Translations under genes and position numbers: made by a program | Part shown: one piece after another, positions 1 through 64,000 of the stretch | Layout: the number at the start of each line of letters is the position of its first letter | Numbering within the stretch: position 1 is the stretch's first letter | Assembly (NCBI RefSeq): GCF_002909235.1 | Contig: NZ_PHQQ01000012.1 | Coordinates: forward strand, 62,001 to 126,000 | From: Arenibacter catalasegens | GTDB taxonomy: Bacteria; Bacteroidota; Bacteroidia; Flavobacteriales; Flavobacteriaceae | DNA length: 64,000 bases | Direction: 5' to 3' | Notes under the pieces: model-generated | What the model was told of the DNA's origin: nothing | Database searches by the model: none | The model's input: only the letters and a program-made list of their open reading frames with translations

Positions 1-189
1 AGCATTAGGGAAGCAGGTGATGTAGGAAGACCGGCGGCATTACAAACAGCGACCGCAATAGAAGCGGCTTTTGAGGAAATTACAAAAAATGTAGTTCGGG
101 AAGTGGTGGAAAGAAACACAAGTTTACCTCCAACAGAGGCTATTAAAATAACTACAATGGCGGGTTGTTCGGCTGTTAAAAAGAAGTGA
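1..189 (+). CDS. Mrp/ApbC (NBP35-type) Fe-S carrier P-loop ATPase, C-terminal fragment
   Basis: The window opens inside this gene; only the last 62 codons are present. The fragment begins SIREAGDVGRPAALQ, which matches the conserved C-terminal segment (IREAxDxGxPxxL) of Mrp/ApbC ATPases, and ends in CSAVKKK before TGA at 187-189. These proteins carry Fe-S clusters to apo-targets using an N-terminal P-loop, which lies outside the window. A NifU-type scaffold gene starts two bases after the stop, and in Bacteroidota the two are often adjacent, which supports the call. The short fragment allows no check of the Walker motifs. Confidence 0.8.
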   Translation, partial: SIREAGDVGRPAALQTATAIEAAFEEITKNVVREVVERNTSLPPTEAIKITTMAGCSAVKKK

Positions 190-191
190 TT

Positions 192-431
192 ATGACATCG
201 ATTGAACTTAAAGATAACGTTGAAAAGGCTTTGGAGGAAATCCGCCCTTTTTTACAAAGTGATGGGGGGGATATTTCCCTTGTTTCCATAGACAATGACA
301 TTTCCGTTAAAGTACGTCTGGAGGGGGCTTGCGTAGGCTGTACTGTAAACCAGATGACCCTTAAGAGTGGCGTTGAAATGACCATAAAAAAATATGCCCC
401 CCAAATACAGGAGGTTATTAATGTAGGCTAA
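192..431 (+). CDS. NifU C-terminal-domain Fe-S scaffold protein
   Basis: This 79-residue protein is a lone NifU C-terminal domain. It has the family pattern RPFLQSDGGD at about 18-27 and the CVGC motif (C47, C50), which binds a labile Fe-S cluster for delivery to apo-proteins. I chose ATG 192; a GTG at 186 is in frame but overlaps the Mrp stop, and the family normally starts close to the first helix. It follows the mrp fragment by two bases, so the two are probably translated from one message. A role in cytoplasmic Fe-S assembly is inferred from the family. Confidence 0.9.
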   Translation: MTSIELKDNVEKALEEIRPFLQSDGGDISLVSIDNDISVKVRLEGACVGCTVNQMTLKSGVEMTIKKYAPQIQEVINVG

Positions 432-503
432 GTACCTGACTTTTATCATAAACAATTTTCAACTCCTTTTTTAGCTTTGTAGCTATTTTAAGTTCATTTT
501 TCC

Positions 504-1562
504 ATGATTAAAACAGACATTCTAATAATTGGTGCAGGCCCAACAGGTCTTTTTGCTGTTTTTGAAGCAGGTCTTTTACAACTAAAGTGTCATCTTATAG
601 ACGCATTGCCACAAGCAGGAGGGCAGTGTTCCGAAATATATCCCAAAAAACCTATTTACGATATTCCAGGCTTCCCAGAAGTGTTGGCAGGTGATTTGGT
701 AAATAACCTTATGGAACAGATCAAAGCATTCCAACCGGGATTTACTTTGGGCGAACGAGCCAACACGATTGAAAAATTAGATGACGGCACTTTTTTGGTA
801 ACCACCAACAAAGGTACCCAGCACAATGCCCCCATTATTGCCATTGCCGGTGGTCTTGGCAGTTTTGAACCCAGGAAACCCTTAATCAATAATCTTAGCG
901 CTTTTGAGGATAAAGGTGTTGCTTATTTTATTAAGGACCCCGAAGTTTATCGCAATAAAAAAGTGCTGATCTCAGGAGGAGGCGATTCTGCCCTGGACTG
1001 GAGTATCTTTTTGGCCAATGTGGCTTCTGAGGTAACTTTAGTACACAGAAGAAATGAATTTAGAGGTGCTCTGGATTCAGTAGAAAAAGTACAGGCCCTG
1101 AAAAATCTAGGAAAAATAAGCCTTATAACTCCTGCAGAAGTAGTGGAATTAAGGGGTTCTGATAAGCTGGAGGCTGTAGTAATAAATAAATCCGGTGATC
1201 AGGACCAAGAAATTATCAAGGAAATAGACGATTTCATCCCATTGTTCGGGCTTTCCCCTAAACTTGGCCCTATTGGAAATTGGGGCCTAGAAATTGAAAA
1301 GAACGCCATAAAAGTAAATACTTTCGACTATCAGACCAATATTCCTGGCATTTATGCCATAGGTGATGTAAATACCTATCCTGGCAAATTAAAATTAATT
1401 CTTTGTGGTTTTCATGAAGCGACCCTAATGTGCCAAAGCGCGTATCAACGCATTTTCCCAGACAAAAAATATGTGATGAAATATACTACAGTAGGTGGTG
1501 TATCCGGTTTTGATGGAAGTAAAAAAGAAGCTCCTAAAGCTGTGGTTAAGTCCATTGATTAA
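504..1562 (+). CDS. ferredoxin/flavodoxin-NADP reductase, thioredoxin-reductase-like (type 2 FNR)
   Basis: A 352-aa FAD enzyme. The FAD dinucleotide motif GAGPTG is at residues 10-15, GGQC at about 39-42, a second Rossmann motif SGGGDSALDW near 156-165 for NAD(P)H, and the second FAD motif YAIGDVNTYPGK near 284. There is no CxxC redox pair, which separates it from thioredoxin reductase and fits YumC-type ferredoxin-NADP reductases. A 2Fe-2S ferredoxin is encoded 70 bp downstream, the obvious redox partner. The likely role is shuttling electrons between NADPH and that ferredoxin in the cytoplasm. Confidence 0.9.
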   Translation: MIKTDILIIGAGPTGLFAVFEAGLLQLKCHLIDALPQAGGQCSEIYPKKPIYDIPGFPEVLAGDLVNNLMEQIKAFQPGFTLGERANTIEKLDDGTFLVTTNKGTQHNAPIIAIAGGLGSFEPRKPLINNLSAFEDKGVAYFIKDPEVYRNKKVLISGGGDSALDWSIFLANVASEVTLVHRRNEFRGALDSVEKVQALKNLGKISLITPAEVVELRGSDKLEAVVINKSGDQDQEIIKEIDDFIPLFGLSPKLGPIGNWGLEIEKNAIKVNTFDYQTNIPGIYAIGDVNTYPGKLKLILCGFHEATLMCQSAYQRIFPDKKYVMKYTTVGGVSGFDGSKKEAPKAVVKSID

Positions 1563-1632
1563 AAAAAACAACTATTTCCTAAAGTAAATCCCTTAAATTT
1601 GCTGCCAATTACCAAATAAGAATATTTCTGGC

Positions 1633-1962
1633 ATGAGCGATGTTAAAATAAAGATTAAGGATAGGGATGGGGTTGTACACGAAGTAGATGCACCCACAGA
1701 TATGAATATGAATCTTATGGAAATAGTTCGTTCCTACGAGCTTGCCCCAGAAGGAACCATTGGAATATGTGGAGGAATGGCCATGTGCGCTTCTTGCCAA
1801 TGCTATGTAGAGTCCGATCACCAACTACCTGAAATGTCCGATGATGAAGACGCCATGCTTGCCGAGGCATTCAATGTTAAGGATAACAGCCGCTTGGGTT
1901 GCCAAATCCATATAACAGAGAATTTGGAAGGCCTGGAAGTTGAGTTGGCGCCGGAGGTTTAA
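1633..1962 (+). CDS. 2Fe-2S ferredoxin (adrenodoxin/ISC type)
   Basis: A 109-aa acidic protein with ligands C46, C52 and C55 (C-x5-C-x2-C, in CGGMAMCASC) and a fourth Cys near 92 in RLGCQIH. This is the adrenodoxin/ISC ferredoxin layout rather than the plant type. It sits 70 bp after the ferredoxin-NADP reductase gene on the same strand and behind Mrp and NifU-like genes, so it probably supplies electrons for Fe-S cluster assembly or for a P450-type partner. ATG 1633 is the only start that leaves the N-terminal beta strand intact. Confidence 0.92.
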   Translation: MSDVKIKIKDRDGVVHEVDAPTDMNMNLMEIVRSYELAPEGTIGICGGMAMCASCQCYVESDHQLPEMSDDEDAMLAEAFNVKDNSRLGCQIHITENLEGLEVELAPEV

Positions 1963-2099
1963 TTTTATAATTACTATAGAAACGGCGAATTATAATAAGC
2001 CATAGCCCAACTTCTCTATGGTGCATTAACCAACCTAGGCTGAATTAAAGTCTAAATCCAAAAATCCAAGTGAGAATTTCGAAATAATTTGTATCGAAA

Positions 2100-3836
2100 T
2101 TAAATCCTCGCCTGATAGGTAAATAGGTTAAAGTAGCGTCCTTCTTTGGCTATAAGTTCATCATGCGTGCCTTTTTCGGCAATACGCCCATTTTCTATTA
2201 CAAGAATCTGATTGGCTTTTCTAATGGTACTTAATCTGTGGGCGATGACGAACGTAGTTCGTCCTTCGGTTAGGGTAGCCAAACTTTTCTGTATCAAGGC
2301 TTCACTTTCGGTATCCAAATTAGAGGTAGCCTCGTCCAAAATTAAAATTTTAGGATTGGCCAAGACCGCCCTAGCTATGGCTATACGTTGCCTTTGTCCA
2401 CCAGATAGCTTCACTCCCCGCTCCCCGATTAGGGTATCTAGACCTTTTTCAAACCTATCTGTAAATTCATCCACATAAGCTGCCTTAACGGCCATTAGTA
2501 CCTCTTCCTCTGTGGCATTGGGTCTGGGGAACATTATATTTTCTCTAATAGTACCTTCAAACAAAAATTCGTCCTGTAGCACAACCCCTAAATTACGGCG
2601 ATAGCTATTGAGATCGACTTTAGATAGATCCTGATCATCCACAGTTATGGTCCCAGAAAGCGGGTTTAGAAACGTTGCCGCCAAACCGGCTATCGTGGAT
2701 TTCCCTGAACCAGAGCTACCCACAAGGGCAACCACACTGCCCGACTTCACTTCAAAACTTACGTTGTGCAAAACATCCTTATCCTCCTCGTAGGCAAAGG
2801 ACACATCCTTAAAGGCTATATCCCCCTTTATTTTATCCAGAACAATTGTTCTTTCCTCTTCATTGGCTTCAGGGGTCATATTCATCAATTCCTCCGTCCG
2901 ATCAAGACCGGCCAGGGCCTCAGTAAGTTGACTACCTATATTACTCATTTGTACAATAGGGGCAATCATAATTGCCAAAACAAAGGTGAAAGACAAAAAA
3001 TCCCCAATACTCAATCCCTCATACATAATTTTATAACCACCAATCCCCATAATTCCTGTGGTGGCAATACCAATTAAAAAAGTGGCCGAACTGGTCATAA
3101 AGGCGGTTGCCGTAAGGCTCTTTTTTACATTTTGAAACAACAGCTCCACCCCGCTCTCAAAAACCTTGGTCTCCTGCTCCTCTGCATTAAAACCCTTGAT
3201 CACCCTTATGCCACCAAGTGTTTCGGTGAGCCTACCCGTAACCTCAGCATTTATTTTCCCTCGATTTCTAAAAATAGGTCTAATGATCTTGAAGGCCTTT
3301 AAGGCTATGAAGGCAAAAATGGCCAATGGGATAAATGTAAACAAGGTCATGGATGGACTTATATATAACATGTATACCAAGGCGCCAATTGCCGTAATGC
3401 TTCCGCCTACCAATTGAACCAATCCTGTTCCTATAAGGTTCCTAACACCTTCTACATCGGACATTATGCGGGAAACCAAAGCACCCGATTTTGCATTATC
3501 AAAAAAGCGGATCGGAAGGGAAAGTACTTTTTTCTGTACCTGTGCCCTTAGCTCCGAAATAAGGTATTGGGCCTGGACGCTTAAAATCTTTGTCAACATA
3601 AAGGAAGTTACGGCACGCACCAAAATAGAAAGGATTACCACCCCTACTATAATTTTGAGCATATCCATATTTTTGTTGGGAATAACATCATCCATAAAAT
3701 ATTTTAAGGAGATAGGACCTACAAAATTCGCCGCATTACTTATCACGATCAAGAAAAGGCCAATAAAAACCATATTTCGCCGTGGCCAAATTATCGTTTT
3801 AAAGGCGGTAAGCATACTTACTTTTTTATCGGACAT
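2100..3836 (-). CDS. ABC transporter, fused permease-ATPase (MsbA/LmrA-like exporter half)
   Basis: A 578-aa half-transporter. The first ~320 residues hold the six-helix exporter membrane domain. The C-terminal ATPase has Walker A GSSGSGKST near 372-380, the LSGGQ signature near 476-480 and Walker B ILILDEATS near 497-505, then the switch His in IAHR. It should work as an inner-membrane homodimer. Substrates in this group include lipid A, other lipids and drugs; nothing here decides between them. It is monocistronic, and its 3' end faces the ferredoxin gene across 137 bp. Confidence 0.9.
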   Translation of the reverse strand: MSDKKVSMLTAFKTIIWPRRNMVFIGLFLIVISNAANFVGPISLKYFMDDVIPNKNMDMLKIIVGVVILSILVRAVTSFMLTKILSVQAQYLISELRAQVQKKVLSLPIRFFDNAKSGALVSRIMSDVEGVRNLIGTGLVQLVGGSITAIGALVYMLYISPSMTLFTFIPLAIFAFIALKAFKIIRPIFRNRGKINAEVTGRLTETLGGIRVIKGFNAEEQETKVFESGVELLFQNVKKSLTATAFMTSSATFLIGIATTGIMGIGGYKIMYEGLSIGDFLSFTFVLAIMIAPIVQMSNIGSQLTEALAGLDRTEELMNMTPEANEEERTIVLDKIKGDIAFKDVSFAYEEDKDVLHNVSFEVKSGSVVALVGSSGSGKSTIAGLAATFLNPLSGTITVDDQDLSKVDLNSYRRNLGVVLQDEFLFEGTIRENIMFPRPNATEEEVLMAVKAAYVDEFTDRFEKGLDTLIGERGVKLSGGQRQRIAIARAVLANPKILILDEATSNLDTESEALIQKSLATLTEGRTTFVIAHRLSTIRKANQILVIENGRIAEKGTHDELIAKEGRYFNLFTYQARI

Positions 3837-4011
3837 TTTAAACTATATTATGATTGAAGATATTTCCAAGGTGCAAATGTAATTAAAGTTATCCCTTGAT
3901 GAATTAGAAAAGCGCGTCCGATTTCCAAGTTATGCTTAACGAAAAGTACTATTAGGATGGAAAAATTATTAAAAGGCATGGGGTCAATTCTTTAAAAAAA
4001 TGGAATTGGCA

Positions 4012-4776
4012 CTATTCAAAAATAGGAAGTACTACCGGATATAATAGCTCCACGAATCTCTTATATGCCTCTCCAGAGGGATGCAAGCCATCCCCTGCCA
4101 CCAATTCGGGATTGGACAGGCCATTGCGGGTTATATCCGTAATATTTATAAAAGGCACACCATTTTGAAGGGCTGTGGATTCTGCAATGGCATTGTATTC
4201 ATCAATTTCCTTAGAAATTTTATCTGTATTTCTCCCCTCCGCAAAAGGGGTATAAGCATAATCCGGAATGGAAATAACTACTACATTTTTTGGATTGCCA
4301 TAAGCCAAGGCAATGGCCTTTTTCAAGAGTTCGGGAAACTCCTTGGAATATACTTCAATTGGCTTGCCCTGATATTGGTTATTCACGCCAATTAAAAGTG
4401 TTACTAAATCATAGGACAACAGCTTAGTTCCTCTATTTACAGCATCCAATAAATTATCTGTACGCCATCCGGTTACCGCAAGAATCTCGGTGCTGACTTT
4501 TATCTTAAGTCCCTGCTCCAGTCTTTCTTCTAACTGAATTGGAAAATTTTTAGCACTTTCAACATTGGCTCCAACGGTATAACTATCTCCCAAAGCCAAA
4601 TAATTATAATTCCCGGATTCATTTAAATGAGGTCTAGCTATTTCTTTAGGGTTTGTAGTAGATGCTCCAGGCTCTAATATCATATTCAAAGAAGGTTCAT
4701 AGTCAGTAGAATCCTTTTCTTGGGAACAACCGGAGAAAATAATTGCAAATACAAGCGCTAAAGTCAACCGCATCAT
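4012..4776 (-). CDS. SGNH/GDSL hydrolase, lipoprotein
   Basis: A 254-aa lipoprotein with a lipobox ending at C17 (IFSGC). Block I GDSYTVG places the nucleophile at S65; GVNN carries the block III Asn; GDGLHPSGEAY near 228-238 supplies the catalytic D229 and H232. All SGNH residues are present, so it should be an active esterase or lipase-like enzyme outside the inner membrane. Its substrate cannot be read from the sequence. It stands alone, with an upstream gap that carries a short tandem repeat. Confidence 0.88.
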   Translation of the reverse strand: MMRLTLALVFAIIFSGCSQEKDSTDYEPSLNMILEPGASTTNPKEIARPHLNESGNYNYLALGDSYTVGANVESAKNFPIQLEERLEQGLKIKVSTEILAVTGWRTDNLLDAVNRGTKLLSYDLVTLLIGVNNQYQGKPIEVYSKEFPELLKKAIALAYGNPKNVVVISIPDYAYTPFAEGRNTDKISKEIDEYNAIAESTALQNGVPFINITDITRNGLSNPELVAGDGLHPSGEAYKRFVELLYPVVLPIFE

Positions 4777-4873
4777 AAATTCTTTACATTATATACGAAA
4801 TATTTTGATTAGAGGTTTTCTTTCGGTCGTGAAATCAACGGAGATTATTTAAACTCCTACGGACAGCTTCCCA

Positions 4874-4911
4874 ATTAAAAAGCGAAAGATTAAAAAGCGA
4901 AAGATTAAAAA
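4874..4911. repeat. 2.5-copy tandem repeat of a 15-bp unit
   Basis: The unit ATTAAAAAGCGAAAG is repeated exactly at 4874-4888 and 4889-4903 and is followed by a partial third copy to 4911. It lies between the SGNH lipoprotein start and a small ORF. It could be slippage-prone sequence with no function. Confidence 0.85.
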
Positions 4912-4979
4912 AAGTTGATTAAGACTATTGCCAATAACCATGATCAATGAATTTATTCACGTATTTGCCAAGCTGCCTA

Positions 4980-5078
4980 TCAGTTCTTGTTACGTTTAAA
5001 ATTCCTAAAGATTCTTAAGGAATAAGGGATGAGAATAAGCAATAGATTAATAATCAACAAATAGTAATATCCTTTCAT
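4980..5078 (-). CDS. putative 32-aa single-helix membrane protein
   Basis: An ATG at 5078 (reverse strand) opens a 33-codon frame to TGA at 4982-4980. The product begins MKGYYYLLIINLLLILIPYS, a hydrophobic helix, and ends in a strongly basic tail (RIFRNFKRNKN), as expected of a small inner-membrane protein with a cytoplasmic C-terminus. It starts 28 bp after the stop of the secreted-protein gene upstream on the same strand and could share its transcript. No homologue is known to me. The helix-plus-basic-tail pattern is the only support, so a chance frame is possible. Confidence 0.4.
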   Translation of the reverse strand: MKGYYYLLIINLLLILIPYSLRIFRNFKRNKN

Positions 5079-5106
5079 ATCGGTCGTGTTGATGATTCTT
5101 TTTAGT

Positions 5107-5748
5107 CTATTCCTTAATGATAATAATAGTGGCTTTGGAGCCAGTGGATAAATTCCACATGTTGGAATGTATCATTTTGCCCTCATCATCATATACATTT
5201 ACTTGAGCCGTATTGGGTCCGGAAGTACCTTGATTCAAGGCCTCAAAATCAATTCTATTAAATCCCTTTTTTAAATCTAGGTTGATTCCTTTAAAGGAAC
5301 CTGTTAAAAAAATATTAGGTTCTACCACAACATCATTTAGCAATATCCTAACCCTATCACCATCTACATATTCATGATCACGGCAAACAATTCCCACAAA
5401 TTTTCCATTGCTTTTAATATCGCCCAAATACATATTTCCAAAAAAGGTGGAAGAGCCTTCCTTTTCCTTTGCCCTAATTTTAGGGTCTATTTTTAAACCA
5501 TATCCTGCCTGCACCAACTCCCTATCTGGAAGCATTTTAATGTTTCTGGCCGTTAGTGAGTCCCTAAGATTGGTAGTCGGTTTTGAGGTGATAATAGAAG
5601 GAAAATTCAATGCTGTTCCTTGGTTGGGGTTTTCCCTAACTCCTCTATCACCTTCTATTTTTAAGGGATTGGTCGTAGGAAGGTCTGTTTGCGACCTACC
5701 CGATAGGGAGATTAAAAATAGAATGCAAAATAAAAATACAATTCTCAT
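5107..5748 (-). CDS. secreted hypothetical protein
   Basis: I do not recognise the family. The product (213 aa from ATG 5748) has a signal peptide, MRIVFLFCILFLISLSGRSQ, which is why I prefer this start over one 17 codons upstream. The mature protein is mixed alpha/beta and its C-terminal half (about 120-213) is rich in beta-strand sequence with NGKFVGIVCRDHEYVDGD and NRIDFEALNQG. That half looks like a small beta-sandwich of the kind seen in Bacteroidota periplasmic proteins. A 32-aa membrane ORF lies just downstream. Confidence 0.7.
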   Translation of the reverse strand: MRIVFLFCILFLISLSGRSQTDLPTTNPLKIEGDRGVRENPNQGTALNFPSIITSKPTTNLRDSLTARNIKMLPDRELVQAGYGLKIDPKIRAKEKEGSSTFFGNMYLGDIKSNGKFVGIVCRDHEYVDGDRVRILLNDVVVEPNIFLTGSFKGINLDLKKGFNRIDFEALNQGTSGPNTAQVNVYDDEGKMIHSNMWNLSTGSKATIIIIKE

Positions 5749-5846
5749 AGGGCCGATTAAGGTACGAATCAGATACAAAAATATCAAATACCTTGCCATG
5801 TCTATCTAAAATGCTGTTAAATATGGGTAATTAAATGAAACACTAA

Positions 5847-6911
5847 TTATTTCCACACTTTTTTTAGAAAACGTATAAAATTATTACTCATTATATTTTC
5901 AATATCTGTTTCCGAATAGCCTCTTTTGGAAAGCAATCCAGGAACCTTTTGCAGGTCCGCAATCGTATTTAGGTCGGCCGGACATTGCTCTTTCCCAAAG
6001 CCTCCATCAAGATCGGTTCCCATCCCAACATGCAGGGAATTTCCTGATAACTGGCAAATATGGTCTATGTTGTTTATCATTTGTGTTAGGGAAACATCCA
6101 TTCCCTCTGGGGTTGAAGTCCCCCGAACCCAATTTGGGACCATCATCCAAGCGTCCAGTGCGATGCCAATAACAGCTTCCCTGCCTATAAGTTCCACAAT
6201 TTGTTCATCCGAAAATTGTCTGTTATGGTCCACAAATTTCCGACAATTGTTGTGGCTTGCCCACACCGGACCATTGTATATCTTCATGGTTTCCCAAAAA
6301 CTAACATCACATAAATGGGTAGCATCTAAAATTAAATTTAACCGTTCAATCTCTTTTAATAGCTCCTTGCCTTTTTGCCCAATCCCTCCAACCGAATCCG
6401 TACCATGCGCATAGGTCCCCGGACCATAATGTGCTGGCCCAATAGCCCTGAGACCTTGTTCATAGGAACGCTCCAGATGTTCCAAAGTAATTATGGAATC
6501 GGCCCCTTCTAAACTAAGTATATAACCAATGGGCATTTTTCCCTTACCATTTTTCCAAAGATTCAGATGCACATCCAACTCGGCCAAATTTCTGATTTGA
6601 ACCATTTCTCCAATTTCTTCCATGGCCTTATACCATGCCAGTTGCCCTTGGGTCTGTGCCCAGGCTTGATGGGGAGAGTTCCAACCTGGTAAGTGGTTTT
6701 CCTTCTTTACATATCTTGCTATTTGGGTAGCCATGCAAAGGCCTATATTCCCCTTTCTCATAGCATCAAAAGACACTGTATTCTTTGCTCTATCCGGTTT
6801 GTCTGCCATACCCAATTCACTTTCCCTAATATCGGCTACGGTCCAGGTTAAATCCCTATTCCATTCCATGGCATTCATAGCTAGGTCTAAATGGGCATCA
6901 AATACGAACAT
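5847..6911 (-). CDS. membrane (renal) dipeptidase, peptidase family M19
   Basis: A 354-aa zinc dipeptidase. The metal-binding HxD is at H7/D9 (FDAHLDLAMN), the bridging Glu in SLEGADS near 134, further ligands in DATHL near 197 and WASHNN near 218, and GTDLDGG near 298. M19 enzymes hydrolyse dipeptides and, unusually, accept a D-residue at the C-terminal position. No signal peptide is visible, so it is probably cytoplasmic. It is the last gene of an operon with a D-Thr aldolase/D-Ser dehydratase-type enzyme, RidA and a GntP permease, so releasing D-amino acids from imported dipeptides is a reasonable inference. Confidence 0.9.
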   Translation of the reverse strand: MFVFDAHLDLAMNAMEWNRDLTWTVADIRESELGMADKPDRAKNTVSFDAMRKGNIGLCMATQIARYVKKENHLPGWNSPHQAWAQTQGQLAWYKAMEEIGEMVQIRNLAELDVHLNLWKNGKGKMPIGYILSLEGADSIITLEHLERSYEQGLRAIGPAHYGPGTYAHGTDSVGGIGQKGKELLKEIERLNLILDATHLCDVSFWETMKIYNGPVWASHNNCRKFVDHNRQFSDEQIVELIGREAVIGIALDAWMMVPNWVRGTSTPEGMDVSLTQMINNIDHICQLSGNSLHVGMGTDLDGGFGKEQCPADLNTIADLQKVPGLLSKRGYSETDIENIMSNNFIRFLKKVWK

Positions 6912-6977
6912 ATTATTAATTTTATCCAGTTTGGAGGTTGCCCTTTAATCAGGGAACCAGTCATTTAAAGGATGGGT

Positions 6978-8090
6978 TTATATATTTATTTTTAGATTTC
7001 TTGCGGCCACTTTCCATGAACCGGTCAGGGCCCCATCAACCACCGTTAAGACTTCCTTGTATTTCGCAACGGTAGGACAAATATGTACCGGAATAGCATA
7101 GGCCGTATCTCCCACTTTAAACTTGTCATCATTGGGACATTGTACTACCAAATGCTCCTCACTCTGCCCAATTTGAACACACTCCTCCCCTTCCAACAAC
7201 AACACCCTTGGAAAATTCATCTCTGGAGCAAGGTGTTTGTGTCCCAAATCGAAGCAAACTAAATTGGCTTTAGGTTTACTGATCACCCTGGTCAACAAAA
7301 CTGCTGCCGGGATAAAATCTATGTCCTTATATGAAGCAGCATAGCCGGCATCCCATAAAAGGGTTGTTCCGGGACTGGTCTCCACCCCATCTCGCTTTAA
7401 ATGAATGGGAAATGTTGGGGAACCCCCTGCCACTATGCAAGGAACAGGAATGTCCAGTTTTTCCAAAGATCTTTTCAAATCCATTACTGCTTCAAAATCC
7501 TGATTGCACTTTTTCTCCCTTTCAGGTAGTTCTTTGTTGTGAATATGCCCGTCATATACATGTAGTCCAGCAGCAAGTAAGTTAGGATCCTTATGTATCC
7601 GCCCATATAATTCCAAGGCTTTTGCATTGGGTTGGATACCCGACCTGTTCATCCCATTATTTATGTCCAACCAAAGTAGCACCTTAACACCTTTTCCGCT
7701 AGCAGTTTCAGAAATTTGTTCAATGATACGAAGGTCATCTACAATAGTTGAAAATTTGCTATTTGGATACTCCGCAATCAAACTAAAAAATCGGTCAATA
7801 TTTGGCCCTACCGGTTGCATTGCGAGAAGGATGTCCTCTGCCCCGCATTGCCCTAAAAGGTCCGCTTCTGCCAAGGTAGCACACTTAAATTTTTGAATGC
7901 CATGCTTCATCTGAAGCTGTACAATCTCTACCGTTTTATGAGTTTTTATATGAGGCCTAAGGTTACGAACGCCGCCAGCCATTGCTATCATGGTTTTAAG
8001 GTTTTTTTCTATCCGATCAGGATATACCAAAAGTGCAGGCGTAATAATATTTTTTGGGTCGGCAACTTTATACCAAGCATTATTCATCAT
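6978..8090 (-). CDS. PLP enzyme of the D-threonine aldolase / eukaryotic-type D-serine dehydratase family
   Basis: A 370-aa fold-type III (alanine-racemase-like) PLP enzyme. The Schiff-base lysine is K49 in RPHIKTHK. Near the C-terminus the metal site reads H336-I-C338. From memory, animal-type D-serine dehydratase uses His and Cys here, while characterised D-threonine aldolases use His and Asp, so dehydratase activity is favoured. The RidA gene 14 bp upstream also fits, because RidA removes the 2-aminoacrylate that Ser/Thr dehydratases release. Cytoplasmic. Databases will probably label it D-threonine aldolase. Confidence 0.85.
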   Translation of the reverse strand: MMNNAWYKVADPKNIITPALLVYPDRIEKNLKTMIAMAGGVRNLRPHIKTHKTVEIVQLQMKHGIQKFKCATLAEADLLGQCGAEDILLAMQPVGPNIDRFFSLIAEYPNSKFSTIVDDLRIIEQISETASGKGVKVLLWLDINNGMNRSGIQPNAKALELYGRIHKDPNLLAAGLHVYDGHIHNKELPEREKKCNQDFEAVMDLKRSLEKLDIPVPCIVAGGSPTFPIHLKRDGVETSPGTTLLWDAGYAASYKDIDFIPAAVLLTRVISKPKANLVCFDLGHKHLAPEMNFPRVLLLEGEECVQIGQSEEHLVVQCPNDDKFKVGDTAYAIPVHICPTVAKYKEVLTVVDGALTGSWKVAARNLKINI

Positions 8091-8104
8091 AGAATTGTTT
8101 ATAA

Positions 8105-8569
8105 TTAATGAAGCTCAAACATGGCCTCTACTTCTACTGGTATGTTGTCCGGTAGCATCATCCCTACAGCACTGCGTACACCTATCCCATTTTCTTTTCC
8201 AAAAACATCTGCCATTAATTCACTAAAGCCATTTATCACAAAAGGTTGCTTTCCAAAATCTTGGGTTGAATTTACCATTCCCAAAACTTTCACTACCCGC
8301 TTTATTTTATCCAAACTTCCAAAATGTGTCTGAATTGTGGAAAGCATAGTAAGCCCCACCTGCCTGGCAGCCAGTTTAGCTTCGTCTGCATTTAGGTCAA
8401 AACCTGCTATACCGATCATTAAGGAACCATCATTTTGAATAGGCCCTTGGCCAGAAACATATAAAAATTTATCCACTACCAAAATGGGCCTATAAACCCC
8501 GGCCGGTTTTGGGGCTGGAGGAAAAACCAAGCCTAATTCCTTAATTCTTGCCGTAGTTGAATTGGTCAT
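8105..8569 (-). CDS. RidA/YjgF-family enamine/imine deaminase
   Basis: A 154-aa RidA-family protein, somewhat longer than the usual ~128 aa. It shows the N-terminal YVSGQGPIQNDG segment, the central VTKVLGMVNS-like strand (here VKVLGMVNS) and the C-terminal GIGVRSAVGMMLPDNIPVEVE. The Arg in GVRSAVG corresponds to the Arg that marks the deaminase (RidA) subfamily. It lies 14-15 bp from both neighbours in the operon. Its expected job is hydrolysing reactive enamines made by the adjacent PLP enzyme to 2-oxoacids plus ammonia. Confidence 0.88.
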   Translation of the reverse strand: MTNSTTARIKELGLVFPPAPKPAGVYRPILVVDKFLYVSGQGPIQNDGSLMIGIAGFDLNADEAKLAARQVGLTMLSTIQTHFGSLDKIKRVVKVLGMVNSTQDFGKQPFVINGFSELMADVFGKENGIGVRSAVGMMLPDNIPVEVEAMFELH

Positions 8570-8584
8570 AATATATTTCTTTAA

Positions 8585-9901
8585 TTAAACAAACAAACTT
8601 AATATCAAAACTCCTATCAACCCCACAACACCTACAGTGGTTTCCATAACTGTCCATGTTTTTAGAGTGTCCTTTATGGATAGGTTAAAATATTCCTTAA
8701 ACAACCAGAATCCCCCATCATTTACATGGGAAAGCATTAAACTCCCCGACCCTATGGCGAGCACCATTAATTCCGCACTTACCCCAGTTGCATTTACCAA
8801 AGGTAAGACTATACCGGCTGTGGTGAGACCCGCAACAGTTGCAGAACCCACACACACCCTAATGACGGTAGCTACAAGCCATGCCAAGAGCAAAGGGGAA
8901 AAGCTGGAATCCTTTAATATATTGGCAATATAATCACTAACCCCACTATCTACCAGGACCTCTTTTAGTGCACCTGCACCTGCAATAATTAAGAGCACCA
9001 TAGTTATTCCTGAAATGGAACTTGCCACCGACCCCATTATGTCGGTCATTTCCTTCCCCCTAGCTAGGCCCAAGGTATAAATGGCCACCAATACCGCAAT
9101 CAACATCGCAATTACCGGGTTTCCTATGAAATTCACAACGGGTAAAATAGTTGCATCCTCGGGCAATAAAAGATCTGCCGCAGTTGCCAACATGATTAAA
9201 ATAACGGGGAGAAGTGCGGTAAAAATACTAATATTTATTCCCGGCATTTCTTCCTCCTTTAATATTGTCGGGTTTACAAATTCCTTTATAGGAGTGGCCG
9301 TTATATTTTTTATGGTTCGAGAAAATATTGGCCCTGCCAACGTAATGGCCGGAATGGCAATGATGGTGCCATAGAGAAGGGTTTTACCAATATCAGCATT
9401 AAACATTATAGCTATTGCCGTAGGGGCAGGATGCGGTGGGAGAAAACCATGTGTTACGGAAAGTGAGGCTATCATAGGTAGGCCCACATATAATAATGGC
9501 AGGCCCGTTGAAGCTGCAATAGTAAAGATCAGGGGAATTAATATTACAAAACCGACAGAATAGAACATGGGGATGCCCACTATAAATCCAGTCAATACCA
9601 AAGCCCACTGAATATTTTTAATCCCAAACTTGGCTACCAACTTGGTCGTTATTTGCTGTGCTGCTCCACTGTCTGCAACCAATTTCCCCAACATTGCCCC
9701 CAAACCTAAAATGATTACCAAAAAACCTAGCGTATTCCCAATTCCATTTTGGATGGATTGTATTACTCCTTGCAATTCCATTCCCTCGGCAATACCAACG
9801 GCAAGGGACACGATAATAAATGAAATAAAGGCGTTCAGTTTAAATTTGGCAATAAGTAAAAAGAGAAGAATTAATCCAAGTACAACAATAAGTAAAGGCA
9901 T
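8585..9901 (-). CDS. GntP-family permease (gluconate / D-serine type symporter)
   Basis: A ~438-aa hydrophobic protein with about 12 membrane segments and the GntP signature region ASLSVTHGFLPPHPAPTA near residues 145-165. I start at ATG 9901 (MPLLIVVLGLILLF), directly before the first helix; a start ten codons upstream adds polar residues. The family includes gluconate importers and the D-serine importer DsdX. It is the first gene of a four-gene operon with a D-Ser/D-Thr enzyme, RidA and a dipeptidase, so the substrate is more likely a D-amino acid than a sugar acid. Confidence 0.88.
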   Translation of the reverse strand: MPLLIVVLGLILLFLLIAKFKLNAFISFIIVSLAVGIAEGMELQGVIQSIQNGIGNTLGFLVIILGLGAMLGKLVADSGAAQQITTKLVAKFGIKNIQWALVLTGFIVGIPMFYSVGFVILIPLIFTIAASTGLPLLYVGLPMIASLSVTHGFLPPHPAPTAIAIMFNADIGKTLLYGTIIAIPAITLAGPIFSRTIKNITATPIKEFVNPTILKEEEMPGINISIFTALLPVILIMLATAADLLLPEDATILPVVNFIGNPVIAMLIAVLVAIYTLGLARGKEMTDIMGSVASSISGITMVLLIIAGAGALKEVLVDSGVSDYIANILKDSSFSPLLLAWLVATVIRVCVGSATVAGLTTAGIVLPLVNATGVSAELMVLAIGSGSLMLSHVNDGGFWLFKEYFNLSIKDTLKTWTVMETTVGVVGLIGVLILSLFV

Positions 9902-9983
9902 AATTAGGGTTTGGCGGTTAATTATATACAATTCTTAAATATACTATATCACTTCATAAAATTAACCTCCCATAAGGAAAAAT

Positions 9984-10559
9984 TTAGAATTGGTAAGTAA
10001 AGGTTAAGGAATAGGTATTTCGATAATTAGCAAATCCGAGTGACATCTGCTCGCTTTTATAGGGTTTAGTAAAAATATAAGTACTCCCAATTCCTATGGC
10101 CGCACCAGCAAAAACATCCCAGAAATCATGAAAACCATCCGGAGCTTCGGTTCTACTTACGGCAACCAAACTAGCCAGAATATAGGCCGGAATTCCATAG
10201 CTCCATCCGTACCTACGCTGAATAAATGATGCACCCGAAAATGCCGATGACGTATGTCCGGAGGGAAAGGAATCATAAAGATTTCTGCCTTCCGGTCTTT
10301 TCTTCTTGGTAATATGTTTTAAGGAATAGGTAAGCGCTAGTGTAGTTCCATAAGAAAAGGCCAATTTCTTGGTACCCTCGTAATCTTTATGGATCAAGGT
10401 CATAATACCGGCAGTAATGGGAAGTGCCAATTGCAAAACATCTCCAGTATCTTCAAGGACATATTCCCACTTCTCATGACCACCCTCAGTGTCCTGGGAG
10501 TAACTTTTAATGCTTAAAATTAAGAAGACACATATGATATTTATACACCTCTTTCCCAT
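9984..10559 (-). CDS. PAP2-family phosphatase, secreted or membrane-attached
   Basis: A ~191-aa protein with an N-terminal hydrophobic segment (INIICVFLILSIKSYSQ) that resembles a cleaved signal ending SYS-Q. The three PAP2 motifs are present: KHITKKKRPEG, PSGHTSSAF, and SRTEAPDGFHDFWDVFAG with the catalytic His. Such enzymes hydrolyse lipid phosphates, undecaprenyl diphosphate or phosphatidylglycerol phosphate at the membrane. Length is typical of a short PAP2 protein. I chose ATG 10559 over 10565; the two differ by two residues. Confidence 0.85.
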   Translation of the reverse strand: MGKRCINIICVFLILSIKSYSQDTEGGHEKWEYVLEDTGDVLQLALPITAGIMTLIHKDYEGTKKLAFSYGTTLALTYSLKHITKKKRPEGRNLYDSFPSGHTSSAFSGASFIQRRYGWSYGIPAYILASLVAVSRTEAPDGFHDFWDVFAGAAIGIGSTYIFTKPYKSEQMSLGFANYRNTYSLTFTYQF

Positions 10560-10565
10560 GTACAA

Positions 10566-10948
10566 TTTTTATCGTAATACTTAATTAAATTTCAAATACC
10601 CCAAGGCTCATTCATTGGACAATGTCTTGGTTGAAACCAAAAAATAAAGATCAAAAGGGGAATCCGTAATACCCAACCAAAACTGACATTCACCTTAACT
10701 ACAGACCATGTTATATGCTTGAAGATAAAAAAATATTTAATAGCAATTCATGCAGTTTAATTTTAAGGTCGATTATATTTTTACCACCTGTGTAATTTTT
10801 GTAACTTTAAGAGAATCGCCATCTACAGAATTAGAGTTTTAAAATTCCATTCTGACGCCCATTGTTGGACCAAATAAAAAGTAACTTATACGCTCTAGGG
10901 TCCAAATAAATTATTAGTAGCCTTTTACAATTGAAAACCGCAAACATC
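10566..10948. other. divergent intergenic region, no gene seen
   Basis: A 383-bp AT-rich gap separates the divergent PAP2 and stomatin-like genes. I found no convincing ORF, RNA fold or exact TTG/TAnnTTTG promoter in it, though both genes must be transcribed from here. Confidence 0.6.
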
Positions 10949-11704
10949 ATGGCAGCACCTTTTATGTTCATCATCATTTTAGTATTGTTTTTATTGGCTG
11001 GAATACGTATTGTTTTTGAATATAAAAGAGCCCTGAAATTTAGGTTCGGGAAGTACGTAAAAACCTTACAGCCAGGTTTTAGGTGGATCATCCCCCTTGT
11101 GGAAACTATTCAAACGGTGGATATTCGTGTTATCACTATCAATATTATTTCCCAGGAAGTAATGACTGAGGACAATGTTCCCTGTAGTATAGATGGAGTG
11201 GTTTTCTTTAAGATAAACAATCCTGAAAAAGCCGTATTGGAAGTGGAAGAATATAGGTTTGCCATTACACAATTATCCCAAGCAGCATTAAGGGATGTCT
11301 GTGGTAAGGTGGAACTGGATACCATCCTATCCAAACGTGAAGAAATGGGAAAGAATATCAAAGCCATTGTTGAATTGGAAACCAAGGAATGGGGCATTGT
11401 AATTATTGACGTCAAAATTAAGGACATTCAATTACCAGAAAATATGAAACGGATGATGGCCAACCAGGCCGAAGCCGAACGGTCCAGAAGGGCACGAATT
11501 ATATTGGCATTGGCCGAAGAACAGGCAGCAGGAAAATTGTTGGAAGCGGGTAAATTAATAGACCAATCACCTTCCGCAATAAAATTAAGGCTTTACCAAA
11601 CTTTATCCAATATCGCCGCAGAAAAAAATTCCACCATTCTTTTTCCTTTCCCGGAGGAGGCTTTGCCTAGAAACAAAAAAAAGAAAACTAAAAACAAAAA
11701 ATAG
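10949..11704 (+). CDS. SPFH/stomatin-like (slipin, band 7) membrane protein
   Basis: A 251-aa protein from ATG 10949; the in-frame TTG at 10931 only adds six polar residues. It has one N-terminal membrane helix (FMFIIILVLFLLAGI) followed by the band-7 domain: RALKFRFGKYVKTLQPGF, then VDIRVITINIISQEVMTEDN. A helical segment with NQAEAERSRRARIILA follows, and a very basic tail ends the protein. Slipins form oligomeric scaffolds in the inner membrane. No NfeD-like protease gene is adjacent. Its last codons lie 60 bp before tag. Confidence 0.88.
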   Translation: MAAPFMFIIILVLFLLAGIRIVFEYKRALKFRFGKYVKTLQPGFRWIIPLVETIQTVDIRVITINIISQEVMTEDNVPCSIDGVVFFKINNPEKAVLEVEEYRFAITQLSQAALRDVCGKVELDTILSKREEMGKNIKAIVELETKEWGIVIIDVKIKDIQLPENMKRMMANQAEAERSRRARIILALAEEQAAGKLLEAGKLIDQSPSAIKLRLYQTLSNIAAEKNSTILFPFPEEALPRNKKKKTKNKK

Positions 11705-11764
11705 TTACTGTACTTTGTTAGAATCATGGTTTCTTTATCTTTATTGAAAGTTTGAATTTCAACA

Positions 11765-12328
11765 ATGGAAAAAAATAGATGCGGTTGGTGCAAAGGAGAT
11801 GCCCTATACGAGCAGTACCACGACGAAGAATGGGGTGTCCCCATTAAGGATGATGACCTACTTTTTGAATTTTTGATTCTGGAAACCTTCCAGGCTGGCT
11901 TAAGCTGGATAACCATACTTAGAAAAAGGGAAAACTTTAGGAAGGCATTAGATGATTTTGATTACAAAAAAATAGCTAAATACGGGGAACCAAAAATTGA
12001 ATCCTTGCTACAGGATGCGGGAATTATTAGGAATAAACTCAAAATAAGGGCCACCGTTACCAATGCACAGGAGTTTATAAATCTACAAAAGGAATTTGGT
12101 AGTTTTAGTAAGTATATATGGGGGTTTGTTGATGGCCGGCCCATAAAGAACAAAAATAAGGATTATAAGAATGCTCCAGCCAATACCCCATTATCCGACA
12201 CCATAAGTAAAGATTTAAAAAAACGCGGATTTAAATTTGTCGGGAGCACAGTAATTTATGCCCACATGCAAGCGACGGGCATGGTAAATGATCATGAGAT
12301 AAATTGTTTTAGATATAATGAAGTATAG
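11765..12328 (+). CDS. tag: DNA-3-methyladenine glycosylase I
   Basis: A 187-aa protein matching the Tag family. It opens with RCGWCKGDALYEQYHDEEWG, in which the CGWC cysteine is a zinc ligand, continues with the substrate-pocket segment ETFQAGLSWITILRKRENF, and ends with YAHMQATGMVNDHEINCFR carrying the other zinc His/Cys ligands. It excises 3-methyladenine from alkylated DNA. Its stop overlaps the start of a secreted-protein gene by 11 bp, so the two are probably co-translated. Confidence 0.95.
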   Translation: MEKNRCGWCKGDALYEQYHDEEWGVPIKDDDLLFEFLILETFQAGLSWITILRKRENFRKALDDFDYKKIAKYGEPKIESLLQDAGIIRNKLKIRATVTNAQEFINLQKEFGSFSKYIWGFVDGRPIKNKNKDYKNAPANTPLSDTISKDLKKRGFKFVGSTVIYAHMQATGMVNDHEINCFRYNEV

Positions 12329-12884
12329 TTACCTAATCTCATGGCTATTTTTGACCCTCAGCCTAACATGTTTTTCCCAGGCGAAACTGGAAAGGGAACA
12401 TCGCATTAAAAAATCGCAATTTCCTACTATAGAAGTTGAAGCTCTTCCCTTGGAGACTGCCAAAAAATTAAGGTATTATAAGGAGGTTGACTCCTCTATA
12501 ATTACCTATATCCTAAAGTTTAGGATAAAAAAAATGCACTATCATATTGATTTCAACGAAAAGGGAGCGATTCAAAATACGGGATTCGGAGTAAAGGAAG
12601 TTGACATCCCAACAGACACCTATGCCAATATAAATTCATTTCTAAAGGAGAATTTTAGAAATATTAAAATTAAATATATTCAGCAGCGCTATCCCGGAAA
12701 TTCGGATAATATTCTGAAAAATACTTTTCAAAATCTGATATTGCCCAACAACACTTACAAACTAATGTTTCGTGCAAAAAAAACGGATGAAAAGGAAGAC
12801 TTTTTAGCGATATTCGATGCTGAGGGAAATGTGATAAAGACCACAATGGCCTTACCGGCCAATTACGATCGTGTACTATATTGA
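12318..12884 (+). CDS. secreted hypothetical protein, PepSY-like features
   Basis: A 188-aa protein with a signal peptide (SYLISWLFLTLSLTCFSQ). I do not recognise a named family. The mature chain has alternating basic helices and short strands. It includes FPTIEVEALPLETAKKLRYY near 35-55 and ends with FLAIFDAEGNVIKTTMALPANYD, which resembles the dGxv-kt strand of PepSY-like periplasmic proteins. The gene overlaps tag by 11 bp, an arrangement that says operon but suggests no shared pathway. Confidence 0.7.
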   Translation: MKYSYLISWLFLTLSLTCFSQAKLEREHRIKKSQFPTIEVEALPLETAKKLRYYKEVDSSIITYILKFRIKKMHYHIDFNEKGAIQNTGFGVKEVDIPTDTYANINSFLKENFRNIKIKYIQQRYPGNSDNILKNTFQNLILPNNTYKLMFRAKKTDEKEDFLAIFDAEGNVIKTTMALPANYDRVLY

Positions 12885-12907
12885 ATAAAAGTATAGAGAC
12901 CTGACAG

Positions 12908-13543
12908 CTAACCTTTTAGAATTTCAATAAATTTTTTCCTAGGAATTTCTTCCGCACCAAGACTTTCCAAATGGGCGGTATACACCTGACAGTCGATTAG
13001 TTTATACCTCTTTTGTTGCATCTCTTCTGCTAATCTTATAAAAGCAAATTTGGAGGCATTACTGGTATTACTGAACATACTTTCCCCACAGAAAACGCTT
13101 CCAAGATCTATCCCGTACAAGCCCCCTACCAAAAGATCGTTTTCATATACTTCAATAGACTTTGCAATTCCCATTTGATGTAAGCGCAAGTATGCACTTT
13201 TCATTTCAGGAGTAATCCAGGTTCCTTTTTGATCTTTTCGTTTTATGGCAGAACAGGCATCAATGACTTTTTCAAATTCGGTATTCCAAGAAATTCTAAA
13301 CCTATTGGATTTTATAACTTGGCGCATGCTTTTGGATATCTTTATTTTCTCTGGAATCAAGACCATACGTGGATCTGGACTCCACCAAAGAATAATGGAA
13401 TCCTCATTAAACCATGGAAATATCCCATTTTTATATGCCAATAGCAGTCGCTCCGGGGACAAATCACCCCCAACGGCCAACAATCCGTCTTCATCGGCCT
13501 TTTCTACATTTGGAAACTGTAAACGATGGTCCAAGAGAAACAT
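12908..13543 (-). CDS. aat: leucyl/phenylalanyl-tRNA-protein transferase
   Basis: A 211-aa protein of typical Aat length. Diagnostic segments are FPNVEKADEDGLLAVGGDLS near 10-30, YKNGIFPWF, WWSPDPRMVL, and later LVGGLYGIDLGSVFCGESMF. Aat adds Leu or Phe from aminoacyl-tRNA to N-terminal Lys/Arg of proteins, marking them for ClpS/ClpAP degradation. The gene stands alone, 3' end to 3' end with the tag operon across 24 bp. Confidence 0.95.
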   Translation of the reverse strand: MFLLDHRLQFPNVEKADEDGLLAVGGDLSPERLLLAYKNGIFPWFNEDSIILWWSPDPRMVLIPEKIKISKSMRQVIKSNRFRISWNTEFEKVIDACSAIKRKDQKGTWITPEMKSAYLRLHQMGIAKSIEVYENDLLVGGLYGIDLGSVFCGESMFSNTSNASKFAFIRLAEEMQQKRYKLIDCQVYTAHLESLGAEEIPRKKFIEILKG

Positions 13544-13572
13544 TTTTACATTAATTTATGGTCCCTAAAATT

Positions 13573-13611
13573 AAGAAAACCTATTCGGTCATGAACAGAA
13601 TAGGTTTTCTC
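13573..13611 (-). terminator. hairpin downstream of the DUF3127 gene
   Basis: Arms AGAAAACCTATTC (13574-13586) and its exact complement at 13598-13610 enclose an 11-nt loop. Read on the minus strand the stem is followed by TTAATTTT, a modest U-tract. It lies 72 bp after the DUF3127 stop and before aat. Confidence 0.6.
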
Positions 13612-13682
13612 ATATTTCACTTTAAATAACCTTTCAGAACGATAACAATTCCGTTCTTAGGTAATATTGGATTGCACTTGTG

Positions 13683-14060
13683 TTAGAATGGCAAGTCGTC
13701 GTGGTCTTCCTCATTTAAATTATCCGCAGGTTCAAAAGCATCCATTGGTGGAACTGGTGGTATCCCAGCAGCACCTGCTTCCTCCTGTAGATTCTCGATT
13801 CTCCAACCCTGAATAGAATTGAAATATTTGGTCTCCCCTTGTGGGTTAACCCATTCCCTACCTCTAAGGTTAATACTAATTTTCACACCTTGGCCGGCGC
13901 CAAAATTATTTAATAAGTCACATTTATCCTGTACAAACTCTACCATAATATGTTGTGGATATTGTTCCTCCGTAGTTACTACTACTTCCCTCTTTCTAAA
14001 TCCGTTGCTCCCAAATGTTTGGGTTTCACCTACTGTCTTAATTTTCCCTTGTATTTCCAT
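13683..14060 (-). CDS. DUF3127 protein, OB-fold-like (possible ssDNA-binding relative)
   Basis: A 125-aa protein that fits DUF3127, a Bacteroidota family of small OB-fold-like proteins. The conserved core is EIQGKIKTVGETQTFGSNGF-KREVVVTT near 2-32, then CDLLNNF-AGQGVKISINLRGREW near 47-75 and YFNSIQGWRIE near 84-95. The C-terminal 25 residues are acidic and disordered (ending NEEDHDDLPF), like the tip of bacterial SSB that recruits partner proteins. The SSB-like reading is inference; no function is established to my knowledge. Confidence 0.85.
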   Translation of the reverse strand: MEIQGKIKTVGETQTFGSNGFRKREVVVTTEEQYPQHIMVEFVQDKCDLLNNFGAGQGVKISINLRGREWVNPQGETKYFNSIQGWRIENLQEEAGAAGIPPVPPMDAFEPADNLNEEDHDDLPF

Positions 14061-14264
14061 TTTACTATTTATATAATTCTACTTCGTATTCTTTTTTTGT
14101 CAATATTAAGCAATTTGAATAGGAACACCTAAAACAAAAGTTCCCATCTTAATTTTTTGGGAGTCAGCCCCTAAAATAGTCTTACGCATCAATCCACTTT
14201 GTAACCTATTAAAATTTCTATTCAAAAAAAATGATAATGCCTTTGACCCTTTTGGTTTAACCGT

Positions 14265-15155
14265 TCATGAGGGCATATCTGCCAATAAAATTTTCCAAGC
14301 CGAAAGCACATCCTTAATTTTTAATAGTTCTCGGGCCTTGGCGTGCTGTAAGGCTACATCACCTGAACTTAAGATAGCCCTGAACTCTATATTACTTTCA
14401 ACATACTGCTGCACCTCTTCCTTGGATGGCAATTTTTCTATATTTCCCAACATTCCCAAATCGTTACCTGTAAGGACATTGCTGAGCCTAATATTTCCAG
14501 GTATCTGATCAACACCTATACCTAAACTAGCCACTGGCTTGGGCACTTCAAACAAACCTAAATTAGCCCTACTGTACCAATTACCGCCCATCCGAGCCAC
14601 TTGGTCTATTTTAAACTGATCAATGTTACCATTTTCGTCCAAAATAGCTGTATCCACATGTATCTTCAGCACTTCTGAAAAGATAAGATTACCTGCACCA
14701 CCCTTTTTCCCCAGCGGTTCCACTTTAACAACCTTACACTCAAATTGCACTGGAGACTCTGCAACCCTAAATGGTTTTACCATTTCCGAAGCCAACATGG
14801 TTAATCCTGACTTTATAAATTCATTTTCACCTTCCTTGTACTCTGAACTGGCCAGAGACACTTGCTGAACTATACTATAGTTGACAACGTTAATAACTAC
14901 CTCCATATTCTTAAGCACATTCTCCAAGGTATGTTTCGTGCTGTTGTCACGAACTCTTCTGGATGGAGAAAATATCAAAATAGGTGGGTTGGAACTAAAA
15001 ACATTGAAAAAACTAAAAGGTGATAAATTAGGCCTTCCCTTTTCATCAATGGTACTGGCAAAAGCAATAGGTCTAGGTCCAACCGCGCCTAACAAATACC
15101 CATGTAATTTGGCTGTGGGTACTTCAGAGGCCGTGATAGTAACCATTTTTTTCAT
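14265..15155 (-). CDS. flavin reductase-family protein (FMN-binding split barrel)
   Basis: A ~296-aa protein. The split-barrel FMN-binding core has LLGAVGPRPIAFASTIDEKG near 20-40, then NLSPFSFFNVFSSNPPILIF and SRRVRDNSTKHTLENV, all typical of flavin-reductase-like proteins that bind FMN and may use NAD(P)H. About 100 residues after the barrel are helical and lack a clear family match. I chose ATG 15155; the frame extends ten codons upstream and another ATG lies at 15146. Substrate unknown. Confidence 0.82.
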   Translation of the reverse strand: MKKMVTITASEVPTAKLHGYLLGAVGPRPIAFASTIDEKGRPNLSPFSFFNVFSSNPPILIFSPSRRVRDNSTKHTLENVLKNMEVVINVVNYSIVQQVSLASSEYKEGENEFIKSGLTMLASEMVKPFRVAESPVQFECKVVKVEPLGKKGGAGNLIFSEVLKIHVDTAILDENGNIDQFKIDQVARMGGNWYSRANLGLFEVPKPVASLGIGVDQIPGNIRLSNVLTGNDLGMLGNIEKLPSKEEVQQYVESNIEFRAILSSGDVALQHAKARELLKIKDVLSAWKILLADMPS

Positions 15156-15264
15156 AGTGCGTAAAGGTACACAAAATGTAAGCAAAATGAAATAAGGAGG
15201 TAGATATCAAAATAGAATATCTTTGTACAAATTGCGTTATCTTTAAGTATAATTTTATAGTTGG

Positions 15265-16413
15265 ATGGATTTTAGTCCTAAAAAGAAAACTTCGAACCTA
15301 CTGTTATTAATAGCTTCCTTTGCTATTGTAAGTTTAATATTGTGGAACACTAACAGTTTCTTTAAGAAGTTCAAGGAAGAAGAACGCCATAAAATGGAGA
15401 TTTGGGCAACTGCACAATCTGAATTTTTATCACTTCCCGTAGATGCCGATCCAGGCAATCTGCATATCAAAATATTTCAGAACAACACCTCTACCCCCAT
15501 GATACTGGTAAACAAGGACAGTACCATAAAAGTGAACAACATGCCGAGCATCCAAAAAACGGACACTTTATTTATCCATGGGAAAATAAATAAATTTAAA
15601 GAAGAGAATAAGCCGATTTCCATAGAATATAAGGGGGAAAATTTGGCCACACTTTATTATGGGAATTCTGAGGTCCTCAATAAGTTGAAATATTACCCTA
15701 TTGCCCTTTTGTTGATTATCTTCCTATTTGGAACGGTAATCTATTTCTTATTTAAGACCAATAAAACATCGGAACAAAATAAACTTTGGGCGGGTATGGC
15801 CAAAGAGACCGCTCACCAGATCGGCACCCCACTTTCTTCCCTTTTAGGATGGAACGAGTTATTGAGGGCAGAAAATATTAATCCAGAAATTACCAAGGAA
15901 ATTGAAAAGGATATAAGCCGATTGGAAACAATAACCGAACGCTTTTCGAAGATCGGATCATTACCTATCCTTAAAGAGCACGACATCGTTGAAGAGACGA
16001 AGAGTGCCTTTGATTATTTAAAATTAAGAAGTTCCAAACTCATCCATTTTTCATTTAATTCCCAAATAGACCATGTACCAGTACTTCTTAACAAGGCCTT
16101 GTACAATTGGACCATAGAGAACTTGGTGAAGAATGGTATAGATGCTATGAGAGGCAAAGGCAGTATTGCCATAGAAATAATTCCCAACGGAAATTGGGTT
16201 AGAATTTTAATCACCGATACAGGTGCAGGAATCCCAAAAAAGAATTTTCAGACGATATTTAATCCGGGGGTTACCAGTAAAAAAAGGGGATGGGGCCTAG
16301 GCCTCTCCTTGGTGAAAAGAATTGTGGAAGAGTACCACAAAGGCAAAATTAAAGTACTAACATCCACGAAGGAGGGTACCATAATGCAAATTACTTTTAA
16401 AGTAAAAAATTAA
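15265..16413 (+). CDS. membrane sensor histidine kinase
   Basis: A 382-aa kinase with two membrane helices (about 10-29 and 142-162) around a periplasmic sensor loop of ~110 residues with no recognised domain. The H-box is MAKETAHQIGTPLSSLLGW with phosphoacceptor His near 187, the N-box is NLVKNGIDAM, and the G-boxes are DTGAGI and GWGLGLSLV. No HAMP domain or receiver is present. No response-regulator gene is adjacent, so it is an orphan kinase. It overlaps nothing but leads by 4 bp into a small zinc-ribbon-like gene that is probably co-transcribed. Confidence 0.9.
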   Translation: MDFSPKKKTSNLLLLIASFAIVSLILWNTNSFFKKFKEEERHKMEIWATAQSEFLSLPVDADPGNLHIKIFQNNTSTPMILVNKDSTIKVNNMPSIQKTDTLFIHGKINKFKEENKPISIEYKGENLATLYYGNSEVLNKLKYYPIALLLIIFLFGTVIYFLFKTNKTSEQNKLWAGMAKETAHQIGTPLSSLLGWNELLRAENINPEITKEIEKDISRLETITERFSKIGSLPILKEHDIVEETKSAFDYLKLRSSKLIHFSFNSQIDHVPVLLNKALYNWTIENLVKNGIDAMRGKGSIAIEIIPNGNWVRILITDTGAGIPKKNFQTIFNPGVTSKKRGWGLGLSLVKRIVEEYHKGKIKVLTSTKEGTIMQITFKVKN

Positions 16414-16417
16414 GGCG

Positions 16418-16768
16418 ATGGCAAAGGAGAAATTAGTTATAATAAAAGAGGCCGATTTAACGAACAATTGTCCCGAATGTTTTAACCAGGATTTAAGGTT
16501 GACTTTTTATCAAAGACATACGTATGGGCGACTTTATGATAGAACCACTAAGGATGTGAACCATGATATTAAATGTAAAAAATGTAATTCTATCATCTAT
16601 CCTGTAACTTGGACCGCGGACATAGAGCGCGTTTATGAATACTATCAAAAAATGACCGACCCGGATCGTGCATCCATACGTTTTACTACTCTATTTTATG
16701 TTTTAACCCTATTACTAATAATCGTAGTCGCCGCTGGGGTCTATATTTATTTAGCGGGCATTATTTAA
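16418..16768 (+). CDS. small membrane protein with N-terminal zinc-ribbon-like cysteines
   Basis: A 116-aa protein with two CxxC pairs (C18/C21 and C53/C56) arranged like a zinc ribbon and one C-terminal membrane helix (FYVLTLLLIIVVAAGVYIYL near 90-112). I do not know a named family. It starts 4 bp after the kinase stop, so it is probably made with that kinase. Its stop overlaps the 3' end of the convergent HIT gene by 8 bp. It may be a tail-anchored accessory of the kinase; this is only context. Confidence 0.75.
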   Translation: MAKEKLVIIKEADLTNNCPECFNQDLRLTFYQRHTYGRLYDRTTKDVNHDIKCKKCNSIIYPVTWTADIERVYEYYQKMTDPDRASIRFTTLFYVLTLLLIIVVAAGVYIYLAGII

Positions 16769-17153
16769 TATTGGACTTGATTTTTTCCGCTATATCCGTA
16801 AAATCCTTTGGAGCAAGAGATGCTTTATGCTGAAAGGTGGCATCCCCCATTCCGTTTAGAGGAATTAAATGCACGTGTACATGGGGAACTTCGAGGCCTA
16901 TTACCGTCAGTCCCACTCTATTGCAAGGTACACTAGCTTCAATAGCCAAGCCTATTTTCCTTGAAAAGGCCATTAACCCCAGATAAGTTTCCTCGTCCAG
17001 GTCCAAGAGTTTGTCCACTTCTTTTTTGGGAACGCATAATGTGTGTCCCAAAGCGTTGGGATTAATATCTAGGAAGGCAAAATAATTTTCATCCTCGGCA
17101 ATTTTATAAGAGGGAATTTCACCATTGATGATTTTTGTAAAAATAGATGGCAT
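16761..17153 (-). CDS. HIT-family nucleotide hydrolase/transferase
   Basis: A 130-aa HIT protein of HinT/HIT-like type. The catalytic histidine triad is H91-V-H93-V-H95 followed by LIP. The N-terminal segment FTKIINGEIPSYKIAEDE and FLDINPNALGHTLCVPKK match the family closely. Such enzymes hydrolyse AMP-lysine, ADP-sulfate or related adenylates in the cytoplasm. The gene sits downstream of greA on the same strand with a greA terminator in between, so it probably has its own promoter. Confidence 0.93.
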   Translation of the reverse strand: MPSIFTKIINGEIPSYKIAEDENYFAFLDINPNALGHTLCVPKKEVDKLLDLDEETYLGLMAFSRKIGLAIEASVPCNRVGLTVIGLEVPHVHVHLIPLNGMGDATFQHKASLAPKDFTDIAEKIKSNIK

Positions 17154-17280
17154 ATTTCTGAACTTTAAATCAATTTAAAAGATAATGCAAAAATTTTAAA
17201 CACACCCTCAAATAATTTTTTGTGTGTATAAGGTCTGCTATATTTCTGAGCAATACCTCTATTAGGCACCTCATTAAAAA

Positions 17281-17316
17281 TAAAGTCCCCAATTGAAAAA
17301 ATCAACTGGGGACTTA
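17281..17316 (-). terminator. Rho-independent terminator of greA
   Basis: An inverted repeat (arms AGTCCCCAATTG at about 17284-17295 and CAACTGGGGACT at 17304-17315, one mismatch) lies 20 bp after the greA stop. On the minus strand the stem is followed by a T-rich run TTATTTTTA. Confidence 0.8.
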
Positions 17317-17335
17317 TGTTGTATAGTAAAATGGG

Positions 17336-17809
17336 TTATCTAGAAATTTCCAATATTTCAAAGTTCAAAGTTCCGTTGGGCACGGTAATTTCCGCGGTAT
17401 CCCCCACTTTCTTGCCCAAAAGCCCTTTCCCTATTGGGGAGCTTACAGAAATTTTTGCCGTCTTTAGGTCAGCTTCACTTTCCGCAACAAGGGTATATTT
17501 CATTTCCATTCCATTGTTCAAATTCTTCAATTTAACGGTTGATAATACCAACACTTTCGAATTGTCCAATTGCGATTCATCTATCAATCTAGCATTAGCC
17601 AAGATATCTTCCATCTTAGAAATTTTCATCTCCAGAAGACCTTGTGCCTCCTTGGCAGCATCATATTCCGCATTTTCCGACAAATCCCCTTTATCCCTAG
17701 CTTCACCTATAGCTTGGGAAGCTTTTGGACGCTCAACATCCTTGAGGTGATTTACTTCCTCTCTCAATTTTTTTAGCCCTTCTGCTGTATAATAAGATAC
17801 CTTGCTCAT
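17336..17809 (-). CDS. greA: transcription elongation factor GreA
   Basis: A 157-aa GreA. It has the N-terminal coiled coil (YYTAEGLKKLREEVNHLKDVERP), whose acidic tip reads DKGDLSENAEYDAAKEAQG near 39-57, and the C-terminal FKBP-like globular domain ending SSPIGKGLLGKKVGD. It rescues backtracked RNA polymerase by stimulating transcript cleavage. It is monocistronic with a promoter-like element and a hairpin at the inferred 5' end, and a terminator downstream. Confidence 0.96.
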   Translation of the reverse strand: MSKVSYYTAEGLKKLREEVNHLKDVERPKASQAIGEARDKGDLSENAEYDAAKEAQGLLEMKISKMEDILANARLIDESQLDNSKVLVLSTVKLKNLNNGMEMKYTLVAESEADLKTAKISVSSPIGKGLLGKKVGDTAEITVPNGTLNFEILEISR

Positions 17810-17834
17810 AAGTTCTACGTTAAATAAATAGGAA

Positions 17835-17872
17835 AATCCTCTTTATTTAAAGAGGATTTAAGACAAATATAC
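17835..17872 (-). promoter_or_regulatory. greA promoter element with a 5'-terminal mRNA hairpin
   Basis: On the minus strand TATATTTG (17872-17865) matches the Bacteroidota -7 box TAnnTTTG; a TTG at the ideal -33 spacing is not evident. Seven or so bases downstream begins a perfect inverted repeat with 12-bp arms, AAATCCTCTTTA and TAAAGAGGATTT (17835-17860), so the greA message would start with this hairpin. It may protect the 5' end; the alternative is a protein-binding palindrome. Confidence 0.5.
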
Positions 17873-17920
17873 ATAAATTTTGTTCAATTTTGTTTAAGTT
17901 TTTTAAATAGGCAAAGGCAT

Positions 17921-18358
17921 ATGAAACGCATATTAGGGATATTACTTTTCTTTTTTTTATTGGCCTGTGACAAAAACACAACCAACAGAAATCCTTATTT
18001 ACAGGAAGTTAGCTTTAGGTTCGACCTTAAATTAAACCTACCCCTATATAGCCCGTTGACCAATACAGGAAGTGCCGTATATGTAGGAAACGCCGCAGTT
18101 GGTACTCGAGGTGCATTTGTTATCAATACCGGCTTTAATTCCTATTTGGCCTGGGAGGCAAGTTGCCCCAACCATGCGCCCAGTAATTGCTCCACGATGA
18201 CACTAAAAGGCCAATTGGTTACTTGCTCATGTGAAGGTTATGAATACAATTTGTTTACTGGGCAACTAATGAACAAGCCCGAAGACGGCAAGCGTTATCA
18301 CGATCTACTTTTTTACCGTGCTACCTTTAGTGGCAATACCGTGATCATTTCCAATTAA
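17921..18358 (+). CDS. lipoprotein with a degenerate Rieske-like fold
   Basis: A 145-aa lipoprotein (lipobox LLAC16). Residues 82-112 read CPNHAPSNC...TCSCEGYEYNLFTGQ, which lines up with the Rieske pattern C-x-H...C-P-C-H-G-S-x-F. Here the first pair is CxxH instead of CxH and the second pair is C-S-C-E, so the last histidine ligand is replaced by Glu (E105). A normal 2Fe-2S Rieske cluster is therefore doubtful. It may be a structural relative or bind another metal. It stands alone, divergent from greA. Confidence 0.75.
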   Translation: MKRILGILLFFFLLACDKNTTNRNPYLQEVSFRFDLKLNLPLYSPLTNTGSAVYVGNAAVGTRGAFVINTGFNSYLAWEASCPNHAPSNCSTMTLKGQLVTCSCEGYEYNLFTGQLMNKPEDGKRYHDLLFYRATFSGNTVIISN

Positions 18359-18364
18359 CGACCA

Positions 18365-19354
18365 TTAGATCTGTCCTAAGATTTTATCCATTATCCAACT
18401 GGTATGTAATCCGGAACTCCCTGTAGAAGGATGCTTCTTATTTTCGAACAAATGAGCTCTTATATTGTCTACATGAAACCGCTGCACATGTTTAGGGTGA
18501 TCAATAAAAAGATTTTCGATACCCTTTTCATTGGACAAGATGATATCTTCTTCATTAAATACAGAAAATATTATTTTGCCCTTATTACCAATAATTTCTA
18601 CCTTGTCTTCTCTTTCTGCCGTGCCAAAATTCCAACTACCTTCCCCTGTTACGCCATTTTTGTATATCCAGCAAGCTGTTATGGCATCTTTTGCCGTATA
18701 TAATTGTTGTTGATTGGTGCAGATCCCAAAAGCATTTTCGATATCACCTAAGTAGAACGAAAACAGATCCAAACCATGGCTGGCCAAATCATCAAAATAT
18801 CCCCCTGGGGCGATTTTAGCATCAGTCCGCCAATTATATGATTTCTGAAGATCTTCGGGACTAGGTGGTTTGGAGAGATGCCAACGAATATGTCTAATTT
18901 TTCCAATTTCATTATTGTCCAACCATTCCTTTATTTTTAGAAATCGAGGCAATGAGCGCCGATAATAGGCGACAAATAGTGGCAATTTTTTCTCCTTAAA
19001 TGCATTATAAATTACCAAGCTATCCTCATAGGATGGTGCCATAGGCTTCTCCACACAACATGGTTTTCCGGCATCGGCCACCATTAATGCGTAATATTTA
19101 TGTGTATCAGGAGGGGTGGCAATATAAACAGCATCCACCTCTGGATCCATAATTAAATCCTCCGCTCTGCCATAAAATTTAGAAACGCCATGTCTTTTTG
19201 CATAGTCCTCTGCTTTTTCTACATCCCTACGCATTACGGCTACTAATTGAAAATCTTCAGTGAATTGGTAAGGTGGTCCACTTTTAACCTCGGTAACCGC
19301 TCCGCATCCAATTATTCCCCAACGAATGGGCTTAGGGTAATTCATAATCTTCAT
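18365..19354 (-). CDS. Gfo/Idh/MocA-family NAD(P)-dependent oxidoreductase
   Basis: A 329-aa cytoplasmic oxidoreductase. The Rossmann motif is WGIIGCGAVTEVKSGP near 12-27, and EKPMAPS carries the conserved catalytic Lys of the EKP motif near 98. The C-terminal alpha/beta domain holds GGYFDDLASHGLDLF with the conserved Asp/His. The family oxidises or reduces hydroxyls of sugars, inositols and related compounds. It lies divergently beside two DUF1080 genes, a PmoA-like gene and a second Gfo/Idh/MocA enzyme, so a role in sugar oxidation is likely. Confidence 0.88.
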   Translation of the reverse strand: MKIMNYPKPIRWGIIGCGAVTEVKSGPPYQFTEDFQLVAVMRRDVEKAEDYAKRHGVSKFYGRAEDLIMDPEVDAVYIATPPDTHKYYALMVADAGKPCCVEKPMAPSYEDSLVIYNAFKEKKLPLFVAYYRRSLPRFLKIKEWLDNNEIGKIRHIRWHLSKPPSPEDLQKSYNWRTDAKIAPGGYFDDLASHGLDLFSFYLGDIENAFGICTNQQQLYTAKDAITACWIYKNGVTGEGSWNFGTAEREDKVEIIGNKGKIIFSVFNEEDIILSNEKGIENLFIDHPKHVQRFHVDNIRAHLFENKKHPSTGSSGLHTSWIMDKILGQI

Positions 19355-19653
19355 TAATTTGAACTATTCGACTTTAGCAATCCTGATAAATAAAAAATAG
19401 TGAGTGCAAAACTAAACTGTATTCCTACTCTACAGCAATCCTCAAAAATTTCAAGAATATCTCAATCTTTTAACAAATAAAGACAAAAAGAGTGTATTTT
19501 AGTCGCCATTGATTAAAAAGGCGGATAAAAACTTCCCCTTTTCAATATTAAAACATTTCTTAATCTGGTCTTCATGCTAATTTTAAAGTCAGTTTAAATG
19601 GCCTTGACCTATTCAATAAATATTTATTTTAACTATCGTTCATAAATTATAAA

Positions 19654-20460
19654 ATGGGAAAATTTAAATTGCAAAGATGGATCGCATTAATACTTATTGT
19701 TTTGTGTATATCCTTCCAATCCTGTAAAGAGAAGGCACAAACCAAAACAGAGGAACAAACCCAGGATTTGACAATGAAGAGTGATGGCTTTGCACCCATC
19801 TTTGATGGAAAAACTTTAACTGGTTGGGATGCCGATCCTTCCTATTGGCGCGTTGAAAATGGAAATTTGGTCGGAGAAGTTACCCCCACCACCTTGCTTA
19901 AAACCAATACCTTTATCATATGGCAAGGCGGTCAACCAGCTGATTTTGAATTAAAGTTGGAATTCCGTATTGCTGAGGCAGGAAATAGTGGTATTAACTA
20001 CAGAAGTGAACGATTGGATACCATACCATTTGCCCTAAGAGGATATCAGGCAGATATTGATGGGAAAAATTCCTATACCGGTCAAAATTACGAAGAAAGA
20101 AAACGAACTACTTTAGCCTATAGGGGGGAAAAAGCCAAGATAAGTTCACAAGAAAATCCAGAGGAACCTGGTTCCTTACGATCCAATGTAAAGGGGAATG
20201 CCTGGCAAACCAGAGAAGTGCTGTCTTCATTGGGCAATATTGATTCCTTAAAAACTAAAATAAAAAGTGAGGATTGGAACGCGTGCCGTTTAGTAATTAA
20301 GGGCAACAGATTACAGCATTATATCAATGGTATTTTAATGAGTGATGTAATTGATAATGATTCCATAAACAGAAAATCGTCCGGATATTTAGGGCTACAA
20401 GTACACGTAGGGCCACCAATGAAAGTGGAATATAGAAACATTCTTCTTAAAAGTCTGTAG
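19654..20460 (+). CDS. DUF1080 (3-keto-disaccharide hydrolase-like) lipoprotein
   Basis: A 268-aa lipoprotein (ISFQSC, C at about 24). The DUF1080 domain begins PIFDGKTLTGWDAD-SYWRVENG near 49-70 and contains DFELKLEFRIAEAGNSGINY, a jelly-roll fold related to laminarinase-like lectins. DUF1080 proteins have been linked to cleavage of 3-keto-glycosides. It ends VHVGPPMKVEYRNILLK, the usual domain terminus, so it is complete. Likely periplasmic or outer-membrane-attached. Preceded by a 299-bp AT-rich gap that holds its promoter but no visible gene. Confidence 0.88.
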   Translation: MGKFKLQRWIALILIVLCISFQSCKEKAQTKTEEQTQDLTMKSDGFAPIFDGKTLTGWDADPSYWRVENGNLVGEVTPTTLLKTNTFIIWQGGQPADFELKLEFRIAEAGNSGINYRSERLDTIPFALRGYQADIDGKNSYTGQNYEERKRTTLAYRGEKAKISSQENPEEPGSLRSNVKGNAWQTREVLSSLGNIDSLKTKIKSEDWNACRLVIKGNRLQHYINGILMSDVIDNDSINRKSSGYLGLQVHVGPPMKVEYRNILLKSL

Positions 20461-20785
20461 GACGTACCGCAGGGAAATTCAATCGCCCTTGATTACAGGT
20501 TGGCCTATTCGCTTTACTCATATGGTGCGATTGGCTAATACCCGAAGATTAACGAGTCTTAAATGCACGTTTCTTAACTCAACTTAATGGTATCTTACCA
20601 ATCCCTACATTTACCTCTAATTTTTGCGAATAAAGTTGGAAAATAATATATTTTTTAGATAGTTTTATAGAAAATGGTTGCATTTTGACCATAATTTTAT
20701 GTACTACTTAATCTTTTGAAAACTGATTTATCGGCAGTAAATGCCCAAACCCTTTTTATTAGTATAACCTTTATACATCTTTAAT
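20461..20785. other. intergenic region between the two DUF1080 genes, no gene seen
   Basis: A 325-bp gap with stop codons in all frames of useful length and no strong hairpin. It probably holds a separate promoter for the second DUF1080 gene, but I could not place one. Confidence 0.55.
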
Positions 20786-21382
20786 ATGAAATCTAAAATT
20801 GTATTTACGTTTTTTATACTGAGTGTTATTACACTGAACGTGTTTGCTCAGGACCCAGTACTTAAAAGTGCATTTAACGGAAAAAATCTCAAGGGATGGG
20901 TTGCTCCTGAAAACAATACTTGGTGGACTGTGGACAATGGCATATTAACCGCCAAAAGTGGCCCTGAGAAAAAGGGATCCATATTATGGACCGATAAGGA
21001 ATATACCGATTTTGTAATAGAAACCGACTTCAAATACGAGGAAGGTACTATAGATACAGGAATCTTCATTAGGGACGATACACAACAGATACAAATGGGT
21101 ATTTCTGGTTCCTTAAAACGAGACATGACCGGCTCTCCCTATATTGCTGGTAAAGGGTATCCGGTAGAGGCTCTTAACGTTAAGGACATCCTAAAGCCTA
21201 AGGACTGGAATACTATAAAGGTAATTGCTATTGCCGGGTATTATGAAGTTTGGCTCAACGGCAAACACGTTATGAGCTACACCTCGGACAATTATGTTAA
21301 AACTGGTCCCATAGGGTTACAACTTCATCCAAACACAGAGATGACCACCAGCTTCCGAAATATCAAAATCGGAAAAATGTAG
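20786..21382 (+). CDS. DUF1080 (3-keto-disaccharide hydrolase-like) secreted protein
   Basis: A 198-aa protein with a cleavable signal (IVFTFFILSVITLNVFAQ). The whole mature chain is one DUF1080 domain: SAFNGKNLKGWVAPENNTWW near 27-46, DFVIETDFKYEEGTIDTGIF near 76-95, and the closing strand PIGLQLHPNTEMTTSFRNIK. It differs clearly from the upstream DUF1080 lipoprotein, which suggests different substrates or partner roles. It is probably periplasmic. It starts 325 bp after its neighbour and is followed 58 bp later by the PmoA-like gene. Confidence 0.88.
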   Translation: MKSKIVFTFFILSVITLNVFAQDPVLKSAFNGKNLKGWVAPENNTWWTVDNGILTAKSGPEKKGSILWTDKEYTDFVIETDFKYEEGTIDTGIFIRDDTQQIQMGISGSLKRDMTGSPYIAGKGYPVEALNVKDILKPKDWNTIKVIAIAGYYEVWLNGKHVMSYTSDNYVKTGPIGLQLHPNTEMTTSFRNIKIGKM

Positions 21383-21440
21383 GGGAATATAATTTCAGGG
21401 AATAAATAAATTAACCTAATTCAAATATCGATCAAAACAT

Positions 21441-22535
21441 ATGAATACAAAATCATTAACTCTTAAATCTGGTTTATGCGGTGCTATAGCCCTTGTCCTT
21501 ATGGTATCCTGCAAACAGGCAAAGACGGATAAAACCGCAGATAGCAACTCTGCGCCCAAAGCTGAAAAAAGAATAAAACTAGTCCGTAATGACCAAGATA
21601 AAAAAGTAGATGTCCTTATTGATGGTAATCTGTTTACCTCCTATATTTATCCCACCAACATTAAAAAACCAGTACTATACCCACTTATAACCCCAAAGGG
21701 AACTAAAATTACAAGAAAATATCCCTTGGAACCGTCTGTGGGTGAAAGAGTAGACCATCCGCATCACGTAGGGGTATGGTTTAATTATGGAGATGTTAAT
21801 GGATTGGATTTTTGGAACAATTCAGATTCCATAAAAATAGAAAAAAGGGGAAGCTATGGGACTATAGTGCACCAAGAAATTTTAGCCATGGAAGACGGCA
21901 ATGAGGAAGCACGTCTTAAAGTGGCTATGGATTGGATATCGGCCGAAGGAAAAGTTTTATTAAAAGAAAATACCACTTTTGTCTTTAGGGGCGATCACGA
22001 TCAATATTCCATTGATCGCATCACCAATCTTTCTGCTCCTAACGAAAAAGTAGTATTTAAGGACAATAAAGAGGGAGTACTTGGTATTAGGGTAACGCGG
22101 GAATTGGAACATCCCTCTAACAAACCCGATATTTTTACCGATTCAAATGGAATCCCTACTGGTGTTCCAGTCCTAAACAACGAAGGTGTTAACGGGAACT
22201 ATATTAATAGTGAAAATATTGAGGGAGACGATTGTTGGGGAAAAAGATCTAACTGGGTAAATTTAAGATCCAACATAGGCGATGAAAAAATTTCACTGGC
22301 TATTTTAGACCATACCTCAAATGCCGGGTATCCTACCTATTGGCATACTCGTGGCTACGGTCTTTTTGCTGCCAATCCCTTAGGACAGGAAGTCTTTAGT
22401 GACGGTAAGGAAACTTTGAACCTTACCCTCAATATAGGTGAAGATGTAACCTTTAAGCATCGAATTGTGGTAGCCAGCAAGACTTTGGCCAAGGCTGATC
22501 TAGATTCGGAGTTCGCCCAATTTTCCAAGCAGTAA
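21441..22535 (+). CDS. PmoA-like (DUF6807) lipoprotein
   Basis: A 364-aa lipoprotein (LVLMVSC, C near 24). It matches the PmoA-like family found in Planctomycetes and Bacteroidota carbohydrate loci. Key segments are YPLEPSVGERVDHPHHVGVW near 93-112, with paired histidines, then NGLDFW, and near the end YPTYWHTRGYGLFAANPLGQ. The family name is historical and does not imply methane oxidation. Conserved His residues suggest a metal or sugar site. It sits between DUF1080 and Gfo/Idh/MocA genes, so a step in modifying oxidised sugars is the best inference. Confidence 0.82.
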   Translation: MNTKSLTLKSGLCGAIALVLMVSCKQAKTDKTADSNSAPKAEKRIKLVRNDQDKKVDVLIDGNLFTSYIYPTNIKKPVLYPLITPKGTKITRKYPLEPSVGERVDHPHHVGVWFNYGDVNGLDFWNNSDSIKIEKRGSYGTIVHQEILAMEDGNEEARLKVAMDWISAEGKVLLKENTTFVFRGDHDQYSIDRITNLSAPNEKVVFKDNKEGVLGIRVTRELEHPSNKPDIFTDSNGIPTGVPVLNNEGVNGNYINSENIEGDDCWGKRSNWVNLRSNIGDEKISLAILDHTSNAGYPTYWHTRGYGLFAANPLGQEVFSDGKETLNLTLNIGEDVTFKHRIVVASKTLAKADLDSEFAQFSKQ

Positions 22536-22594
22536 CCAATATTTAAACATCATATTATTATAAAATAACATATATATATTATTAAATCGTAGTT

Positions 22595-23971
22595 ATGGGC
22601 AACCGAAGAAATTTTATCAAAAAAACCACCCTTGCAAGTACAGGTGTTGTTGTTGGAGCATCTGCATTTTCAGCCAAATCATATGGAAATATTATAGGTT
22701 CCAATGATCGGGTAATTCTGGGATCTATTGGCGTAAGAGGCCGTGGAAGTAATTTATTGGACAATTTTTCCAACATGTACAATGATGGAGTGAGAATTAA
22801 AACCGTTTGTGACGTGGACTCTTCAGTTTTGAGCGAAAATGTACAAACTGCCACCAAAAACCAAAAAGGCAACAAGCCAGGCACGGAAGAAGATATGCGC
22901 CGTGTATTCGAGGACAAGGAAATAGACGCAGTAGTTATAGCAGTTCCCAATCATTGGCATGCACTAGCCACCATCTGGGCCTGTCAAGCTGGAAAACATG
23001 TATATGTAGAAAAACCTAGTTCACATAATGTATGGGAAGGTAGGAAAATGGTTGAGGCGGCAAGAAAATATAATAGAGTGGTCCAGGTCGGATTTCAAAA
23101 TCGATCTATAAGCAATGTTATGCAGGCTATGGATTTCTTACACAATGGCGGTATTGGCGATGTATTCCTTTCTAGAGGTACTTGTTTTAAGCCTAGAGAT
23201 TCCTTCGGAATTTCCCCAGATAGCGTTTCACCGCCATCTTTGAACTATGATCTTTGGCTAGGCCCAGCCTCTTATAGACCTTATAATGAAAAAAAGGGAC
23301 ACTACAATTGGCATTGGCATTGGGCTACAGGCAACGGTGACACTGGTAATCAAGGCCCACACCAATTTGATATTGCACGATGGGGACTAAACAAAAAAGT
23401 ACACCCTGTAAAAGTACAGTCCATGGGAGGGATTTTTGGATTTTCTCCCCAAGAATGTTCACAAGAAACACCGAACACACAAACTTCCGTATTTGAATAT
23501 GAAGATGGCAAGATGTTGGAATTTGAAACCCGTGGCAGGTATACCAACCATGAGGCAAATTTGGGCATCAAAATTGGCAATATGTTTTATGGTACAGAAG
23601 GATGGATGGAAGTAAATGGTTCTACTTGGAAGGCATACAAAGGTAAGGAAACAGAACCCTTTGCAGGTTCTGAAATGGCTGGAGGCGCTGCAGTTGGAGG
23701 AGATACTTCATTTTTGACCGCACCAGATAGCAACGGACATTATGGAAACTTTATTGACGGAGTCCGCTCTGGAAATCGACATGATTTAAATTGCGATGTT
23801 GAAAAAGGACACATGTCCACTGTGCTGCCACTAATAGCAAATATTGCCTACAAGCTTGGAGACACCCTAAAATTTAATGGGGAGTTTGAAAAGTTTATAG
23901 GTAATGAAGAAGCAGATTTAATGCTTACCAGAAAATATAGATATCCATATATAGTTCCGGAAAACGTATAA
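22595..23971 (+). CDS. Tat-exported Gfo/Idh/MocA-family oxidoreductase
   Basis: A 458-aa enzyme with a twin-arginine signal (R4 R5 in RRNFIKK followed by a hydrophobic stretch), so it is exported folded with its cofactor. The Rossmann motif appears as GSIGVRGRGSNLLDNF, and the EKPSSHNVWEG motif near 140 carries the catalytic Lys. GNQGPHQFDIARWGL holds the conserved His/Asp region. Exported members are thought to act on sugars in the periplasm with tightly bound NAD(P). Last gene of the DUF1080/PmoA block, 59 bp after its neighbour. Confidence 0.9.
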   Translation: MGNRRNFIKKTTLASTGVVVGASAFSAKSYGNIIGSNDRVILGSIGVRGRGSNLLDNFSNMYNDGVRIKTVCDVDSSVLSENVQTATKNQKGNKPGTEEDMRRVFEDKEIDAVVIAVPNHWHALATIWACQAGKHVYVEKPSSHNVWEGRKMVEAARKYNRVVQVGFQNRSISNVMQAMDFLHNGGIGDVFLSRGTCFKPRDSFGISPDSVSPPSLNYDLWLGPASYRPYNEKKGHYNWHWHWATGNGDTGNQGPHQFDIARWGLNKKVHPVKVQSMGGIFGFSPQECSQETPNTQTSVFEYEDGKMLEFETRGRYTNHEANLGIKIGNMFYGTEGWMEVNGSTWKAYKGKETEPFAGSEMAGGAAVGGDTSFLTAPDSNGHYGNFIDGVRSGNRHDLNCDVEKGHMSTVLPLIANIAYKLGDTLKFNGEFEKFIGNEEADLMLTRKYRYPYIVPENV

Positions 23972-24039
23972 TATACTACCCGTGAAATAAGTGCTTTGGA
24001 ATTGTAAAATTCCATCAATGGGAGTAGATTATAAAATTA

Positions 24040-24083
24040 TAAAACCCCGATGTTAGCTGAATTGGCCAACATCGGGGTTTTAG
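24040..24083. terminator. bidirectional terminator between convergent genes
   Basis: A strong inverted repeat pairs AAAACCCCGATGTTAGC with its near-complement ending CATCGGGGTTTTA, with T-rich runs on both sides. It lies between the Gfo/Idh/MocA stop and the TonB receptor stop, so it can serve both. Confidence 0.85.
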
Positions 24084-24116
24084 TTTTTGTACACTTTTTT
24101 TAATAGCTATATTATT

Positions 24117-26288
24117 CTAAAAACTAATAGTTGCCCCAAGGAGGAAATTGATTCCGGATTGAGGATAGTAACCAGCACCTTCAATGGTAGTAACCGTATC
24201 TGGCACAGAATAGTCATCATCAAAAGTATAAAAGTATCCGTTTGACACATACAATGAATCAAAAATATTATTGACCAATCCAGAAAGCACAATACTCTTG
24301 ATAAAGCTATTGGTATTTATTTCATATTGCACGTTAAAATCGGTTTGGGAATACGAATCCAACTTAGAGCCTTCGGAATCAATATTGCCCATGTATTGCT
24401 CTCCAACAAATTTGGTCAACAGACTAAATTGCACATTTTCTTTAGGTTGGTAGGTAAAAACATTCCCCACAATAATAGCTGGCGAAAAAGAAATATGGGT
24501 ATCACCAAGTTCTTCCAAATCACCATCACGCTGGAACACAAAACCTTTATTCCTATTATCACTCAATGCAATATTGGGCCGTACTTTAAATTGATTTCCC
24601 AAAGCTATAGTGGCATCTACTTCAAGACCTAAGCGATAACTATCACCCACATTAGCGCGCAAAGGAGCGCCAACATCGTTTAGTTCCCCCGTGAGTACCA
24701 GTTGATCTTTATAGCGCATATAATACACGTTGGTATTCAGCTGTATATCCGCAGAGACGTACCGCCACCCCAACTCATAGTCGTTCAACTTCTCCGGCTT
24801 GGGGCTTCCACTTTCATAATCGTTTCTATTGGGTTCTCGATTAGCTCTGGCATAAGACAGATAAAAATTATTATTGGTATTTAAATCATAGGTAAACCCA
24901 ACCTTTGGGTTGAAAAAATTAAAGGTATCATCTACCAACCCAGTGTCTTCCCCGTTGGCCTTATAACCTATGGTCCGGTACTGTAAATCTCCATAAGCGC
25001 TCCATTGGTCGCTGAACTGATAGTTTGCCTTAGCAAAGACATTGAGGTCCGTTTTTGTGGAACTGTTATCATAATATCTGTCTTCGTAATCCCTATTGTT
25101 TGAAAAACGGGCCCAAATAATTTCTCCAAAATGGCTTCCTTCATATTTGTTCCAACCTCCTCCAAGAATTAAATTTAAATTATCAGGACTATAGTTTACG
25201 GAAAAAGTGGTCCCATAAAAATCATTGTCCAACCAGCGTCTTCTTATAAGATCGGTCTTATCCACTTCTTCCCCATCTACCATTATGGGCTCAATACCAT
25301 AGGTACTAAAGTCATCGTCTTCCTTATACTGCTCAAAAAACCCCCTTCCCTTGGTATAATGCAAAGCCAAATTCGTATTCCAATTATCGGCTATTTGCTC
25401 GTTCCAGTGTAATTGAAAGTGATTTTGCTTATAATTATCCACCTCGTTATCGTAGAACTGGGTATTTCCATTTTCATCGGTATAGATTCCTGCAGAATTA
25501 AAGGTTCTATCAGATTCCAGGGTTCCAGCATCTATACCGTTCCACGCCTGGTAAGTAACCTCATGGCCACCAAACAACAATGCTTTTATCAAGGTATTGT
25601 CATCAACATATGATCCTTGCAAAAAATAAGAATCCAAGGCTGAAGAAGCCCTGTCAATATAACCATCAGAAATTATTCTAGACAATCGTCCCGCTATTTC
25701 TACATGATCGTTGAGCAAGCCCGTGCTAAATTTCAAATTGTTCCTAAGTGTCCCAAAGCTACCCATGGAGGATGAAATTTGACCGCAGGCCTCGTTGGAA
25801 ATGACATCGGTCAACAAATTTAAGCTGGCCCCAAAAGCTCCAGATCCATTTGTTGATGTGCCAACCCCTCGTTGTAATTGTAAACTCTCTGTGGAAGAAG
25901 CGAAGTCGGGCATATTTACCCAAAAAGAACCATGAGATTCCGAATCGTTGTAGGGGATACCATTAATGGTGACGTTTACTCTTGATCCGTCACTACCTCT
26001 AACACGAATACCCGTGTAACCAACACCTGCCCCGGCATCGGAAGTAGTTACCACTGAAGGTAAAAAATTCATTAAGATAGGAATATCCTGTCCTAAATTC
26101 CTAGGCTTGATCTGCTCCTTGGTCAAGTTTGAGAAGGTTACCGGTGACTGCTTGGTTACCCTAACAGCGGATACCAATACTTCATCCAAGGCAATTTCTT
26201 TACCTTCCAAAGAATCTTTGGGTTTCTCTTGGCCAAAGGCCGAAAGTGCAGTCGCAAATAAAGCGACCGTTGTGAACATAGTTTTCAT
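24117..26288 (-). CDS. TonB-dependent receptor, probable thiamine/thiamine-phosphate uptake
   Basis: A 723-aa outer-membrane receptor. After a signal peptide (TVALFATALSAFGQ) comes a plug domain with SPVTFSNLTKEQIKPRNLGQ, then GVGYTGIRVRGSDGSRVNVT and GIPYNDSESHGSFW, and a long beta-barrel ending GINFLLGATISF with a C-terminal Phe. No carboxypeptidase-like N-terminal extension is present, so it is not SusC-like. A TPP riboswitch precedes the gene, which points to thiamine or a precursor as ligand. Expression should fall when TPP is plentiful. Confidence 0.9.
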   Translation of the reverse strand: MKTMFTTVALFATALSAFGQEKPKDSLEGKEIALDEVLVSAVRVTKQSPVTFSNLTKEQIKPRNLGQDIPILMNFLPSVVTTSDAGAGVGYTGIRVRGSDGSRVNVTINGIPYNDSESHGSFWVNMPDFASSTESLQLQRGVGTSTNGSGAFGASLNLLTDVISNEACGQISSSMGSFGTLRNNLKFSTGLLNDHVEIAGRLSRIISDGYIDRASSALDSYFLQGSYVDDNTLIKALLFGGHEVTYQAWNGIDAGTLESDRTFNSAGIYTDENGNTQFYDNEVDNYKQNHFQLHWNEQIADNWNTNLALHYTKGRGFFEQYKEDDDFSTYGIEPIMVDGEEVDKTDLIRRRWLDNDFYGTTFSVNYSPDNLNLILGGGWNKYEGSHFGEIIWARFSNNRDYEDRYYDNSSTKTDLNVFAKANYQFSDQWSAYGDLQYRTIGYKANGEDTGLVDDTFNFFNPKVGFTYDLNTNNNFYLSYARANREPNRNDYESGSPKPEKLNDYELGWRYVSADIQLNTNVYYMRYKDQLVLTGELNDVGAPLRANVGDSYRLGLEVDATIALGNQFKVRPNIALSDNRNKGFVFQRDGDLEELGDTHISFSPAIIVGNVFTYQPKENVQFSLLTKFVGEQYMGNIDSEGSKLDSYSQTDFNVQYEINTNSFIKSIVLSGLVNNIFDSLYVSNGYFYTFDDDYSVPDTVTTIEGAGYYPQSGINFLLGATISF

Positions 26289-26408
26289 CCGTAATACATT
26301 TGTTACGAATAAAAGGGGCTATTATTCTTGTTAAAAATTTGATTTTTGTTTTTTCCCGATAACATAATTGTATCGGAAATAAAACGTTGGAAATTCCAAA
26401 ACGCGATT

Positions 26409-26492
26409 TTCGCATCCCTTGGCAGCATTACCTGCCCAGGTTCCTTGGGTATAATCTCAGCCTGACTTAACAAGCACCCCTTTGAGACGGGC
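26409..26492 (-). promoter_or_regulatory. TPP (thiamine pyrophosphate) riboswitch
   Basis: Read on the minus strand the leader contains, in order, GGGGTGC, GGCTGAGAT, TACCC, GAACCTG, GGTAATGCTG and AGGGA, the THI-box blocks with the invariant CUGAGA that binds the pyrimidine ring. It lies ~120 nt upstream of the TonB receptor start. The expression platform was not resolved; sequestration of the start region is as likely as termination. Just upstream TAGATTTG (26516-26509) could be the -7 box. Confidence 0.93.
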
Positions 26493-26617
26493 GCAAATTT
26501 ACATACGACAAATCTAATTTCATAGTAAAAAGTGATAAATAATTAACTTTTATTTGTAGGCCATTAGAACCTGAAATACGTACTTTAGAATAGTACCTGC
26601 TAATACTGGAACTATTG

Positions 26618-29089
26618 ATGAACAAAACCAAAAACAAATTCACCATTAAAATAATATTCAGCTACTTAATGCTGGGGATCTTGACCCTAGTGGTGGCTTA
26701 TTTTATATTTACCGAAATAAAAGTTTTGGTGTCTACCGATACGGCTTCTGAAAACGATATTAAACTACTTAAAACAGGTTCCTTACTTACAGAATTGTAT
26801 GAGGCAGAAAGTCTTTCCAAATTAGCGCTTCAGAAAAAGACTCCCAAAAGTTTTACTGCCTATGCCCAAAAAATTGATTCCATTTTTGTTACCATTGATT
26901 CCCTTAAATTACTTACCAATATTGACTACCATAAAAATATGTTGGACAGTGTGCAAGGACTTCTTAAAAAAAAGGTGTTCAACAGCAACGAGCTCCTGAG
27001 ATTAAAAAGAAAAAACGAATCCAATAGTTCCATAGACAATGCATTAAAAGAATTTAGTAGAATAGAGGAATCTCTTGGAAAAATAACTCCGGAAAGCTTA
27101 AATCCAAATTATGCAACCCTACCTTCCGATACACAGAATACTATAAAAAAATGGGCCGAATATCTGAGTGAAAATGTGCCCAAAGACACTAGTAACATTC
27201 CAGTTTCACAAAGGGTAGATTCGGTGTTAACCGTGTCCAAATCACTTTTAGCCGAGGCCAAACAGAGTAACACCAAAACCCTCCGTTCTGTAGCGCAGAA
27301 GGAATTACAATTAAGTAGGGCCGATTTGGAAATCTCCCAACAATTGCGCAGTATTATTTCGGCCTTTGAGCAGGAGGTTATCACAAAATCCTACAATGAC
27401 AACCTCAAAAAACAAACCGCTCTAAAGAGAAGCATTCGCCTTGCTGGTTTTGCCAGCTTACTTGGCCTTGCTATAGTGGGCTTATTTACTTTTTTGATTA
27501 CCAAAGATTATTGGAAGGTCCAACTATACAGGCAACAATTAGAAAAGGAAAAAAAGTTTTCTGAATCACTTTTAAAAAGTAGGGAACAGTTGATTTCTAC
27601 GGTAAGCCATGACCTGCGCACCCCATTGAATACTATTACCGGTTATTCCGAACTTATGGAAACTACTGGACTTACGGGTAAACAGGTTTCCTATTTAAAA
27701 AATGTAAAATCAGCATCTAAATATGTGGATAGCTTGGTCAACGATCTATTGGATTTTTCTAAACTAGAAGCTGGGAAATTAAAAGTAGACAAGACCGCTT
27801 TTATTCTCTCTGACCTAATTAGGGAAACTGCGGAAAACCTTAAGGAAATAAATTCCAAAAAACCTATAGAACTTATTGTAAAATTGGACGACCAATTGGA
27901 GAACACTATTTTAGGAGATCCATTTAGGGTAAGACAAATTTTGACCAACCTTATCGCCAATGCCTATAAATTTACAAAAGAAGGTTTTATAGAAGTAGAA
28001 GCTGTTGTAGTAAGTAAGACCAACGGAAAGTATCAAACGCTTATTAAAGTCACGGATTCGGGAATTGGCATTAAAAAGGAAAAACAAGAACACATTTTTA
28101 AGGAGTTTACCCAAGCGGAGGACAATACCGATAAAAAATACGGCGGTTATGGGCTAGGACTTACCATTTCGAAAAAACTCACAGAACTTTTAGGCGGGAA
28201 GATCAGTCTCCGAAGTGACGAAAATAAAGGTAGCTCGTTTACGATAGAAATTCCTTTCGAAATATCAAAAAAGCCATTGATGTCTCCCAAGGAAATTGAA
28301 ATTCGCCCAAAAATGGAACTTTCACTTCTCATCATAGATGATGATCCGGCCATGCTAAAATTATTAAAAGAAGTTTGTCAACATTTGGGCCTTGCAGCAC
28401 ATACCTATAATAACTTTCATGATATTTTAAAAAGGGAAGAGCTTATTTACGATATGGTCTTGACCGATATACAAATGCCCAATATTACAGGTTTTGAGGT
28501 ATTAAGCCAATTACAAAACGGCAAGTACTCACATTATACCGGTCAACCAATAGTAGCCATGACCGGTAGAAAAGACTTAAAAAAGGAACATTATTTTGAG
28601 ACAGGTTTTTCAGATATCCTTCAGAAGCCTTTTACCAAAGAAATGTTCATGCAAGTATTGACCAAACTGTTCCCCGAAGCTGTACACGAAAAACCCGAAA
28701 ATAAAATCAAAACAGATATCTCTTCTGGTTCCAACTTATTTAATTTGGGAGTCATCTCCTCATTTTTAGGCGATGATGAGGAAGGTATAGCTGAAGTTTT
28801 ACAGACCTTTGTCTCCGATACTGCCGCTAACATTGAAAAACTAAAAGTAGCAGTAGATGATTTGGATATCAAGACAATCAACCTTGTTGCCCATAGAATG
28901 CTACCTATGTTCAGACAATTAAATAGTACAGAAATAGTGCCCATTTTGGATGAATTGGAAATCTTGAAAATTGGGCAAATAGACCCTAAGATTTTAAAGC
29001 AAACCTATAGGAATCTTAGTAATAAATCTACCGTTTTAATTTTGGCTATTAAATCGTATTTGGCTACAAGTCCAAATTATAGTGATTGA
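26618..29089 (+). CDS. hybrid sensor histidine kinase with receiver and HPt domains
   Basis: An 823-aa kinase from ATG 26618 (a TTG three bases earlier is in frame). Two membrane helices (about 12-32 and 274-294) flank a helical periplasmic sensor of ~240 residues. The H-box SHDLRTPLNTITG has phosphoacceptor H331; GSGIGIKK-type and GGYGLGLTISKK boxes follow. A receiver domain starts LLIIDDDPA near 570 with phospho-Asp near 615 (LTDIQMPN). A C-terminal HPt domain has its His near 758 (NLVAHRMLPMF). The HPt end implies a phosphorelay to a separate regulator, most likely the convergent sigma54 regulator whose 3' end it overlaps by 26 bp. Confidence 0.93.
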   Translation: MNKTKNKFTIKIIFSYLMLGILTLVVAYFIFTEIKVLVSTDTASENDIKLLKTGSLLTELYEAESLSKLALQKKTPKSFTAYAQKIDSIFVTIDSLKLLTNIDYHKNMLDSVQGLLKKKVFNSNELLRLKRKNESNSSIDNALKEFSRIEESLGKITPESLNPNYATLPSDTQNTIKKWAEYLSENVPKDTSNIPVSQRVDSVLTVSKSLLAEAKQSNTKTLRSVAQKELQLSRADLEISQQLRSIISAFEQEVITKSYNDNLKKQTALKRSIRLAGFASLLGLAIVGLFTFLITKDYWKVQLYRQQLEKEKKFSESLLKSREQLISTVSHDLRTPLNTITGYSELMETTGLTGKQVSYLKNVKSASKYVDSLVNDLLDFSKLEAGKLKVDKTAFILSDLIRETAENLKEINSKKPIELIVKLDDQLENTILGDPFRVRQILTNLIANAYKFTKEGFIEVEAVVVSKTNGKYQTLIKVTDSGIGIKKEKQEHIFKEFTQAEDNTDKKYGGYGLGLTISKKLTELLGGKISLRSDENKGSSFTIEIPFEISKKPLMSPKEIEIRPKMELSLLIIDDDPAMLKLLKEVCQHLGLAAHTYNNFHDILKREELIYDMVLTDIQMPNITGFEVLSQLQNGKYSHYTGQPIVAMTGRKDLKKEHYFETGFSDILQKPFTKEMFMQVLTKLFPEAVHEKPENKIKTDISSGSNLFNLGVISSFLGDDEEGIAEVLQTFVSDTAANIEKLKVAVDDLDIKTINLVAHRMLPMFRQLNSTEIVPILDELEILKIGQIDPKILKQTYRNLSNKSTVLILAIKSYLATSPNYSD

Positions 29090-30422
29090 TTTTGTTATAA
29101 AGAGTTTTCCTAGTAATCTGAAGCAATTTCGCGGCTTTGGATTTATTAAAATTTGATTGCTTAAGGGCTTTTACTATTTGTTCCTTTTCATAGTCGGCCT
29201 TCGAAAAATTGTCGATTTTCTCACTATTTACCTTGCTTTTATAGACCTCCTTGGGCAGGGCCTCTTTTTCAACAAAATCGCCGTTGGTCAACAAAACAGC
29301 CCTTTTAATTACGTTCTGTAATTCGCGTAAATTTCCCGGCCAATGGTATTGCTTAAATATCTTCTCAACATCTTCAGAAAAACCTTCCACTTTTTTACCT
29401 AAAGAATGATTGGCCTTCCTTAAAAAGAAATCCGCAAATAGTGGCAAATCTTCAAAGCGGTCCTCCAGAGACGGAATTTCAACAGAAAATTCATTGATTC
29501 TATGAAACAAATCTTCTCTAAAAGTTCCATTTTCAACGGCCTCGGTCAGGTCTTCATTGGTTGCGGTAACAATACGGACATCTACATCTATTTCTTTGGT
29601 ACTACCTACCCTTTTAATCTTTCTTTCCTGTAGTGCCCTTAATAATTGAATTTGGTTTTCATAAGAAAGGTTCCCTATTTCATCCAAAAACAAAGTACCT
29701 TTATTGGCAGCTTCAAAATGCCCTATTTTATCCTCCACGGCTCCTGTGAAACTACCTTTGATATGTCCAAAGAATTCGCTAGTCGCAATTTCTTTGGGAA
29801 TAGCCCCACAATCTACAGCTACAAATGAAAGTCCCTTTCGCTTGCTGTTGTCGTGTATTGCGCGTGCAGTGACTTCCTTTCCCGTACCACTTTCTCCGGT
29901 AATTAAAACGGACATGTCCGTTGGAGCTACAAGTTTAATATACTCGTTTAATTTTCTAGAGGCCTCACTTATACCCGCTACCACTTTATTTTCTTGAGTT
30001 TCGCCTTCGGAACTTCCTAATTTATTGTTTTCGTTTGGCGAATTATTGGATTGGTGCTTTACTTCTTGACTCAATGCACTTTTGATCTGCATTAAAATCT
30101 CCTCTGGAGTAAAAGGTTTGGAAATATAGTCATAGGCGCCCTTTTTCATAGCCTCAACTGCTGAGCCTACCTCAGCATAACCGGTCATCACAATTACCTG
30201 GGTTTTAGGATTTATGCCCTTTATATCGGATAGAAGCTGTAGTCCATCATAATTGGGAAGTCTCAAATCCGTTAATACTAGGTTATAAATGGTTTCCTTA
30301 ATTTTAAGTTTGGCATCTTGGGCCGTAAAACTAACATCTACCTCATATTCGTTTCTAATCAAAAACTTTTGAAGCATCTGACAGAAAGCGGCGTCATCTT
30401 CAATGATAAGGAGCTTGGGCAT
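29064..30422 (-). CDS. sigma54-dependent NtrC-family response regulator
   Basis: A 452-aa regulator with all three NtrC-family parts. The receiver has phospho-acceptor D52 (LTDLRLPN). The AAA+ domain has Walker A GESGTGKE near 175 and the sigma54-contact loop GSFTGA near 224. The C-terminal Fis-type helix-turn-helix reads NKSKAAKLLQITRKTLYNKI. The retained GxFTGA loop means it should activate RpoN promoters from upstream sites. It overlaps the convergent hybrid kinase gene tail-to-tail by 26 bp, and its 5' side faces three PepSY-like genes whose promoters share sigma54-like elements. Confidence 0.95.
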   Translation of the reverse strand: MPKLLIIEDDAAFCQMLQKFLIRNEYEVDVSFTAQDAKLKIKETIYNLVLTDLRLPNYDGLQLLSDIKGINPKTQVIVMTGYAEVGSAVEAMKKGAYDYISKPFTPEEILMQIKSALSQEVKHQSNNSPNENNKLGSSEGETQENKVVAGISEASRKLNEYIKLVAPTDMSVLITGESGTGKEVTARAIHDNSKRKGLSFVAVDCGAIPKEIATSEFFGHIKGSFTGAVEDKIGHFEAANKGTLFLDEIGNLSYENQIQLLRALQERKIKRVGSTKEIDVDVRIVTATNEDLTEAVENGTFREDLFHRINEFSVEIPSLEDRFEDLPLFADFFLRKANHSLGKKVEGFSEDVEKIFKQYHWPGNLRELQNVIKRAVLLTNGDFVEKEALPKEVYKSKVNSEKIDNFSKADYEKEQIVKALKQSNFNKSKAAKLLQITRKTLYNKINHYNLDL

Positions 30423-30493
30423 ACAATTCTATTACTATTTACAATGAATAGTAAAAATACCATAAGAAAGTTATTTGCCCCTATAAATTATCA

Positions 30494-30531
30494 TAAAAAA
30501 GAAGGGGATTGCATAACGCAATCCCCTTCTT
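30494..30531 (-). terminator. Rho-independent terminator of PepSY-like gene 1
   Basis: Perfect 12-bp arms GAAGGGGATTGC (30501-30512) and GCAATCCCCTTC (30518-30529) are followed on the minus strand by a run of T. Confidence 0.9.
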
Positions 30532-30571
30532 ACCAAACCAACTTGATACAAAACAAATAACTCAAGTTATA

Positions 30572-30883
30572 CTATAGTTCTATCCAATTGCCATCCTTGT
30601 CAGCATATAATGTGCCAGTTGTTCCATCTTCCAATTTTACTTCCAACTTATATTGCTCCTGCTTATTTACATAAGCCTTACTGATGGTCCCTGAAGGATA
30701 ATCAGTCGAAACCGCTGTGGCAACGGCTTCTGGTAAATTACTAGTTTCTATTTCAGAAAAGTCGTCCTGAGCTACACCAATTTGAGTAGCTTCTCCTGCT
30801 ACCCCTTCCGCATCTTGGGCAAATGCTGTTAGACTTCCTAATGATAATACGGCTACAAAAAATAATTTTTTCATGATTTTCAT
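30572..30883 (-). CDS. small secreted PepSY-like protein, paralogue 1
   Basis: A ~103-aa protein with a signal peptide (KKLFFVAVLSLGSLTAFAQ); I start at ATG 30883, with 30874 as the alternative. The mature part resembles PepSY-like proteins: FSEIETSNLPEAVATAVSTD, then ISKAYVNKQEQYKLEVKLED, and the closing YADKDGNWIEL. It is one of three tandem paralogues (the others at 31256 and 31956), each with its own promoter region and terminator. The neighbouring sigma54 regulator and hybrid kinase probably control them. Its role may be sensing or buffering in the periplasm; this is inference. Confidence 0.85.
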   Translation of the reverse strand: MKIMKKLFFVAVLSLGSLTAFAQDAEGVAGEATQIGVAQDDFSEIETSNLPEAVATAVSTDYPSGTISKAYVNKQEQYKLEVKLEDGTTGTLYADKDGNWIEL

Positions 30884-30910
30884 TTTAATAGTTAAACTTG
30901 CTATAGGTAT

Positions 30911-30927
30911 AGAAAATATGATACCAC
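30911..30927 (-). promoter_or_regulatory. sigma54-like promoter of PepSY-like gene 1
   Basis: The minus strand reads GTGGTATCATATTTTCT. Against the -24/-12 consensus TGGCAC-N5-TTGC, the -24 GG and the correctly spaced -12 C are present but the -12 G is a T. The inferred transcript start is near 30901, ~18-27 nt before the start codon. A related element precedes both paralogues. Confidence 0.45.
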
Positions 30928-30997
30928 AAAAAATAATTTCTTTAATATAAGCACAACACACTATTAATAAGCTAGTTATAGAATTAAAATTAATTTC

Positions 30998-31041
30998 TGA
31001 ACTGTGTATTTTTGGGTATCACCAAATTTTAATGGGTAAAA
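30998..31041. promoter_or_regulatory. upstream GGGTA element pair, gene 1
   Basis: GGGTATCA (31014-31021) and GGGTAAAA (31034-31041) are 20 bp apart, two helical turns, and ~113-133 bp upstream of the inferred transcript start. TGAACTGTGT at 30998 recurs upstream of paralogue 2. The position suits enhancer sites for the adjacent NtrC-type regulator. Confidence 0.4.
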
Positions 31042-31181
31042 ACTAAACACTATTCGTATATATCCTTTCCAACTTACCCTTTGTTACGACCGCTAATACT
31101 TGTACGCGAAATTTCTAAGGTAACTACTCAGGTTATTCAATTTTCATGAATGGAACAATGCAATTCCTTATAAAGAGCTAT

Positions 31182-31212
31182 AAAAAAAATGGGATCGCTA
31201 TAAACGATCCCA
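31182..31212 (-). terminator. Rho-independent terminator of PepSY-like gene 2
   Basis: Arms TGGGATCG (31190-31197) and CGATCCCA (31205-31212) pair perfectly and are followed on the minus strand by seven or more T. Confidence 0.88.
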
Positions 31213-31255
31213 TACCCGTAAGCTGTACTTACAATATTAAAATAAATAGCACTTG

Positions 31256-31558
31256 CTATCTTTCAATCCAATCTCCATCCCTATCAGCATAAACAGTACC
31301 CCTTTTACCTTCCACCAAAACTAGTTCCAACCTAAATTGCTGGGAGTTGTTCACAAATGCCTTATTGATTACCGCTGAAGGATAATAGGTCCCGATGGCA
31401 TTTGTTACTGCCACTGGCAACTCTGTAGTCTGTACTTCGGAAAATTTATCATGGGCAATGCTCATTTCTGTAACATCCACCTTTACTATTTTATTCTCTT
31501 GGGCACAAGCTCCAAGACTAGTCAACGATAAGGCAATTCCAAAAAATAACTTTCTCAT
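31256..31558 (-). CDS. small secreted PepSY-like protein, paralogue 2
   Basis: A ~100-aa protein starting at ATG 31558 with a signal peptide (RKLFFGIALSLTSLGACAQ). The mature chain parallels paralogue 1: FSEVQTTELPVAVTNAIGTY, INKAFVNNSQQFRLELVLVE, and the end YADRDGDWIER. The LGAC-like segment in the signal could be read as a lipobox, but the cut before Gln fits the paralogues better. It is monocistronic, with a sigma54-like element 35-50 bp upstream and a terminator 44 bp downstream. Confidence 0.85.
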   Translation of the reverse strand: MRKLFFGIALSLTSLGACAQENKIVKVDVTEMSIAHDKFSEVQTTELPVAVTNAIGTYYPSAVINKAFVNNSQQFRLELVLVEGKRGTVYADRDGDWIER

Positions 31559-31592
31559 GATTCTAATTTTAAATATTATTACCATAACCTAT

Positions 31593-31608
31593 AGGAAAAC
31601 AATACCAA
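31593..31608 (-). promoter_or_regulatory. sigma54-like promoter of PepSY-like gene 2
   Basis: The minus strand reads TTGGTATTGTTTTCCT, nearly identical in layout to the element before paralogue 3 (TTGGCACAATTTTCCT). The GG lies 24 bp before an inferred start at ~31582. The -12 dinucleotide is CC, one base short of canonical spacing, so the match to classical sigma54 sites is partial. Confidence 0.45.
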
Positions 31609-31674
31609 AATCAAAAATAAAGTATAATTATATGATTATCAGTTATTTACATTAGCCGGGTAGCCAATGAATAA

Positions 31675-31724
31675 TTGGGTAATACTGGGTATTACAGACA
31701 TGAACTGTGTTAAAATTACACACC
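31675..31724. promoter_or_regulatory. upstream GGGTA elements and palindromes, gene 2
   Basis: GGGTAATA (31677) and GGGTATTA (31687) are 10 bp apart, one helical turn, and include the inverted repeat GTAATAC-tgg-GTATTAC (31679-31695). TGAACTGTGT follows at 31701 and opens a second inverted repeat TGTGT...ACACA. They lie ~95-140 bp upstream of the inferred start. Confidence 0.4.
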
Positions 31725-31886
31725 TTTTCATTAAGGCGAGCATATTAATAATGATTCCAAAAACGCTTAAAGGGTAACCAAGCCCTTAATAATATTCCAA
31801 TAAAGGACATTATTATTTGATCGATAAGGAGTTAACCTTAGATACTTTTCTTGTAGTAACAAAGTAAGCAGCAGTTAACAGGTTCA

Positions 31887-31916
31887 CAAAAAAAAGGGCT
31901 GCCAAACGGCAGCCCT
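31887..31916 (-). terminator. Rho-independent terminator of PepSY-like gene 3
   Basis: Perfect arms AGGGCTGCC (31895-31903) and GGCAGCCCT (31908-31916) with a 4-nt loop, followed on the minus strand by eight T. Confidence 0.92.
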
Positions 31917-31955
31917 ACTAATTCAAATAACTAAAGTAACTACATACTTAATGCA

Positions 31956-32267
31956 TTACATATCGATCCAGTTGCCTTCGGAATCAACATACAATTCAGA
32001 ATTGGTTCCATCCGAAAAAGTAACCTCCAATTTGTATTTATCTTCCTCGTTCACATATGCTTTGTTTATTACGGCCCCAGCATGGTCTTTCTCCAACGCT
32101 TTGGTAATTGTATCCGGTAATTTATCTACATCTATTTCTGTGAAATCTTGGGCCATAATTACTTCCATAATTCCATCGTGAAAAATTGGAGGAGCTGCCA
32201 ATACAGGGCTTAAACTTCCCATTGCCAACGCTGTTGCGAAAACAAAACTTTTCATATCATTTTTCAT
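31956..32267 (-). CDS. small secreted PepSY-like protein, paralogue 3
   Basis: A 103-aa protein with a signal peptide (FVFATALAMGSLSPVLA); ATG 32255 is an alternative start four codons in. The mature chain repeats the paralogue plan with FTEIDVDKLPDTITKALEKD, INKAYVNEEDKYKLEVTFSD and the end YVDSEGNWIDM. It is the most diverged of the three at its N-terminus. A TTGGCAC-containing element lies ~46-61 bp upstream and a perfect terminator 40 bp downstream, so it is transcribed alone. Confidence 0.85.
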   Translation of the reverse strand: MKNDMKSFVFATALAMGSLSPVLAAPPIFHDGIMEVIMAQDFTEIDVDKLPDTITKALEKDHAGAVINKAYVNEEDKYKLEVTFSDGTNSELYVDSEGNWIDM

Positions 32268-32312
32268 ATCTCTTATATTTTGTGTGAATATTAATTTTGT
32301 GAAAAGGATAGA

Positions 32313-32328
32313 AGGAAAATTGTGCCAA
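32313..32328 (-). promoter_or_regulatory. sigma54-like promoter of PepSY-like gene 3
   Basis: The minus strand reads TTGGCACAATTTTCCT. TTGGCAC is an exact match to the sigma54 -24 element; the -12 half (TTTTCC instead of TTGC) is not. The inferred start is ~32302, 35-47 nt before the possible start codons. Confidence 0.5.
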
Positions 32329-32410
32329 TATTTAAATTAAAGATATATTATATGTAAGTAACTTACAATCAAATAGTTAAGTAATATTGTCAATGATTTG
32401 GAATGTGTAA

Positions 32411-32471
32411 AAATGTATAGTACCCAAAAAAGTGTATAATCTTTATACACTTTTTTGGGTACTATACATTC
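32411..32471. repeat. perfect 28-bp inverted repeat with 3-nt loop
   Basis: Arms at 32412-32439 and 32443-32470 are exactly complementary. They contain GGGTACTA (32457-32464) and its inverted copy (32418-32425), the same core seen upstream of the two paralogues. It may terminate the DUF4301 operon (it lies 80 bp after that stop, and TTTTTAC follows on the minus strand), act as an enhancer site for PepSY-like gene 3, or both. Confidence 0.85.
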
Positions 32472-32549
32472 CTAAACTTTTAATCAGCCGACAAGTGTAT
32501 CTCCTTGACAAAAATGGTCGGGGACACAAACTATATTCTGGCTACAATC

Positions 32550-34088
32550 CTATTTTACTTGATGTGCAGGTTTTAGCAAATCGTTTACCGTTTTAACTGG
32601 GTTGAAGGTACCTAATGGAACTTCCACAAATATGGTATTCCAAAAGGCCATGGCCCCATTCCATAGTCCGGGCAATTCCAAGGCTTTTAAATCCTTACCT
32701 TCTTTGGTTTTTTGGGTAATAAAACCTTGTTTGGCATCCACAAAATTTAATAGATTAAACTTCTCTCCTTTATAATTTCTAACGCCGCATACCAAATCTA
32801 CCGGATTAAAATGAGTAGAATTCTTTAAAATACTTACCTGCTCCGGGTTGGACATGTCAACTTGGGCAGACTCAATTATTTGAAGTGAAATATGATCATG
32901 GGTGTCCTTTATCCAAAATGGACCCCCTCCAGGCTCACCTTCATTCTTTACCATACCACATATGCGAATGGGCCGGTTAATCTTATCCTTTAAGATTTCT
33001 ATTTGTTGACCAATACTAAACCCATTGTATTTATCCAAAAAACGCACATTGAGGTCCTTTTCCAAGAATAATTTTATAGTTTCGAGTTTTTCGGAAGAAA
33101 GATTATCCTCGTCCAATGCCTTGGCGTATTCAAAAGTCTTGGCTTGCAATTCCAAGAGTAATCCAGCCAATATTTTTTTACTTTTGGCTACCACTCCGGA
33201 CAATCTGGGGGCAACAACATTATCTATATTCTTTATAAAAATAATATCCGCATCCTGATCATTTAAATTCTCAATCAATGACCCATGTCCCGCCGGCCGA
33301 AACAATAAGGTGTCGTCCGAATTTCGGAACGGCTTATTGTCCAAGGTCACGGCAATGGTATCAGTAGAGGGTTTTTGAAAGGAATAATTTACGGTAAATG
33401 AGGTTGAAGAGTCTTTTGCCACTCGCTCCCCTGCAGTTTTAAATTCCTTATTGAACATTTCCCCGTGCTGTTCCGAAATGGTAAAATGCAGATTAGCTTG
33501 GTTATTTACCTGTGCATAGGCAACTGCCTCCTTTAAATGTTCCTCGAAAGGAGTTGCACTATACTTACCATAATTATGAAAATACAAAAGACCTTTTGGG
33601 TAAAATCCGAAATTCAACCCTTCCGGCATCAACATCTCCTTTACGAAAAGGTATTTTTCTTCATCCGTAGACTTTGTTCTGCCAGCTATCCGCTTTAGGA
33701 TAAGGTCGTAAAAAGCAAATTTCTCGTAACCTTCAAAAAAAGTTTTAACGTCTTTATCCTTGGTCCTATCCAAATAGACCTCGAATTTTTCGGTTTTTGG
33801 GTCGTAAGTATCCAAAAAATTGAACATCGCCTTAAACATTCGTGATGCAGCTCCAGAAGCTGGTACGAATTTTAATAGTGAAATTTTATTCTTGGAATCT
33901 TCAAAGTTTTTAATGAAAGTTTCTTCCTGGGCTTCAGAAAATTTAGAAATTCCATTAGACACTATTGCTGCCTTTTCCAACCTTACAAAAGGAATACCCT
34001 CTTTAAATGTGTCTATTTGGTCTAGGACTTTTTCTTTGGAAATACCCTTCTTTTCTAATTGATTTTTGTCTGCTTCCGTTAATTCCAT
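32550..34088 (-). CDS. DUF4301 protein, nucleotidyltransferase-like
   Basis: A 512-aa cytoplasmic protein of the Bacteroidota family DUF4301. Near residue 80 it has FVPASGAASRMFKAM, resembling the G-x-G-x-R substrate loop of sugar nucleotidyltransferases. Near 265 it has LFRPAGHGSLIENLNDQDAD, resembling the uridyl-binding loop of UDP-sugar pyrophosphorylases. A nucleotidyltransferase-type activity is therefore plausible but unproven. Its start overlaps the stop of the NadR-like kinase gene (TAATG), making it the last gene of a four-gene operon. Confidence 0.88.
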   Translation of the reverse strand: MELTEADKNQLEKKGISKEKVLDQIDTFKEGIPFVRLEKAAIVSNGISKFSEAQEETFIKNFEDSKNKISLLKFVPASGAASRMFKAMFNFLDTYDPKTEKFEVYLDRTKDKDVKTFFEGYEKFAFYDLILKRIAGRTKSTDEEKYLFVKEMLMPEGLNFGFYPKGLLYFHNYGKYSATPFEEHLKEAVAYAQVNNQANLHFTISEQHGEMFNKEFKTAGERVAKDSSTSFTVNYSFQKPSTDTIAVTLDNKPFRNSDDTLLFRPAGHGSLIENLNDQDADIIFIKNIDNVVAPRLSGVVAKSKKILAGLLLELQAKTFEYAKALDEDNLSSEKLETIKLFLEKDLNVRFLDKYNGFSIGQQIEILKDKINRPIRICGMVKNEGEPGGGPFWIKDTHDHISLQIIESAQVDMSNPEQVSILKNSTHFNPVDLVCGVRNYKGEKFNLLNFVDAKQGFITQKTKEGKDLKALELPGLWNGAMAFWNTIFVEVPLGTFNPVKTVNDLLKPAHQVK

Positions 34089-34651
34089 TATTTTCTCAGT
34101 AGTTGGTTAATATGGTTCGTGGCCGTTGTAAGCCTTGTTTTTTTATCACCCTTTAAGATAATAAAATTCCTGTTATATTTTTCCAAAGTATCCTTGAAAT
34201 AAAGAAACATTCGTTCACGGTCGTTTGGCTTATCCCTTAAGTCATCCTTTTCCCACGCAATATCAATGTTGGTCAAAAAATAGATATCGTAAGTATTCCG
34301 TAGTGCATAGGTTTCCAATATTGGATCGCAATACCCTAAATAATAAGCTTCGGAATAAACTTTGGTTTCCAAAAGGTCTGTATCGCAGATTAAAACTTCT
34401 TTAGCTTTTTTGGTCAGGGAATTTTCCAATTTTATCTGTCCCTCGGCAATGGGCAATAAATCTTTGGGCTCACAAGTTTTCTTTTCTTTGTCCCATTTAT
34501 CTTGAAGATAATCTCTTGCATATTCGGGTACCCAAGCCGTATTGTAATATGTCGCCAATTCCCGAGCCAAGGTTGTTTTACCGGTAGATTCAGGACCAAA
34601 AAGGACTACTTTAATAATATTTGAGGGCTCTTGTTTAAACTTTTCTTCCAT
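34088..34651 (-). CDS. NadR-type (ribosylnicotinamide-kinase-like) P-loop kinase
   Basis: A 187-aa P-loop protein. Walker A is GPESTGKTT at residues 19-27, followed by WVPEYARDYLQ, the acidic CDTDLLETKVYSEAYYLGY and LTNIDIAWEKDDLRD, all typical of the kinase domain of NadR. The nucleotidyltransferase domain of full NadR is absent. By family it would phosphorylate nicotinamide riboside. It overlaps the PnuC gene by 46 bp, so the kinase would trap whatever PnuC brings in. The thiamine-binding-like protein at the head of the operon raises thiamine as an alternative substrate. Confidence 0.85.
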   Translation of the reverse strand: MEEKFKQEPSNIIKVVLFGPESTGKTTLARELATYYNTAWVPEYARDYLQDKWDKEKKTCEPKDLLPIAEGQIKLENSLTKKAKEVLICDTDLLETKVYSEAYYLGYCDPILETYALRNTYDIYFLTNIDIAWEKDDLRDKPNDRERMFLYFKDTLEKYNRNFIILKGDKKTRLTTATNHINQLLRK

Positions 34652-35244
34652 GCAAGGTATCCGAAAATGGCAATAATGGTAAACAATAAATACTGCAGAG
34701 ACGTAAAGATAAGCCCTTTATATAAATATAGCGGCACCGATATTACATCACCAATAACCCAATATACCCAATTTTCTAGTTTTTTCTTTGCCATAAGCCA
34801 CATTCCCACAAAGAAAATCGCCGTTGTTAAAGTATCAACATAAGCTGTCCAGCTATCAAACTTATCAAAAAACAAGTAAACCATGGCAACGAATAAGATC
34901 GTAGAGCCGAATAGAATTAGCGACCATATTTTTTCTTTTGCAGTTGTAACGGTAATTGGTATAAAATGGGTCTCATCTACTTTTCTAGTCCATGCATACC
35001 AACCATATAAACTCATAACAAAATAGTAGGCATTGATCAGCATGTCTCCCAATAGCCCAAAAATCAAAAGTATATACACGAATATCCCGGTACTGAGAAT
35101 TCCAGTAGGGAATACCAAGATGTTTTCGCGCATGGAATACCAAACACTTAAAAACCCAAAAAACACCCCTATCATTTCTAAAATTATTAAATGCGTGGGC
35201 GTATCTTGATACTGTGCAAAAATCCAATCAAAAATGAGGTTCAT
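34606..35244 (-). CDS. pnuC: PnuC-family vitamin transporter (nicotinamide riboside or thiamine)
   Basis: A 212-aa membrane protein with about seven helices and the PnuC family segments GVFFGFLSVWYSMRENILVF-PTGILST near 27-55, YYFVMSLYGWYAWTRK near 72-87 and WVYWVIGDVISVPLYLYKG near 158-176. PnuC proteins are facilitators that rely on a cytosolic kinase to trap their substrate, here the overlapping NadR-like gene. In Bacteroidota some PnuC members (PnuT) move thiamine, and the gene upstream encodes a thiamine-binding-like protein, so either vitamin is possible. Confidence 0.88.
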   Translation of the reverse strand: MNLIFDWIFAQYQDTPTHLIILEMIGVFFGFLSVWYSMRENILVFPTGILSTGIFVYILLIFGLLGDMLINAYYFVMSLYGWYAWTRKVDETHFIPITVTTAKEKIWSLILFGSTILFVAMVYLFFDKFDSWTAYVDTLTTAIFFVGMWLMAKKKLENWVYWVIGDVISVPLYLYKGLIFTSLQYLLFTIIAIFGYLAWKKSLNKSPQILLK

Positions 35245-35488
35245 AATCGCTTCTGTCAGATTTTATAATTTTCATCTTTAACAATCCCCTACCCATTAAA
35301 TCAAAGGAAGTTTTAATCTCAGCATTAAGCACCCGCATCACCAGATCATATTCTTCGTAAATCTGCGTGCTTAAAGGGTTTTCCAAAACCGTAAGGCCAG
35401 AGGTCCTCAGATTTTTAATGAAATTAATAATATGCTCCTCGAAGCCGTCTTGCAGAGAAGATAGGGTAAGCTCTACTGAAATATCCAT
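35228..35488 (-). CDS. small thiamine-binding-like protein (MTH1187/YkoF-type)
   Basis: An 86-aa protein with the ferredoxin-like fold pattern of the MTH1187/YkoF family. It starts MDISVELTLSSLQDGFEEHI, has FIKNLRTSGLTVLENPLSTQ near 24-43 and closes with MKIIKSDRSDYEPHF. Family members bind thiamine or related ligands. It overlaps the PnuC gene by 17 bp and is first in the operon with the NadR-like kinase and DUF4301. No TPP riboswitch motif is visible in its leader. Complete at 86 residues, the usual size. Confidence 0.75.
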   Translation of the reverse strand: MDISVELTLSSLQDGFEEHIINFIKNLRTSGLTVLENPLSTQIYEEYDLVMRVLNAEIKTSFDLMGRGLLKMKIIKSDRSDYEPHF

Positions 35489-35638
35489 GATTAATTTGTC
35501 TTATCGCAGCCAATTCCCGTAAAAGTAGCGGCGCTAAATATGGGCCCAAAATTACCTCTTCCGTTTAAAACTTTTAGATTTTAATTAGGGAAATTGATTG
35601 TAACTTAAAGGTCAGAGTAATCCAATATGGACCATCCA

Positions 35639-36271
35639 TTAATTTTTGACAGCATATACACATGTATATCCCTCAAACTCCAAAAATATGATATTGTATT
35701 GTGAGGTTTTCCCCTTATACAGAATGGTACCTGTAGTTTCTGTGTCCGACAATGAAAAATCGGTAATATCTATATGGTGTAAAAAACTAAGTCCATGTTG
35801 CGCATATATTTTATATAACGATTCTTTGGCACCCCAAACAATGGTAAGTTTTCTTACCAATGCATCTGAATTTGCCACGGTCTTGTATTCCTCCAAAGGA
35901 GTATATTTATTGGCAATTCTAAGAATCTTATCCCGTTGCATTTCAATATCAACTCCAACTTCTTTTGAATCAGAAATTATAATCCCGGTAAATTCGTGCG
36001 AATGGGTAATGGAGATAAACTTACCATCATTTAAATGCGGCTTTCCTGCTTCGTCATAATACAAATCATGATCAACATAACCCTCTTCTGCCAACAAATG
36101 CCTTATACTTAAAAAACCCCTTCTATGCAATTCAGACTTCATTCCCATCATGCGTTTATGGCAATGCGGAGTAAGCACAATCCCTTCGGAAAGTTGGGAT
36201 TCCGTTTCTTGAACTTTCCAAATCAAGACCTTAGCGTTATCTTCTACTGTTATTGTTTTGTAAAGAGGCAT
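35639..36271 (-). CDS. 4'-phosphopantetheinyl transferase (Sfp-type)
   Basis: A 210-aa Sfp-superfamily protein. It has FISITHSHEFTGIIIS near 85-100, the magnesium-binding GVDIEMQRD near 107-115 and WGAKESLYKIYAQHGLSF near 144-161. These enzymes attach the phosphopantetheine arm to carrier proteins in the cytoplasm. No carrier protein, NRPS or PKS is encoded in the window, so its target may be fatty-acid ACP or a locus elsewhere. It lies divergent from ahcY. Confidence 0.92.
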   Translation of the reverse strand: MPLYKTITVEDNAKVLIWKVQETESQLSEGIVLTPHCHKRMMGMKSELHRRGFLSIRHLLAEEGYVDHDLYYDEAGKPHLNDGKFISITHSHEFTGIIISDSKEVGVDIEMQRDKILRIANKYTPLEEYKTVANSDALVRKLTIVWGAKESLYKIYAQHGLSFLHHIDITDFSLSDTETTGTILYKGKTSQYNIIFLEFEGYTCVYAVKN

Positions 36272-36299
36272 TGGATTATTTAAGTTATTACTACCTTTG
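36271..36299 (+). promoter_or_regulatory. candidate Bacteroidota-type promoter for ahcY
   Basis: TTG at 36271-36273 and TACCTTTG at 36292-36299 are separated by 18 bp, a good match to the TTG/TAnnTTTG promoter. It would give a leader of about 155 nt. A second -7-like box TATTTTTG at 36392-36399 lacks a spaced TTG. Confidence 0.45.
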
Positions 36300-36461
36300 C
36301 AAATGCAAAAATTAAGATAATTGTTCTATTACTAAAGTAAAAATAAAAACGCAGAAGAAATAAGGTAATCCAAGATTTTCTTCATTTATATTATTTTTGC
36401 TTAATACTCTGTCTATTGTTAAAGAGAATATGACCAATTAAAGTATAATAAATATAAACAT

Positions 36462-37778
36462 ATGAGCACTAAAACTATTCCTTACGTACCCTATAAAGTA
36501 AAAGATATTAGCTTGGCCAAATGGGGAAGAAAAGAAATTGAACTAGCAGAAGCCGAAATGCCCGGCCTAATGTCCTTAAGGGAGGAGTATGGAAAAGAAC
36601 AACCGTTAAAAGGGTCCCGTATTGCCGGTTGTTTGCATATGACCATACAAACTGCCGTCCTTATAGAAACTTTGGTTGCGCTTGGTGCGGATGTTACTTG
36701 GAGTTCCTGTAATATTTTTTCTACTCAAGATCAAGCTGCAGCGGCCATTGCTGCCGCTGGGGTGCCTGTATATGCTTGGAAAGGAATGAGCGAAGAAGAG
36801 TTTAATTGGGCCATTGAACAAACCTTGTTTTTTGGTGAAGATCGTCAGCCTTTAAACATGATATTGGATGATGGTGGAGACCTTACCAACATGGTTCTTG
36901 ATAAATATCCAGAATTAGCTACAGGTGTTAAGGGACTTTCTGAAGAGACTACCACCGGTGTCCATAGGCTATATGAGCGAGTTAAAAATGGAACCTTGCC
37001 GATGCCGGCCATCAATGTTAACGATTCTGTTACCAAGTCTAAATTCGACAACAAATACGGATGTAGGGAAAGTGCTGTGGATGCCATTCGCAGAGCTACA
37101 GATACCATGCTCGCTGGCAAAAGAGTGGTAGTTGCCGGATATGGTGATGTAGGCAAAGGAACTGCAGCATCTTTCAAAGGAGCTGGTTCCATAGTCACTG
37201 TTACTGAAATTGATCCAATTTGCGCCCTACAGGCTGCAATGGACGGTTTTGAGGTGAAAAGATTGGATACGGTTATTGGCAATGCCGATATCGTTATAAC
37301 TACCACGGGAAATAAGGATATTATTCAATCACAACATTTTAAAGCGATGAAGGATAAGATTATCGTTTGTAATATTGGCCATTTTGACAATGAAATAGAC
37401 ATGGCGTGGTTGAACAAAAACTATGGCCATACCAAGGATGAAATAAAGCCACAGGTTGATAAATATACCATTGATGGTAAAGATATTATTCTTTTGGCCG
37501 AAGGTAGATTGGTAAACTTGGGATGTGCTACAGGTCATCCAAGTTTTGTAATGAGTAATTCGTTCACGAACCAAACCTTGGCACAAATTGAACTTTGGAA
37601 CCACAGTGATAAATACAAGAATGACGTATATATGCTACCAAAACATTTGGACGAAAAGGTTGCCGCTTTACATTTGGAGCGATTGGGAGTGGAACTGGAG
37701 ACCTTAAGACCAGAGCAAGCAGAATACATAGGGGTAACTGTAAAAGGTCCTTTTAAACCGGAGTATTACAGGTATTAG
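36462..37778 (+). CDS. ahcY: adenosylhomocysteinase
   Basis: A 438-aa S-adenosylhomocysteine hydrolase. It has [20 protein letters not shown] near 52-71, the catalytic [11 protein letters not shown], the NAD-binding [17 protein letters not shown] near 223-239 and [14 protein letters not shown], and ends in the required KPEYYRY. It splits SAH into adenosine and homocysteine in the methyl cycle and uses bound NAD. Monocistronic, with a terminator 50 bp downstream. No SAH riboswitch is evident in the leader. Confidence 0.97.
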
Positions 37779-37827
37779 AATTTACTCAGATATAGAAAGA
37801 TTCTGGACACCTTTATTACAATAGATC

Positions 37828-37870
37828 AAAATCCTTATCTTACCTAAACAGATAAGGATTTTGTTTTTTT
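37828..37870 (+). terminator. Rho-independent terminator of ahcY
   Basis: Arms AAATCCTTATCT (37829-37840) and AGATAAGGATTT (about 37850-37861) pair exactly around a 9-nt loop and are followed by TTGTTTTTTT. Confidence 0.92.
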
Positions 37871-37888
37871 AATTCCCACATAAACTTA

Positions 37889-38992
37889 ATGATCATACTC
37901 TTAACAGGAGCAACTGGAACCTTGGGTTCTAGATTGTTATTTTCTCTTTTAGAACTCCGCTTTCAAAGCATTGAAACCATATACCTTCCTGTACGGAAAA
38001 AAACTTCGGTGAGCGCAAAAGAACGTATCGCAAATATGGTGTCAAGTAACTTTGCCTCTGATTATGTAAAAAAAAATCTTCCTGAAATTCTGAATAAAAT
38101 TGTCACGATCGATGCCGAAGATCTATTAAAGCCTACATCTTTCTTGGGGGACCATAAAATTGATTATTTTATACATTCAGCTGGTTATGTAAACCTATCT
38201 ACGGACCCTGCGGCCAAGGAGGAAATTTTTAAACAGAACCTACAATTTACAAAAGACATTTTCAACAGCTATCGCGAACATATTGTAAAATTTGTGTATA
38301 TAAGTACGGCTTTTGCGGCCGGGAATGTTGGCGGACTATTGGACAACGATTATTCCAACATAACACACAACAATTACCGCAACCATTACGAAGCTTCCAA
38401 ACATGCTTCTGAAAAGTTTCTATTAAAATCGGGCAAAGACAGTAATATTCCCATTCAAATATTACGACCTAGCGTTCTTGGAGGAAATATAAATGAAAGC
38501 CCAAATTACTTCTTATCAAAATATATGGTTTTTTACCTATTTGCGAAGTTTTTTCACAATAGCGACTCCAAAGACCCTATACGCATTACCACAAATGAGG
38601 ACACCGGCCTAAATATAATCCCAACCGATTATGCTGCTCAAGTAATTGCAAAAGTAATTTCTAAGGATATTCAACAATTGAACATTGTTCATTCCCATGA
38701 AACCAATATGATAAAAGGCATATCCAAAATATTAAAGGTAGTGGGGTTCACCAATTTTAGTTTCACCGAAGAACAAATCAATTCCTCTACAGGATTTTCT
38801 TCAAAATTGGAGGAGTTTTACTATGAAACCATCGGAGTACATTTACACCCATATATGACTTCGAAGCCCAATAAATGGGACACTCAACTTTTAGAAAGTA
38901 TCTTACCTATACCTAGCTATAACCTTGTAGATTATTTGTCTGAAACGGTTGCCTTTGCAAAATTGAACAATTTCCGAAGTCAGCAGTGGTAA
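37889..38992 (+). CDS. thioester-reductase-like extended SDR (NAD-binding_4)
   Basis: A 367-aa extended short-chain dehydrogenase. The nucleotide loop is GATGTLGSRL at 7-16 and the catalytic pair lies in YEASKHASEKF (Y~168, K~172). The spacing and IYLPVRKKTSVSAKERI segment fit thioester-reductase and fatty acyl-CoA reductase-type domains, which release carrier-bound acyl chains as aldehydes. Here the domain stands alone. A phosphopantetheinyl transferase lies 1.6 kb away across ahcY, but no NRPS or PKS is present. The gene borders an insertion sequence and may be accessory. Confidence 0.8.
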   Translation: MIILLTGATGTLGSRLLFSLLELRFQSIETIYLPVRKKTSVSAKERIANMVSSNFASDYVKKNLPEILNKIVTIDAEDLLKPTSFLGDHKIDYFIHSAGYVNLSTDPAAKEEIFKQNLQFTKDIFNSYREHIVKFVYISTAFAAGNVGGLLDNDYSNITHNNYRNHYEASKHASEKFLLKSGKDSNIPIQILRPSVLGGNINESPNYFLSKYMVFYLFAKFFHNSDSKDPIRITTNEDTGLNIIPTDYAAQVIAKVISKDIQQLNIVHSHETNMIKGISKILKVVGFTNFSFTEEQINSSTGFSSKLEEFYYETIGVHLHPYMTSKPNKWDTQLLESILPIPSYNLVDYLSETVAFAKLNNFRSQQW

Positions 38993-39025
38993 CGAATAAG
39001 CTATAAGGAATTCCTTTTCCTAGAC

Positions 39026-39083
39026 TTAGCACTCATTTTCCACATTAATCCAAAAAGTAGTAGGTGCAAGAACTAAGTAATAA
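39026..39083 (-). pseudogene. possible 3' remnant of the DUF922-like gene cut by the IS
   Basis: On the minus strand, directly beyond the left end of the insertion sequence, a frame of about 18 codons (YYLVLAPTTFWINVENEC) runs to TAA at 39028-39026. Its FW-x-NV pattern resembles the end of DUF922-type proteins. It could be the severed tail of the gene at 40501-40920. The fragment is short, so chance is possible. Confidence 0.35.
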
Positions 39084-39151
39084 TGGATCAATCCCAAAAG
39101 TTGTGTGTGAATTGAAATAGGAGTCCGATCTTTGCAAGAAAACGATCGGCA

Positions 39152-39505
39152 TTGGAATTATCTTTGGACCTATTAAAGCTTATACTACCAGAACTATTAA
39201 TAACGCACTTCGACCTGGCCTCCCATAAAACGGAAGATGGAACGCTCCATCTATATTTTGAAGAAAAGAAGGACACCCCTAAAGAAGAAAAACATCGCAT
39301 TTTAATAGCCCATGGTTTTCATAAAGAGATAGTCGTCCAGGACTTTCCATTGAGGGGAAAATCGGTCTACCTCCACATCAAGCGCCGCCGTTGGCTTGAT
39401 AAGCGCACCAACGAAATAGTGCAGAGAAATTGGGATCTGGTAGCACAGGGAACACGGATGACCATCGAGTTCGCTGCTTTTTTAAAAGTACTTGGTCGAT
39501 ACTAG
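39152..39505 (+). CDS. IS transposase ORF1 (ISAon1-type N-terminal region)
   Basis: A 117-aa protein with LHLYFEEKKDTPKEEKHRIL near 30-50, DFPLRGKSVYLHIKRRRWLD near 63-82 and RMTIEFAAFLKVLGRY at the end. From memory the ISAon1 N-terminal ORF ends at the same place, so this looks intact. The start is uncertain: TTG 39152 is used, but the frame is open back to 39116 without an ATG. Its stop overlaps ORF2 by 14 bp. Confidence 0.85.
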   Translation: MELSLDLLKLILPELLITHFDLASHKTEDGTLHLYFEEKKDTPKEEKHRILIAHGFHKEIVVQDFPLRGKSVYLHIKRRRWLDKRTNEIVQRNWDLVAQGTRMTIEFAAFLKVLGRY

Positions 39506-40478
39506 GGCTTCGGACTGCCGCACCATAGGCCATTTCTATGGGGTCGACGGAAAGAAGCTCCAGCGACAGTACAAGGATTACTTGAGCGATTTTAAAGATT
39601 GGGAACAAAAGGGACATGCCAAACAATGGCTCATCTTTCCCGAGAATATCGGGCCATATCTGTCCATTGACGAAACGGCACTCTCCAAGGGGGAGCTCTA
39701 TACCATAATCACCAACAAAAAGGCCAAGGGCAAAAAAGGATCCATAGTGGCCATATTCTCCGGTACCAAGGTGGAACCGATCATAGAACAATTAATGAAG
39801 ATATCGGCCAAGGAAAGGGCCAAGGTCAAGGAGATCACCCTGGATATGGCAAACTCGATGAAGACCATTGCCAAAAAGTGCTTCCCCGGGGCAATACAGG
39901 TCACCGATCGCTTCCACGTACAGAAACTTGCCATAGAGGCCCTTCAGGATATCCGGATCAAACACAGATGGGACGCAATAGACCTGGAGAACGAACAGAT
40001 AAAACAGGCCAGGGCAAAGAACAGTACATTCGTCCCAAAAGAATTCAATAACGGGGATACAAGAAAGCAACTATTGGCCCGCAGCAGGTATTTACTGTAC
40101 AAGGCTCCAAATAACTGGACAGAGAACCAATACACAAGAAGCAGGATATTGTTCGATCAATATCCAGATATAAAGATTGCCTTTGACCTGGTCCAAGGGC
40201 TCAGGAACATATTCAATACGGCAACGTCCATAGAGACCGCCTATACAAAACTGGCACATTGGTACAAGGATGTAGAAAATACAGGATTTAGGGCGTTCAA
40301 CACCATCGCAAACACGATATCGCTCAACTATAGATCTATTCTGAACTATTTTATAAACAGAAGCACAAATGCATCGGCAGAATCGTTCAATGCAAAAATA
40401 AAAGCTTTTAGGGCACAGTTCAGGGGTGTGAAAAATGTAGAATTCTTCCTTTATAGACTAACTACAATCTTTGCATAA
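39492..40478 (+). CDS. IS transposase ORF2 (DDE, ISL3-like)
   Basis: About 328 codons carrying the DDE domain of ISL3-type transposases: YLSIDETALSKGELYTIITN with the first Asp, ITLDMANSMKTIAKKCFPGA-QVTDRFHV with the second, and NASAESFNAKIKAFRAQFRG with the final Glu. It is in the +1 frame relative to ORF1 and has no ATG near its beginning, so it needs a ribosomal frameshift or a non-ATG start (TTG 39492). The reading frame is uninterrupted to the stop at 40478. Confidence 0.85.
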   Translation: MVDTRASDCRTIGHFYGVDGKKLQRQYKDYLSDFKDWEQKGHAKQWLIFPENIGPYLSIDETALSKGELYTIITNKKAKGKKGSIVAIFSGTKVEPIIEQLMKISAKERAKVKEITLDMANSMKTIAKKCFPGAIQVTDRFHVQKLAIEALQDIRIKHRWDAIDLENEQIKQARAKNSTFVPKEFNNGDTRKQLLARSRYLLYKAPNNWTENQYTRSRILFDQYPDIKIAFDLVQGLRNIFNTATSIETAYTKLAHWYKDVENTGFRAFNTIANTISLNYRSILNYFINRSTNASAESFNAKIKAFRAQFRGVKNVEFFLYRLTTIFA

Positions 40479-40920
40479 ACACAACAATTGGTCTTGATCC
40501 AAAATAGGGTTGAAAAAACGTTGCATCGGAAAAGGTTTTTTTGTTTTCAAATAGTTCCTTTCTAATCTTTCTAGCATAAAGCTCTGAGAGATCAAAGTCA
40601 AATGCAACAAGAGCAATCAATTTTTTAGCCTCTATACTGTCCGGTGCAATTATAACCGCAGCATCACTAAGAAATGTACAGCTCACTTTCGAATTAAAGT
40701 TCTTAGTGAACATAAATTCAATATTAGACATTTGAAAGGCGAAATGCAGCATAACACCTGATTGAACAAACACCTTGTCAGTATCCTTACCATTTATTGT
40801 TTTTGAACCTTGAAAATCTTCCATTTTAAATGCATAATCAGGCACCCACTCCATCCTATTCTCCTGCGAGAATAGACTATTGGCTAGAACAAAAAAAAGT
40901 AGCGATAATCTATATGACAT
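40462..40920 (-). pseudogene. DUF922-like secreted protein, C-terminus replaced by IS sequence
   Basis: The frame encodes 152 aa with a signal peptide (LSLLFFVLANSLFSQ). The features MEWVPDYAFKMEDFQGSK near 23-40 and FDLSELYARKIRKELF near 110-125 resemble flavobacterial DUF922 proteins, putative zinc peptidases with an HE-x-x-HFD motif, although that motif is not clearly present here. Residues from about 140 on (FGSRPIVVFMQRL) are encoded by the right end of the insertion sequence. The original tail may survive at 39026-39083. Probably non-functional. Confidence 0.7.
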
Positions 40921-41069
40921 AAAACTAAATTCAAATACCTATAACCAATCATAAACTACAATTAATTATACGTCTTAATTGCGTAAATATAACAAAATCA
41001 CTAAGTCTTCTCGCTGGATACAATCTTACTACGGCCAGAATAACACTAAACTTTGGATTGAAGACACAA

Positions 41070-41098
41070 AAAAACCCCGACATTTCTGACGGGGTTAC
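41070..41098 (-). terminator. Rho-independent terminator of tRNA-His
   Basis: The inverted repeat AACCCCG ... CGGGGTT (about 41073-41096) lies just after the tRNA 3' end, and on the minus strand it is followed by TTTTTTGTG. Confidence 0.88.
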
Positions 41099-41104
41099 GC
41101 TATA

Positions 41105-41180
41105 GGGTGGAAGACCGGGTTCGAACCGGCGACCCTCGGTACCACAAACCGATGCTCTAACCAGCTGAGCTACAACCACC
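41105..41180 (-). tRNA. tRNA-His(GTG)
   Basis: The cloverleaf reads on the minus strand from GGTGGTTGTAGCTCAG. It has a D-loop GCTGGTTAGA, anticodon stem TCGGT/ACCGA enclosing TTGTGGT (anticodon GTG) and T-arm CCGG-TTCGAAC-CCGG. The extra G at -1 typical of tRNA-His is present. CCA is not encoded beyond CCACCC. Positions 5-68 and 6-67 of the acceptor stem appear as T-T mismatches. A well-spaced promoter lies just upstream. Confidence 0.95.
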
Positions 41181-41195
41181 ATTTGTAAGCGGTGG

Positions 41196-41225
41196 CAAAG
41201 ATAAATTTTTAGTTTAATCACACAA
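41196..41225 (-). promoter_or_regulatory. promoter of tRNA-His, Bacteroidota type
   Basis: On the minus strand TTG (41225-41223) and TATCTTTG (41203-41196) are 19 bp apart, an excellent match to TTG/TAnnTTTG. Transcription would start a few bases before the tRNA 5' end at 41180. Confidence 0.7.
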
Positions 41226-41421
41226 AATAAAATTGATTTTATTTTGACATTAAATGTATATGATTGGTACAATTGGAAATTTTAGCCTACTACTGGCCAA
41301 GTGAATATCGACGAAATACATGTTTTGATAGCTAAAACACACAAAAAACAGTGCTTTCACAACATTTATTAGCTTACTTTTTATATGAAAGATATTTTTA
41401 TCCACTGATAATTTACGATAA

Positions 41422-43506
41422 ATGTCTTTAACAACATCAAATTTAAAGCTACCGGAGATTAAAGTAAAATTCACCGCACTACTGGTTGTCCTTTTTCTGT
41501 GTGGGGTTAATACAGCACAGGAGCTGTCCGTCGGTGACCTTAGAAATAAAATAGTAACTATACAGAGCCAGAAGAAAGAAGTTGATAACGATACCCTTTA
41601 CATTGGATTATTGATTGATCTTGGCGCTAAACTCAGGTTTGTAAACCCTGATAGTCTTTTATTGCTCTCCAACAAGGCGCAAGAATTTAGTAGTAAAATA
41701 AAATTTCAAAAAGGAGAAAGTAGATCATTATTCAATTTGGGTACCTATTATTCCGATATTGGCGAACATTCCAAGGCCATAGACAATTACGAATTAGCCC
41801 AGGATATAGCCAAGAGTAACAACTACAGGAATTTATCATTACGAATTGGCAACGAATTGTCCAACCAACAAGTATACAGTGGTGATTATTCAAAAGCGCT
41901 TCTTGGTTTTTTAGAAAATATTAAACTGGCTCAGATACTCAATAATGAGAAAATGGAGTCGATTCTTTATGAAAACGTAGCGAATCTGTACGCCACCCAA
42001 AAAGATTATGATCAAGCGCTATATTTTTACAATAAAGTTGAAAAAATAAATAACAAAGTGGGTATTGAGGTAACCTCTGCACAAACAAGGAGTAATGTAG
42101 CCTCCATATATGCCGAAACTGGGGATTTCCAAAATGCACTTTTCAAAATTAACCGCAGTATCAAAACGTTTGAAAACAGCGAAGTCTTGGATTGGCTTGC
42201 TTTCGCATATGAAGTAAAGGGGAAGGTGTATTTGAAACAAAAGCAATTTACGCGGGCTTTATATTGGTATGACAAAAGTATTGTATTACATGAAAATCTT
42301 CAAGACGACAGGGGGATAATAGATTTGTACAATGGCATGGCCGAGGCCAATTTTGGATTGAAAAAGGATAGTATATCACATAACTATGCCATGATGGCCT
42401 TTGAAATTTCCTCCTCTATTAAATCTATGGAGGGCATTAAAAAATGTTCCAACACACTATATCAGATATATAAGAATGAAGAGAACTATTACGAAGCTTT
42501 AAAATATCATGAGATATTCCGTAAAATTTCGGATACTTTATCAAGGGATGGCAATAAGATTAGCTTGAACATGTTGAAAACAGAAATAGACCATAAGAAT
42601 CAACAGGCAGCATTGGTATTAAAAAATGAAAAGGCTTTGGCCAAACAGCGTTTATACGTCTATATAGCAATACTCTTTCTTATCATTATGAGCGCTATAG
42701 CGTTTTTAGTGCTAAGGGGACAAAAAATTCTGAAAAAGCTAAACAAGGAGCTTGAAAGACAAAAGCAAGATTTGGAATTGAGAGAGGCCGAATTATGGGA
42801 GACCAACAACACTAAAAACAAACTCTTTTCCATAATTGCACATGATTTACGGGGTCCTATTGGAGCACTTGAGGGCTTATTGAAATTACTTAACAGTGGA
42901 GATATTAAAGAATCGGAATTCAAGGAATTTATTCCAAAATTAAAAAATGACGTAAACAGTATTTCCTTTACCTTGAACAATCTTCTTACTTGGGGACAAA
43001 CACAAATGCGGGAGGCAACTACCGACCCATCCAATATTGACCTGAATTCCCTAGTAGAGAACAACATTAATTTACTTAGTGAGATTGCATATACCAAAAT
43101 GATTACAATGGACAATCTCATTGTTAATAGGGCTATTATCTGGACTGATGAAAACCAAATGGATATTGTAATCAGAAATCTATTGAGCAATGCCCTAAAG
43201 TTTACACCCAACAATGGCCACATCACCATTGGCTATGTAGATAGACCAGAATTTCTGGAAGTATTTATAAGGGATAACGGTATTGGTATAGACGAATCCG
43301 TTCAAGAAATAATATTATCAAAAAATAGCAATATTACTACCTATGGCACAAACAACGAGAAAGGAACAGGTCTAGGCCTATCCCTTTGTTCTGAAATGGT
43401 CATTAAAAACGGCGGTAACCTTTGGATAAAGAGTGAACTTAATGTTGGCTCTACCTTCTATTTTACAGTTCCCAAAGGGAAAAAACACTTCCAAAAATCG
43501 GCCTAA
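41422..43506 (+). CDS. TPR-containing sensor histidine kinase
   Basis: A 694-aa kinase. An N-terminal signal or anchor (FTALLVVLFLCGVNTAQ) is followed by about 350 residues of tetratricopeptide-like repeats (e.g. ALYFYNKVEKINNK, ALYWYDKSIVLHEN), so the sensor is periplasmic. One membrane helix lies near 412-432, then a coiled coil, the H-box IIAHDLRGPIGALEGLL with His near 474, NLLSNALKF and GTGLGLSLCSEM. No receiver domain. No regulator gene is adjacent. Its 3' end overlaps the convergent bshB1 gene by 4 bp. Confidence 0.92.
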   Translation: MSLTTSNLKLPEIKVKFTALLVVLFLCGVNTAQELSVGDLRNKIVTIQSQKKEVDNDTLYIGLLIDLGAKLRFVNPDSLLLLSNKAQEFSSKIKFQKGESRSLFNLGTYYSDIGEHSKAIDNYELAQDIAKSNNYRNLSLRIGNELSNQQVYSGDYSKALLGFLENIKLAQILNNEKMESILYENVANLYATQKDYDQALYFYNKVEKINNKVGIEVTSAQTRSNVASIYAETGDFQNALFKINRSIKTFENSEVLDWLAFAYEVKGKVYLKQKQFTRALYWYDKSIVLHENLQDDRGIIDLYNGMAEANFGLKKDSISHNYAMMAFEISSSIKSMEGIKKCSNTLYQIYKNEENYYEALKYHEIFRKISDTLSRDGNKISLNMLKTEIDHKNQQAALVLKNEKALAKQRLYVYIAILFLIIMSAIAFLVLRGQKILKKLNKELERQKQDLELREAELWETNNTKNKLFSIIAHDLRGPIGALEGLLKLLNSGDIKESEFKEFIPKLKNDVNSISFTLNNLLTWGQTQMREATTDPSNIDLNSLVENNINLLSEIAYTKMITMDNLIVNRAIIWTDENQMDIVIRNLLSNALKFTPNNGHITIGYVDRPEFLEVFIRDNGIGIDESVQEIILSKNSNITTYGTNNEKGTGLGLSLCSEMVIKNGGNLWIKSELNVGSTFYFTVPKGKKHFQKSA

Positions 43507-44225
43507 ATAAGACTATCAAGACTTTTAATGGCAACAAATCTCTCTGTTGTAAAACCTTCAGCATTAGATACGCCTACCATCCTACCTAAGTCCTTTGATC
43601 TGTAAACAACACTGTCTATAAAATTTTTGCTACTTATTGGGGTTTCAGGCTCCTTACTTTTAGGGTCATAAAATTGGGAACTATAGGCCATAATGGCTTT
43701 AACCTTTATATCTATAAACTCCGACACATCTATGACAAAATCCGGTTCAAGATTCTTCCATTGTATGTAATGATGTACGAGTTTGGGTCTCCAGGCCTTT
43801 TGCCATTGTTCCTCCCCATCAATCTTCGTATCTATTTTTATTAGTCCGCTCAAAAAACAGGCATCACTAACCAATTTGCTGCCCTTGGCATGATCTATAT
43901 GCCTGTCGTCGACAGCATTGCACAATACCGTTTCTGGCCTATACTTCCTGATCATTTTTATTATTTCCAATTGATGCTTCCTATCGTTAGTGAAAAATCC
44001 ATCGGCAAATTCCAAGTTTTCACGAATTGATACCCCTAAAATATGAGCTGCCTTAGCGGCTTCTTGATCCCTAATTTCGGCAGATCCCCGTGTACCTAAT
44101 TCCCCACGGGTCAAGTCTACAATACCTACCTTTTTGCCATTGGCCACCTCTTTCGCTATGGTTGCCCCTGCTCCCAGCTCCGCGTCATCAGGGTGCGCGC
44201 CAAATACTAATATGTCTAATTTCAT
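43503..44225 (-). CDS. bshB1: bacillithiol biosynthesis deacetylase BshB1
   Basis: A 240-aa PIG-L-family deacetylase. Zinc and catalytic residues lie in GAHPDDAELG (H11, D13, D14) and DDRHIDHAKG near 107-116. The segments DLTRGELGTRGSAEIRDQEA and MVGVSNAEGF at the end are characteristic of BshB1. It removes acetate from GlcNAc-malate in bacillithiol synthesis, a cytoplasmic thiol pathway present in many Bacteroidota. The bshA and bshC genes are not in the window. A transsulfuration enzyme gene lies just upstream on the same strand. Confidence 0.93.
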   Translation of the reverse strand: MKLDILVFGAHPDDAELGAGATIAKEVANGKKVGIVDLTRGELGTRGSAEIRDQEAAKAAHILGVSIRENLEFADGFFTNDRKHQLEIIKMIRKYRPETVLCNAVDDRHIDHAKGSKLVSDACFLSGLIKIDTKIDGEEQWQKAWRPKLVHHYIQWKNLEPDFVIDVSEFIDIKVKAIMAYSSQFYDPKSKEPETPISSKNFIDSVVYRSKDLGRMVGVSNAEGFTTERFVAIKSLDSLI

Positions 44226-44322
44226 TTACTGTATTTCTACTTTGTTAGGGGAAGTATTCAATTTATCTTCCTTTAAAATGTTCCTTAATATTTTATAGGC
44301 GTAGATTGATGGTCTACTATAC

Positions 44323-45495
44323 CTAATTGACCAATTCCCTTTCTTTTCTTACCATTTCCAAAGCTTGCTCAATATCAGATATCAAGTCCTCCGTTTCTTC
44401 AATTCCCACAGAAAAACGTATTAAACCATCCGCAATTCCTTGTCGTTTACGCTCTTCAGCGCTCAACAATGAATGCGAAGTTAAAGTTGGGGAAAGCACA
44501 GTGCTTTCCACTCCTGCTAAACTCATAGCCGGTTTTATCAATTTTAAGGATTTTTGAAATCTAGAGGCATTAAAATCCGCATTTAACTCAAATGACAGCA
44601 TGCCTCCAAATCCTTTCATTTGTTTTTTGGCTATGTCGTGGTCCGGATGTGAAGGCAGTCCGGGATAATATACGGCCGAAATATCTTTATGGTCATACAG
44701 ATAATCGGCCATACGTTGTGCATTCTCATTTTGGGCTTTGACCCTTATCCCCATAGTTTTTATACTTCTTTCTAACAACCACACTGTGTAATCGCTTAGG
44801 CTACCACCAAGGTTTTTGGCCAAATTGAAGATGTGTTGCATATACTCTTCCGTAGAAGCAACCGCACCCGCACAAATATCGGAATGTCCGCCCATATATT
44901 TTGTGGCACTATGAATTACCACATCTATACCAAAATCTATAGGATTTTGATTTACAGGGCTAGCAAAAGTATTATCGATCATGGATACGAGCCCATGTTT
45001 ATTTGAAATATCGGCAACCATTTTTAGGTCCGTAATGTTCAATAAGGGATTCGATGGGGTCTCAATATAAATTACTTTGGTGTTATTCTGAATTTTTGCC
45101 TCAAAATCCTCGGCCCGGAAACCATCGGTAAAAGAGTAGGAAATTCCAAATTTATCAAATTCCTCAACAACCAAATTATAGGTGCCACCATAAATAATCT
45201 TTTGCAAGACTATATGGTCCCCAGCCTTTAAAAAGGCAAGTAAGGAGGTACTTATGGCGGCCATGCCGCTACCAAAAATCAACGCTGTTTCCGCATGTTC
45301 CAGAGCAGCAATCTTTTTGGCCAGGGCTACTTGATTGGGTGTATTAAAGTATCTTGGGTAACGCTTTACTTCTATATCTTCAAAGGCATAGGCAGTACCC
45401 ATATACAATGGGGAAATAGCTCCTTTGAATTCCTTATCCTCCAACTGACCAACATGGGTGCAAATGGTATTAAGGCCCTTTTTTTGTTGTTTCAT
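44323..45495 (-). CDS. PLP-dependent transsulfuration enzyme (cystathionine gamma-synthase/lyase or methionine gamma-lyase type)
   Basis: A 390-aa Cys/Met-metabolism PLP enzyme. The PLP lysine lies in HSATKYMGGHSD near 199, after YIETPSNPLLNITDL and MIDNTFASPVNQNPID. The C-terminal SLAGVESTVLSPTLTSHS holds the substrate-contact Ser/Arg region. Sequence alone does not decide among gamma-synthase, gamma-lyase and methionine gamma-lyase. It makes or breaks C-S bonds in cysteine, homocysteine and methionine metabolism in the cytoplasm. Its downstream neighbour bshB1 needs cysteine for its pathway, a possible link. Confidence 0.9.
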   Translation of the reverse strand: MKQQKKGLNTICTHVGQLEDKEFKGAISPLYMGTAYAFEDIEVKRYPRYFNTPNQVALAKKIAALEHAETALIFGSGMAAISTSLLAFLKAGDHIVLQKIIYGGTYNLVVEEFDKFGISYSFTDGFRAEDFEAKIQNNTKVIYIETPSNPLLNITDLKMVADISNKHGLVSMIDNTFASPVNQNPIDFGIDVVIHSATKYMGGHSDICAGAVASTEEYMQHIFNLAKNLGGSLSDYTVWLLERSIKTMGIRVKAQNENAQRMADYLYDHKDISAVYYPGLPSHPDHDIAKKQMKGFGGMLSFELNADFNASRFQKSLKLIKPAMSLAGVESTVLSPTLTSHSLLSAEERKRQGIADGLIRFSVGIEETEDLISDIEQALEMVRKERELVN

Positions 45496-45548
45496 TTTAC
45501 CGATTTAAATTGATAATGAATGATTGTCTACAAAGTTACAAAAATAGG

Positions 45549-46958
45549 TCATACTTGAATTTCTTTCCATTTTCCTTTTTTAAACAGCATGTAGCTAATG
45601 ATAGTAAGTAAAATCTCAGCAACAGCAATGGCGATAAATACACCGATTGCCCCATAATTAAAGGTTATAGCTATGAGATATGCCAAGGGAAGTTGAAATA
45701 CCCAAAAAATCAAAAAATTTATTTTGGTAGGGGTCTTGGTATCCCCTGCACCATTAAAAGCTTGCGTTAATACCATCCCATAGGCATAGAACACATAGCC
45801 AGCAGCAATTATTTGTAGACATAATGTGCCATTTTCCACCACTTTAGGAGTAGTATTAAAAAACATTATTATGTCTTTCGCAAAACATAGGTATATTAAG
45901 GATATTAAAAACATGAATATGGCATTATACTTTCCTGTTTTCCAAACGGAAATTTCTGCCCTATTAGGTTGATTGGCTCCTAAATTTTGCCCCACTAAAG
46001 TTGCCGCAGCATTACTCATCCCCCAAGAAGGCATAAGGGAAAACATCATTACCCTAATGGCAATGGTATAGCCCGCAAGGACTTCACTTCCAAATTCCGA
46101 CATTATTCGCATTAGAAATATCCAACTGGAGGTACCGATCAAGAATTGAGCAATCCCCCCAAGTGAAACATTTATGAGGTTTGTCATAACCTTTAATCTA
46201 ATGACTAAATCGGACATCTGTAATTTAATCCTGCTCCATCCAAAGAACAAAATTGCCAATTGAAATAAAACAGCAGAACCCCTGCCAATGTTGGTCGCAA
46301 TGGCGGCACCCAAAACCCCATATTCGGGAATTGGTCCCCATCCAAAAATAAAGATTGGATCAAGTATAATATTTAGTCCGTTGGAAAGCACTAGGGTCCA
46401 CATGGCAATTGAAGCGTCGCCAGCACCCCTAAAGATTGCATTTATCAAGAATAAGAGTAAAATAGTAATATTGCCACCGATCATTAAGCTGGTATACCCT
46501 TTACCTTCAGTAATAAGTTCTTTGCTCCCTCCCATTAGTCCAAGGATATCCTCTGCGTAGAATGCCCCGATTACACCTGTTACTAATGCTACTGCGATAC
46601 CCAATAAAATTGCCTGTACTGCAGTTTCCCTGGCTCCTTTAATATTTTTTTCACCTATCCTTCTGGCAACAATGGCGGTTGCCGCCATACTTAATCCTAT
46701 AGCTATGGCATATATCAGAGTAATTACAGATTCCGTGAGTCCTATGGTAGCTACGGCATTGACACTTACCCGTGATACATATGCAATATCGACCAGGGCA
46801 AAAATAGATTCCATCAACATTTCCAAAATCATTGGAATGGACAGCATAAAAATGGCCTTTCGAATACTTCCAGTGGTAAATTCGGATTCCTTGCCGGTCA
46901 CGGCAATAATAAAATACTTATATAATTTAAATAGGGTAAGCTTATTTGGATTTCCCAT
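45549..46958 (-). CDS. MATE-family efflux transporter
   Basis: A 469-aa membrane protein with 12 predicted helices in two MatE repeats. The first repeat begins FTTGSIRKAIFMLSIPMILE and contains NAVATIGLTESV; the second contains GAAIATNIGRGSAVLFQ and ends FVFYAYGMVLTQAFNGAGDT. It should export cationic compounds or drugs with Na+ or H+. The substrate is unknown. It stands alone between the transsulfuration enzyme and the cytochrome-biogenesis gene, both transcribed in the same direction. Confidence 0.92.
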   Translation of the reverse strand: MGNPNKLTLFKLYKYFIIAVTGKESEFTTGSIRKAIFMLSIPMILEMLMESIFALVDIAYVSRVSVNAVATIGLTESVITLIYAIAIGLSMAATAIVARRIGEKNIKGARETAVQAILLGIAVALVTGVIGAFYAEDILGLMGGSKELITEGKGYTSLMIGGNITILLLFLINAIFRGAGDASIAMWTLVLSNGLNIILDPIFIFGWGPIPEYGVLGAAIATNIGRGSAVLFQLAILFFGWSRIKLQMSDLVIRLKVMTNLINVSLGGIAQFLIGTSSWIFLMRIMSEFGSEVLAGYTIAIRVMMFSLMPSWGMSNAAATLVGQNLGANQPNRAEISVWKTGKYNAIFMFLISLIYLCFAKDIIMFFNTTPKVVENGTLCLQIIAAGYVFYAYGMVLTQAFNGAGDTKTPTKINFLIFWVFQLPLAYLIAITFNYGAIGVFIAIAVAEILLTIISYMLFKKGKWKEIQV

Positions 46959-47117
46959 GAGTAAAGAAAATTATGTTAGACGAAGAAAATAAACGCAATC
47001 AACAACAGGGAATCTAAAAATTAGATTCTCGCAGTAATTGATCTGACATCTATAAAAAACATAATTCCTTTACTTCATAATGAAACAAATATGCATCATT
47101 TTTTAAAAAGTGCAAAA

Positions 47118-50100
47118 TTACTTGGCATAGAATTTTTTATTGCGCCAATAACTTACACCTCCCAAAACCACTACACCAAAAATCGTATAATAAATAAAAG
47201 TTGGGGTAATAACCTGTGCCCCGCTGGCGTAACTGTGCAATCCGACAAGATAGAAATTGACACCAAAGTAGGTCATCATGATGCTTCCGAATGCAATGAC
47301 GCTCAACAAATTAAACAACCATTTACCGCGTAAACCCGGAATCAATCTGGTATGAATCACAAATGCATAAATCATTATGGAAATCAAGGCCCAAGTTTCC
47401 TTTGGATCCCAACCCCAATAGCGGCCCCAACTCTCGTTGGCCCATTGTCCACCCAAGAAGTTGCCAATGGTCAGCATTACCAAACCTACCGTTAAGGATA
47501 GCTCATTAATTATAGTAAGCTCTTTAATGTTATGTTCCATTTTCACTTTGTTCTTGTCGTTTGTCATAATAATTAACAATAGACTCACCACCCCCAAGAT
47601 CATTCCTACAGTTAGTGGGCCATAACTTCCAACAATTACGGCCACATGTATCATTAACCAATAACTATCCAGAACCGGTACTAGATTGGCTATAGAGGGG
47701 TCTACCCAACTCTGATGTGCAATCCATAATAACATAGCGGTTACAAAAGTGGCTGCCGCTACGGTCATATCGCTCTTTTTGCTGAACAGGAGTCCCATGC
47801 CCAGAGTGGCCCAAGAAACATATAGGATACTTTCATAGGCATCGCTCCATGGTGCGTGACCAGAAATATACCATCGCATTATCAATCCTAAGGTATGTAG
47901 AATAAAAAACACATAAATTATTGCCTTGATGCCAGCTATACTAAATCGAAGCGCCTTCCTGTCCTTAATGATTTGGAATACAAGAAGTACAAACATTAAC
48001 AAACCTACCAAGGCATAATACTTGTAAAGTTTATTATATATATCTGCCCTATTGTAGAACACTTCCGCTTTTATTTTGTTTTCTGTTGGCAATACTTCAC
48101 TCCCGTGATTTTCTTGGTTCTTTTTAAAGGCGGCCAACAATTTATCAGCTTCGGAATAGTCTCCATTCTTAACCGCTTTTTCAAGGCTCATTAAGTAAAA
48201 GGGAACTGCATTTTTTATAAAATTGGCATAAAGGGAATCCGACACCTGGAACTGACCACCCCTATACTCCACGGCTGAAATCCATTTGTTATTTTCATCG
48301 TTAAGCAAAGGGAAAATTTTAACTATTTCACCTCCCAAGGCCCTATTCAACAATACCAAACGTTCATCCAAACTCCTAAAGTCCTTTTGAAATTGGTTTG
48401 GGGTGTTGGTGGCATACGCCTCTTGAAGATAATCGGCTAACTTGTATTTCCCTTTTTCATCAAAGAAATCTGTGGCCTTGGCAAATTCCTTACCATGCTC
48501 CAGCCCTATGATCTTGCGAATACTATCATTTTGTCCTTTTTTATCCAAGGCTATAAATTCAGCATAATACCAAACTCTAGGATTCAGCATCATGGATAGA
48601 AATACTTGGTCAGAATTAAAGTCCGTATACTTCTCCTTGAGACTTAGTTTTCTCAAAAGTTCTGAGGAAAATGTATTTATAGGCTTCATACGCCCTCCAG
48701 CATCCTGAATAACCAATTTACCAAATTCTGAAGCATGCTCTTTTGATGGGGTAATAGCGTGTAATAAAGAATCTACTTGCTGGGCAGTAGGTGTATTGTC
48801 ATGTGCATGACTGTCTGCCTCCACATTCTCCTGAGCCATCATATTTAAACTGGTACCAAGAATAAATAGCACTGCCAACTTAGTTCTTTTGTTCTTTAAT
48901 TTTTCTAATGAAGCACCCAAATCCTTAAACCTCGTCTTGCCAAAGAACATAATACCCATAAGACCGGCGTACAATAGAAAATATCCAATATAGGTTATCC
49001 ATGTGCCCCAAAAATCGTGGTTTACAGATAATACGGTACCTTTTTCATCCGGGTGAAAACTAGCTTGAAAAAAACGATACCCCTTGTGGTCCAAAATATG
49101 GTTCATATATATATCATAATCAAACGGACGGTCGTCATCTATGGAAACCTTACTCATAAAGGAAGCATAGCTATTCTCTGTTCCTGGATGCTTTTCGGCA
49201 ATAAAATCGTTCAATTTAATTCCAAACGGTAAGGTATACACCTTAGATCCATAGGATAAATTAAAATCGAGCCCACCTACATTAAATTCTCCGGAAAAAC
49301 TTGATATGCCTTTAGCTCCCAATAATTTTTTACGTACCGTTTCCCCGTTGGAAGTAATATCCACAACTAATGCATCCTGATCATTTTCTGTTTTTTCGTT
49401 TTCCGGAATAGTAATGATCCCATAAGATCCCTTGATAATGGGTTCTGGTATTACGAATTGCATTCCTGCAGTGGTATATAAGGATCTTAATTGAAAGGTT
49501 TGAAGACTATCCTTTACCAAAGTCCCTTGAAACTGATCGGCCATTCTCAAAAATTGTCCTTCGAAAGATGATTTAATTTGAAAATCTCCGTCAGATTCAA
49601 TAATATTTATAGCCCCTTCGGTCATTTTATTCAAGGAAAAAAGTACATTATGAATACTGGTAACCTCACCACTTTCTAAATAATGATCGTGACGTTGGCC
49701 ATCTCCTGCCTCCACAATTTTCAGATATTCCTTTCCGCTGCCATCTTCTATCAACCCTTCTTTCGCTCCATCAATAAACCCTACATAGGATATGGTAAAA
49801 GGCTGGCCGTTAAAATCGGAATTCCAAGGCAAATTGGATTTTATGGCTTCAGAGGTAACCAATATGTCATCTTCCAAAATCTTACGTTTGGGTTCCTTAT
49901 TAATTTCTCCGTCTACATAAACGGTCAGGTAAGTTTTGTCCGAATAAAAAACATTCTCCGTATTCCCTTCACGAATTGGCATCATGCCCTCAAAACTTAT
50001 ATATCTGGTAACAAAGGCACCTAGGATAATTAAAACCCAAGAAAGATGTAGCATTAATACCGCCCATTTTTCCTTTCTTAACAACTTATATCGCGAAATA

Positions 50101-50294
50101 TTACCAATAAAATTGATGACAAAAAATACCATAATTGCCTCGAACCATGTGGCATTGTAAATCCAAATTCTTGCCGTTGCGGTGCTATACCAACTTTCAA
50201 CAAAGGTGCCAAAGGCCATGGAAGTAGCAAAAACAATAAATAAGACGGCGGTTAAACGGGTGGAAAAAAAGATTTTTTTAAGAAGTTCAATCAT
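47118..50294 (-). CDS. fused cytochrome c biogenesis protein (ResB/Ccs1 plus CcsA)
   Basis: A 1058-aa fusion of both system II components. The N-terminal half has four ResB-type helices around a long periplasmic domain (e.g. STRLTAVLFIVFATSMAFGT at 12-31). A periplasmic linker of ~250 residues follows. The C-terminal CcsA part has eight or so helices and the heme-handling WWD motif, here ANESWGRYWGWDPKETWALI near 935-954, plus conserved periplasmic histidines. It moves heme across the membrane and attaches it to apocytochrome c. Such fusions are usual in Bacteroidota and epsilonproteobacteria. Confidence 0.94.
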   Translation of the reverse strand: MIELLKKIFFSTRLTAVLFIVFATSMAFGTFVESWYSTATARIWIYNATWFEAIMVFFVINFIGNISRYKLLRKEKWAVLMLHLSWVLIILGAFVTRYISFEGMMPIREGNTENVFYSDKTYLTVYVDGEINKEPKRKILEDDILVTSEAIKSNLPWNSDFNGQPFTISYVGFIDGAKEGLIEDGSGKEYLKIVEAGDGQRHDHYLESGEVTSIHNVLFSLNKMTEGAINIIESDGDFQIKSSFEGQFLRMADQFQGTLVKDSLQTFQLRSLYTTAGMQFVIPEPIIKGSYGIITIPENEKTENDQDALVVDITSNGETVRKKLLGAKGISSFSGEFNVGGLDFNLSYGSKVYTLPFGIKLNDFIAEKHPGTENSYASFMSKVSIDDDRPFDYDIYMNHILDHKGYRFFQASFHPDEKGTVLSVNHDFWGTWITYIGYFLLYAGLMGIMFFGKTRFKDLGASLEKLKNKRTKLAVLFILGTSLNMMAQENVEADSHAHDNTPTAQQVDSLLHAITPSKEHASEFGKLVIQDAGGRMKPINTFSSELLRKLSLKEKYTDFNSDQVFLSMMLNPRVWYYAEFIALDKKGQNDSIRKIIGLEHGKEFAKATDFFDEKGKYKLADYLQEAYATNTPNQFQKDFRSLDERLVLLNRALGGEIVKIFPLLNDENNKWISAVEYRGGQFQVSDSLYANFIKNAVPFYLMSLEKAVKNGDYSEADKLLAAFKKNQENHGSEVLPTENKIKAEVFYNRADIYNKLYKYYALVGLLMFVLLVFQIIKDRKALRFSIAGIKAIIYVFFILHTLGLIMRWYISGHAPWSDAYESILYVSWATLGMGLLFSKKSDMTVAAATFVTAMLLWIAHQSWVDPSIANLVPVLDSYWLMIHVAVIVGSYGPLTVGMILGVVSLLLIIMTNDKNKVKMEHNIKELTIINELSLTVGLVMLTIGNFLGGQWANESWGRYWGWDPKETWALISIMIYAFVIHTRLIPGLRGKWLFNLLSVIAFGSIMMTYFGVNFYLVGLHSYASGAQVITPTFIYYTIFGVVVLGGVSYWRNKKFYAK

Positions 50295-50791
50295 TTTGGC
50301 AAGAAAGGTTTGATTTTAACAAGCAAAAATACATTTTTATAAGGGTTTAAATATTAAATCTTTTGTTAATTGAGTGTTTCTATTTATAAAAATAGAAGAA
50401 AATTTAGTCCTTTATTACGACCTTCTTACATCATGGCATTTCAGCGTTGGATAAATAGGAAGAGACATTTCATTTTTGACTGTTATAGGGATAAAATTTA
50501 TTGATCAAAGCTACCCAACACATCTTCCATTTTAAATAGGATGCATTATAGGTGATTGTGTTACAAATTATCTCCAATGATTTTATTATTAGAAGGTATT
50601 ATAGAGTTAACATTATTATCGGAATTAGGACAACATAGCCTATTTACAATATACCTGACTAGTCAAATTGTCCTGGTAATTTGGCCAATATTATGTATTT
50701 GAAGAGCCTAAATGGATTTTAAAAAAGTATAACCTTCAAAAAACTTATTGCCTATAACCTTAAAATTTTGATATAATATTTACTTTTGAAT
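50295..50791. other. divergent intergenic region, no gene seen
   Basis: A 497-bp AT-rich gap separates the cytochrome-biogenesis gene from the DUF2520 cluster. TATAACCTT is repeated at 50729 and 50753. TACTTTTG (50781-50788) resembles a -7 box but lies too close to ATG 50792 to serve it. No ORF or stable fold was found. Confidence 0.55.
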
Positions 50792-51556
50792 ATGATAAGA
50801 GTTGTAATCTTGGGAACTGGCAATGTCGCCAAACATTTGTTCGATACATTTTGGAATATTGAAGATATAAATGTGCTACAGGTACTGGGCAGGAATAAGC
50901 ATAAGCTTTCCTATTTTAAAGACAAGGCTAGCACGAGTACGGATTATTCAAAAATGGTAGATGCCGATATATTTCTCATTGCTGTAAGTGATGATGCCAT
51001 AGCGGAAGTAGCACAATTCCTAAACCCTAAAAAAGGTATTATAGTACATACTTCTGGAAGTGTACCATTGGGAGCTCTTGGCAATCAATTAAGGAAAGGG
51101 GTGTTTTATCCCCTTCAAAGTTTTAGCGAGGGAAAGCCAATAGATTTTAAATCGGTGCCTATTTGTATAGAAGCCGAAAATGAAGTGGATTTGGAACTAT
51201 TACTAAAGCTGGCACATTTTATTTCTTCAAAGGTTTATGAAATTTCATCGGACCAAAGAAAATCGATCCATTTGGCTGCCGTTTTCGCCAATAACTTCAC
51301 CAATCATTTATTTACTATTGCTAGTGAAATTTGTGCTGATAATGATTTACCATTTCATATTCTAACCCCCTTAATAAAAGAAACTGTACAAAAACTGGAT
51401 TATTTACCTCCATTCGATGCACAAACAGGGCCAGCCAAAAGAAATGATACTAAGACCATTGAAAACCATTTAAATCAACTTAAAAATAAAAATTATAAGG
51501 ATATTTACAGCTTGTTAAGCAAATCGATAAGAGAAAAATATGGACAAGAGCTATAA
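50792..51556 (+). CDS. DUF2520/Rossmann-fold protein
   Basis: A 254-aa protein from ATG 50792; an in-frame TTG at 50786 is less likely. An NAD(P)-type Rossmann motif VVILGTGNVAKHLF near 4-17 is followed by the DUF2520 helical domain with AAVFANNFTNHLFTIASEIC and TPLIKETVQKL. The fold resembles ketopantoate reductase and pyrroline carboxylate reductase, so an NAD(P)-dependent reductase is plausible, but no reaction is known to me. Its stop overlaps the next gene by 17 bp; it heads a five-gene cluster. Confidence 0.88.
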   Translation: MIRVVILGTGNVAKHLFDTFWNIEDINVLQVLGRNKHKLSYFKDKASTSTDYSKMVDADIFLIAVSDDAIAEVAQFLNPKKGIIVHTSGSVPLGALGNQLRKGVFYPLQSFSEGKPIDFKSVPICIEAENEVDLELLLKLAHFISSKVYEISSDQRKSIHLAAVFANNFTNHLFTIASEICADNDLPFHILTPLIKETVQKLDYLPPFDAQTGPAKRNDTKTIENHLNQLKNKNYKDIYSLLSKSIREKYGQEL

Positions 51557-52067
51557 GGAACTGTTACAAGACATTACTACTTTTGTATTTGACGTAGATG
51601 GGGTATTCACGGATGGTAAGATTATTATTACTTCTGAAGGGGAAATGTTGAGAACGATGAACGTTCAAGATGGTTATGCCGTAAAGGTGGCCATTCAACA
51701 GGGTTATAATGTATGTATCATTTCGGGCGGAACCAACGAAGGGGTAAGATTGCGTTTAAGAGGATTGGGAGTTACTGATATCCACATGGGCGCCCACCAT
51801 AAAATAGACCCCTTTGATGAGTATTTGGATATATATAATATAAATCCGAGCCATGTACTTTACATGGGTGATGACATTCCTGATATTCCACCAATGAGAC
51901 TAGCTGGAATACCATGTTGTCCACAGAATGCCGTTCCGGAAGTAAAAGCAGTGTCCAAATATATCTCCCATAAACACGGTGGTGATGGTTGTGTTAGGGA
52001 TGTTATAGAACAGGTACTAAAGGTTAGGGGACATTGGGCCGAAAATTTCAGCGCTAAGAACGATTAA
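51540..52067 (+). CDS. KdsC-like HAD-IIIA phosphatase
   Basis: A 175-aa HAD phosphatase without a cap. The nucleophile motif is FDVDGVFTDG with D18 and D20, followed by the C1-type loop TSEGEMLRTMNVQDG, ISGGTNEGVRLR and the metal motif YMGDDIPDIPPM near 104. It matches 3-deoxy-D-manno-octulosonate 8-phosphate phosphatase (KdsC) in length and in ending KHGGDGCVRDVIEQVLKVRG. It would act in Kdo synthesis for lipopolysaccharide. It overlaps the DUF2520 gene by 17 bp and precedes Maf by 4 bp. Confidence 0.92.
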   Translation: MDKSYKELLQDITTFVFDVDGVFTDGKIIITSEGEMLRTMNVQDGYAVKVAIQQGYNVCIISGGTNEGVRLRLRGLGVTDIHMGAHHKIDPFDEYLDIYNINPSHVLYMGDDIPDIPPMRLAGIPCCPQNAVPEVKAVSKYISHKHGGDGCVRDVIEQVLKVRGHWAENFSAKND

Positions 52068-52071
52068 TGGC

Positions 52072-52659
52072 ATGGTTCAAAACAGACTAAAACAGTATCA
52101 GGTAATATTGGCCTCTGCCTCCCCTCGAAGACAACAGTTCTTTAGGGAAATGAACATAGATTTTAAAGTTCATATAATTGATATTGAGGAAACTTATCCC
52201 TTACATTTAGAAGGTGTGCAAATTTCAGATTATCTGGCTGAATTGAAGGCAACAGGCTTTAAAAATGAATTGGGAAACAAGGAAATACTTATAACTTCCG
52301 ATACCGTGGTTTGGTATAAAAATAAATCGTTGGCAAAACCAGCAGATGAAGGCGAAGCCTTTAGCATGTTAAAAACACTTTCCAATGACTGGCATGATGT
52401 AATCACCTCCGTTTGCTTTACCACCAATGAACGGCAACATACAGTAAACCACTGCACTCAAGTTAAATTCAGGGAATTGACGGAAGAAGAGATATGGTAC
52501 TATATAAAGAATTATAATCCTTATGATAAGGCTGGCGGATATGGAATTCAGGATTGGATAGGACTTATTGGAATAGAACAAATTCAAGGTTCCTATACCA
52601 ATGTAGTTGGCTTACCCACTCAATTGGTTTACAAAACGTTAATGGCCATGGTGGACTAG
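52072..52659 (+). CDS. maf: Maf-family nucleoside triphosphate pyrophosphatase
   Basis: A 195-aa Maf protein. The signature ILASASPRRQQFFREM lies near 12-27, with SDTVVWYKNKSLAKPADEGE near 80-99 and YDKAGGYGIQDWIGL near 145-159 carrying the acidic and Lys residues of the active site. Maf proteins hydrolyse dTTP/UTP or modified nucleotides. ATG 52072 is in frame; an ATG at 52067 is in the wrong frame. It is fourth from the end of a tightly packed cluster. Confidence 0.93.
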   Translation: MVQNRLKQYQVILASASPRRQQFFREMNIDFKVHIIDIEETYPLHLEGVQISDYLAELKATGFKNELGNKEILITSDTVVWYKNKSLAKPADEGEAFSMLKTLSNDWHDVITSVCFTTNERQHTVNHCTQVKFRELTEEEIWYYIKNYNPYDKAGGYGIQDWIGLIGIEQIQGSYTNVVGLPTQLVYKTLMAMVD

Positions 52660-52694
52660 GTTATTTTGAATAATTTTGCTGAAATTTAATTACT

Positions 52695-53636
52695 ATGCAA
52701 CGTCCTTTAAAATTCTATAGTTTACCCTTCCTATTTTTATTAATTGCCTTTAATGCCTGTAAGGAAAATTCAGAAAACATTTCAATTATAGCTAACGACA
52801 TGACCATGTCCAACGCTAAACCTGTTAAAAATGAGTTATCGCAAGAATTCAAAAATTACTGGTACGCAGGAAAAGCGGAAATCACCTCCTATAAATTAGA
52901 ACAGGCCCAATATGGCGAACTAAGGGACGGAAATGCCGTTTTAATATACGTTACAGAACCTTTTTTGGCAGATAAACAGGTAAAGGCTGATCAATCACAT
53001 CCAAATAACGTATCTGTTTTAAAACTGAATAGCACCAAAAAGTTTCTTACTGGGATCTATCCCTACTCTATTATGAACAGTAGTTATTATCCGGTATCCG
53101 ATAACCAACATGCCATAAAACTCTCCACTTCCGTACAGGAATGGTGTGGCCATGTATTTACACAGTTGAACAATAGGGACAAATTTGAAGTGAATTCCTT
53201 CTCCTATTTTGAGAGTGATGGTGACCAAACTATGACATTGGATAAGACAGATTTGGAAAATGAAATCTGGAATAAGATAAGAATAAACCCTAATAAACTA
53301 CCGGAGGGCAATATTAAAATTATTCCTTCCTTGGAATATTTACGTATGGGACATAAAAAATTAAAGGCCTACGATGCCAAGGCGGAATTAATTACCGAAG
53401 GCAACCTAAATACCTATAAAATTACCTATCCTGAATTGGAAAGAACATTGTCCATTACTTTTTCAAAATCCTTCCCTTATGGGATAGAGAATTGGTCCGA
53501 AAGTTTCAAAAGTGGGTTTGGACCTAATTTACAAACACTTACTACCAAAGCCACTAAGATAAAAACATTAAAAAGAGCTTATTGGCAAGAAAACAGAAAT
53601 AGTGACGTATTTTTGCGCGACAGTTTAGGACTATAA
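52695..53636 (+). CDS. conserved flavobacterial lipoprotein, unknown function
   Basis: A 313-aa lipoprotein with lipobox IAFNAC (C22). I know no enzymatic motif in it. It has EFKNYWYAGKAEITSYKLEQ near 52-71 and VQEWCGHVFTQLNNRDKFEV near 152-171, and ends RAYWQENRNSDVFLRDSLGL. Similar proteins next to maf are often labelled septum formation inhibitor Maf in databases, but nothing in it resembles the Maf fold; the name probably spread from the neighbour. It sits 35 bp after maf and 5 bp before the MscS-like gene. Confidence 0.8.
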   Translation: MQRPLKFYSLPFLFLLIAFNACKENSENISIIANDMTMSNAKPVKNELSQEFKNYWYAGKAEITSYKLEQAQYGELRDGNAVLIYVTEPFLADKQVKADQSHPNNVSVLKLNSTKKFLTGIYPYSIMNSSYYPVSDNQHAIKLSTSVQEWCGHVFTQLNNRDKFEVNSFSYFESDGDQTMTLDKTDLENEIWNKIRINPNKLPEGNIKIIPSLEYLRMGHKKLKAYDAKAELITEGNLNTYKITYPELERTLSITFSKSFPYGIENWSESFKSGFGPNLQTLTTKATKIKTLKRAYWQENRNSDVFLRDSLGL

Positions 53637-53641
53637 TATTT

Positions 53642-54190
53642 ATGGATAGATTTTTTTTAGATTACCAAGATGAACTGGTAGGCACGGGCATATGTTTGTT
53701 GGTCTTTCTCATATTAAAGTATCTAGGTGCAAAAACTATAAGAAAAGTTGGAAAAATCAGTGATATAAACAAGGTACGTACCCGATTGATCATAAAATAC
53801 TCTACCGCAGGCCTAACTACTTTAGGAATAGTTGCCTTAATTTTGATTTGGGGAGTAGAAATGAAGGATATTGGTCTGGTTTTTTCCTCTGCTTTTGCCG
53901 TAATAGGTGTGGCCCTTTTTGCACAGTGGTCTATCTTAAGCAATATAACCGCAGGAGTTATCCTGTTTTTTTCATTTCCTTTTAGAATTGGGGATAAAAT
54001 AAAAATAATGGACAAGGAGATTGATTTGCCAGAAGAAATATATTTAATTGAGGATATAAGGGCTTTTCATGTTCATCTTAGAAGGAATAATGGTGATTTA
54101 TTAACCTATCCTAATAACATGATGCTTCAGAAAGCAATAGTCCTGGCTGAAACCTATGAGGATTCCTTGGAAAATAGTGATGTCTTATAA
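53642..54190 (+). CDS. short MscS-like mechanosensitive channel protein
   Basis: A 182-aa protein with three membrane helices (about 11-26, 55-73 and 78-112) and the MscS pore and beta-domain core: FAVIGVALFAQWSILSNITA near 91-110, then FRIGDKIKIMDKE near 119. It ends soon after the beta domain, so it lacks the large vestibule of full MscS (286 aa in E. coli) and is a short member. It may release turgor or have another role. Last gene of the DUF2520-KdsC-Maf-lipoprotein cluster. Confidence 0.88.
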   Translation: MDRFFLDYQDELVGTGICLLVFLILKYLGAKTIRKVGKISDINKVRTRLIIKYSTAGLTTLGIVALILIWGVEMKDIGLVFSSAFAVIGVALFAQWSILSNITAGVILFFSFPFRIGDKIKIMDKEIDLPEEIYLIEDIRAFHVHLRRNNGDLLTYPNNMMLQKAIVLAETYEDSLENSDVL

Positions 54191-54267
54191 GGTGTTAAAG
54201 AAGTTGTAAATATTACGATCTCGGATTATATATTTCTATATTTGAGGACCAACTAAAACAAAACTAT

Positions 54268-56778
54268 ATGCGCCTTTATTGGGTATTCTTTTTAGGAATA
54301 CTGCTTTCCTGTAAACCTATTTTCGCACAAGCACCTAGAAAGAATACTTCTTCGGACATATATCATGCAATACAGAAATTAAATTTTTTGGGCACTGCCC
54401 TATATATAGCCGCGCACCCAGATGATGAAAACACAAGGCTCATTTCCTATCTTTCCAATGAAGTAAAGGCCAAAACCGCCTATCTATCACTAACACGTGG
54501 TGATGGTGGACAAAACTTAATTGGTTCGGAACTAAGGGAATTATTAGGTGTTTTACGTACACAGGAATTATTGGCTGCCAGGCGTATTGATGGTGGGGAA
54601 CAATTTTTTACTAGGGCAAACGATTTTGGTTACTCCAAACACCCCAACGAAACCCTTAAAATCTGGAACAAGGAAGCGGTATTAAGCGACGTAATTTGGA
54701 TTATACGCAATTATAAGCCAGATGTTATCATCAATAGATTTGACCATAGGTCTCCAGGTTCTACCCATGGCCATCACACTTCCTCTGCCATGTTGAGTTA
54801 TGAGGCTTTCGATTTGGCCAACGACCCAAATATTTATCCAGAACAATTAAAGTTGACCAATATTTGGCAGCCTAAAAGGTTGTTCTTTAATACATCTTGG
54901 TGGTTTTATGGCAGTGAGGATAAATTTGAAGAGGCGGACAAATCCAAAATGATGGATCTTGATGTAGGGGTATATTATCCATTAAGGGGTGTATCTAATA
55001 ACGAAATTGCCTCACTGGCAAGTAGTCAGCATTTGTGCCAAGGATTTGGTAGGCTAACCACCCGCGGTAGTGAAAATGAGTATGTTGAGCTCCTTAAAGG
55101 TGACCTTCCCAAGGATAAATCCAATATTTTTGACGGAATAAATACTACTTGGTCCAGAGTGGAGGGGGGTGCCGCCGTTGGTAGTATATTATATGAGGTT
55201 GAGAAAAATTTTGATTTTACCCAACCCTCAAAACATTTGCCTAAGCTTATTGCAGCATATAAGGCCCTGTTGAAGATAAAGGATGAGTATTGGAAGAGCA
55301 TCAAGAAAAAAGAGTTGGAAGACATTATACAATCTGTTTGTGGTCTCTATCTGGAAGCTACCGCAACAGCAGCAAACACTTACCCGGGAAGCCACATAAT
55401 TGTGAATATTGAAGCACTCAATAGAAGCGATGCCAACATCATTCTTAAAACGGTTTCGATTAGGAAGGATGATCCCTTTGTTAAAAACATGCTTCTTAAG
55501 GAAAATAAAAAGGAATTGATTAACATCGATTTAGAAGTTCCTGCCAATACAAATTATACCAGTCCATATTGGTTAAACAGTAAAGGAACCATTGGGATGT
55601 ATAAAGTAACGGATCAAAATTTAATTGGTAAGCCCGAGACTCCCAATGCGTTTGAGGTTACCTTTGAATTGGAATTCCACGGATTTCCTATAAAAATCAC
55701 AAAACCTGTTGTTTTCAAGTATTCCAAACCGGAAAAAGGGGAAATATATCAGCCTTTTGAAATTTTGCCCGAGGCCACAGCTGGTTTTAAAGACAAAGTG
55801 GTTATTTTTGCCACCTCCGAGCCCAAAGAAATTCCAGTAACCATAAAAGCATTAAAAGATAATGTAAAAGGGGAATTACAATTATGTTTCGGCAAAGGCT
55901 GGAAGGTGGACCAAGAAATTAAGCCCTTCGAAATAGAGAAAAACGGAGATCAGCAAACATTACATTTCCTAGTAACTCCCCCGACTTATGAAGATGAAAA
56001 TTATATTTCACCGATTATTAAAGTGAATGGCAAAGAAATCTCCAAAGAGTTGATCGAAATTAGTTACGACCATATTCCAAAACAATCCGTTTTAGTGCCA
56101 TCAGAAACCAAAGTGGTCCGACTTAATATTAACAAGACTGGAGAAAACATAGGTTATATAGTTGGTGCAGGTGACGAGATTCCAGAAAGTTTGGAACAAA
56201 TTGGATATAAGGTCGTGAAAATTGATCCTATTTCCATACAGGCGGGCTCCTTGTCCAACTATGATGCCATTGTAGTAGGCATAAGGGCATACAACGTTGT
56301 TGAGGAATTAAAATTTAAGCAGCGCTATTTATTGGATTATGTAAAGGAAGGTGGTAATTTAATTATTCAGTATAATACTGCTGGTAGAAATGGGTTGGAC
56401 ATGGACAACCTTGCCCCCTACCCCTTATCCGTTTCCAGAGATCGTGTTACCGATGAAACTTCTAGTGTAAAGATCCTGGCCAATACGCATGCTATAGTAA
56501 ATTATCCAAATAAAATAACCCAAAATGATTTTAATGGGTGGGTTCAGGAGCGTGGTCTTTATTTTCCAGATCAATGGTCCAATGAATTTACGCCTATACT
56601 TTCTATGAGCGATGAAGGTGAGACAGCATTAAATGGCAGTCTTTTAGTTGCACCGTACGGTAAGGGGAACTATATTTATACGGGATTAAGTTTTTTCAGG
56701 GAATTACCTGCTGGTGTAACAGGTGCCTATAGATTGTTTGCCAATTTGCTTTCCTTAAGGCAGGAGGGTCAGAAATAA
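54268..56778 (+). CDS. secreted PIG-L/LmbE-family deacetylase, large
   Basis: An 836-aa exported protein (signal VFFLGILLSCKPIFAQ). The PIG-L metal site reads IAAHPDDENTRLIS (H50, D52, D53) with a later HGHHTSSAM near 168 and DHRSPG. These zinc enzymes remove acetate from N-acetylglucosaminyl compounds. Behind the ~270-aa catalytic domain lie beta-rich segments and a C-terminal glutamine-amidotransferase-like region (YDAIVVGIRAYNVVEELKFK). Much larger than BshB1, so its substrate is more likely an extracellular glycan. It precedes a tiny membrane ORF and an SSS symporter. Confidence 0.88.
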   Translation: MRLYWVFFLGILLSCKPIFAQAPRKNTSSDIYHAIQKLNFLGTALYIAAHPDDENTRLISYLSNEVKAKTAYLSLTRGDGGQNLIGSELRELLGVLRTQELLAARRIDGGEQFFTRANDFGYSKHPNETLKIWNKEAVLSDVIWIIRNYKPDVIINRFDHRSPGSTHGHHTSSAMLSYEAFDLANDPNIYPEQLKLTNIWQPKRLFFNTSWWFYGSEDKFEEADKSKMMDLDVGVYYPLRGVSNNEIASLASSQHLCQGFGRLTTRGSENEYVELLKGDLPKDKSNIFDGINTTWSRVEGGAAVGSILYEVEKNFDFTQPSKHLPKLIAAYKALLKIKDEYWKSIKKKELEDIIQSVCGLYLEATATAANTYPGSHIIVNIEALNRSDANIILKTVSIRKDDPFVKNMLLKENKKELINIDLEVPANTNYTSPYWLNSKGTIGMYKVTDQNLIGKPETPNAFEVTFELEFHGFPIKITKPVVFKYSKPEKGEIYQPFEILPEATAGFKDKVVIFATSEPKEIPVTIKALKDNVKGELQLCFGKGWKVDQEIKPFEIEKNGDQQTLHFLVTPPTYEDENYISPIIKVNGKEISKELIEISYDHIPKQSVLVPSETKVVRLNINKTGENIGYIVGAGDEIPESLEQIGYKVVKIDPISIQAGSLSNYDAIVVGIRAYNVVEELKFKQRYLLDYVKEGGNLIIQYNTAGRNGLDMDNLAPYPLSVSRDRVTDETSSVKILANTHAIVNYPNKITQNDFNGWVQERGLYFPDQWSNEFTPILSMSDEGETALNGSLLVAPYGKGNYIYTGLSFFRELPAGVTGAYRLFANLLSLRQEGQK

Positions 56779-56800
56779 AAAACAAATAACAAGAATATTT

Positions 56801-56902
56801 ATGTTCGAGAAATTTGATTGGAAAAAAGAATATACAGTCGTTTTAGTACTGAATATTATATATATTATTGTTTTTTATTTAATAATGTCAGGAAACCGAT
56901 AA
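56801..56902 (+). CDS. 33-aa single-helix membrane protein coupled to the symporter
   Basis: ATG 56801 opens a 34-codon frame ending TAA at 56900-56902, one base before the symporter ATG at 56904. The product has a charged head (MFEKFDWKKEY) and one membrane helix (VVLVLNIIYIIVFYLIM), then SGNR. Position between the deacetylase stop (22 bp upstream) and the symporter start implies translational coupling. It may be a small accessory subunit of the symporter. Too short for most gene finders. No homologue known to me. Confidence 0.65.
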   Translation: MFEKFDWKKEYTVVLVLNIIYIIVFYLIMSGNR

Positions 56903-56903
56903 T

Positions 56904-58610
56904 ATGGCTACAGTAGATTGGATTATACTTATTGGAACCCTTATTTTCATTGTTGGCTACGGTGTTTGGAAAACTAAAGGAAGTAAAGATGTAAAGGAAT
57001 ATGTGCTTGGTGGCAACGATGCCAAATGGTGGACCATAGGTCTCTCTGTTATGGCCACGCAAGCCAGTGCCATTACCTTTTTATCCACGCCTGGTCAGGC
57101 TTTTCATGACGGAATGGGATTTGTTCAATTCTATTTCGGCCTGCCCTTGGCAATGATTATTATTTGTATCGTATTTGTCCCTATTTATCACAAGTTAAAG
57201 GTTTACACCGCGTATGAATTCCTAGAAAATAGATTCGATTTAAAAACCAGGACTTTAGCTGCCCTATTATTTCTAACCCAACGTGGACTTGCCGCAGGAA
57301 TTACCATTTATGCACCTTCTATTATACTTTCCGCAGTACTGGGCTGGGATTTAAAGACATTGAATGTCTTGATAGGCATCCTGGTTATTATCTATACCGT
57401 CTCCGGTGGTACAAAGGCCGTTAGCGTTACCCATAAGCAGCAGATGTTTATAATTATGACCGGGATGTTTATAGCTTTTTTCTTTATTCTAGGGTATTTA
57501 CCGGAAGATATTACGTTTAGTAAGGCCCTTAAGATTGCTGGTGCCAGCGATAAGCTTAATATTTTGGATTTTAGTGTTAACACCACAAGCCGTTATACAT
57601 TTTGGAGTGGAATTACAGGTGGTCTATTTCTTGCCTTAGCTTATTTTGGAACTGATCAAAGTCAGGTACAAAGATATCTCTCTGGCAAAACGGTACGGGA
57701 GAGCCAACTTGGATTAATTTTCAATGGATTGTTAAAAATACCCATGCAATTTTTTATCTTATTGGTGGGTGTAATGGTATTTATATTTTTTCAGTTCAAC
57801 CATTCCCCTTTAAACTTCAATCCAGCTGCTACTAACGCTATAATGGAATCTTCCTATGCGGGGGATTATAAGCTATTGCAGGAAGAACACATAGTATTGG
57901 AAGGCGAAAAAAGAATGGCTCAAAATAAATTTTCCGGGGCCTTGGACCTTAGGGAATACGATGCTATTGAAGATGCCAAACAACACATCGTTAATATAAA
58001 CAATAAGGATAAGGAAAACAGAAAGGCTGCGCAATCATTAATTTCCATGGCAAATGACAATGTAGAGACCAATGACAAAGATTATGTGTTTATCCATTTC
58101 ATTTTAAATTTTTTACCAAAAGGACTTATTGGTCTTCTATTGGCTGTAATTCTTTCGGCTGCCATGTCCTCCACCGCTTCGGAATTAAACGCATTGGGTA
58201 CCGTTACTTCTCTAGATTTGTATAAACGAAATATAAAAGGAGAATTTACTCAGGCGCACTATGTAAAGGTTTCGAAGTTGTTTACCCTAATGTGGGGGGC
58301 AATTGCAATTTCAATTGCCAATGTTGCCAACCTTTTTGATAACCTTATTCAACTAGTAAACATCATAGGCTCCATATTTTATGGGAATGTACTTGGCATT
58401 TTTCTTATCGCTTTCTTTTTCAAGTTTATTAAAGGCAATGCCGTTTTTGTAGCGGCCCTAATTACCCAATGCATTGTTATTATAGGATGGAGTTACGACT
58501 GGATGTCTTATTTATGGTTAAATGCCTTTGGATGTAGTTTGATAATATTATTGGCTACGGTATTGGAAGGATTTGATCGTCTTCTTAAAAACCCACCAAT
58601 AAAGACTTAG
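56904..58610 (+). CDS. sodium:solute symporter (SSS family)
   Basis: A 568-aa membrane protein with about 14 helices. SSS signatures are GTLIFIVGYGVWKTKGSKDV-EYVLGGNDAKWW near 11-45, the Na+-site helix LAYFGTDQSQVQRYLSGKT near 246-264 and LLAVILSAAMSSTASELNAL near 416-435. A hydrophilic insert of ~80 residues lies around 310-395. It imports a sugar, amino acid or similar solute with Na+. The upstream deacetylase and downstream LacI regulator and SusC/D suggest a carbohydrate. Confidence 0.92.
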   Translation: MATVDWIILIGTLIFIVGYGVWKTKGSKDVKEYVLGGNDAKWWTIGLSVMATQASAITFLSTPGQAFHDGMGFVQFYFGLPLAMIIICIVFVPIYHKLKVYTAYEFLENRFDLKTRTLAALLFLTQRGLAAGITIYAPSIILSAVLGWDLKTLNVLIGILVIIYTVSGGTKAVSVTHKQQMFIIMTGMFIAFFFILGYLPEDITFSKALKIAGASDKLNILDFSVNTTSRYTFWSGITGGLFLALAYFGTDQSQVQRYLSGKTVRESQLGLIFNGLLKIPMQFFILLVGVMVFIFFQFNHSPLNFNPAATNAIMESSYAGDYKLLQEEHIVLEGEKRMAQNKFSGALDLREYDAIEDAKQHIVNINNKDKENRKAAQSLISMANDNVETNDKDYVFIHFILNFLPKGLIGLLLAVILSAAMSSTASELNALGTVTSLDLYKRNIKGEFTQAHYVKVSKLFTLMWGAIAISIANVANLFDNLIQLVNIIGSIFYGNVLGIFLIAFFFKFIKGNAVFVAALITQCIVIIGWSYDWMSYLWLNAFGCSLIILLATVLEGFDRLLKNPPIKT

Positions 58611-58780
58611 TCCCCCATTTTTAACAAAACGCTGCATCACCATCCAGATAACATAAATCTGTATAATATGTATCATTGTTTTTGTATTGGAATTGATTTC
58701 AAAAGACAAGCTTCCCCTAGAATTCGAGCAGCTTTTCAAAAGTTTTAGGTAGATTACAAGGATTATTTCTACATTTAATG

Positions 58781-58795
58781 TTAACTAATAGTTAA
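58781..58795. promoter_or_regulatory. short palindrome before the LacI-type gene
   Basis: TTAACTAATAGTTAA is a perfect inverted repeat with a 3-bp centre, 48 bp before the preferred start of the regulator gene. It could be an autoregulatory site; in AT-rich sequence chance is also likely. Confidence 0.3.
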
Positions 58796-58842
58796 ATTAG
58801 ATGCCTAATGATAAAATTCCTCCCCTCTTTTTGCCTTTTATA

Positions 58843-59886
58843 ATGATCAAAGAAAAGTACACAATAAAGAACATTGCCCAAATGGCAGGTGTTTCCAAGG
58901 GAACAGTGGATAGGGTATTACATAAACGAGGAAAGGTTTCTCAGAGGGCTTTCGAGAAAGTTGACAAAATTTTAAAGGAAATCGACTATAAACCCAATCC
59001 GATTGCCAGGAACCTAAAAAGAAACAAAACTTATAACATCCATGTATTACTTCCCGACCCCGATATAGATCCCTATTGGATTCCTGCCAATGAAGGCGTA
59101 ATTGAAGCATCAAATCAATTTACACCCTTTGGTGTCTCAGTTAGTAAATATTTTTATGACCCTAATGACAAATCCTCTTTTTTAAATCAATCACAGCAAT
59201 CGGTTCTGTCACAGCCTGACGTTCTCTTAATGGCACCCATTTTTGAGAATGAATCTCACGAAGTTTTAAGGGAGTGTTGCCTCAACAAAATATCCGTAGT
59301 ATTGTTCAATAACCACATAAATAGCATTAAAGAGCAAATCTTTATAGGTCAAGACCTTGCGCAAAGCGGAAGGGTAGCCGCCAGTTTAATGGATAAAATT
59401 ATTGGTAAGAATGATGATATTGCAATAATCCATATCAATAAAGAGCCTCATATGCAATTAAAGGAAAATGGTTTCAAAGAATTTTTCATAGAAAGAAAGG
59501 ACAGTAATGGGCATAAAATGATATCTAAAGAATTTAATTCTGCTGAAAATAGCTCTTTTAACTCCGATGTTTCCCAATTCTTAAAGAATAATCCAAGCAT
59601 TAGCGCATTCTTTGTTACCAATTCAAAGGCGTATTTATTGGTCGAAGCTTTTCAAAAACTTGAACAAAGGAATAGCACAGTAATTGGATACGATTTGTTA
59701 AAACCAAACTTGCGGTTTCTCCAAGAGGGTGCCATAGATTTTTTAATTCACCAAAAACCCCATAGACAGGCCTATCTAAGCGTAAGCTACTTGGCTGAAC
59801 ATTTCCTGTTCGGCAAAAGTTTACCTGCCCAGGAATTCTTACCTATAGATATTGTTACTTCTGAAAATGCTCAATATTATATTTAA
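58843..59886 (+). CDS. LacI-family transcriptional regulator
   Basis: A 347-aa regulator. The N-terminal HTH reads YTIKNIAQMAGVSKGTVDRV, with the hinge helix NPIARNLK near 45-52, then a periplasmic-binding-protein-like sensor domain (DVLLMAPIFENES; FIGQDLAQSGRVAA). I prefer ATG 58843 because LacI proteins begin a few residues before the HTH; the frame extends to ATG 58801. It lies directly upstream of susC, with an 18-bp CG-centred palindrome in between, so it probably represses the SusC/D genes and perhaps itself in response to a sugar. Confidence 0.9.
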   Translation: MIKEKYTIKNIAQMAGVSKGTVDRVLHKRGKVSQRAFEKVDKILKEIDYKPNPIARNLKRNKTYNIHVLLPDPDIDPYWIPANEGVIEASNQFTPFGVSVSKYFYDPNDKSSFLNQSQQSVLSQPDVLLMAPIFENESHEVLRECCLNKISVVLFNNHINSIKEQIFIGQDLAQSGRVAASLMDKIIGKNDDIAIIHINKEPHMQLKENGFKEFFIERKDSNGHKMISKEFNSAENSSFNSDVSQFLKNNPSISAFFVTNSKAYLLVEAFQKLEQRNSTVIGYDLLKPNLRFLQEGAIDFLIHQKPHRQAYLSVSYLAEHFLFGKSLPAQEFLPIDIVTSENAQYYI

Positions 59887-59904
59887 GGAAGTTATATTTC
59901 ACCG

Positions 59905-59931
59905 AAACCTTAAAAAAATTAAGGTTTTATT
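59905..59931 (+). terminator. terminator-like hairpin after the LacI-type gene
   Basis: AAACCTTAA and TTAAGGTTT pair across five A, followed by TATTT. It lies 19 bp after the regulator stop, so the regulator and susC are probably separate transcripts. Confidence 0.6.
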
Positions 59932-59932
59932 T

Positions 59933-59950
59933 AATGTGTTCGAACACATT
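59933..59950. promoter_or_regulatory. LacI-type operator candidate upstream of susC
   Basis: AATGTGTTCGAACACATT is a perfect 18-bp palindrome with the central CG typical of LacI-family operators. It lies 47 bp after the regulator gene and 98 bp before the susC start. TATTTG at 59962-59967 resembles a -7 box, so the palindrome would cover the -33 region and block transcription. Confidence 0.7.
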
Positions 59951-60047
59951 AACACTAATACTATTTGTTAGTTTAAAAAAAAAGGTTAATTTCACCTTTA
60001 ACTTATTATTAACAAACAACTATTTTATTAACTCAAACAACTTTATT

Positions 60048-63000
60048 ATGATCAAAAAATTGCTATTATTTTTTGTACTGGTATTGGGGACTTACCCTTT
60101 ACTGGCGCAAAGCAAAACGGTGACAGGAACGGTCACCGATGCTACGGATGGTTCCCCTCTACCAGGTGTAAACGTATTGGTACAAGGAACTACTACCGGC
60201 TCTCAGACCGATTTTGATGGTAACTATTCCATTGAAGCGGCTAGCGGTAATGTATTGGTTTTTTCTTTTCTTGGAATGAAATCACAATCCCTTACTGTAG
60301 GTGCCTCGAACACCTTAAATGTATCTATGCTGGAAGATGCAGAACAACTTGGTGAAGTTGTTGTAACAGCTTTAGGTATTAAAAGGGAAGAAAAAACGTT
60401 GACCTATGCCCAACAAACAGTTCGGGCAGATGAATTGACTGCCACAAGAGATCCTAACTTTATGAACAGTATTTCTGGTAAGGCAGCTGGGGTAGAGATT
60501 AAGAAAAGTAGCTCTGGTGCTGGTGGTTCTACCAAGATTGTACTTAGAGGTAACAAATCACTAAGTGGTGATAGTTCTCCTCTATTTGTAATTGATGGTA
60601 TTCCAATGGCCAACAACAAAGGTGGTCAACCTGGTATGTGGGGTGGAGTTGATGCTGGGGACGGACTATCCGCCATAAACCCAGATGATATTGAAAGCAT
60701 CAGTATCCTAAAAGGTTCTAACGCAGCTGTATTATACGGTAGTCAAGGTGCCAACGGGGTTGTAGTAATTACAACCAAGCAAGGTACTTCTGGAAAGACT
60801 ACAGTAAGCTTAAATTCTGGTTATACTTTTGAGCACTTTCAAGAATTGCCTGATTTGCAATTTAAATATGGTGCTATTGGAAATGCTAAGGAAAGTTGGT
60901 CTACAACCCCTGGTGATTATGCAAGTGAATACGTTGAGGAATTTTTCCAAACAGGACATAACTTCAATAATTCGGTTACTATAAGTGGTGGTACAGACAA
61001 GACAACGGCCTATTTTTCCTATGCTAACATTTCTGCTTCTGGAATTACACCGAAAAATAAGTATCAGAAAAACAACTTTACCTTTAAACAATCTACGAAG
61101 TTGTTTAACGACAAGGTGACTGTTACTTCCAATGTTATTTTGGCTCTTGAAGAGACCGAAAATAGGCTGCCTGCGGGATATTACTTAAACCCACTTACTG
61201 GTCTTTATATGTTCCCAAGAAATAGGAATTTCTACGAATTTCAGAATAATTATGAAACCTTCGATACAGATAGAAACCTTTGGGCGCAGAACTGGTTTGT
61301 TGTGGATCACCACCAGTCCAATCCTTTTTGGATAATCAATAAGGAACCAAAAACGGACGAAAACAAAAGGGTTATTGGAAGCTTAAATATTGCATATGAT
61401 ATTACCGAAAAACTCAAATTGCAGGTTAGGGGTAACTACGATTATGCAATAAAAGAGTTTGAACAACAGCATGCGGCTACCTCCAACTCCACCAACGTAC
61501 ATCCAAAAGGTGCTTGGGATTACAGAAAGTATGATGATGAATTGGTCTATACCGATGCTATATTAAGCTATGACACCGCTTTAAGCGATGATTTTAGTTT
61601 AAATGCTGTATTGGGAGGAAGTTATCAAAAGACAGTATATGGAGATGGTGTTAGTGTAGGTACCGGAACTGTAGGTTTACTTTATCCAAATGAATTTAAT
61701 TTTCAAAACTTGCCCACTAATGTGCAGGTAAGTTCAACCTACGATGGGTCTGTAATTAAACAAGGGGCATTTGCCAACTTTCAGTTTGGTTATAAAGACA
61801 TGTTGTACTTAGATCTTTCTGGTAGAAATGACTGGGCTTCCACCTTGGCACTTACTGGAAATGATTCCTATTTTTATCCTTCTGTAGGTGTTACCGCTTT
61901 ATTGAGTGAAATGTTCACCATGCCAGAGGCAGTAAGTTTTGGGAAATTAAGGGCTTCTTATACCCAGGTTGGTAACGAGGTACCATTTAACCGAATAAAC
62001 CCACAAAATTCAGTTACTGGAAGTGGTGGAGTAAACAGAAATACGGTAAAACCCTTCTTGGATGCAAAACCAGAAATCATTACCAGTTTGGAGTTTGGTG
62101 CTGATTGGAGATTTTTTCAAAATCGTTTAGGATTGGACTTTACGTATTATAGCCTTACTAGTACTGATCAGTTTATTAATGTGCCTTTATTATCGTCTGA
62201 ATCTGAAGGTGGTTTTACTACCAAATTCATTAATGCAGGGGAAATAACCAATAAGGGTGTTGAAATTACCCTTAGTGCAACGCCTGTTAAAACTGAAGAT
62301 CTTCAATGGGTAACGGCATTTAACTTTACTAAAAATACCAACGAAATTGTAGATATAGGACCTGATGATGACAAGATAATTAACCTAGGTTCTTCTGAGG
62401 GCTATACCTCTAAATTGGTAGAAGGTGGCGCATTCAACGATGTTTATGTTCTTAAATTTTTAAAGGATGACCAAGGACGTATCTTATTTGATGCTGGAAA
62501 ACCATTAAGAACTGCTACTTCAGAGCTAATTGGAAACTTGGATCCTGAATGGACCTTGGGATGGAACAACAATATTAGCTTCAAGAGATTTAACCTTGGT
62601 ATGCAAATAAATGGTAAATTTGGAGGTAAAGTATTTAGTCAAACTGAATCCATGTTGGACGGTGCTGGGGTTTCACAAAGAAGTGCAGATGCCCGGGATG
62701 CTGGTGGTGTAGTTGTAAACGGTGTAGACCAGACTTCTGGAGCCGCCATAACAACAGTGGATGCCGAAACTTGGTTTAGAGCTATTGGCGATAGAAACGG
62801 TATTGGAGAGGCATATATTTACGACCGTACCAACGTTAGGTTGAGCCAACTGTCTCTGGGTTATAATATTGATGTTTCCAATTTGGGACTGCCTATTTCA
62901 GCGGCCTCAATCTCTTTTATTGGTAACAATTTGTTCTTTATCAGTAAGGAAGCACCTTTTGATCCAGAATTGGCAATGAGTACCAATCAAAATGCTCAGG

Positions 63001-63065
63001 GATTGGATAACTTTAATCTTCCTTCTACAGGAACTTATGGATTTAATCTAAAAGTAACATTCTAA
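60048..63065 (+). CDS. SusC/RagA-family TonB-linked outer-membrane protein
   Basis: A 1005-aa SusC-like protein. I start at ATG 60048, which gives the signal MIKKLLLFFVLVLGTYPLLA; the frame extends 38 codons upstream into the operator and cannot be coding there. A carboxypeptidase-D-like domain follows (VTGTVTDATDGSPLPGVNVL), then the SusC plug with GEVVVTALGIKREEKTLTYA and SSPLFVIDGIPM, and a 22-strand barrel ending NLKVTF. It imports a glycan or other large nutrient together with the SusD encoded 10 bp downstream. Confidence 0.95.
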   Translation: MIKKLLLFFVLVLGTYPLLAQSKTVTGTVTDATDGSPLPGVNVLVQGTTTGSQTDFDGNYSIEAASGNVLVFSFLGMKSQSLTVGASNTLNVSMLEDAEQLGEVVVTALGIKREEKTLTYAQQTVRADELTATRDPNFMNSISGKAAGVEIKKSSSGAGGSTKIVLRGNKSLSGDSSPLFVIDGIPMANNKGGQPGMWGGVDAGDGLSAINPDDIESISILKGSNAAVLYGSQGANGVVVITTKQGTSGKTTVSLNSGYTFEHFQELPDLQFKYGAIGNAKESWSTTPGDYASEYVEEFFQTGHNFNNSVTISGGTDKTTAYFSYANISASGITPKNKYQKNNFTFKQSTKLFNDKVTVTSNVILALEETENRLPAGYYLNPLTGLYMFPRNRNFYEFQNNYETFDTDRNLWAQNWFVVDHHQSNPFWIINKEPKTDENKRVIGSLNIAYDITEKLKLQVRGNYDYAIKEFEQQHAATSNSTNVHPKGAWDYRKYDDELVYTDAILSYDTALSDDFSLNAVLGGSYQKTVYGDGVSVGTGTVGLLYPNEFNFQNLPTNVQVSSTYDGSVIKQGAFANFQFGYKDMLYLDLSGRNDWASTLALTGNDSYFYPSVGVTALLSEMFTMPEAVSFGKLRASYTQVGNEVPFNRINPQNSVTGSGGVNRNTVKPFLDAKPEIITSLEFGADWRFFQNRLGLDFTYYSLTSTDQFINVPLLSSESEGGFTTKFINAGEITNKGVEITLSATPVKTEDLQWVTAFNFTKNTNEIVDIGPDDDKIINLGSSEGYTSKLVEGGAFNDVYVLKFLKDDQGRILFDAGKPLRTATSELIGNLDPEWTLGWNNNISFKRFNLGMQINGKFGGKVFSQTESMLDGAGVSQRSADARDAGGVVVNGVDQTSGAAITTVDAETWFRAIGDRNGIGEAYIYDRTNVRLSQLSLGYNIDVSNLGLPISAASISFIGNNLFFISKEAPFDPELAMSTNQNAQGLDNFNLPSTGTYGFNLKVTF

Positions 63066-63075
63066 TTTATAAAAG

Positions 63076-64000
63076 ATGAAAAAGTTAATATATCTAATTA
63101 CAATGGTTATTGCCTTTAGTGCATGTACCAACGATTTTGAAGAAACGAATACTAATCCATATCAAATATCGGGAGAATCCTTAAAGCAGGATTTCAACCA
63201 CGTTGGTGCGTTTTATTCTTCAATGCTGGGCCAAATATTTGGTAACCAGGTGGATCATAATTTAACCAATGTTACCTTTGCGCAGCATTTGGCTACTCCT
63301 ACCCCATTTGTAGGCGGTGTAAATAACACTACCTATTACATACGTTGGAATGGCTATTGGGCAAGGGAATACAACAATATTATGGCACCTGCCAAACAGG
63401 TTATTGATATTGCTGCAGCAGATGGTTATGACGTATTTGTGGAATGGGCCAATTTAATTAGAATTGTTTCCATGTCACGGGTTACTACCTATTATGGACC
63501 TATTCTTTATACCAATTATGGGTCTACAGAAAGTGCTCTATATGATAGCGAAGAAGCGTTATATACTGCCTTCTTTAGTGATTTGGATAGAATAATTGCA
63601 AATTTTAGTGCTAATACCGACTATGTTGGTTTAAACAACTTTGATGCTAGTTATGGCGGTGATGTTGGTAAATGGGCAAGGTATGCCAATTCCCTAAGAT
63701 TACAATTGGCTATGCGTATCTCCAAGGTAGCCCCTGCTATGGCCAAAACACAGGGAGAAAAAGCGTTAGCCGATCCAGTTGGATTAATTGAGACCAACGC
63801 CGATAACTTCAACATTTCTTTGTACGGCGGAAAATTTCACCCAGCCCAAATTTGTTTTGAGTGGGGAGATACTAGAATGAGTGCGACCATGGAATCTATA
63901 TTGATAGGTTACAAAGATAACAGAATTGCACCGTTCTTTGATCCAGTAACAGATATGTCTTTGGTTACCGATCATCCAGATATGCCTTATAAGGGTATCC
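63076..64000 (+). CDS. SusD/RagB-like lipoprotein, 5' part (runs off the window)
   Basis: ATG 63076 lies 10 bp after the SusC stop. The 308 codons present encode a lipoprotein (MVIAFSAC, C near 17), then NDFEETNTNPYQI, and the SusD-like helical core with GKWARYANSLRLQLAMRISK near 198-217. The N-TNP start and KWxxxANSLRLRLAMR segment fit the SusD-like group 2. It would sit on the cell surface and hand ligands to SusC. The 3' end is beyond the window. Confidence 0.92.
   Translation, partial: MKKLIYLITMVIAFSACTNDFEETNTNPYQISGESLKQDFNHVGAFYSSMLGQIFGNQVDHNLTNVTFAQHLATPTPFVGGVNNTTYYIRWNGYWAREYNNIMAPAKQVIDIAAADGYDVFVEWANLIRIVSMSRVTTYYGPILYTNYGSTESALYDSEEALYTAFFSDLDRIIANFSANTDYVGLNNFDASYGGDVGKWARYANSLRLQLAMRISKVAPAMAKTQGEKALADPVGLIETNADNFNISLYGGKFHPAQICFEWGDTRMSATMESILIGYKDNRIAPFFDPVTDMSLVTDHPDMPYKGI

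What the first reader, a model, noticed from the sequence alone, without database searches (positions are those of the whole stretch)
30998..32470. Paired GGGTA elements at enhancer distance upstream of all three paralogue promoters
Seen: GGGTATCA/GGGTAAAA are 20 bp apart before gene 1, and GGGTAATA/GGGTATTA are 10 bp apart before gene 2. An inverted pair of GGGTACTA lies 39 bp apart before gene 3. All lie roughly 95-160 bp upstream of the inferred transcript starts. Spacing by whole helical turns and the distance are what NtrC-family enhancer sites show. TGAACTGTGT is also shared by genes 1 and 2.
Basis: seen in the sequence. Interest (0 to 1): 0.7.

Follow-up and report, generated by a model that had tools for sequence, protein, structure and literature searches.

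The report
Four-part sigma-54 enhancer for secreted proteins
The repeated GGGTA words are pieces of a conserved four-part DNA landing pad, very likely for the regulator encoded next door, which marine flavobacteria place about 100-150 bases upstream of genes for small exported proteins and, in some relatives, of a sugar-polymer synthase gene.

Summary
The paired GGGTA words exist as described, but GGGTA is not the unit. It is one spelling (TACCC on the gene strand) of a half-site TAYMCA. Four half-sites sit on a helical grid upstream of each gene: one inverted at 0, direct ones at +10, +30 and +40. The array spans about -148 to -96 from the inferred start, before a sigma-54-type promoter. It scores above 20 bits in 62 of 68 promoter-bearing PepSY-like genes from 25 genomes. 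A DNA-only scan of 84,980 species genomes gave 63 exact matches; 55 precede a PepSY-like gene. In the own genome only these three arrays (and the reverse of one) stand out. Arrays co-occur with orthologues of the adjacent NtrC-type regulator: 24 of 25 genomes with it, 1 of 35 without. A second target, a family-2 glycosyltransferase, carries the array mirrored (complete in 2, partial in 2) in 4 genomes that have the regulator. Gene 3's inverted GGGTACTA pair is something else: the outer arms of a terminator-like hairpin built around the enhancer dyad. Binding by this regulator is inferred, not shown.

The parts
31004..31048 (-). Gene-1 enhancer array: GTTTA (slot 0, inverted), TACCCA (+10), TACCCA (+30), TACACA (+40)
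31677..31721 (-). Gene-2 enhancer array: GTGTA (0), AACACA (+10), TACCCA (+30), TACCCA (+40)
32405..32448 (-). Gene-3 enhancer array: GTATA (0), TATACA (+10), TATACA (+29), TACACA (+39)
30912..30927 (-). Gene-1 -24/-12-type promoter GTGGTATCATATTTTC
   Evidence: conserved in orthologues
31593..31608 (-). Gene-2 -24/-12-type promoter TTGGTATTGTTTTCCT
32313..32328 (-). Gene-3 -24/-12-type promoter TTGGCACAATTTTCCT
32414..32468 (-).
30572..30883 (-). Gene 1: secreted PepSY-like protein (start ATG at 30883 or 30874)
31256..31558 (-). Gene 2: secreted PepSY-like protein (start taken at 31558; the longest ORF begins at 31585)
31956..32267 (-). Gene 3: secreted PepSY-like protein (start ATG at 32267 or 32255)
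30499..30531 (-). Terminator-like hairpin after gene 1
   Evidence: pattern scan
31189..31213 (-). Terminator-like hairpin after gene 2
   Evidence: pattern scan
31895..31916 (-). Terminator-like hairpin after gene 3
   Evidence: pattern scan
29064..30422 (-). NtrC-type response regulator (receiver, sigma-54 AAA+ with GSFTGA, Fis-type HTH): the proposed enhancer-binding protein
26615..29089 (+). Hybrid histidine kinase (HisKA, HATPase, receiver; Hpt-like C-terminus by eye), convergent with the regulator: presumed partner

Best explanation
The elements form a composite upstream activating sequence for the adjacent NtrC-type response regulator. The half-site is TAYMCA (TACACA, TATACA, TACCCA, also AACACA). 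Half-sites at 0 (inverted) and +10 make a dyad of TGT-N11-ACA type; two further half-sites at +30 and +40 are direct repeats on the same helical face. Proposed mechanism: an envelope signal acts through the hybrid kinase; the phosphorylated regulator assembles on the grid at about -150 to -96 and loops to sigma-54 polymerase at the -24/-12 promoter 63-87 bp downstream; each PepSY-like gene, with its own enhancer, promoter and terminator, is switched on. In some relatives the same array, mirrored, serves a glycosyltransferase gene. Shown here: half-sites, grid, conservation, downstream genes, co-occurrence with the regulator. Inferred: binding, activation, the signal, and how the direct-repeat pair is occupied.
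For: (1) Grid: 62 of 68 PepSY-like upstream regions (75 ORFs in 25 genomes, 7 dropped for lack of a promoter match) score over 20 bits; 204 randomised regions (first-order Markov) reach at most 4.5. Anchored on the palindrome only, 59 same-strand half-site hits fall at +29/30 and 62 at +39-41 in 65 regions; of the other same-strand offsets only -12 (8) reaches 4. (3) All 55 have a -24/-12-type box 63-87 bp downstream against 14% in shuffles. (4) Own genome: three arrays plus the reverse of one, next best E 0.0185. (5) Co-occurrence with regulator orthologues, 24 of 25 against 1 of 35 (Fisher p 1.7e-14, taking species as independent). (6) Unlinked target: glycosyltransferase with mirrored array, complete in 2 and partial in 2 genomes, all with the regulator; homologues in G034 and G036, without the regulator orthologue, have no array. 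(7) rpoN is present once; the regulator has AAA+, GSFTGA and a conserved HTH.
Against: No binding or expression data. The -12 element of the PepSY promoters departs from the canonical GC (TC or CT at that place). G024 has the regulator (55% identity) but no model match. In G030 and in the Gelidibacter genome G060, with changed recognition helices, the glycosyltransferase arrays are clear while the PepSY upstream stretches examined have poor or no arrays; the G030 entry among the 24 rests on the glycosyltransferase array alone. G029 and G031 score 0.7 and 14 bits, though the model finds partial arrays there. The model and matrix were built partly on the same genomes. In the palindrome-anchored count 49 of 178 same-strand hits are scattered, and small opposite-strand peaks occur at 27, 89, 94 and 96 (4-6 each). 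G000 has at least 26 other matches to the regulator, so another enhancer-binding protein is not formally excluded.
Confidence: 0.85

Rival explanations
1. The array is bound by a different regulator, either another NtrC-family protein of the genome or an OmpR/PhoB-type factor suited to 10-bp direct repeats, and the adjacent regulator is only a neighbour.
For: Three same-strand half-sites 10 or 20 bp apart look like direct-repeat sites; G000 has 27 listed matches to the regulator in all.
Against: The inverted slot uses the same half-site; arrays track this regulator across 60 genomes and appear at an unlinked gene in 4 genomes that have it. A -24/-12-type promoter implies an enhancer-binding protein.
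Confidence: 0.1
2. The repeats act as RNA or as terminators rather than as enhancer DNA.
For: At gene 3 the dyad is the heart of a hairpin with T-rich flank, conserved with compensatory changes.
Against: Genes 1 and 2 have the same grid without a conserved hairpin (outer positions mostly pair in 9-18 of 44 regions), and the arrays lie upstream of the inferred transcript starts. Rfam has no match in 30300-32700.
Confidence: 0.03
3. Chance: short AT-rich words in AT-rich intergenic DNA.
For: GGGTA pairs alone are common in the window.
Against: Null maximum 4.5 bits against an observed median of 34.6; about 2 to 14 exact matches expected by chance in the whole collection depending on base composition, 63 found and 55 before one gene family.
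Confidence: 0.01

Closest known systems
NtrC-type enhancers of sigma-54 promoters (glnA and others; recalled, no call)
   Same: Dyad sites about 100-150 bp upstream of -24/-12 promoters, roughly three helical turns between site centres, for a response regulator with receiver, AAA+ and Fis-type HTH.
   Different: Here one dyad plus a direct-repeat pair instead of two dyads; a different half-site; a different target family.
EBP motifs of Desulfovibrio vulgaris (PMC4641369; passages and section 6 read)
   Same: Three groups of motifs there are TGT and ACA half-sites separated by 9, 11 or 12 bp; the dyad here is TGT-N11-ACA. One EBP (DVU2956) has a site described with three conserved half-sites. 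Most regulons there have one to four operons, often beside the regulator gene.
   Different: Four half-sites on a nearly fixed grid; different phylum; I did not compare the matrices.
Nla28 of Myxococcus xanthus (PMC9765219; passages read)
   Same: Enhancer-binding protein using tandem half-sites, often 3 to 5 per promoter fragment.
   Different: Different half-site (CT[C/G]CG[C/G]AG) and spacers of varying length; here the spacing is nearly fixed.
Sigma-54 regulon of Flavobacterium psychrophilum (PMC9723704; passages read)
   Same: Sigma-54 promoters in Flavobacteriaceae upstream of envelope-stress, gliding and exported-protein genes.
   Different: No occurrence of PepSY or NtrC in its main text; in the passages read no enhancer motif is described.
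PepSY-like / DUF2874 periplasmic proteins of Bacteroides (PMC2954215; search listing with start of abstract, and one search for terms)
   Same: Fold: best PDB matches of the gene-1 model are 3due and 3db7; the sequence profile matches the same two best.
   Different: The proteins here are about 100 aa, in tandem arrays beside an NtrC-type regulator.

Membership tests
NtrC-family response regulator (the proposed binder) | Receiver + sigma-54 AAA+ + Fis-type HTH | tested here: met
   PF00072, PF00158 and PF02954 all above cut-off
NtrC-family response regulator (the proposed binder) | GAFTGA loop for contact with sigma-54 | tested here: met
   GSFTGA, a variant with S for A, read in the translation; that such variants work is recalled
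NtrC-family response regulator (the proposed binder) | Binds the array and activates transcription | not testable with these tools
   Needs EMSA or DAP-seq and reporter assays
Sigma-54 promoter | -24 GG element (TTGGYAY) | tested here: met
   GG in all three genes, gene 1 as GTGG; 55 of 55 exact-match arrays have a box scoring 13 or more
Sigma-54 promoter | -12 GC element 10 bp after GG | tested here: inconclusive
   TC or CT at that place in the three window promoters; GC in three and GT in one of the four glycosyltransferase promoters
Sigma-54 promoter | rpoN in the genome | tested here: met
   One PF04552 match, E 7.8e-51
NtrC-type enhancer | Conserved sites roughly 80-200 bp upstream of the start | tested here: met
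   -148 to -96 from inferred starts
NtrC-type enhancer | Works in either orientation | tested here: inconclusive
   Mirrored arrays upstream of the glycosyltransferase in 4 genomes; that they act is inferred
NtrC-type enhancer | Two dyad sites | tested here: not met
   One dyad and one direct-repeat pair in 62 of 68 regions; fewer than 4 opposite-strand half-sites at +20 or +30 in 65 regions
PepSY_like (PF11396) | Match to the Pfam model | tested here: inconclusive
   32 of 40 family members match at E 0.01 or better, best 1.1e-5; gene 1 at 7.3e-4, below the curated cut-off; genes 2 and 3 gave no match at E 0.001; the fold search ranks PepSY-like proteins first

The most novel reading that the evidence does not exclude
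The rigid dyad-plus-direct-repeat grid reports an asymmetric enhancer complex: one regulator dimer on the dyad and two DNA-binding domains on same-direction half-sites, with the hypervariable stretch between receiver and AAA+ (residues 119-146) as a possible hinge, giving a polar landing pad. At gene 3 the dyad doubles as the upstream gene's terminator, so regulator binding and termination of DUF4301 transcripts would interfere.
Probability: 0.3. Interest if true: 0.65.

Novelty: new variant of a known kind. Interest (0 to 1): 0.55.

Why it matters
It gives a sequence-readable regulatory code, checked across tens of genomes, for a two-component system and a family of small exported proteins for which I found no described regulon in ten literature searches. 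It names promoters, half-sites and a second target (a polysaccharide-type synthase) that can be tested directly, and offers an unusual enhancer geometry for asking how enhancer-binding proteins assemble. The overlap of enhancer dyad and terminator-like hairpin at gene 3 is a clean case of one DNA word under two constraints.

Tried and rejected
GGGTAYYA as the motif: rejected, since it is one of several half-site spellings. A full dyad at +20/+30 or +30/+40: fewer than 4 opposite-strand half-sites there in 65 regions. Helical phasing of array-to-promoter distance: distances cluster at 63-65, 67, 74-77 and 87, with one at 79 and one at 134; the last (G004 g5) I take as a misplaced promoter from a start codon chosen too far into the gene. 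Direct autoregulation of the regulator gene: no array in its upstream region. Rfam: nothing at gathering scores. The paper on iron regulation in Bacteroidetes (PMC10434189; passages) mentions PepSY proteins and one sigma-54 regulator in separate places only. P. gingivalis HaeRS (PMC3764172; passages) has a DUF2874 lipoprotein gene nearby, but its regulator is given as 25 kDa, too small to be NtrC-type. Exact matches not before an intact PepSY-like gene, 8 of 63: L057 (glycosyltransferase), L102 first copy (a PepSY-like copy with one in-frame stop), L062 second and L072 (too near the end of the held stretch to judge), and L063, L074, L079, L100, which have neither a PepSY-like gene nor a close regulator orthologue, taken as chance. 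One of the 55 (L091) has its PepSY-like start 431 bp after the array; the other 54 lie within 170 bp. Model hits in G057 (E 0.0075) and G357 (E 3.3e-4), which hold no close regulator orthologue, are also taken as chance.
Full report
What was claimed and what is there. GGGTA itself is common in the window: 126 copies on both strands and 9 neighbouring pairs within 45 bp, 4 of them outside the stated interval. The pairs alone would therefore not be convincing. TGAACTGTGT is commoner than chance allows (2 seen, 0.06 expected).

Surroundings. The window lies in G000:C4:62001-126000. Fifteen relatives carry contigs whose lengths equal those of named records in the later scan, mostly Arenibacter plus Zobellia uliginosa and Pseudozobellia thermophila, so the window is probably from Arenibacter. 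Three small secreted PepSY-like genes are followed by an NtrC-type response regulator gene, and a hybrid histidine kinase gene converges on it. Each PepSY-like gene has its own terminator-like hairpin and its own -24/-12-type promoter, TTGGYAY (GTGGTAT in gene 1) followed by a T-rich -12 region. The locus was found in 24 other genomes with regulator orthologues of 55-92% identity, with 1 to 7 matches per locus to the PepSY-like profile, some of them short (65-73 aa) ORFs.

The real unit. Reading the upstream regions of orthologues showed that GGGTA (TACCC on the gene strand) alternates with TACAC, TATAC and AACAC at the same places. A half-site matrix was refined on 68 promoter-bearing regions (75 ORFs; 7 dropped because no promoter match of at least 13 was found). 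It gave one geometry: inverted half-site at 0, direct ones at +10, +30 and +40. In one search, 62 of 68 regions score over 20 bits; the linker between the two pairs (start to start) is 20 bp in 42 of these 62, 19 in 16, 21 in 3 and 18 in 1. 204 first-order Markov randomisations of the regions never exceed 4.5 bits. Because the matrix was trained on the grid, I also anchored on the palindrome alone: same-strand half-sites then pile up at +29/30 (59 hits) and +39 to +41 (62 hits) in 65 regions. Of the other same-strand offsets from -60 to +99 only -12 (8) and the dyad's own +10 (62) reach 4; 49 of 178 hits other than at +10 are scattered. On the opposite strand 27, 89, 94 and 96 have 4 to 6 hits besides 63 at 0. 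Slot use differs: TACCC is commonest at +30 (30 of 62), TACAC at the other three slots.

Out-of-sample test. The pattern GTNTA-N5-TAYMCA-N14-TAYMCA-N4-TAYMCA was scanned over one genome for each of 84,980 species. It has 63 exact matches in 56 stretches; 55 lie before a PepSY-like gene, 54 of them within 170 bp and one (L091) at 431 bp. The chance expectation for the whole collection is about 2 with equal base frequencies and up to about 14 at 70% A+T. All 55 have a -24/-12-type box after the array, at 63-64, 67, 74-77 or 87 bp, when the best box between 45 and 110 bp is taken; mononucleotide shuffles give one in 14%. The eight other matches are accounted for in Tried and rejected.

Who binds. 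A sequence-only model of the array finds in the own genome the three arrays, the reverse of the gene-3 palindrome, and nothing else better than E 0.0185. In 60 relatives, 24 of the 25 genomes with a regulator orthologue have a match at E 0.01 or better and 1 of the 35 without does (G057, E 0.0075) (Fisher p 1.7e-14, which treats species as independent and is therefore too small). In G030 the match is at the glycosyltransferase described below, not at the PepSY-like genes; in G029 and G031 the matches are partial. In a sample of 295 genomes of the class, the only matches at E 0.001 besides G000 are in G131 and G167, two genomes of one other genus of the family, and in G357. G167 has three of the four half-sites before a row of four PepSY-like genes, with the regulator orthologue (61% identity) about 1.9 kb further on; G131 has the orthologue at 60%. 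The recognition-helix stretch (residues 427-445) is 84-100% identical to the window's in the orthologues aligned, except 68% in G030 and in G060 (Gelidibacter), whose PepSY upstream stretches have poor or no arrays; G024 was not in that alignment. The linker between receiver and AAA+ domain is hypervariable.

A second target. In Gelidibacter (L057), G030, G131 and G167 an array lies upstream of a family-2 glycosyltransferase gene (PF13641, PF00535 for the Gelidibacter protein), in each case mirrored relative to the gene. It is complete in Gelidibacter (exact match) and in G030 (linker 22, 38.6 bits), and partial in G131 and G167 (model positions 3-47 and 1-45). The boxes are TTGGCATAAGTGTTGC, TTGGCATAAGTGTTGC, ATGGCACATGCCTTGC and TTGGCACGCCACTTGT. 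All four genomes have the regulator. Homologues of this glycosyltransferase in G034 and G036, which lack the regulator orthologue, have no array in the stretch examined. G024 has both genes but no array by this model. Arenibacter itself has only distant glycosyltransferase matches.

Gene 3. The inverted GGGTACTA pair is the outer part of a perfect 26-bp hairpin whose inner arms are the enhancer dyad, about 80 bp after the stop of the DUF4301 gene. In 18 gene-3-type regions the mean hairpin energy is -21.7 kcal/mol with 5.9 T in the 9 bases after the dyad, against -6.6 and 2.7 in 44 other arrays. Pairing persists outwards, with changes on both sides at 8 of 17 pairs and 89% of cells paired, and no shuffle of 500 reaches the covariation score (the tool warns that related sequences can exceed shuffles without structure). 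In G003 and G009 the outer arms read AGTCCCC/GGGGACT, in G015 AAGGCGCTT/AAGCGCCTT: complementarity is kept while GGGTA is not. The outermost pairs are weaker: columns 9, 10 and 12 are unpaired in 7, 10 and 8 of 18 sequences. I read this as a terminator of the upstream gene built around an enhancer dyad; termination itself is not shown.

The regulated proteins. They are about 100 aa with a signal-peptide-like N-terminus (by eye); 32 of 40 family members match PF11396 at E 0.01. The gene-1 model is confident only over the C-terminal domain (mean pLDDT 74; 83-93 per block from residue 41). Its best PDB matches are Bacteroides PepSY-like periplasmic proteins 3due and 3db7 (Foldseek E 0.01 and 0.025, none at 0.001 or better; profile search E 7.5e-6 for 3db7 and 1.1e-5 for 3due). 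Their function is unknown; an envelope-stress or surface role is my inference from their export, the kinase and the glycosyltransferase target.

Mechanism and its limits. The most likely mechanism is classical enhancer-dependent activation of sigma-54 polymerase by the neighbouring regulator. Shown: sequence, geometry, conservation, position, downstream genes and co-occurrence. Inferred: binding, phosphorylation, activation, signal. Against: the -12 element of the PepSY promoters lacks the canonical GC; a few regulator-bearing genomes have weak arrays; nothing was tested at the bench. Novelty: ten literature searches listed no paper that I could recognise as describing a sigma-54 or NtrC-type regulon of PepSY-like proteins in this group; several searches listed only their top rows, and the library holds open-licence papers only, so this is not proof of absence. 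A 2025 survey of sigma-54 regulons that covers Flavobacteriia has no occurrence of PepSY in its main text (PMC12316311; passages). Multi-half-site enhancers are known, so this is a new variant of a known kind.

Noticed in passing
window 30572-32267 and orthologous loci L031-L054: The number of PepSY-like genes differs between species (1 to 7 profile matches per locus), with similar tandem copies that carry their enhancer and promoter along (G003, G004) and one copy with an in-frame stop behind an intact array and promoter (L102).
   Followed up: partly
G012:C56:263421 (L127) and G008:C26:16061 (L137): The gene-3-type PepSY gene lies apart from the regulator together with the DUF4301-like gene upstream of it (about 18 kb away in G012, about 30 kb in G008) and has kept its array.
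   Followed up: partly
L042, L043, L047 and L126: Short PepSY-like ORFs (65-73 aa, starting METIF, MEDDY or MENNF) without an evident signal peptide sit between the arrays in four genomes of the window's genus; the three in L042, L043 and L047 were tested and show no good promoter match or array.
   Followed up: no
window 26615-29089: The hybrid kinase ends in a stretch that looks like an Hpt domain (VAHRML by eye; no Pfam match at E 0.001), which would make a phosphorelay to the regulator.
   Followed up: no
P. gingivalis PG0717-PG0720 (PMC3764172) and B. thetaiotaomicron BT0922-BT0923 (PMC10434189): A lipoprotein with four DUF2874 domains is encoded near an unrelated two-component system in P. 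gingivalis, and a table row lists BT0922 PepSY-like proteins with a PAS sensor kinase: PepSY-like genes beside two-component systems may recur in the phylum.
   Followed up: no
window 39492-40478: ORF of 328 aa that looks like a transposase, a few kb outside the conserved block (by eye).
   Followed up: no
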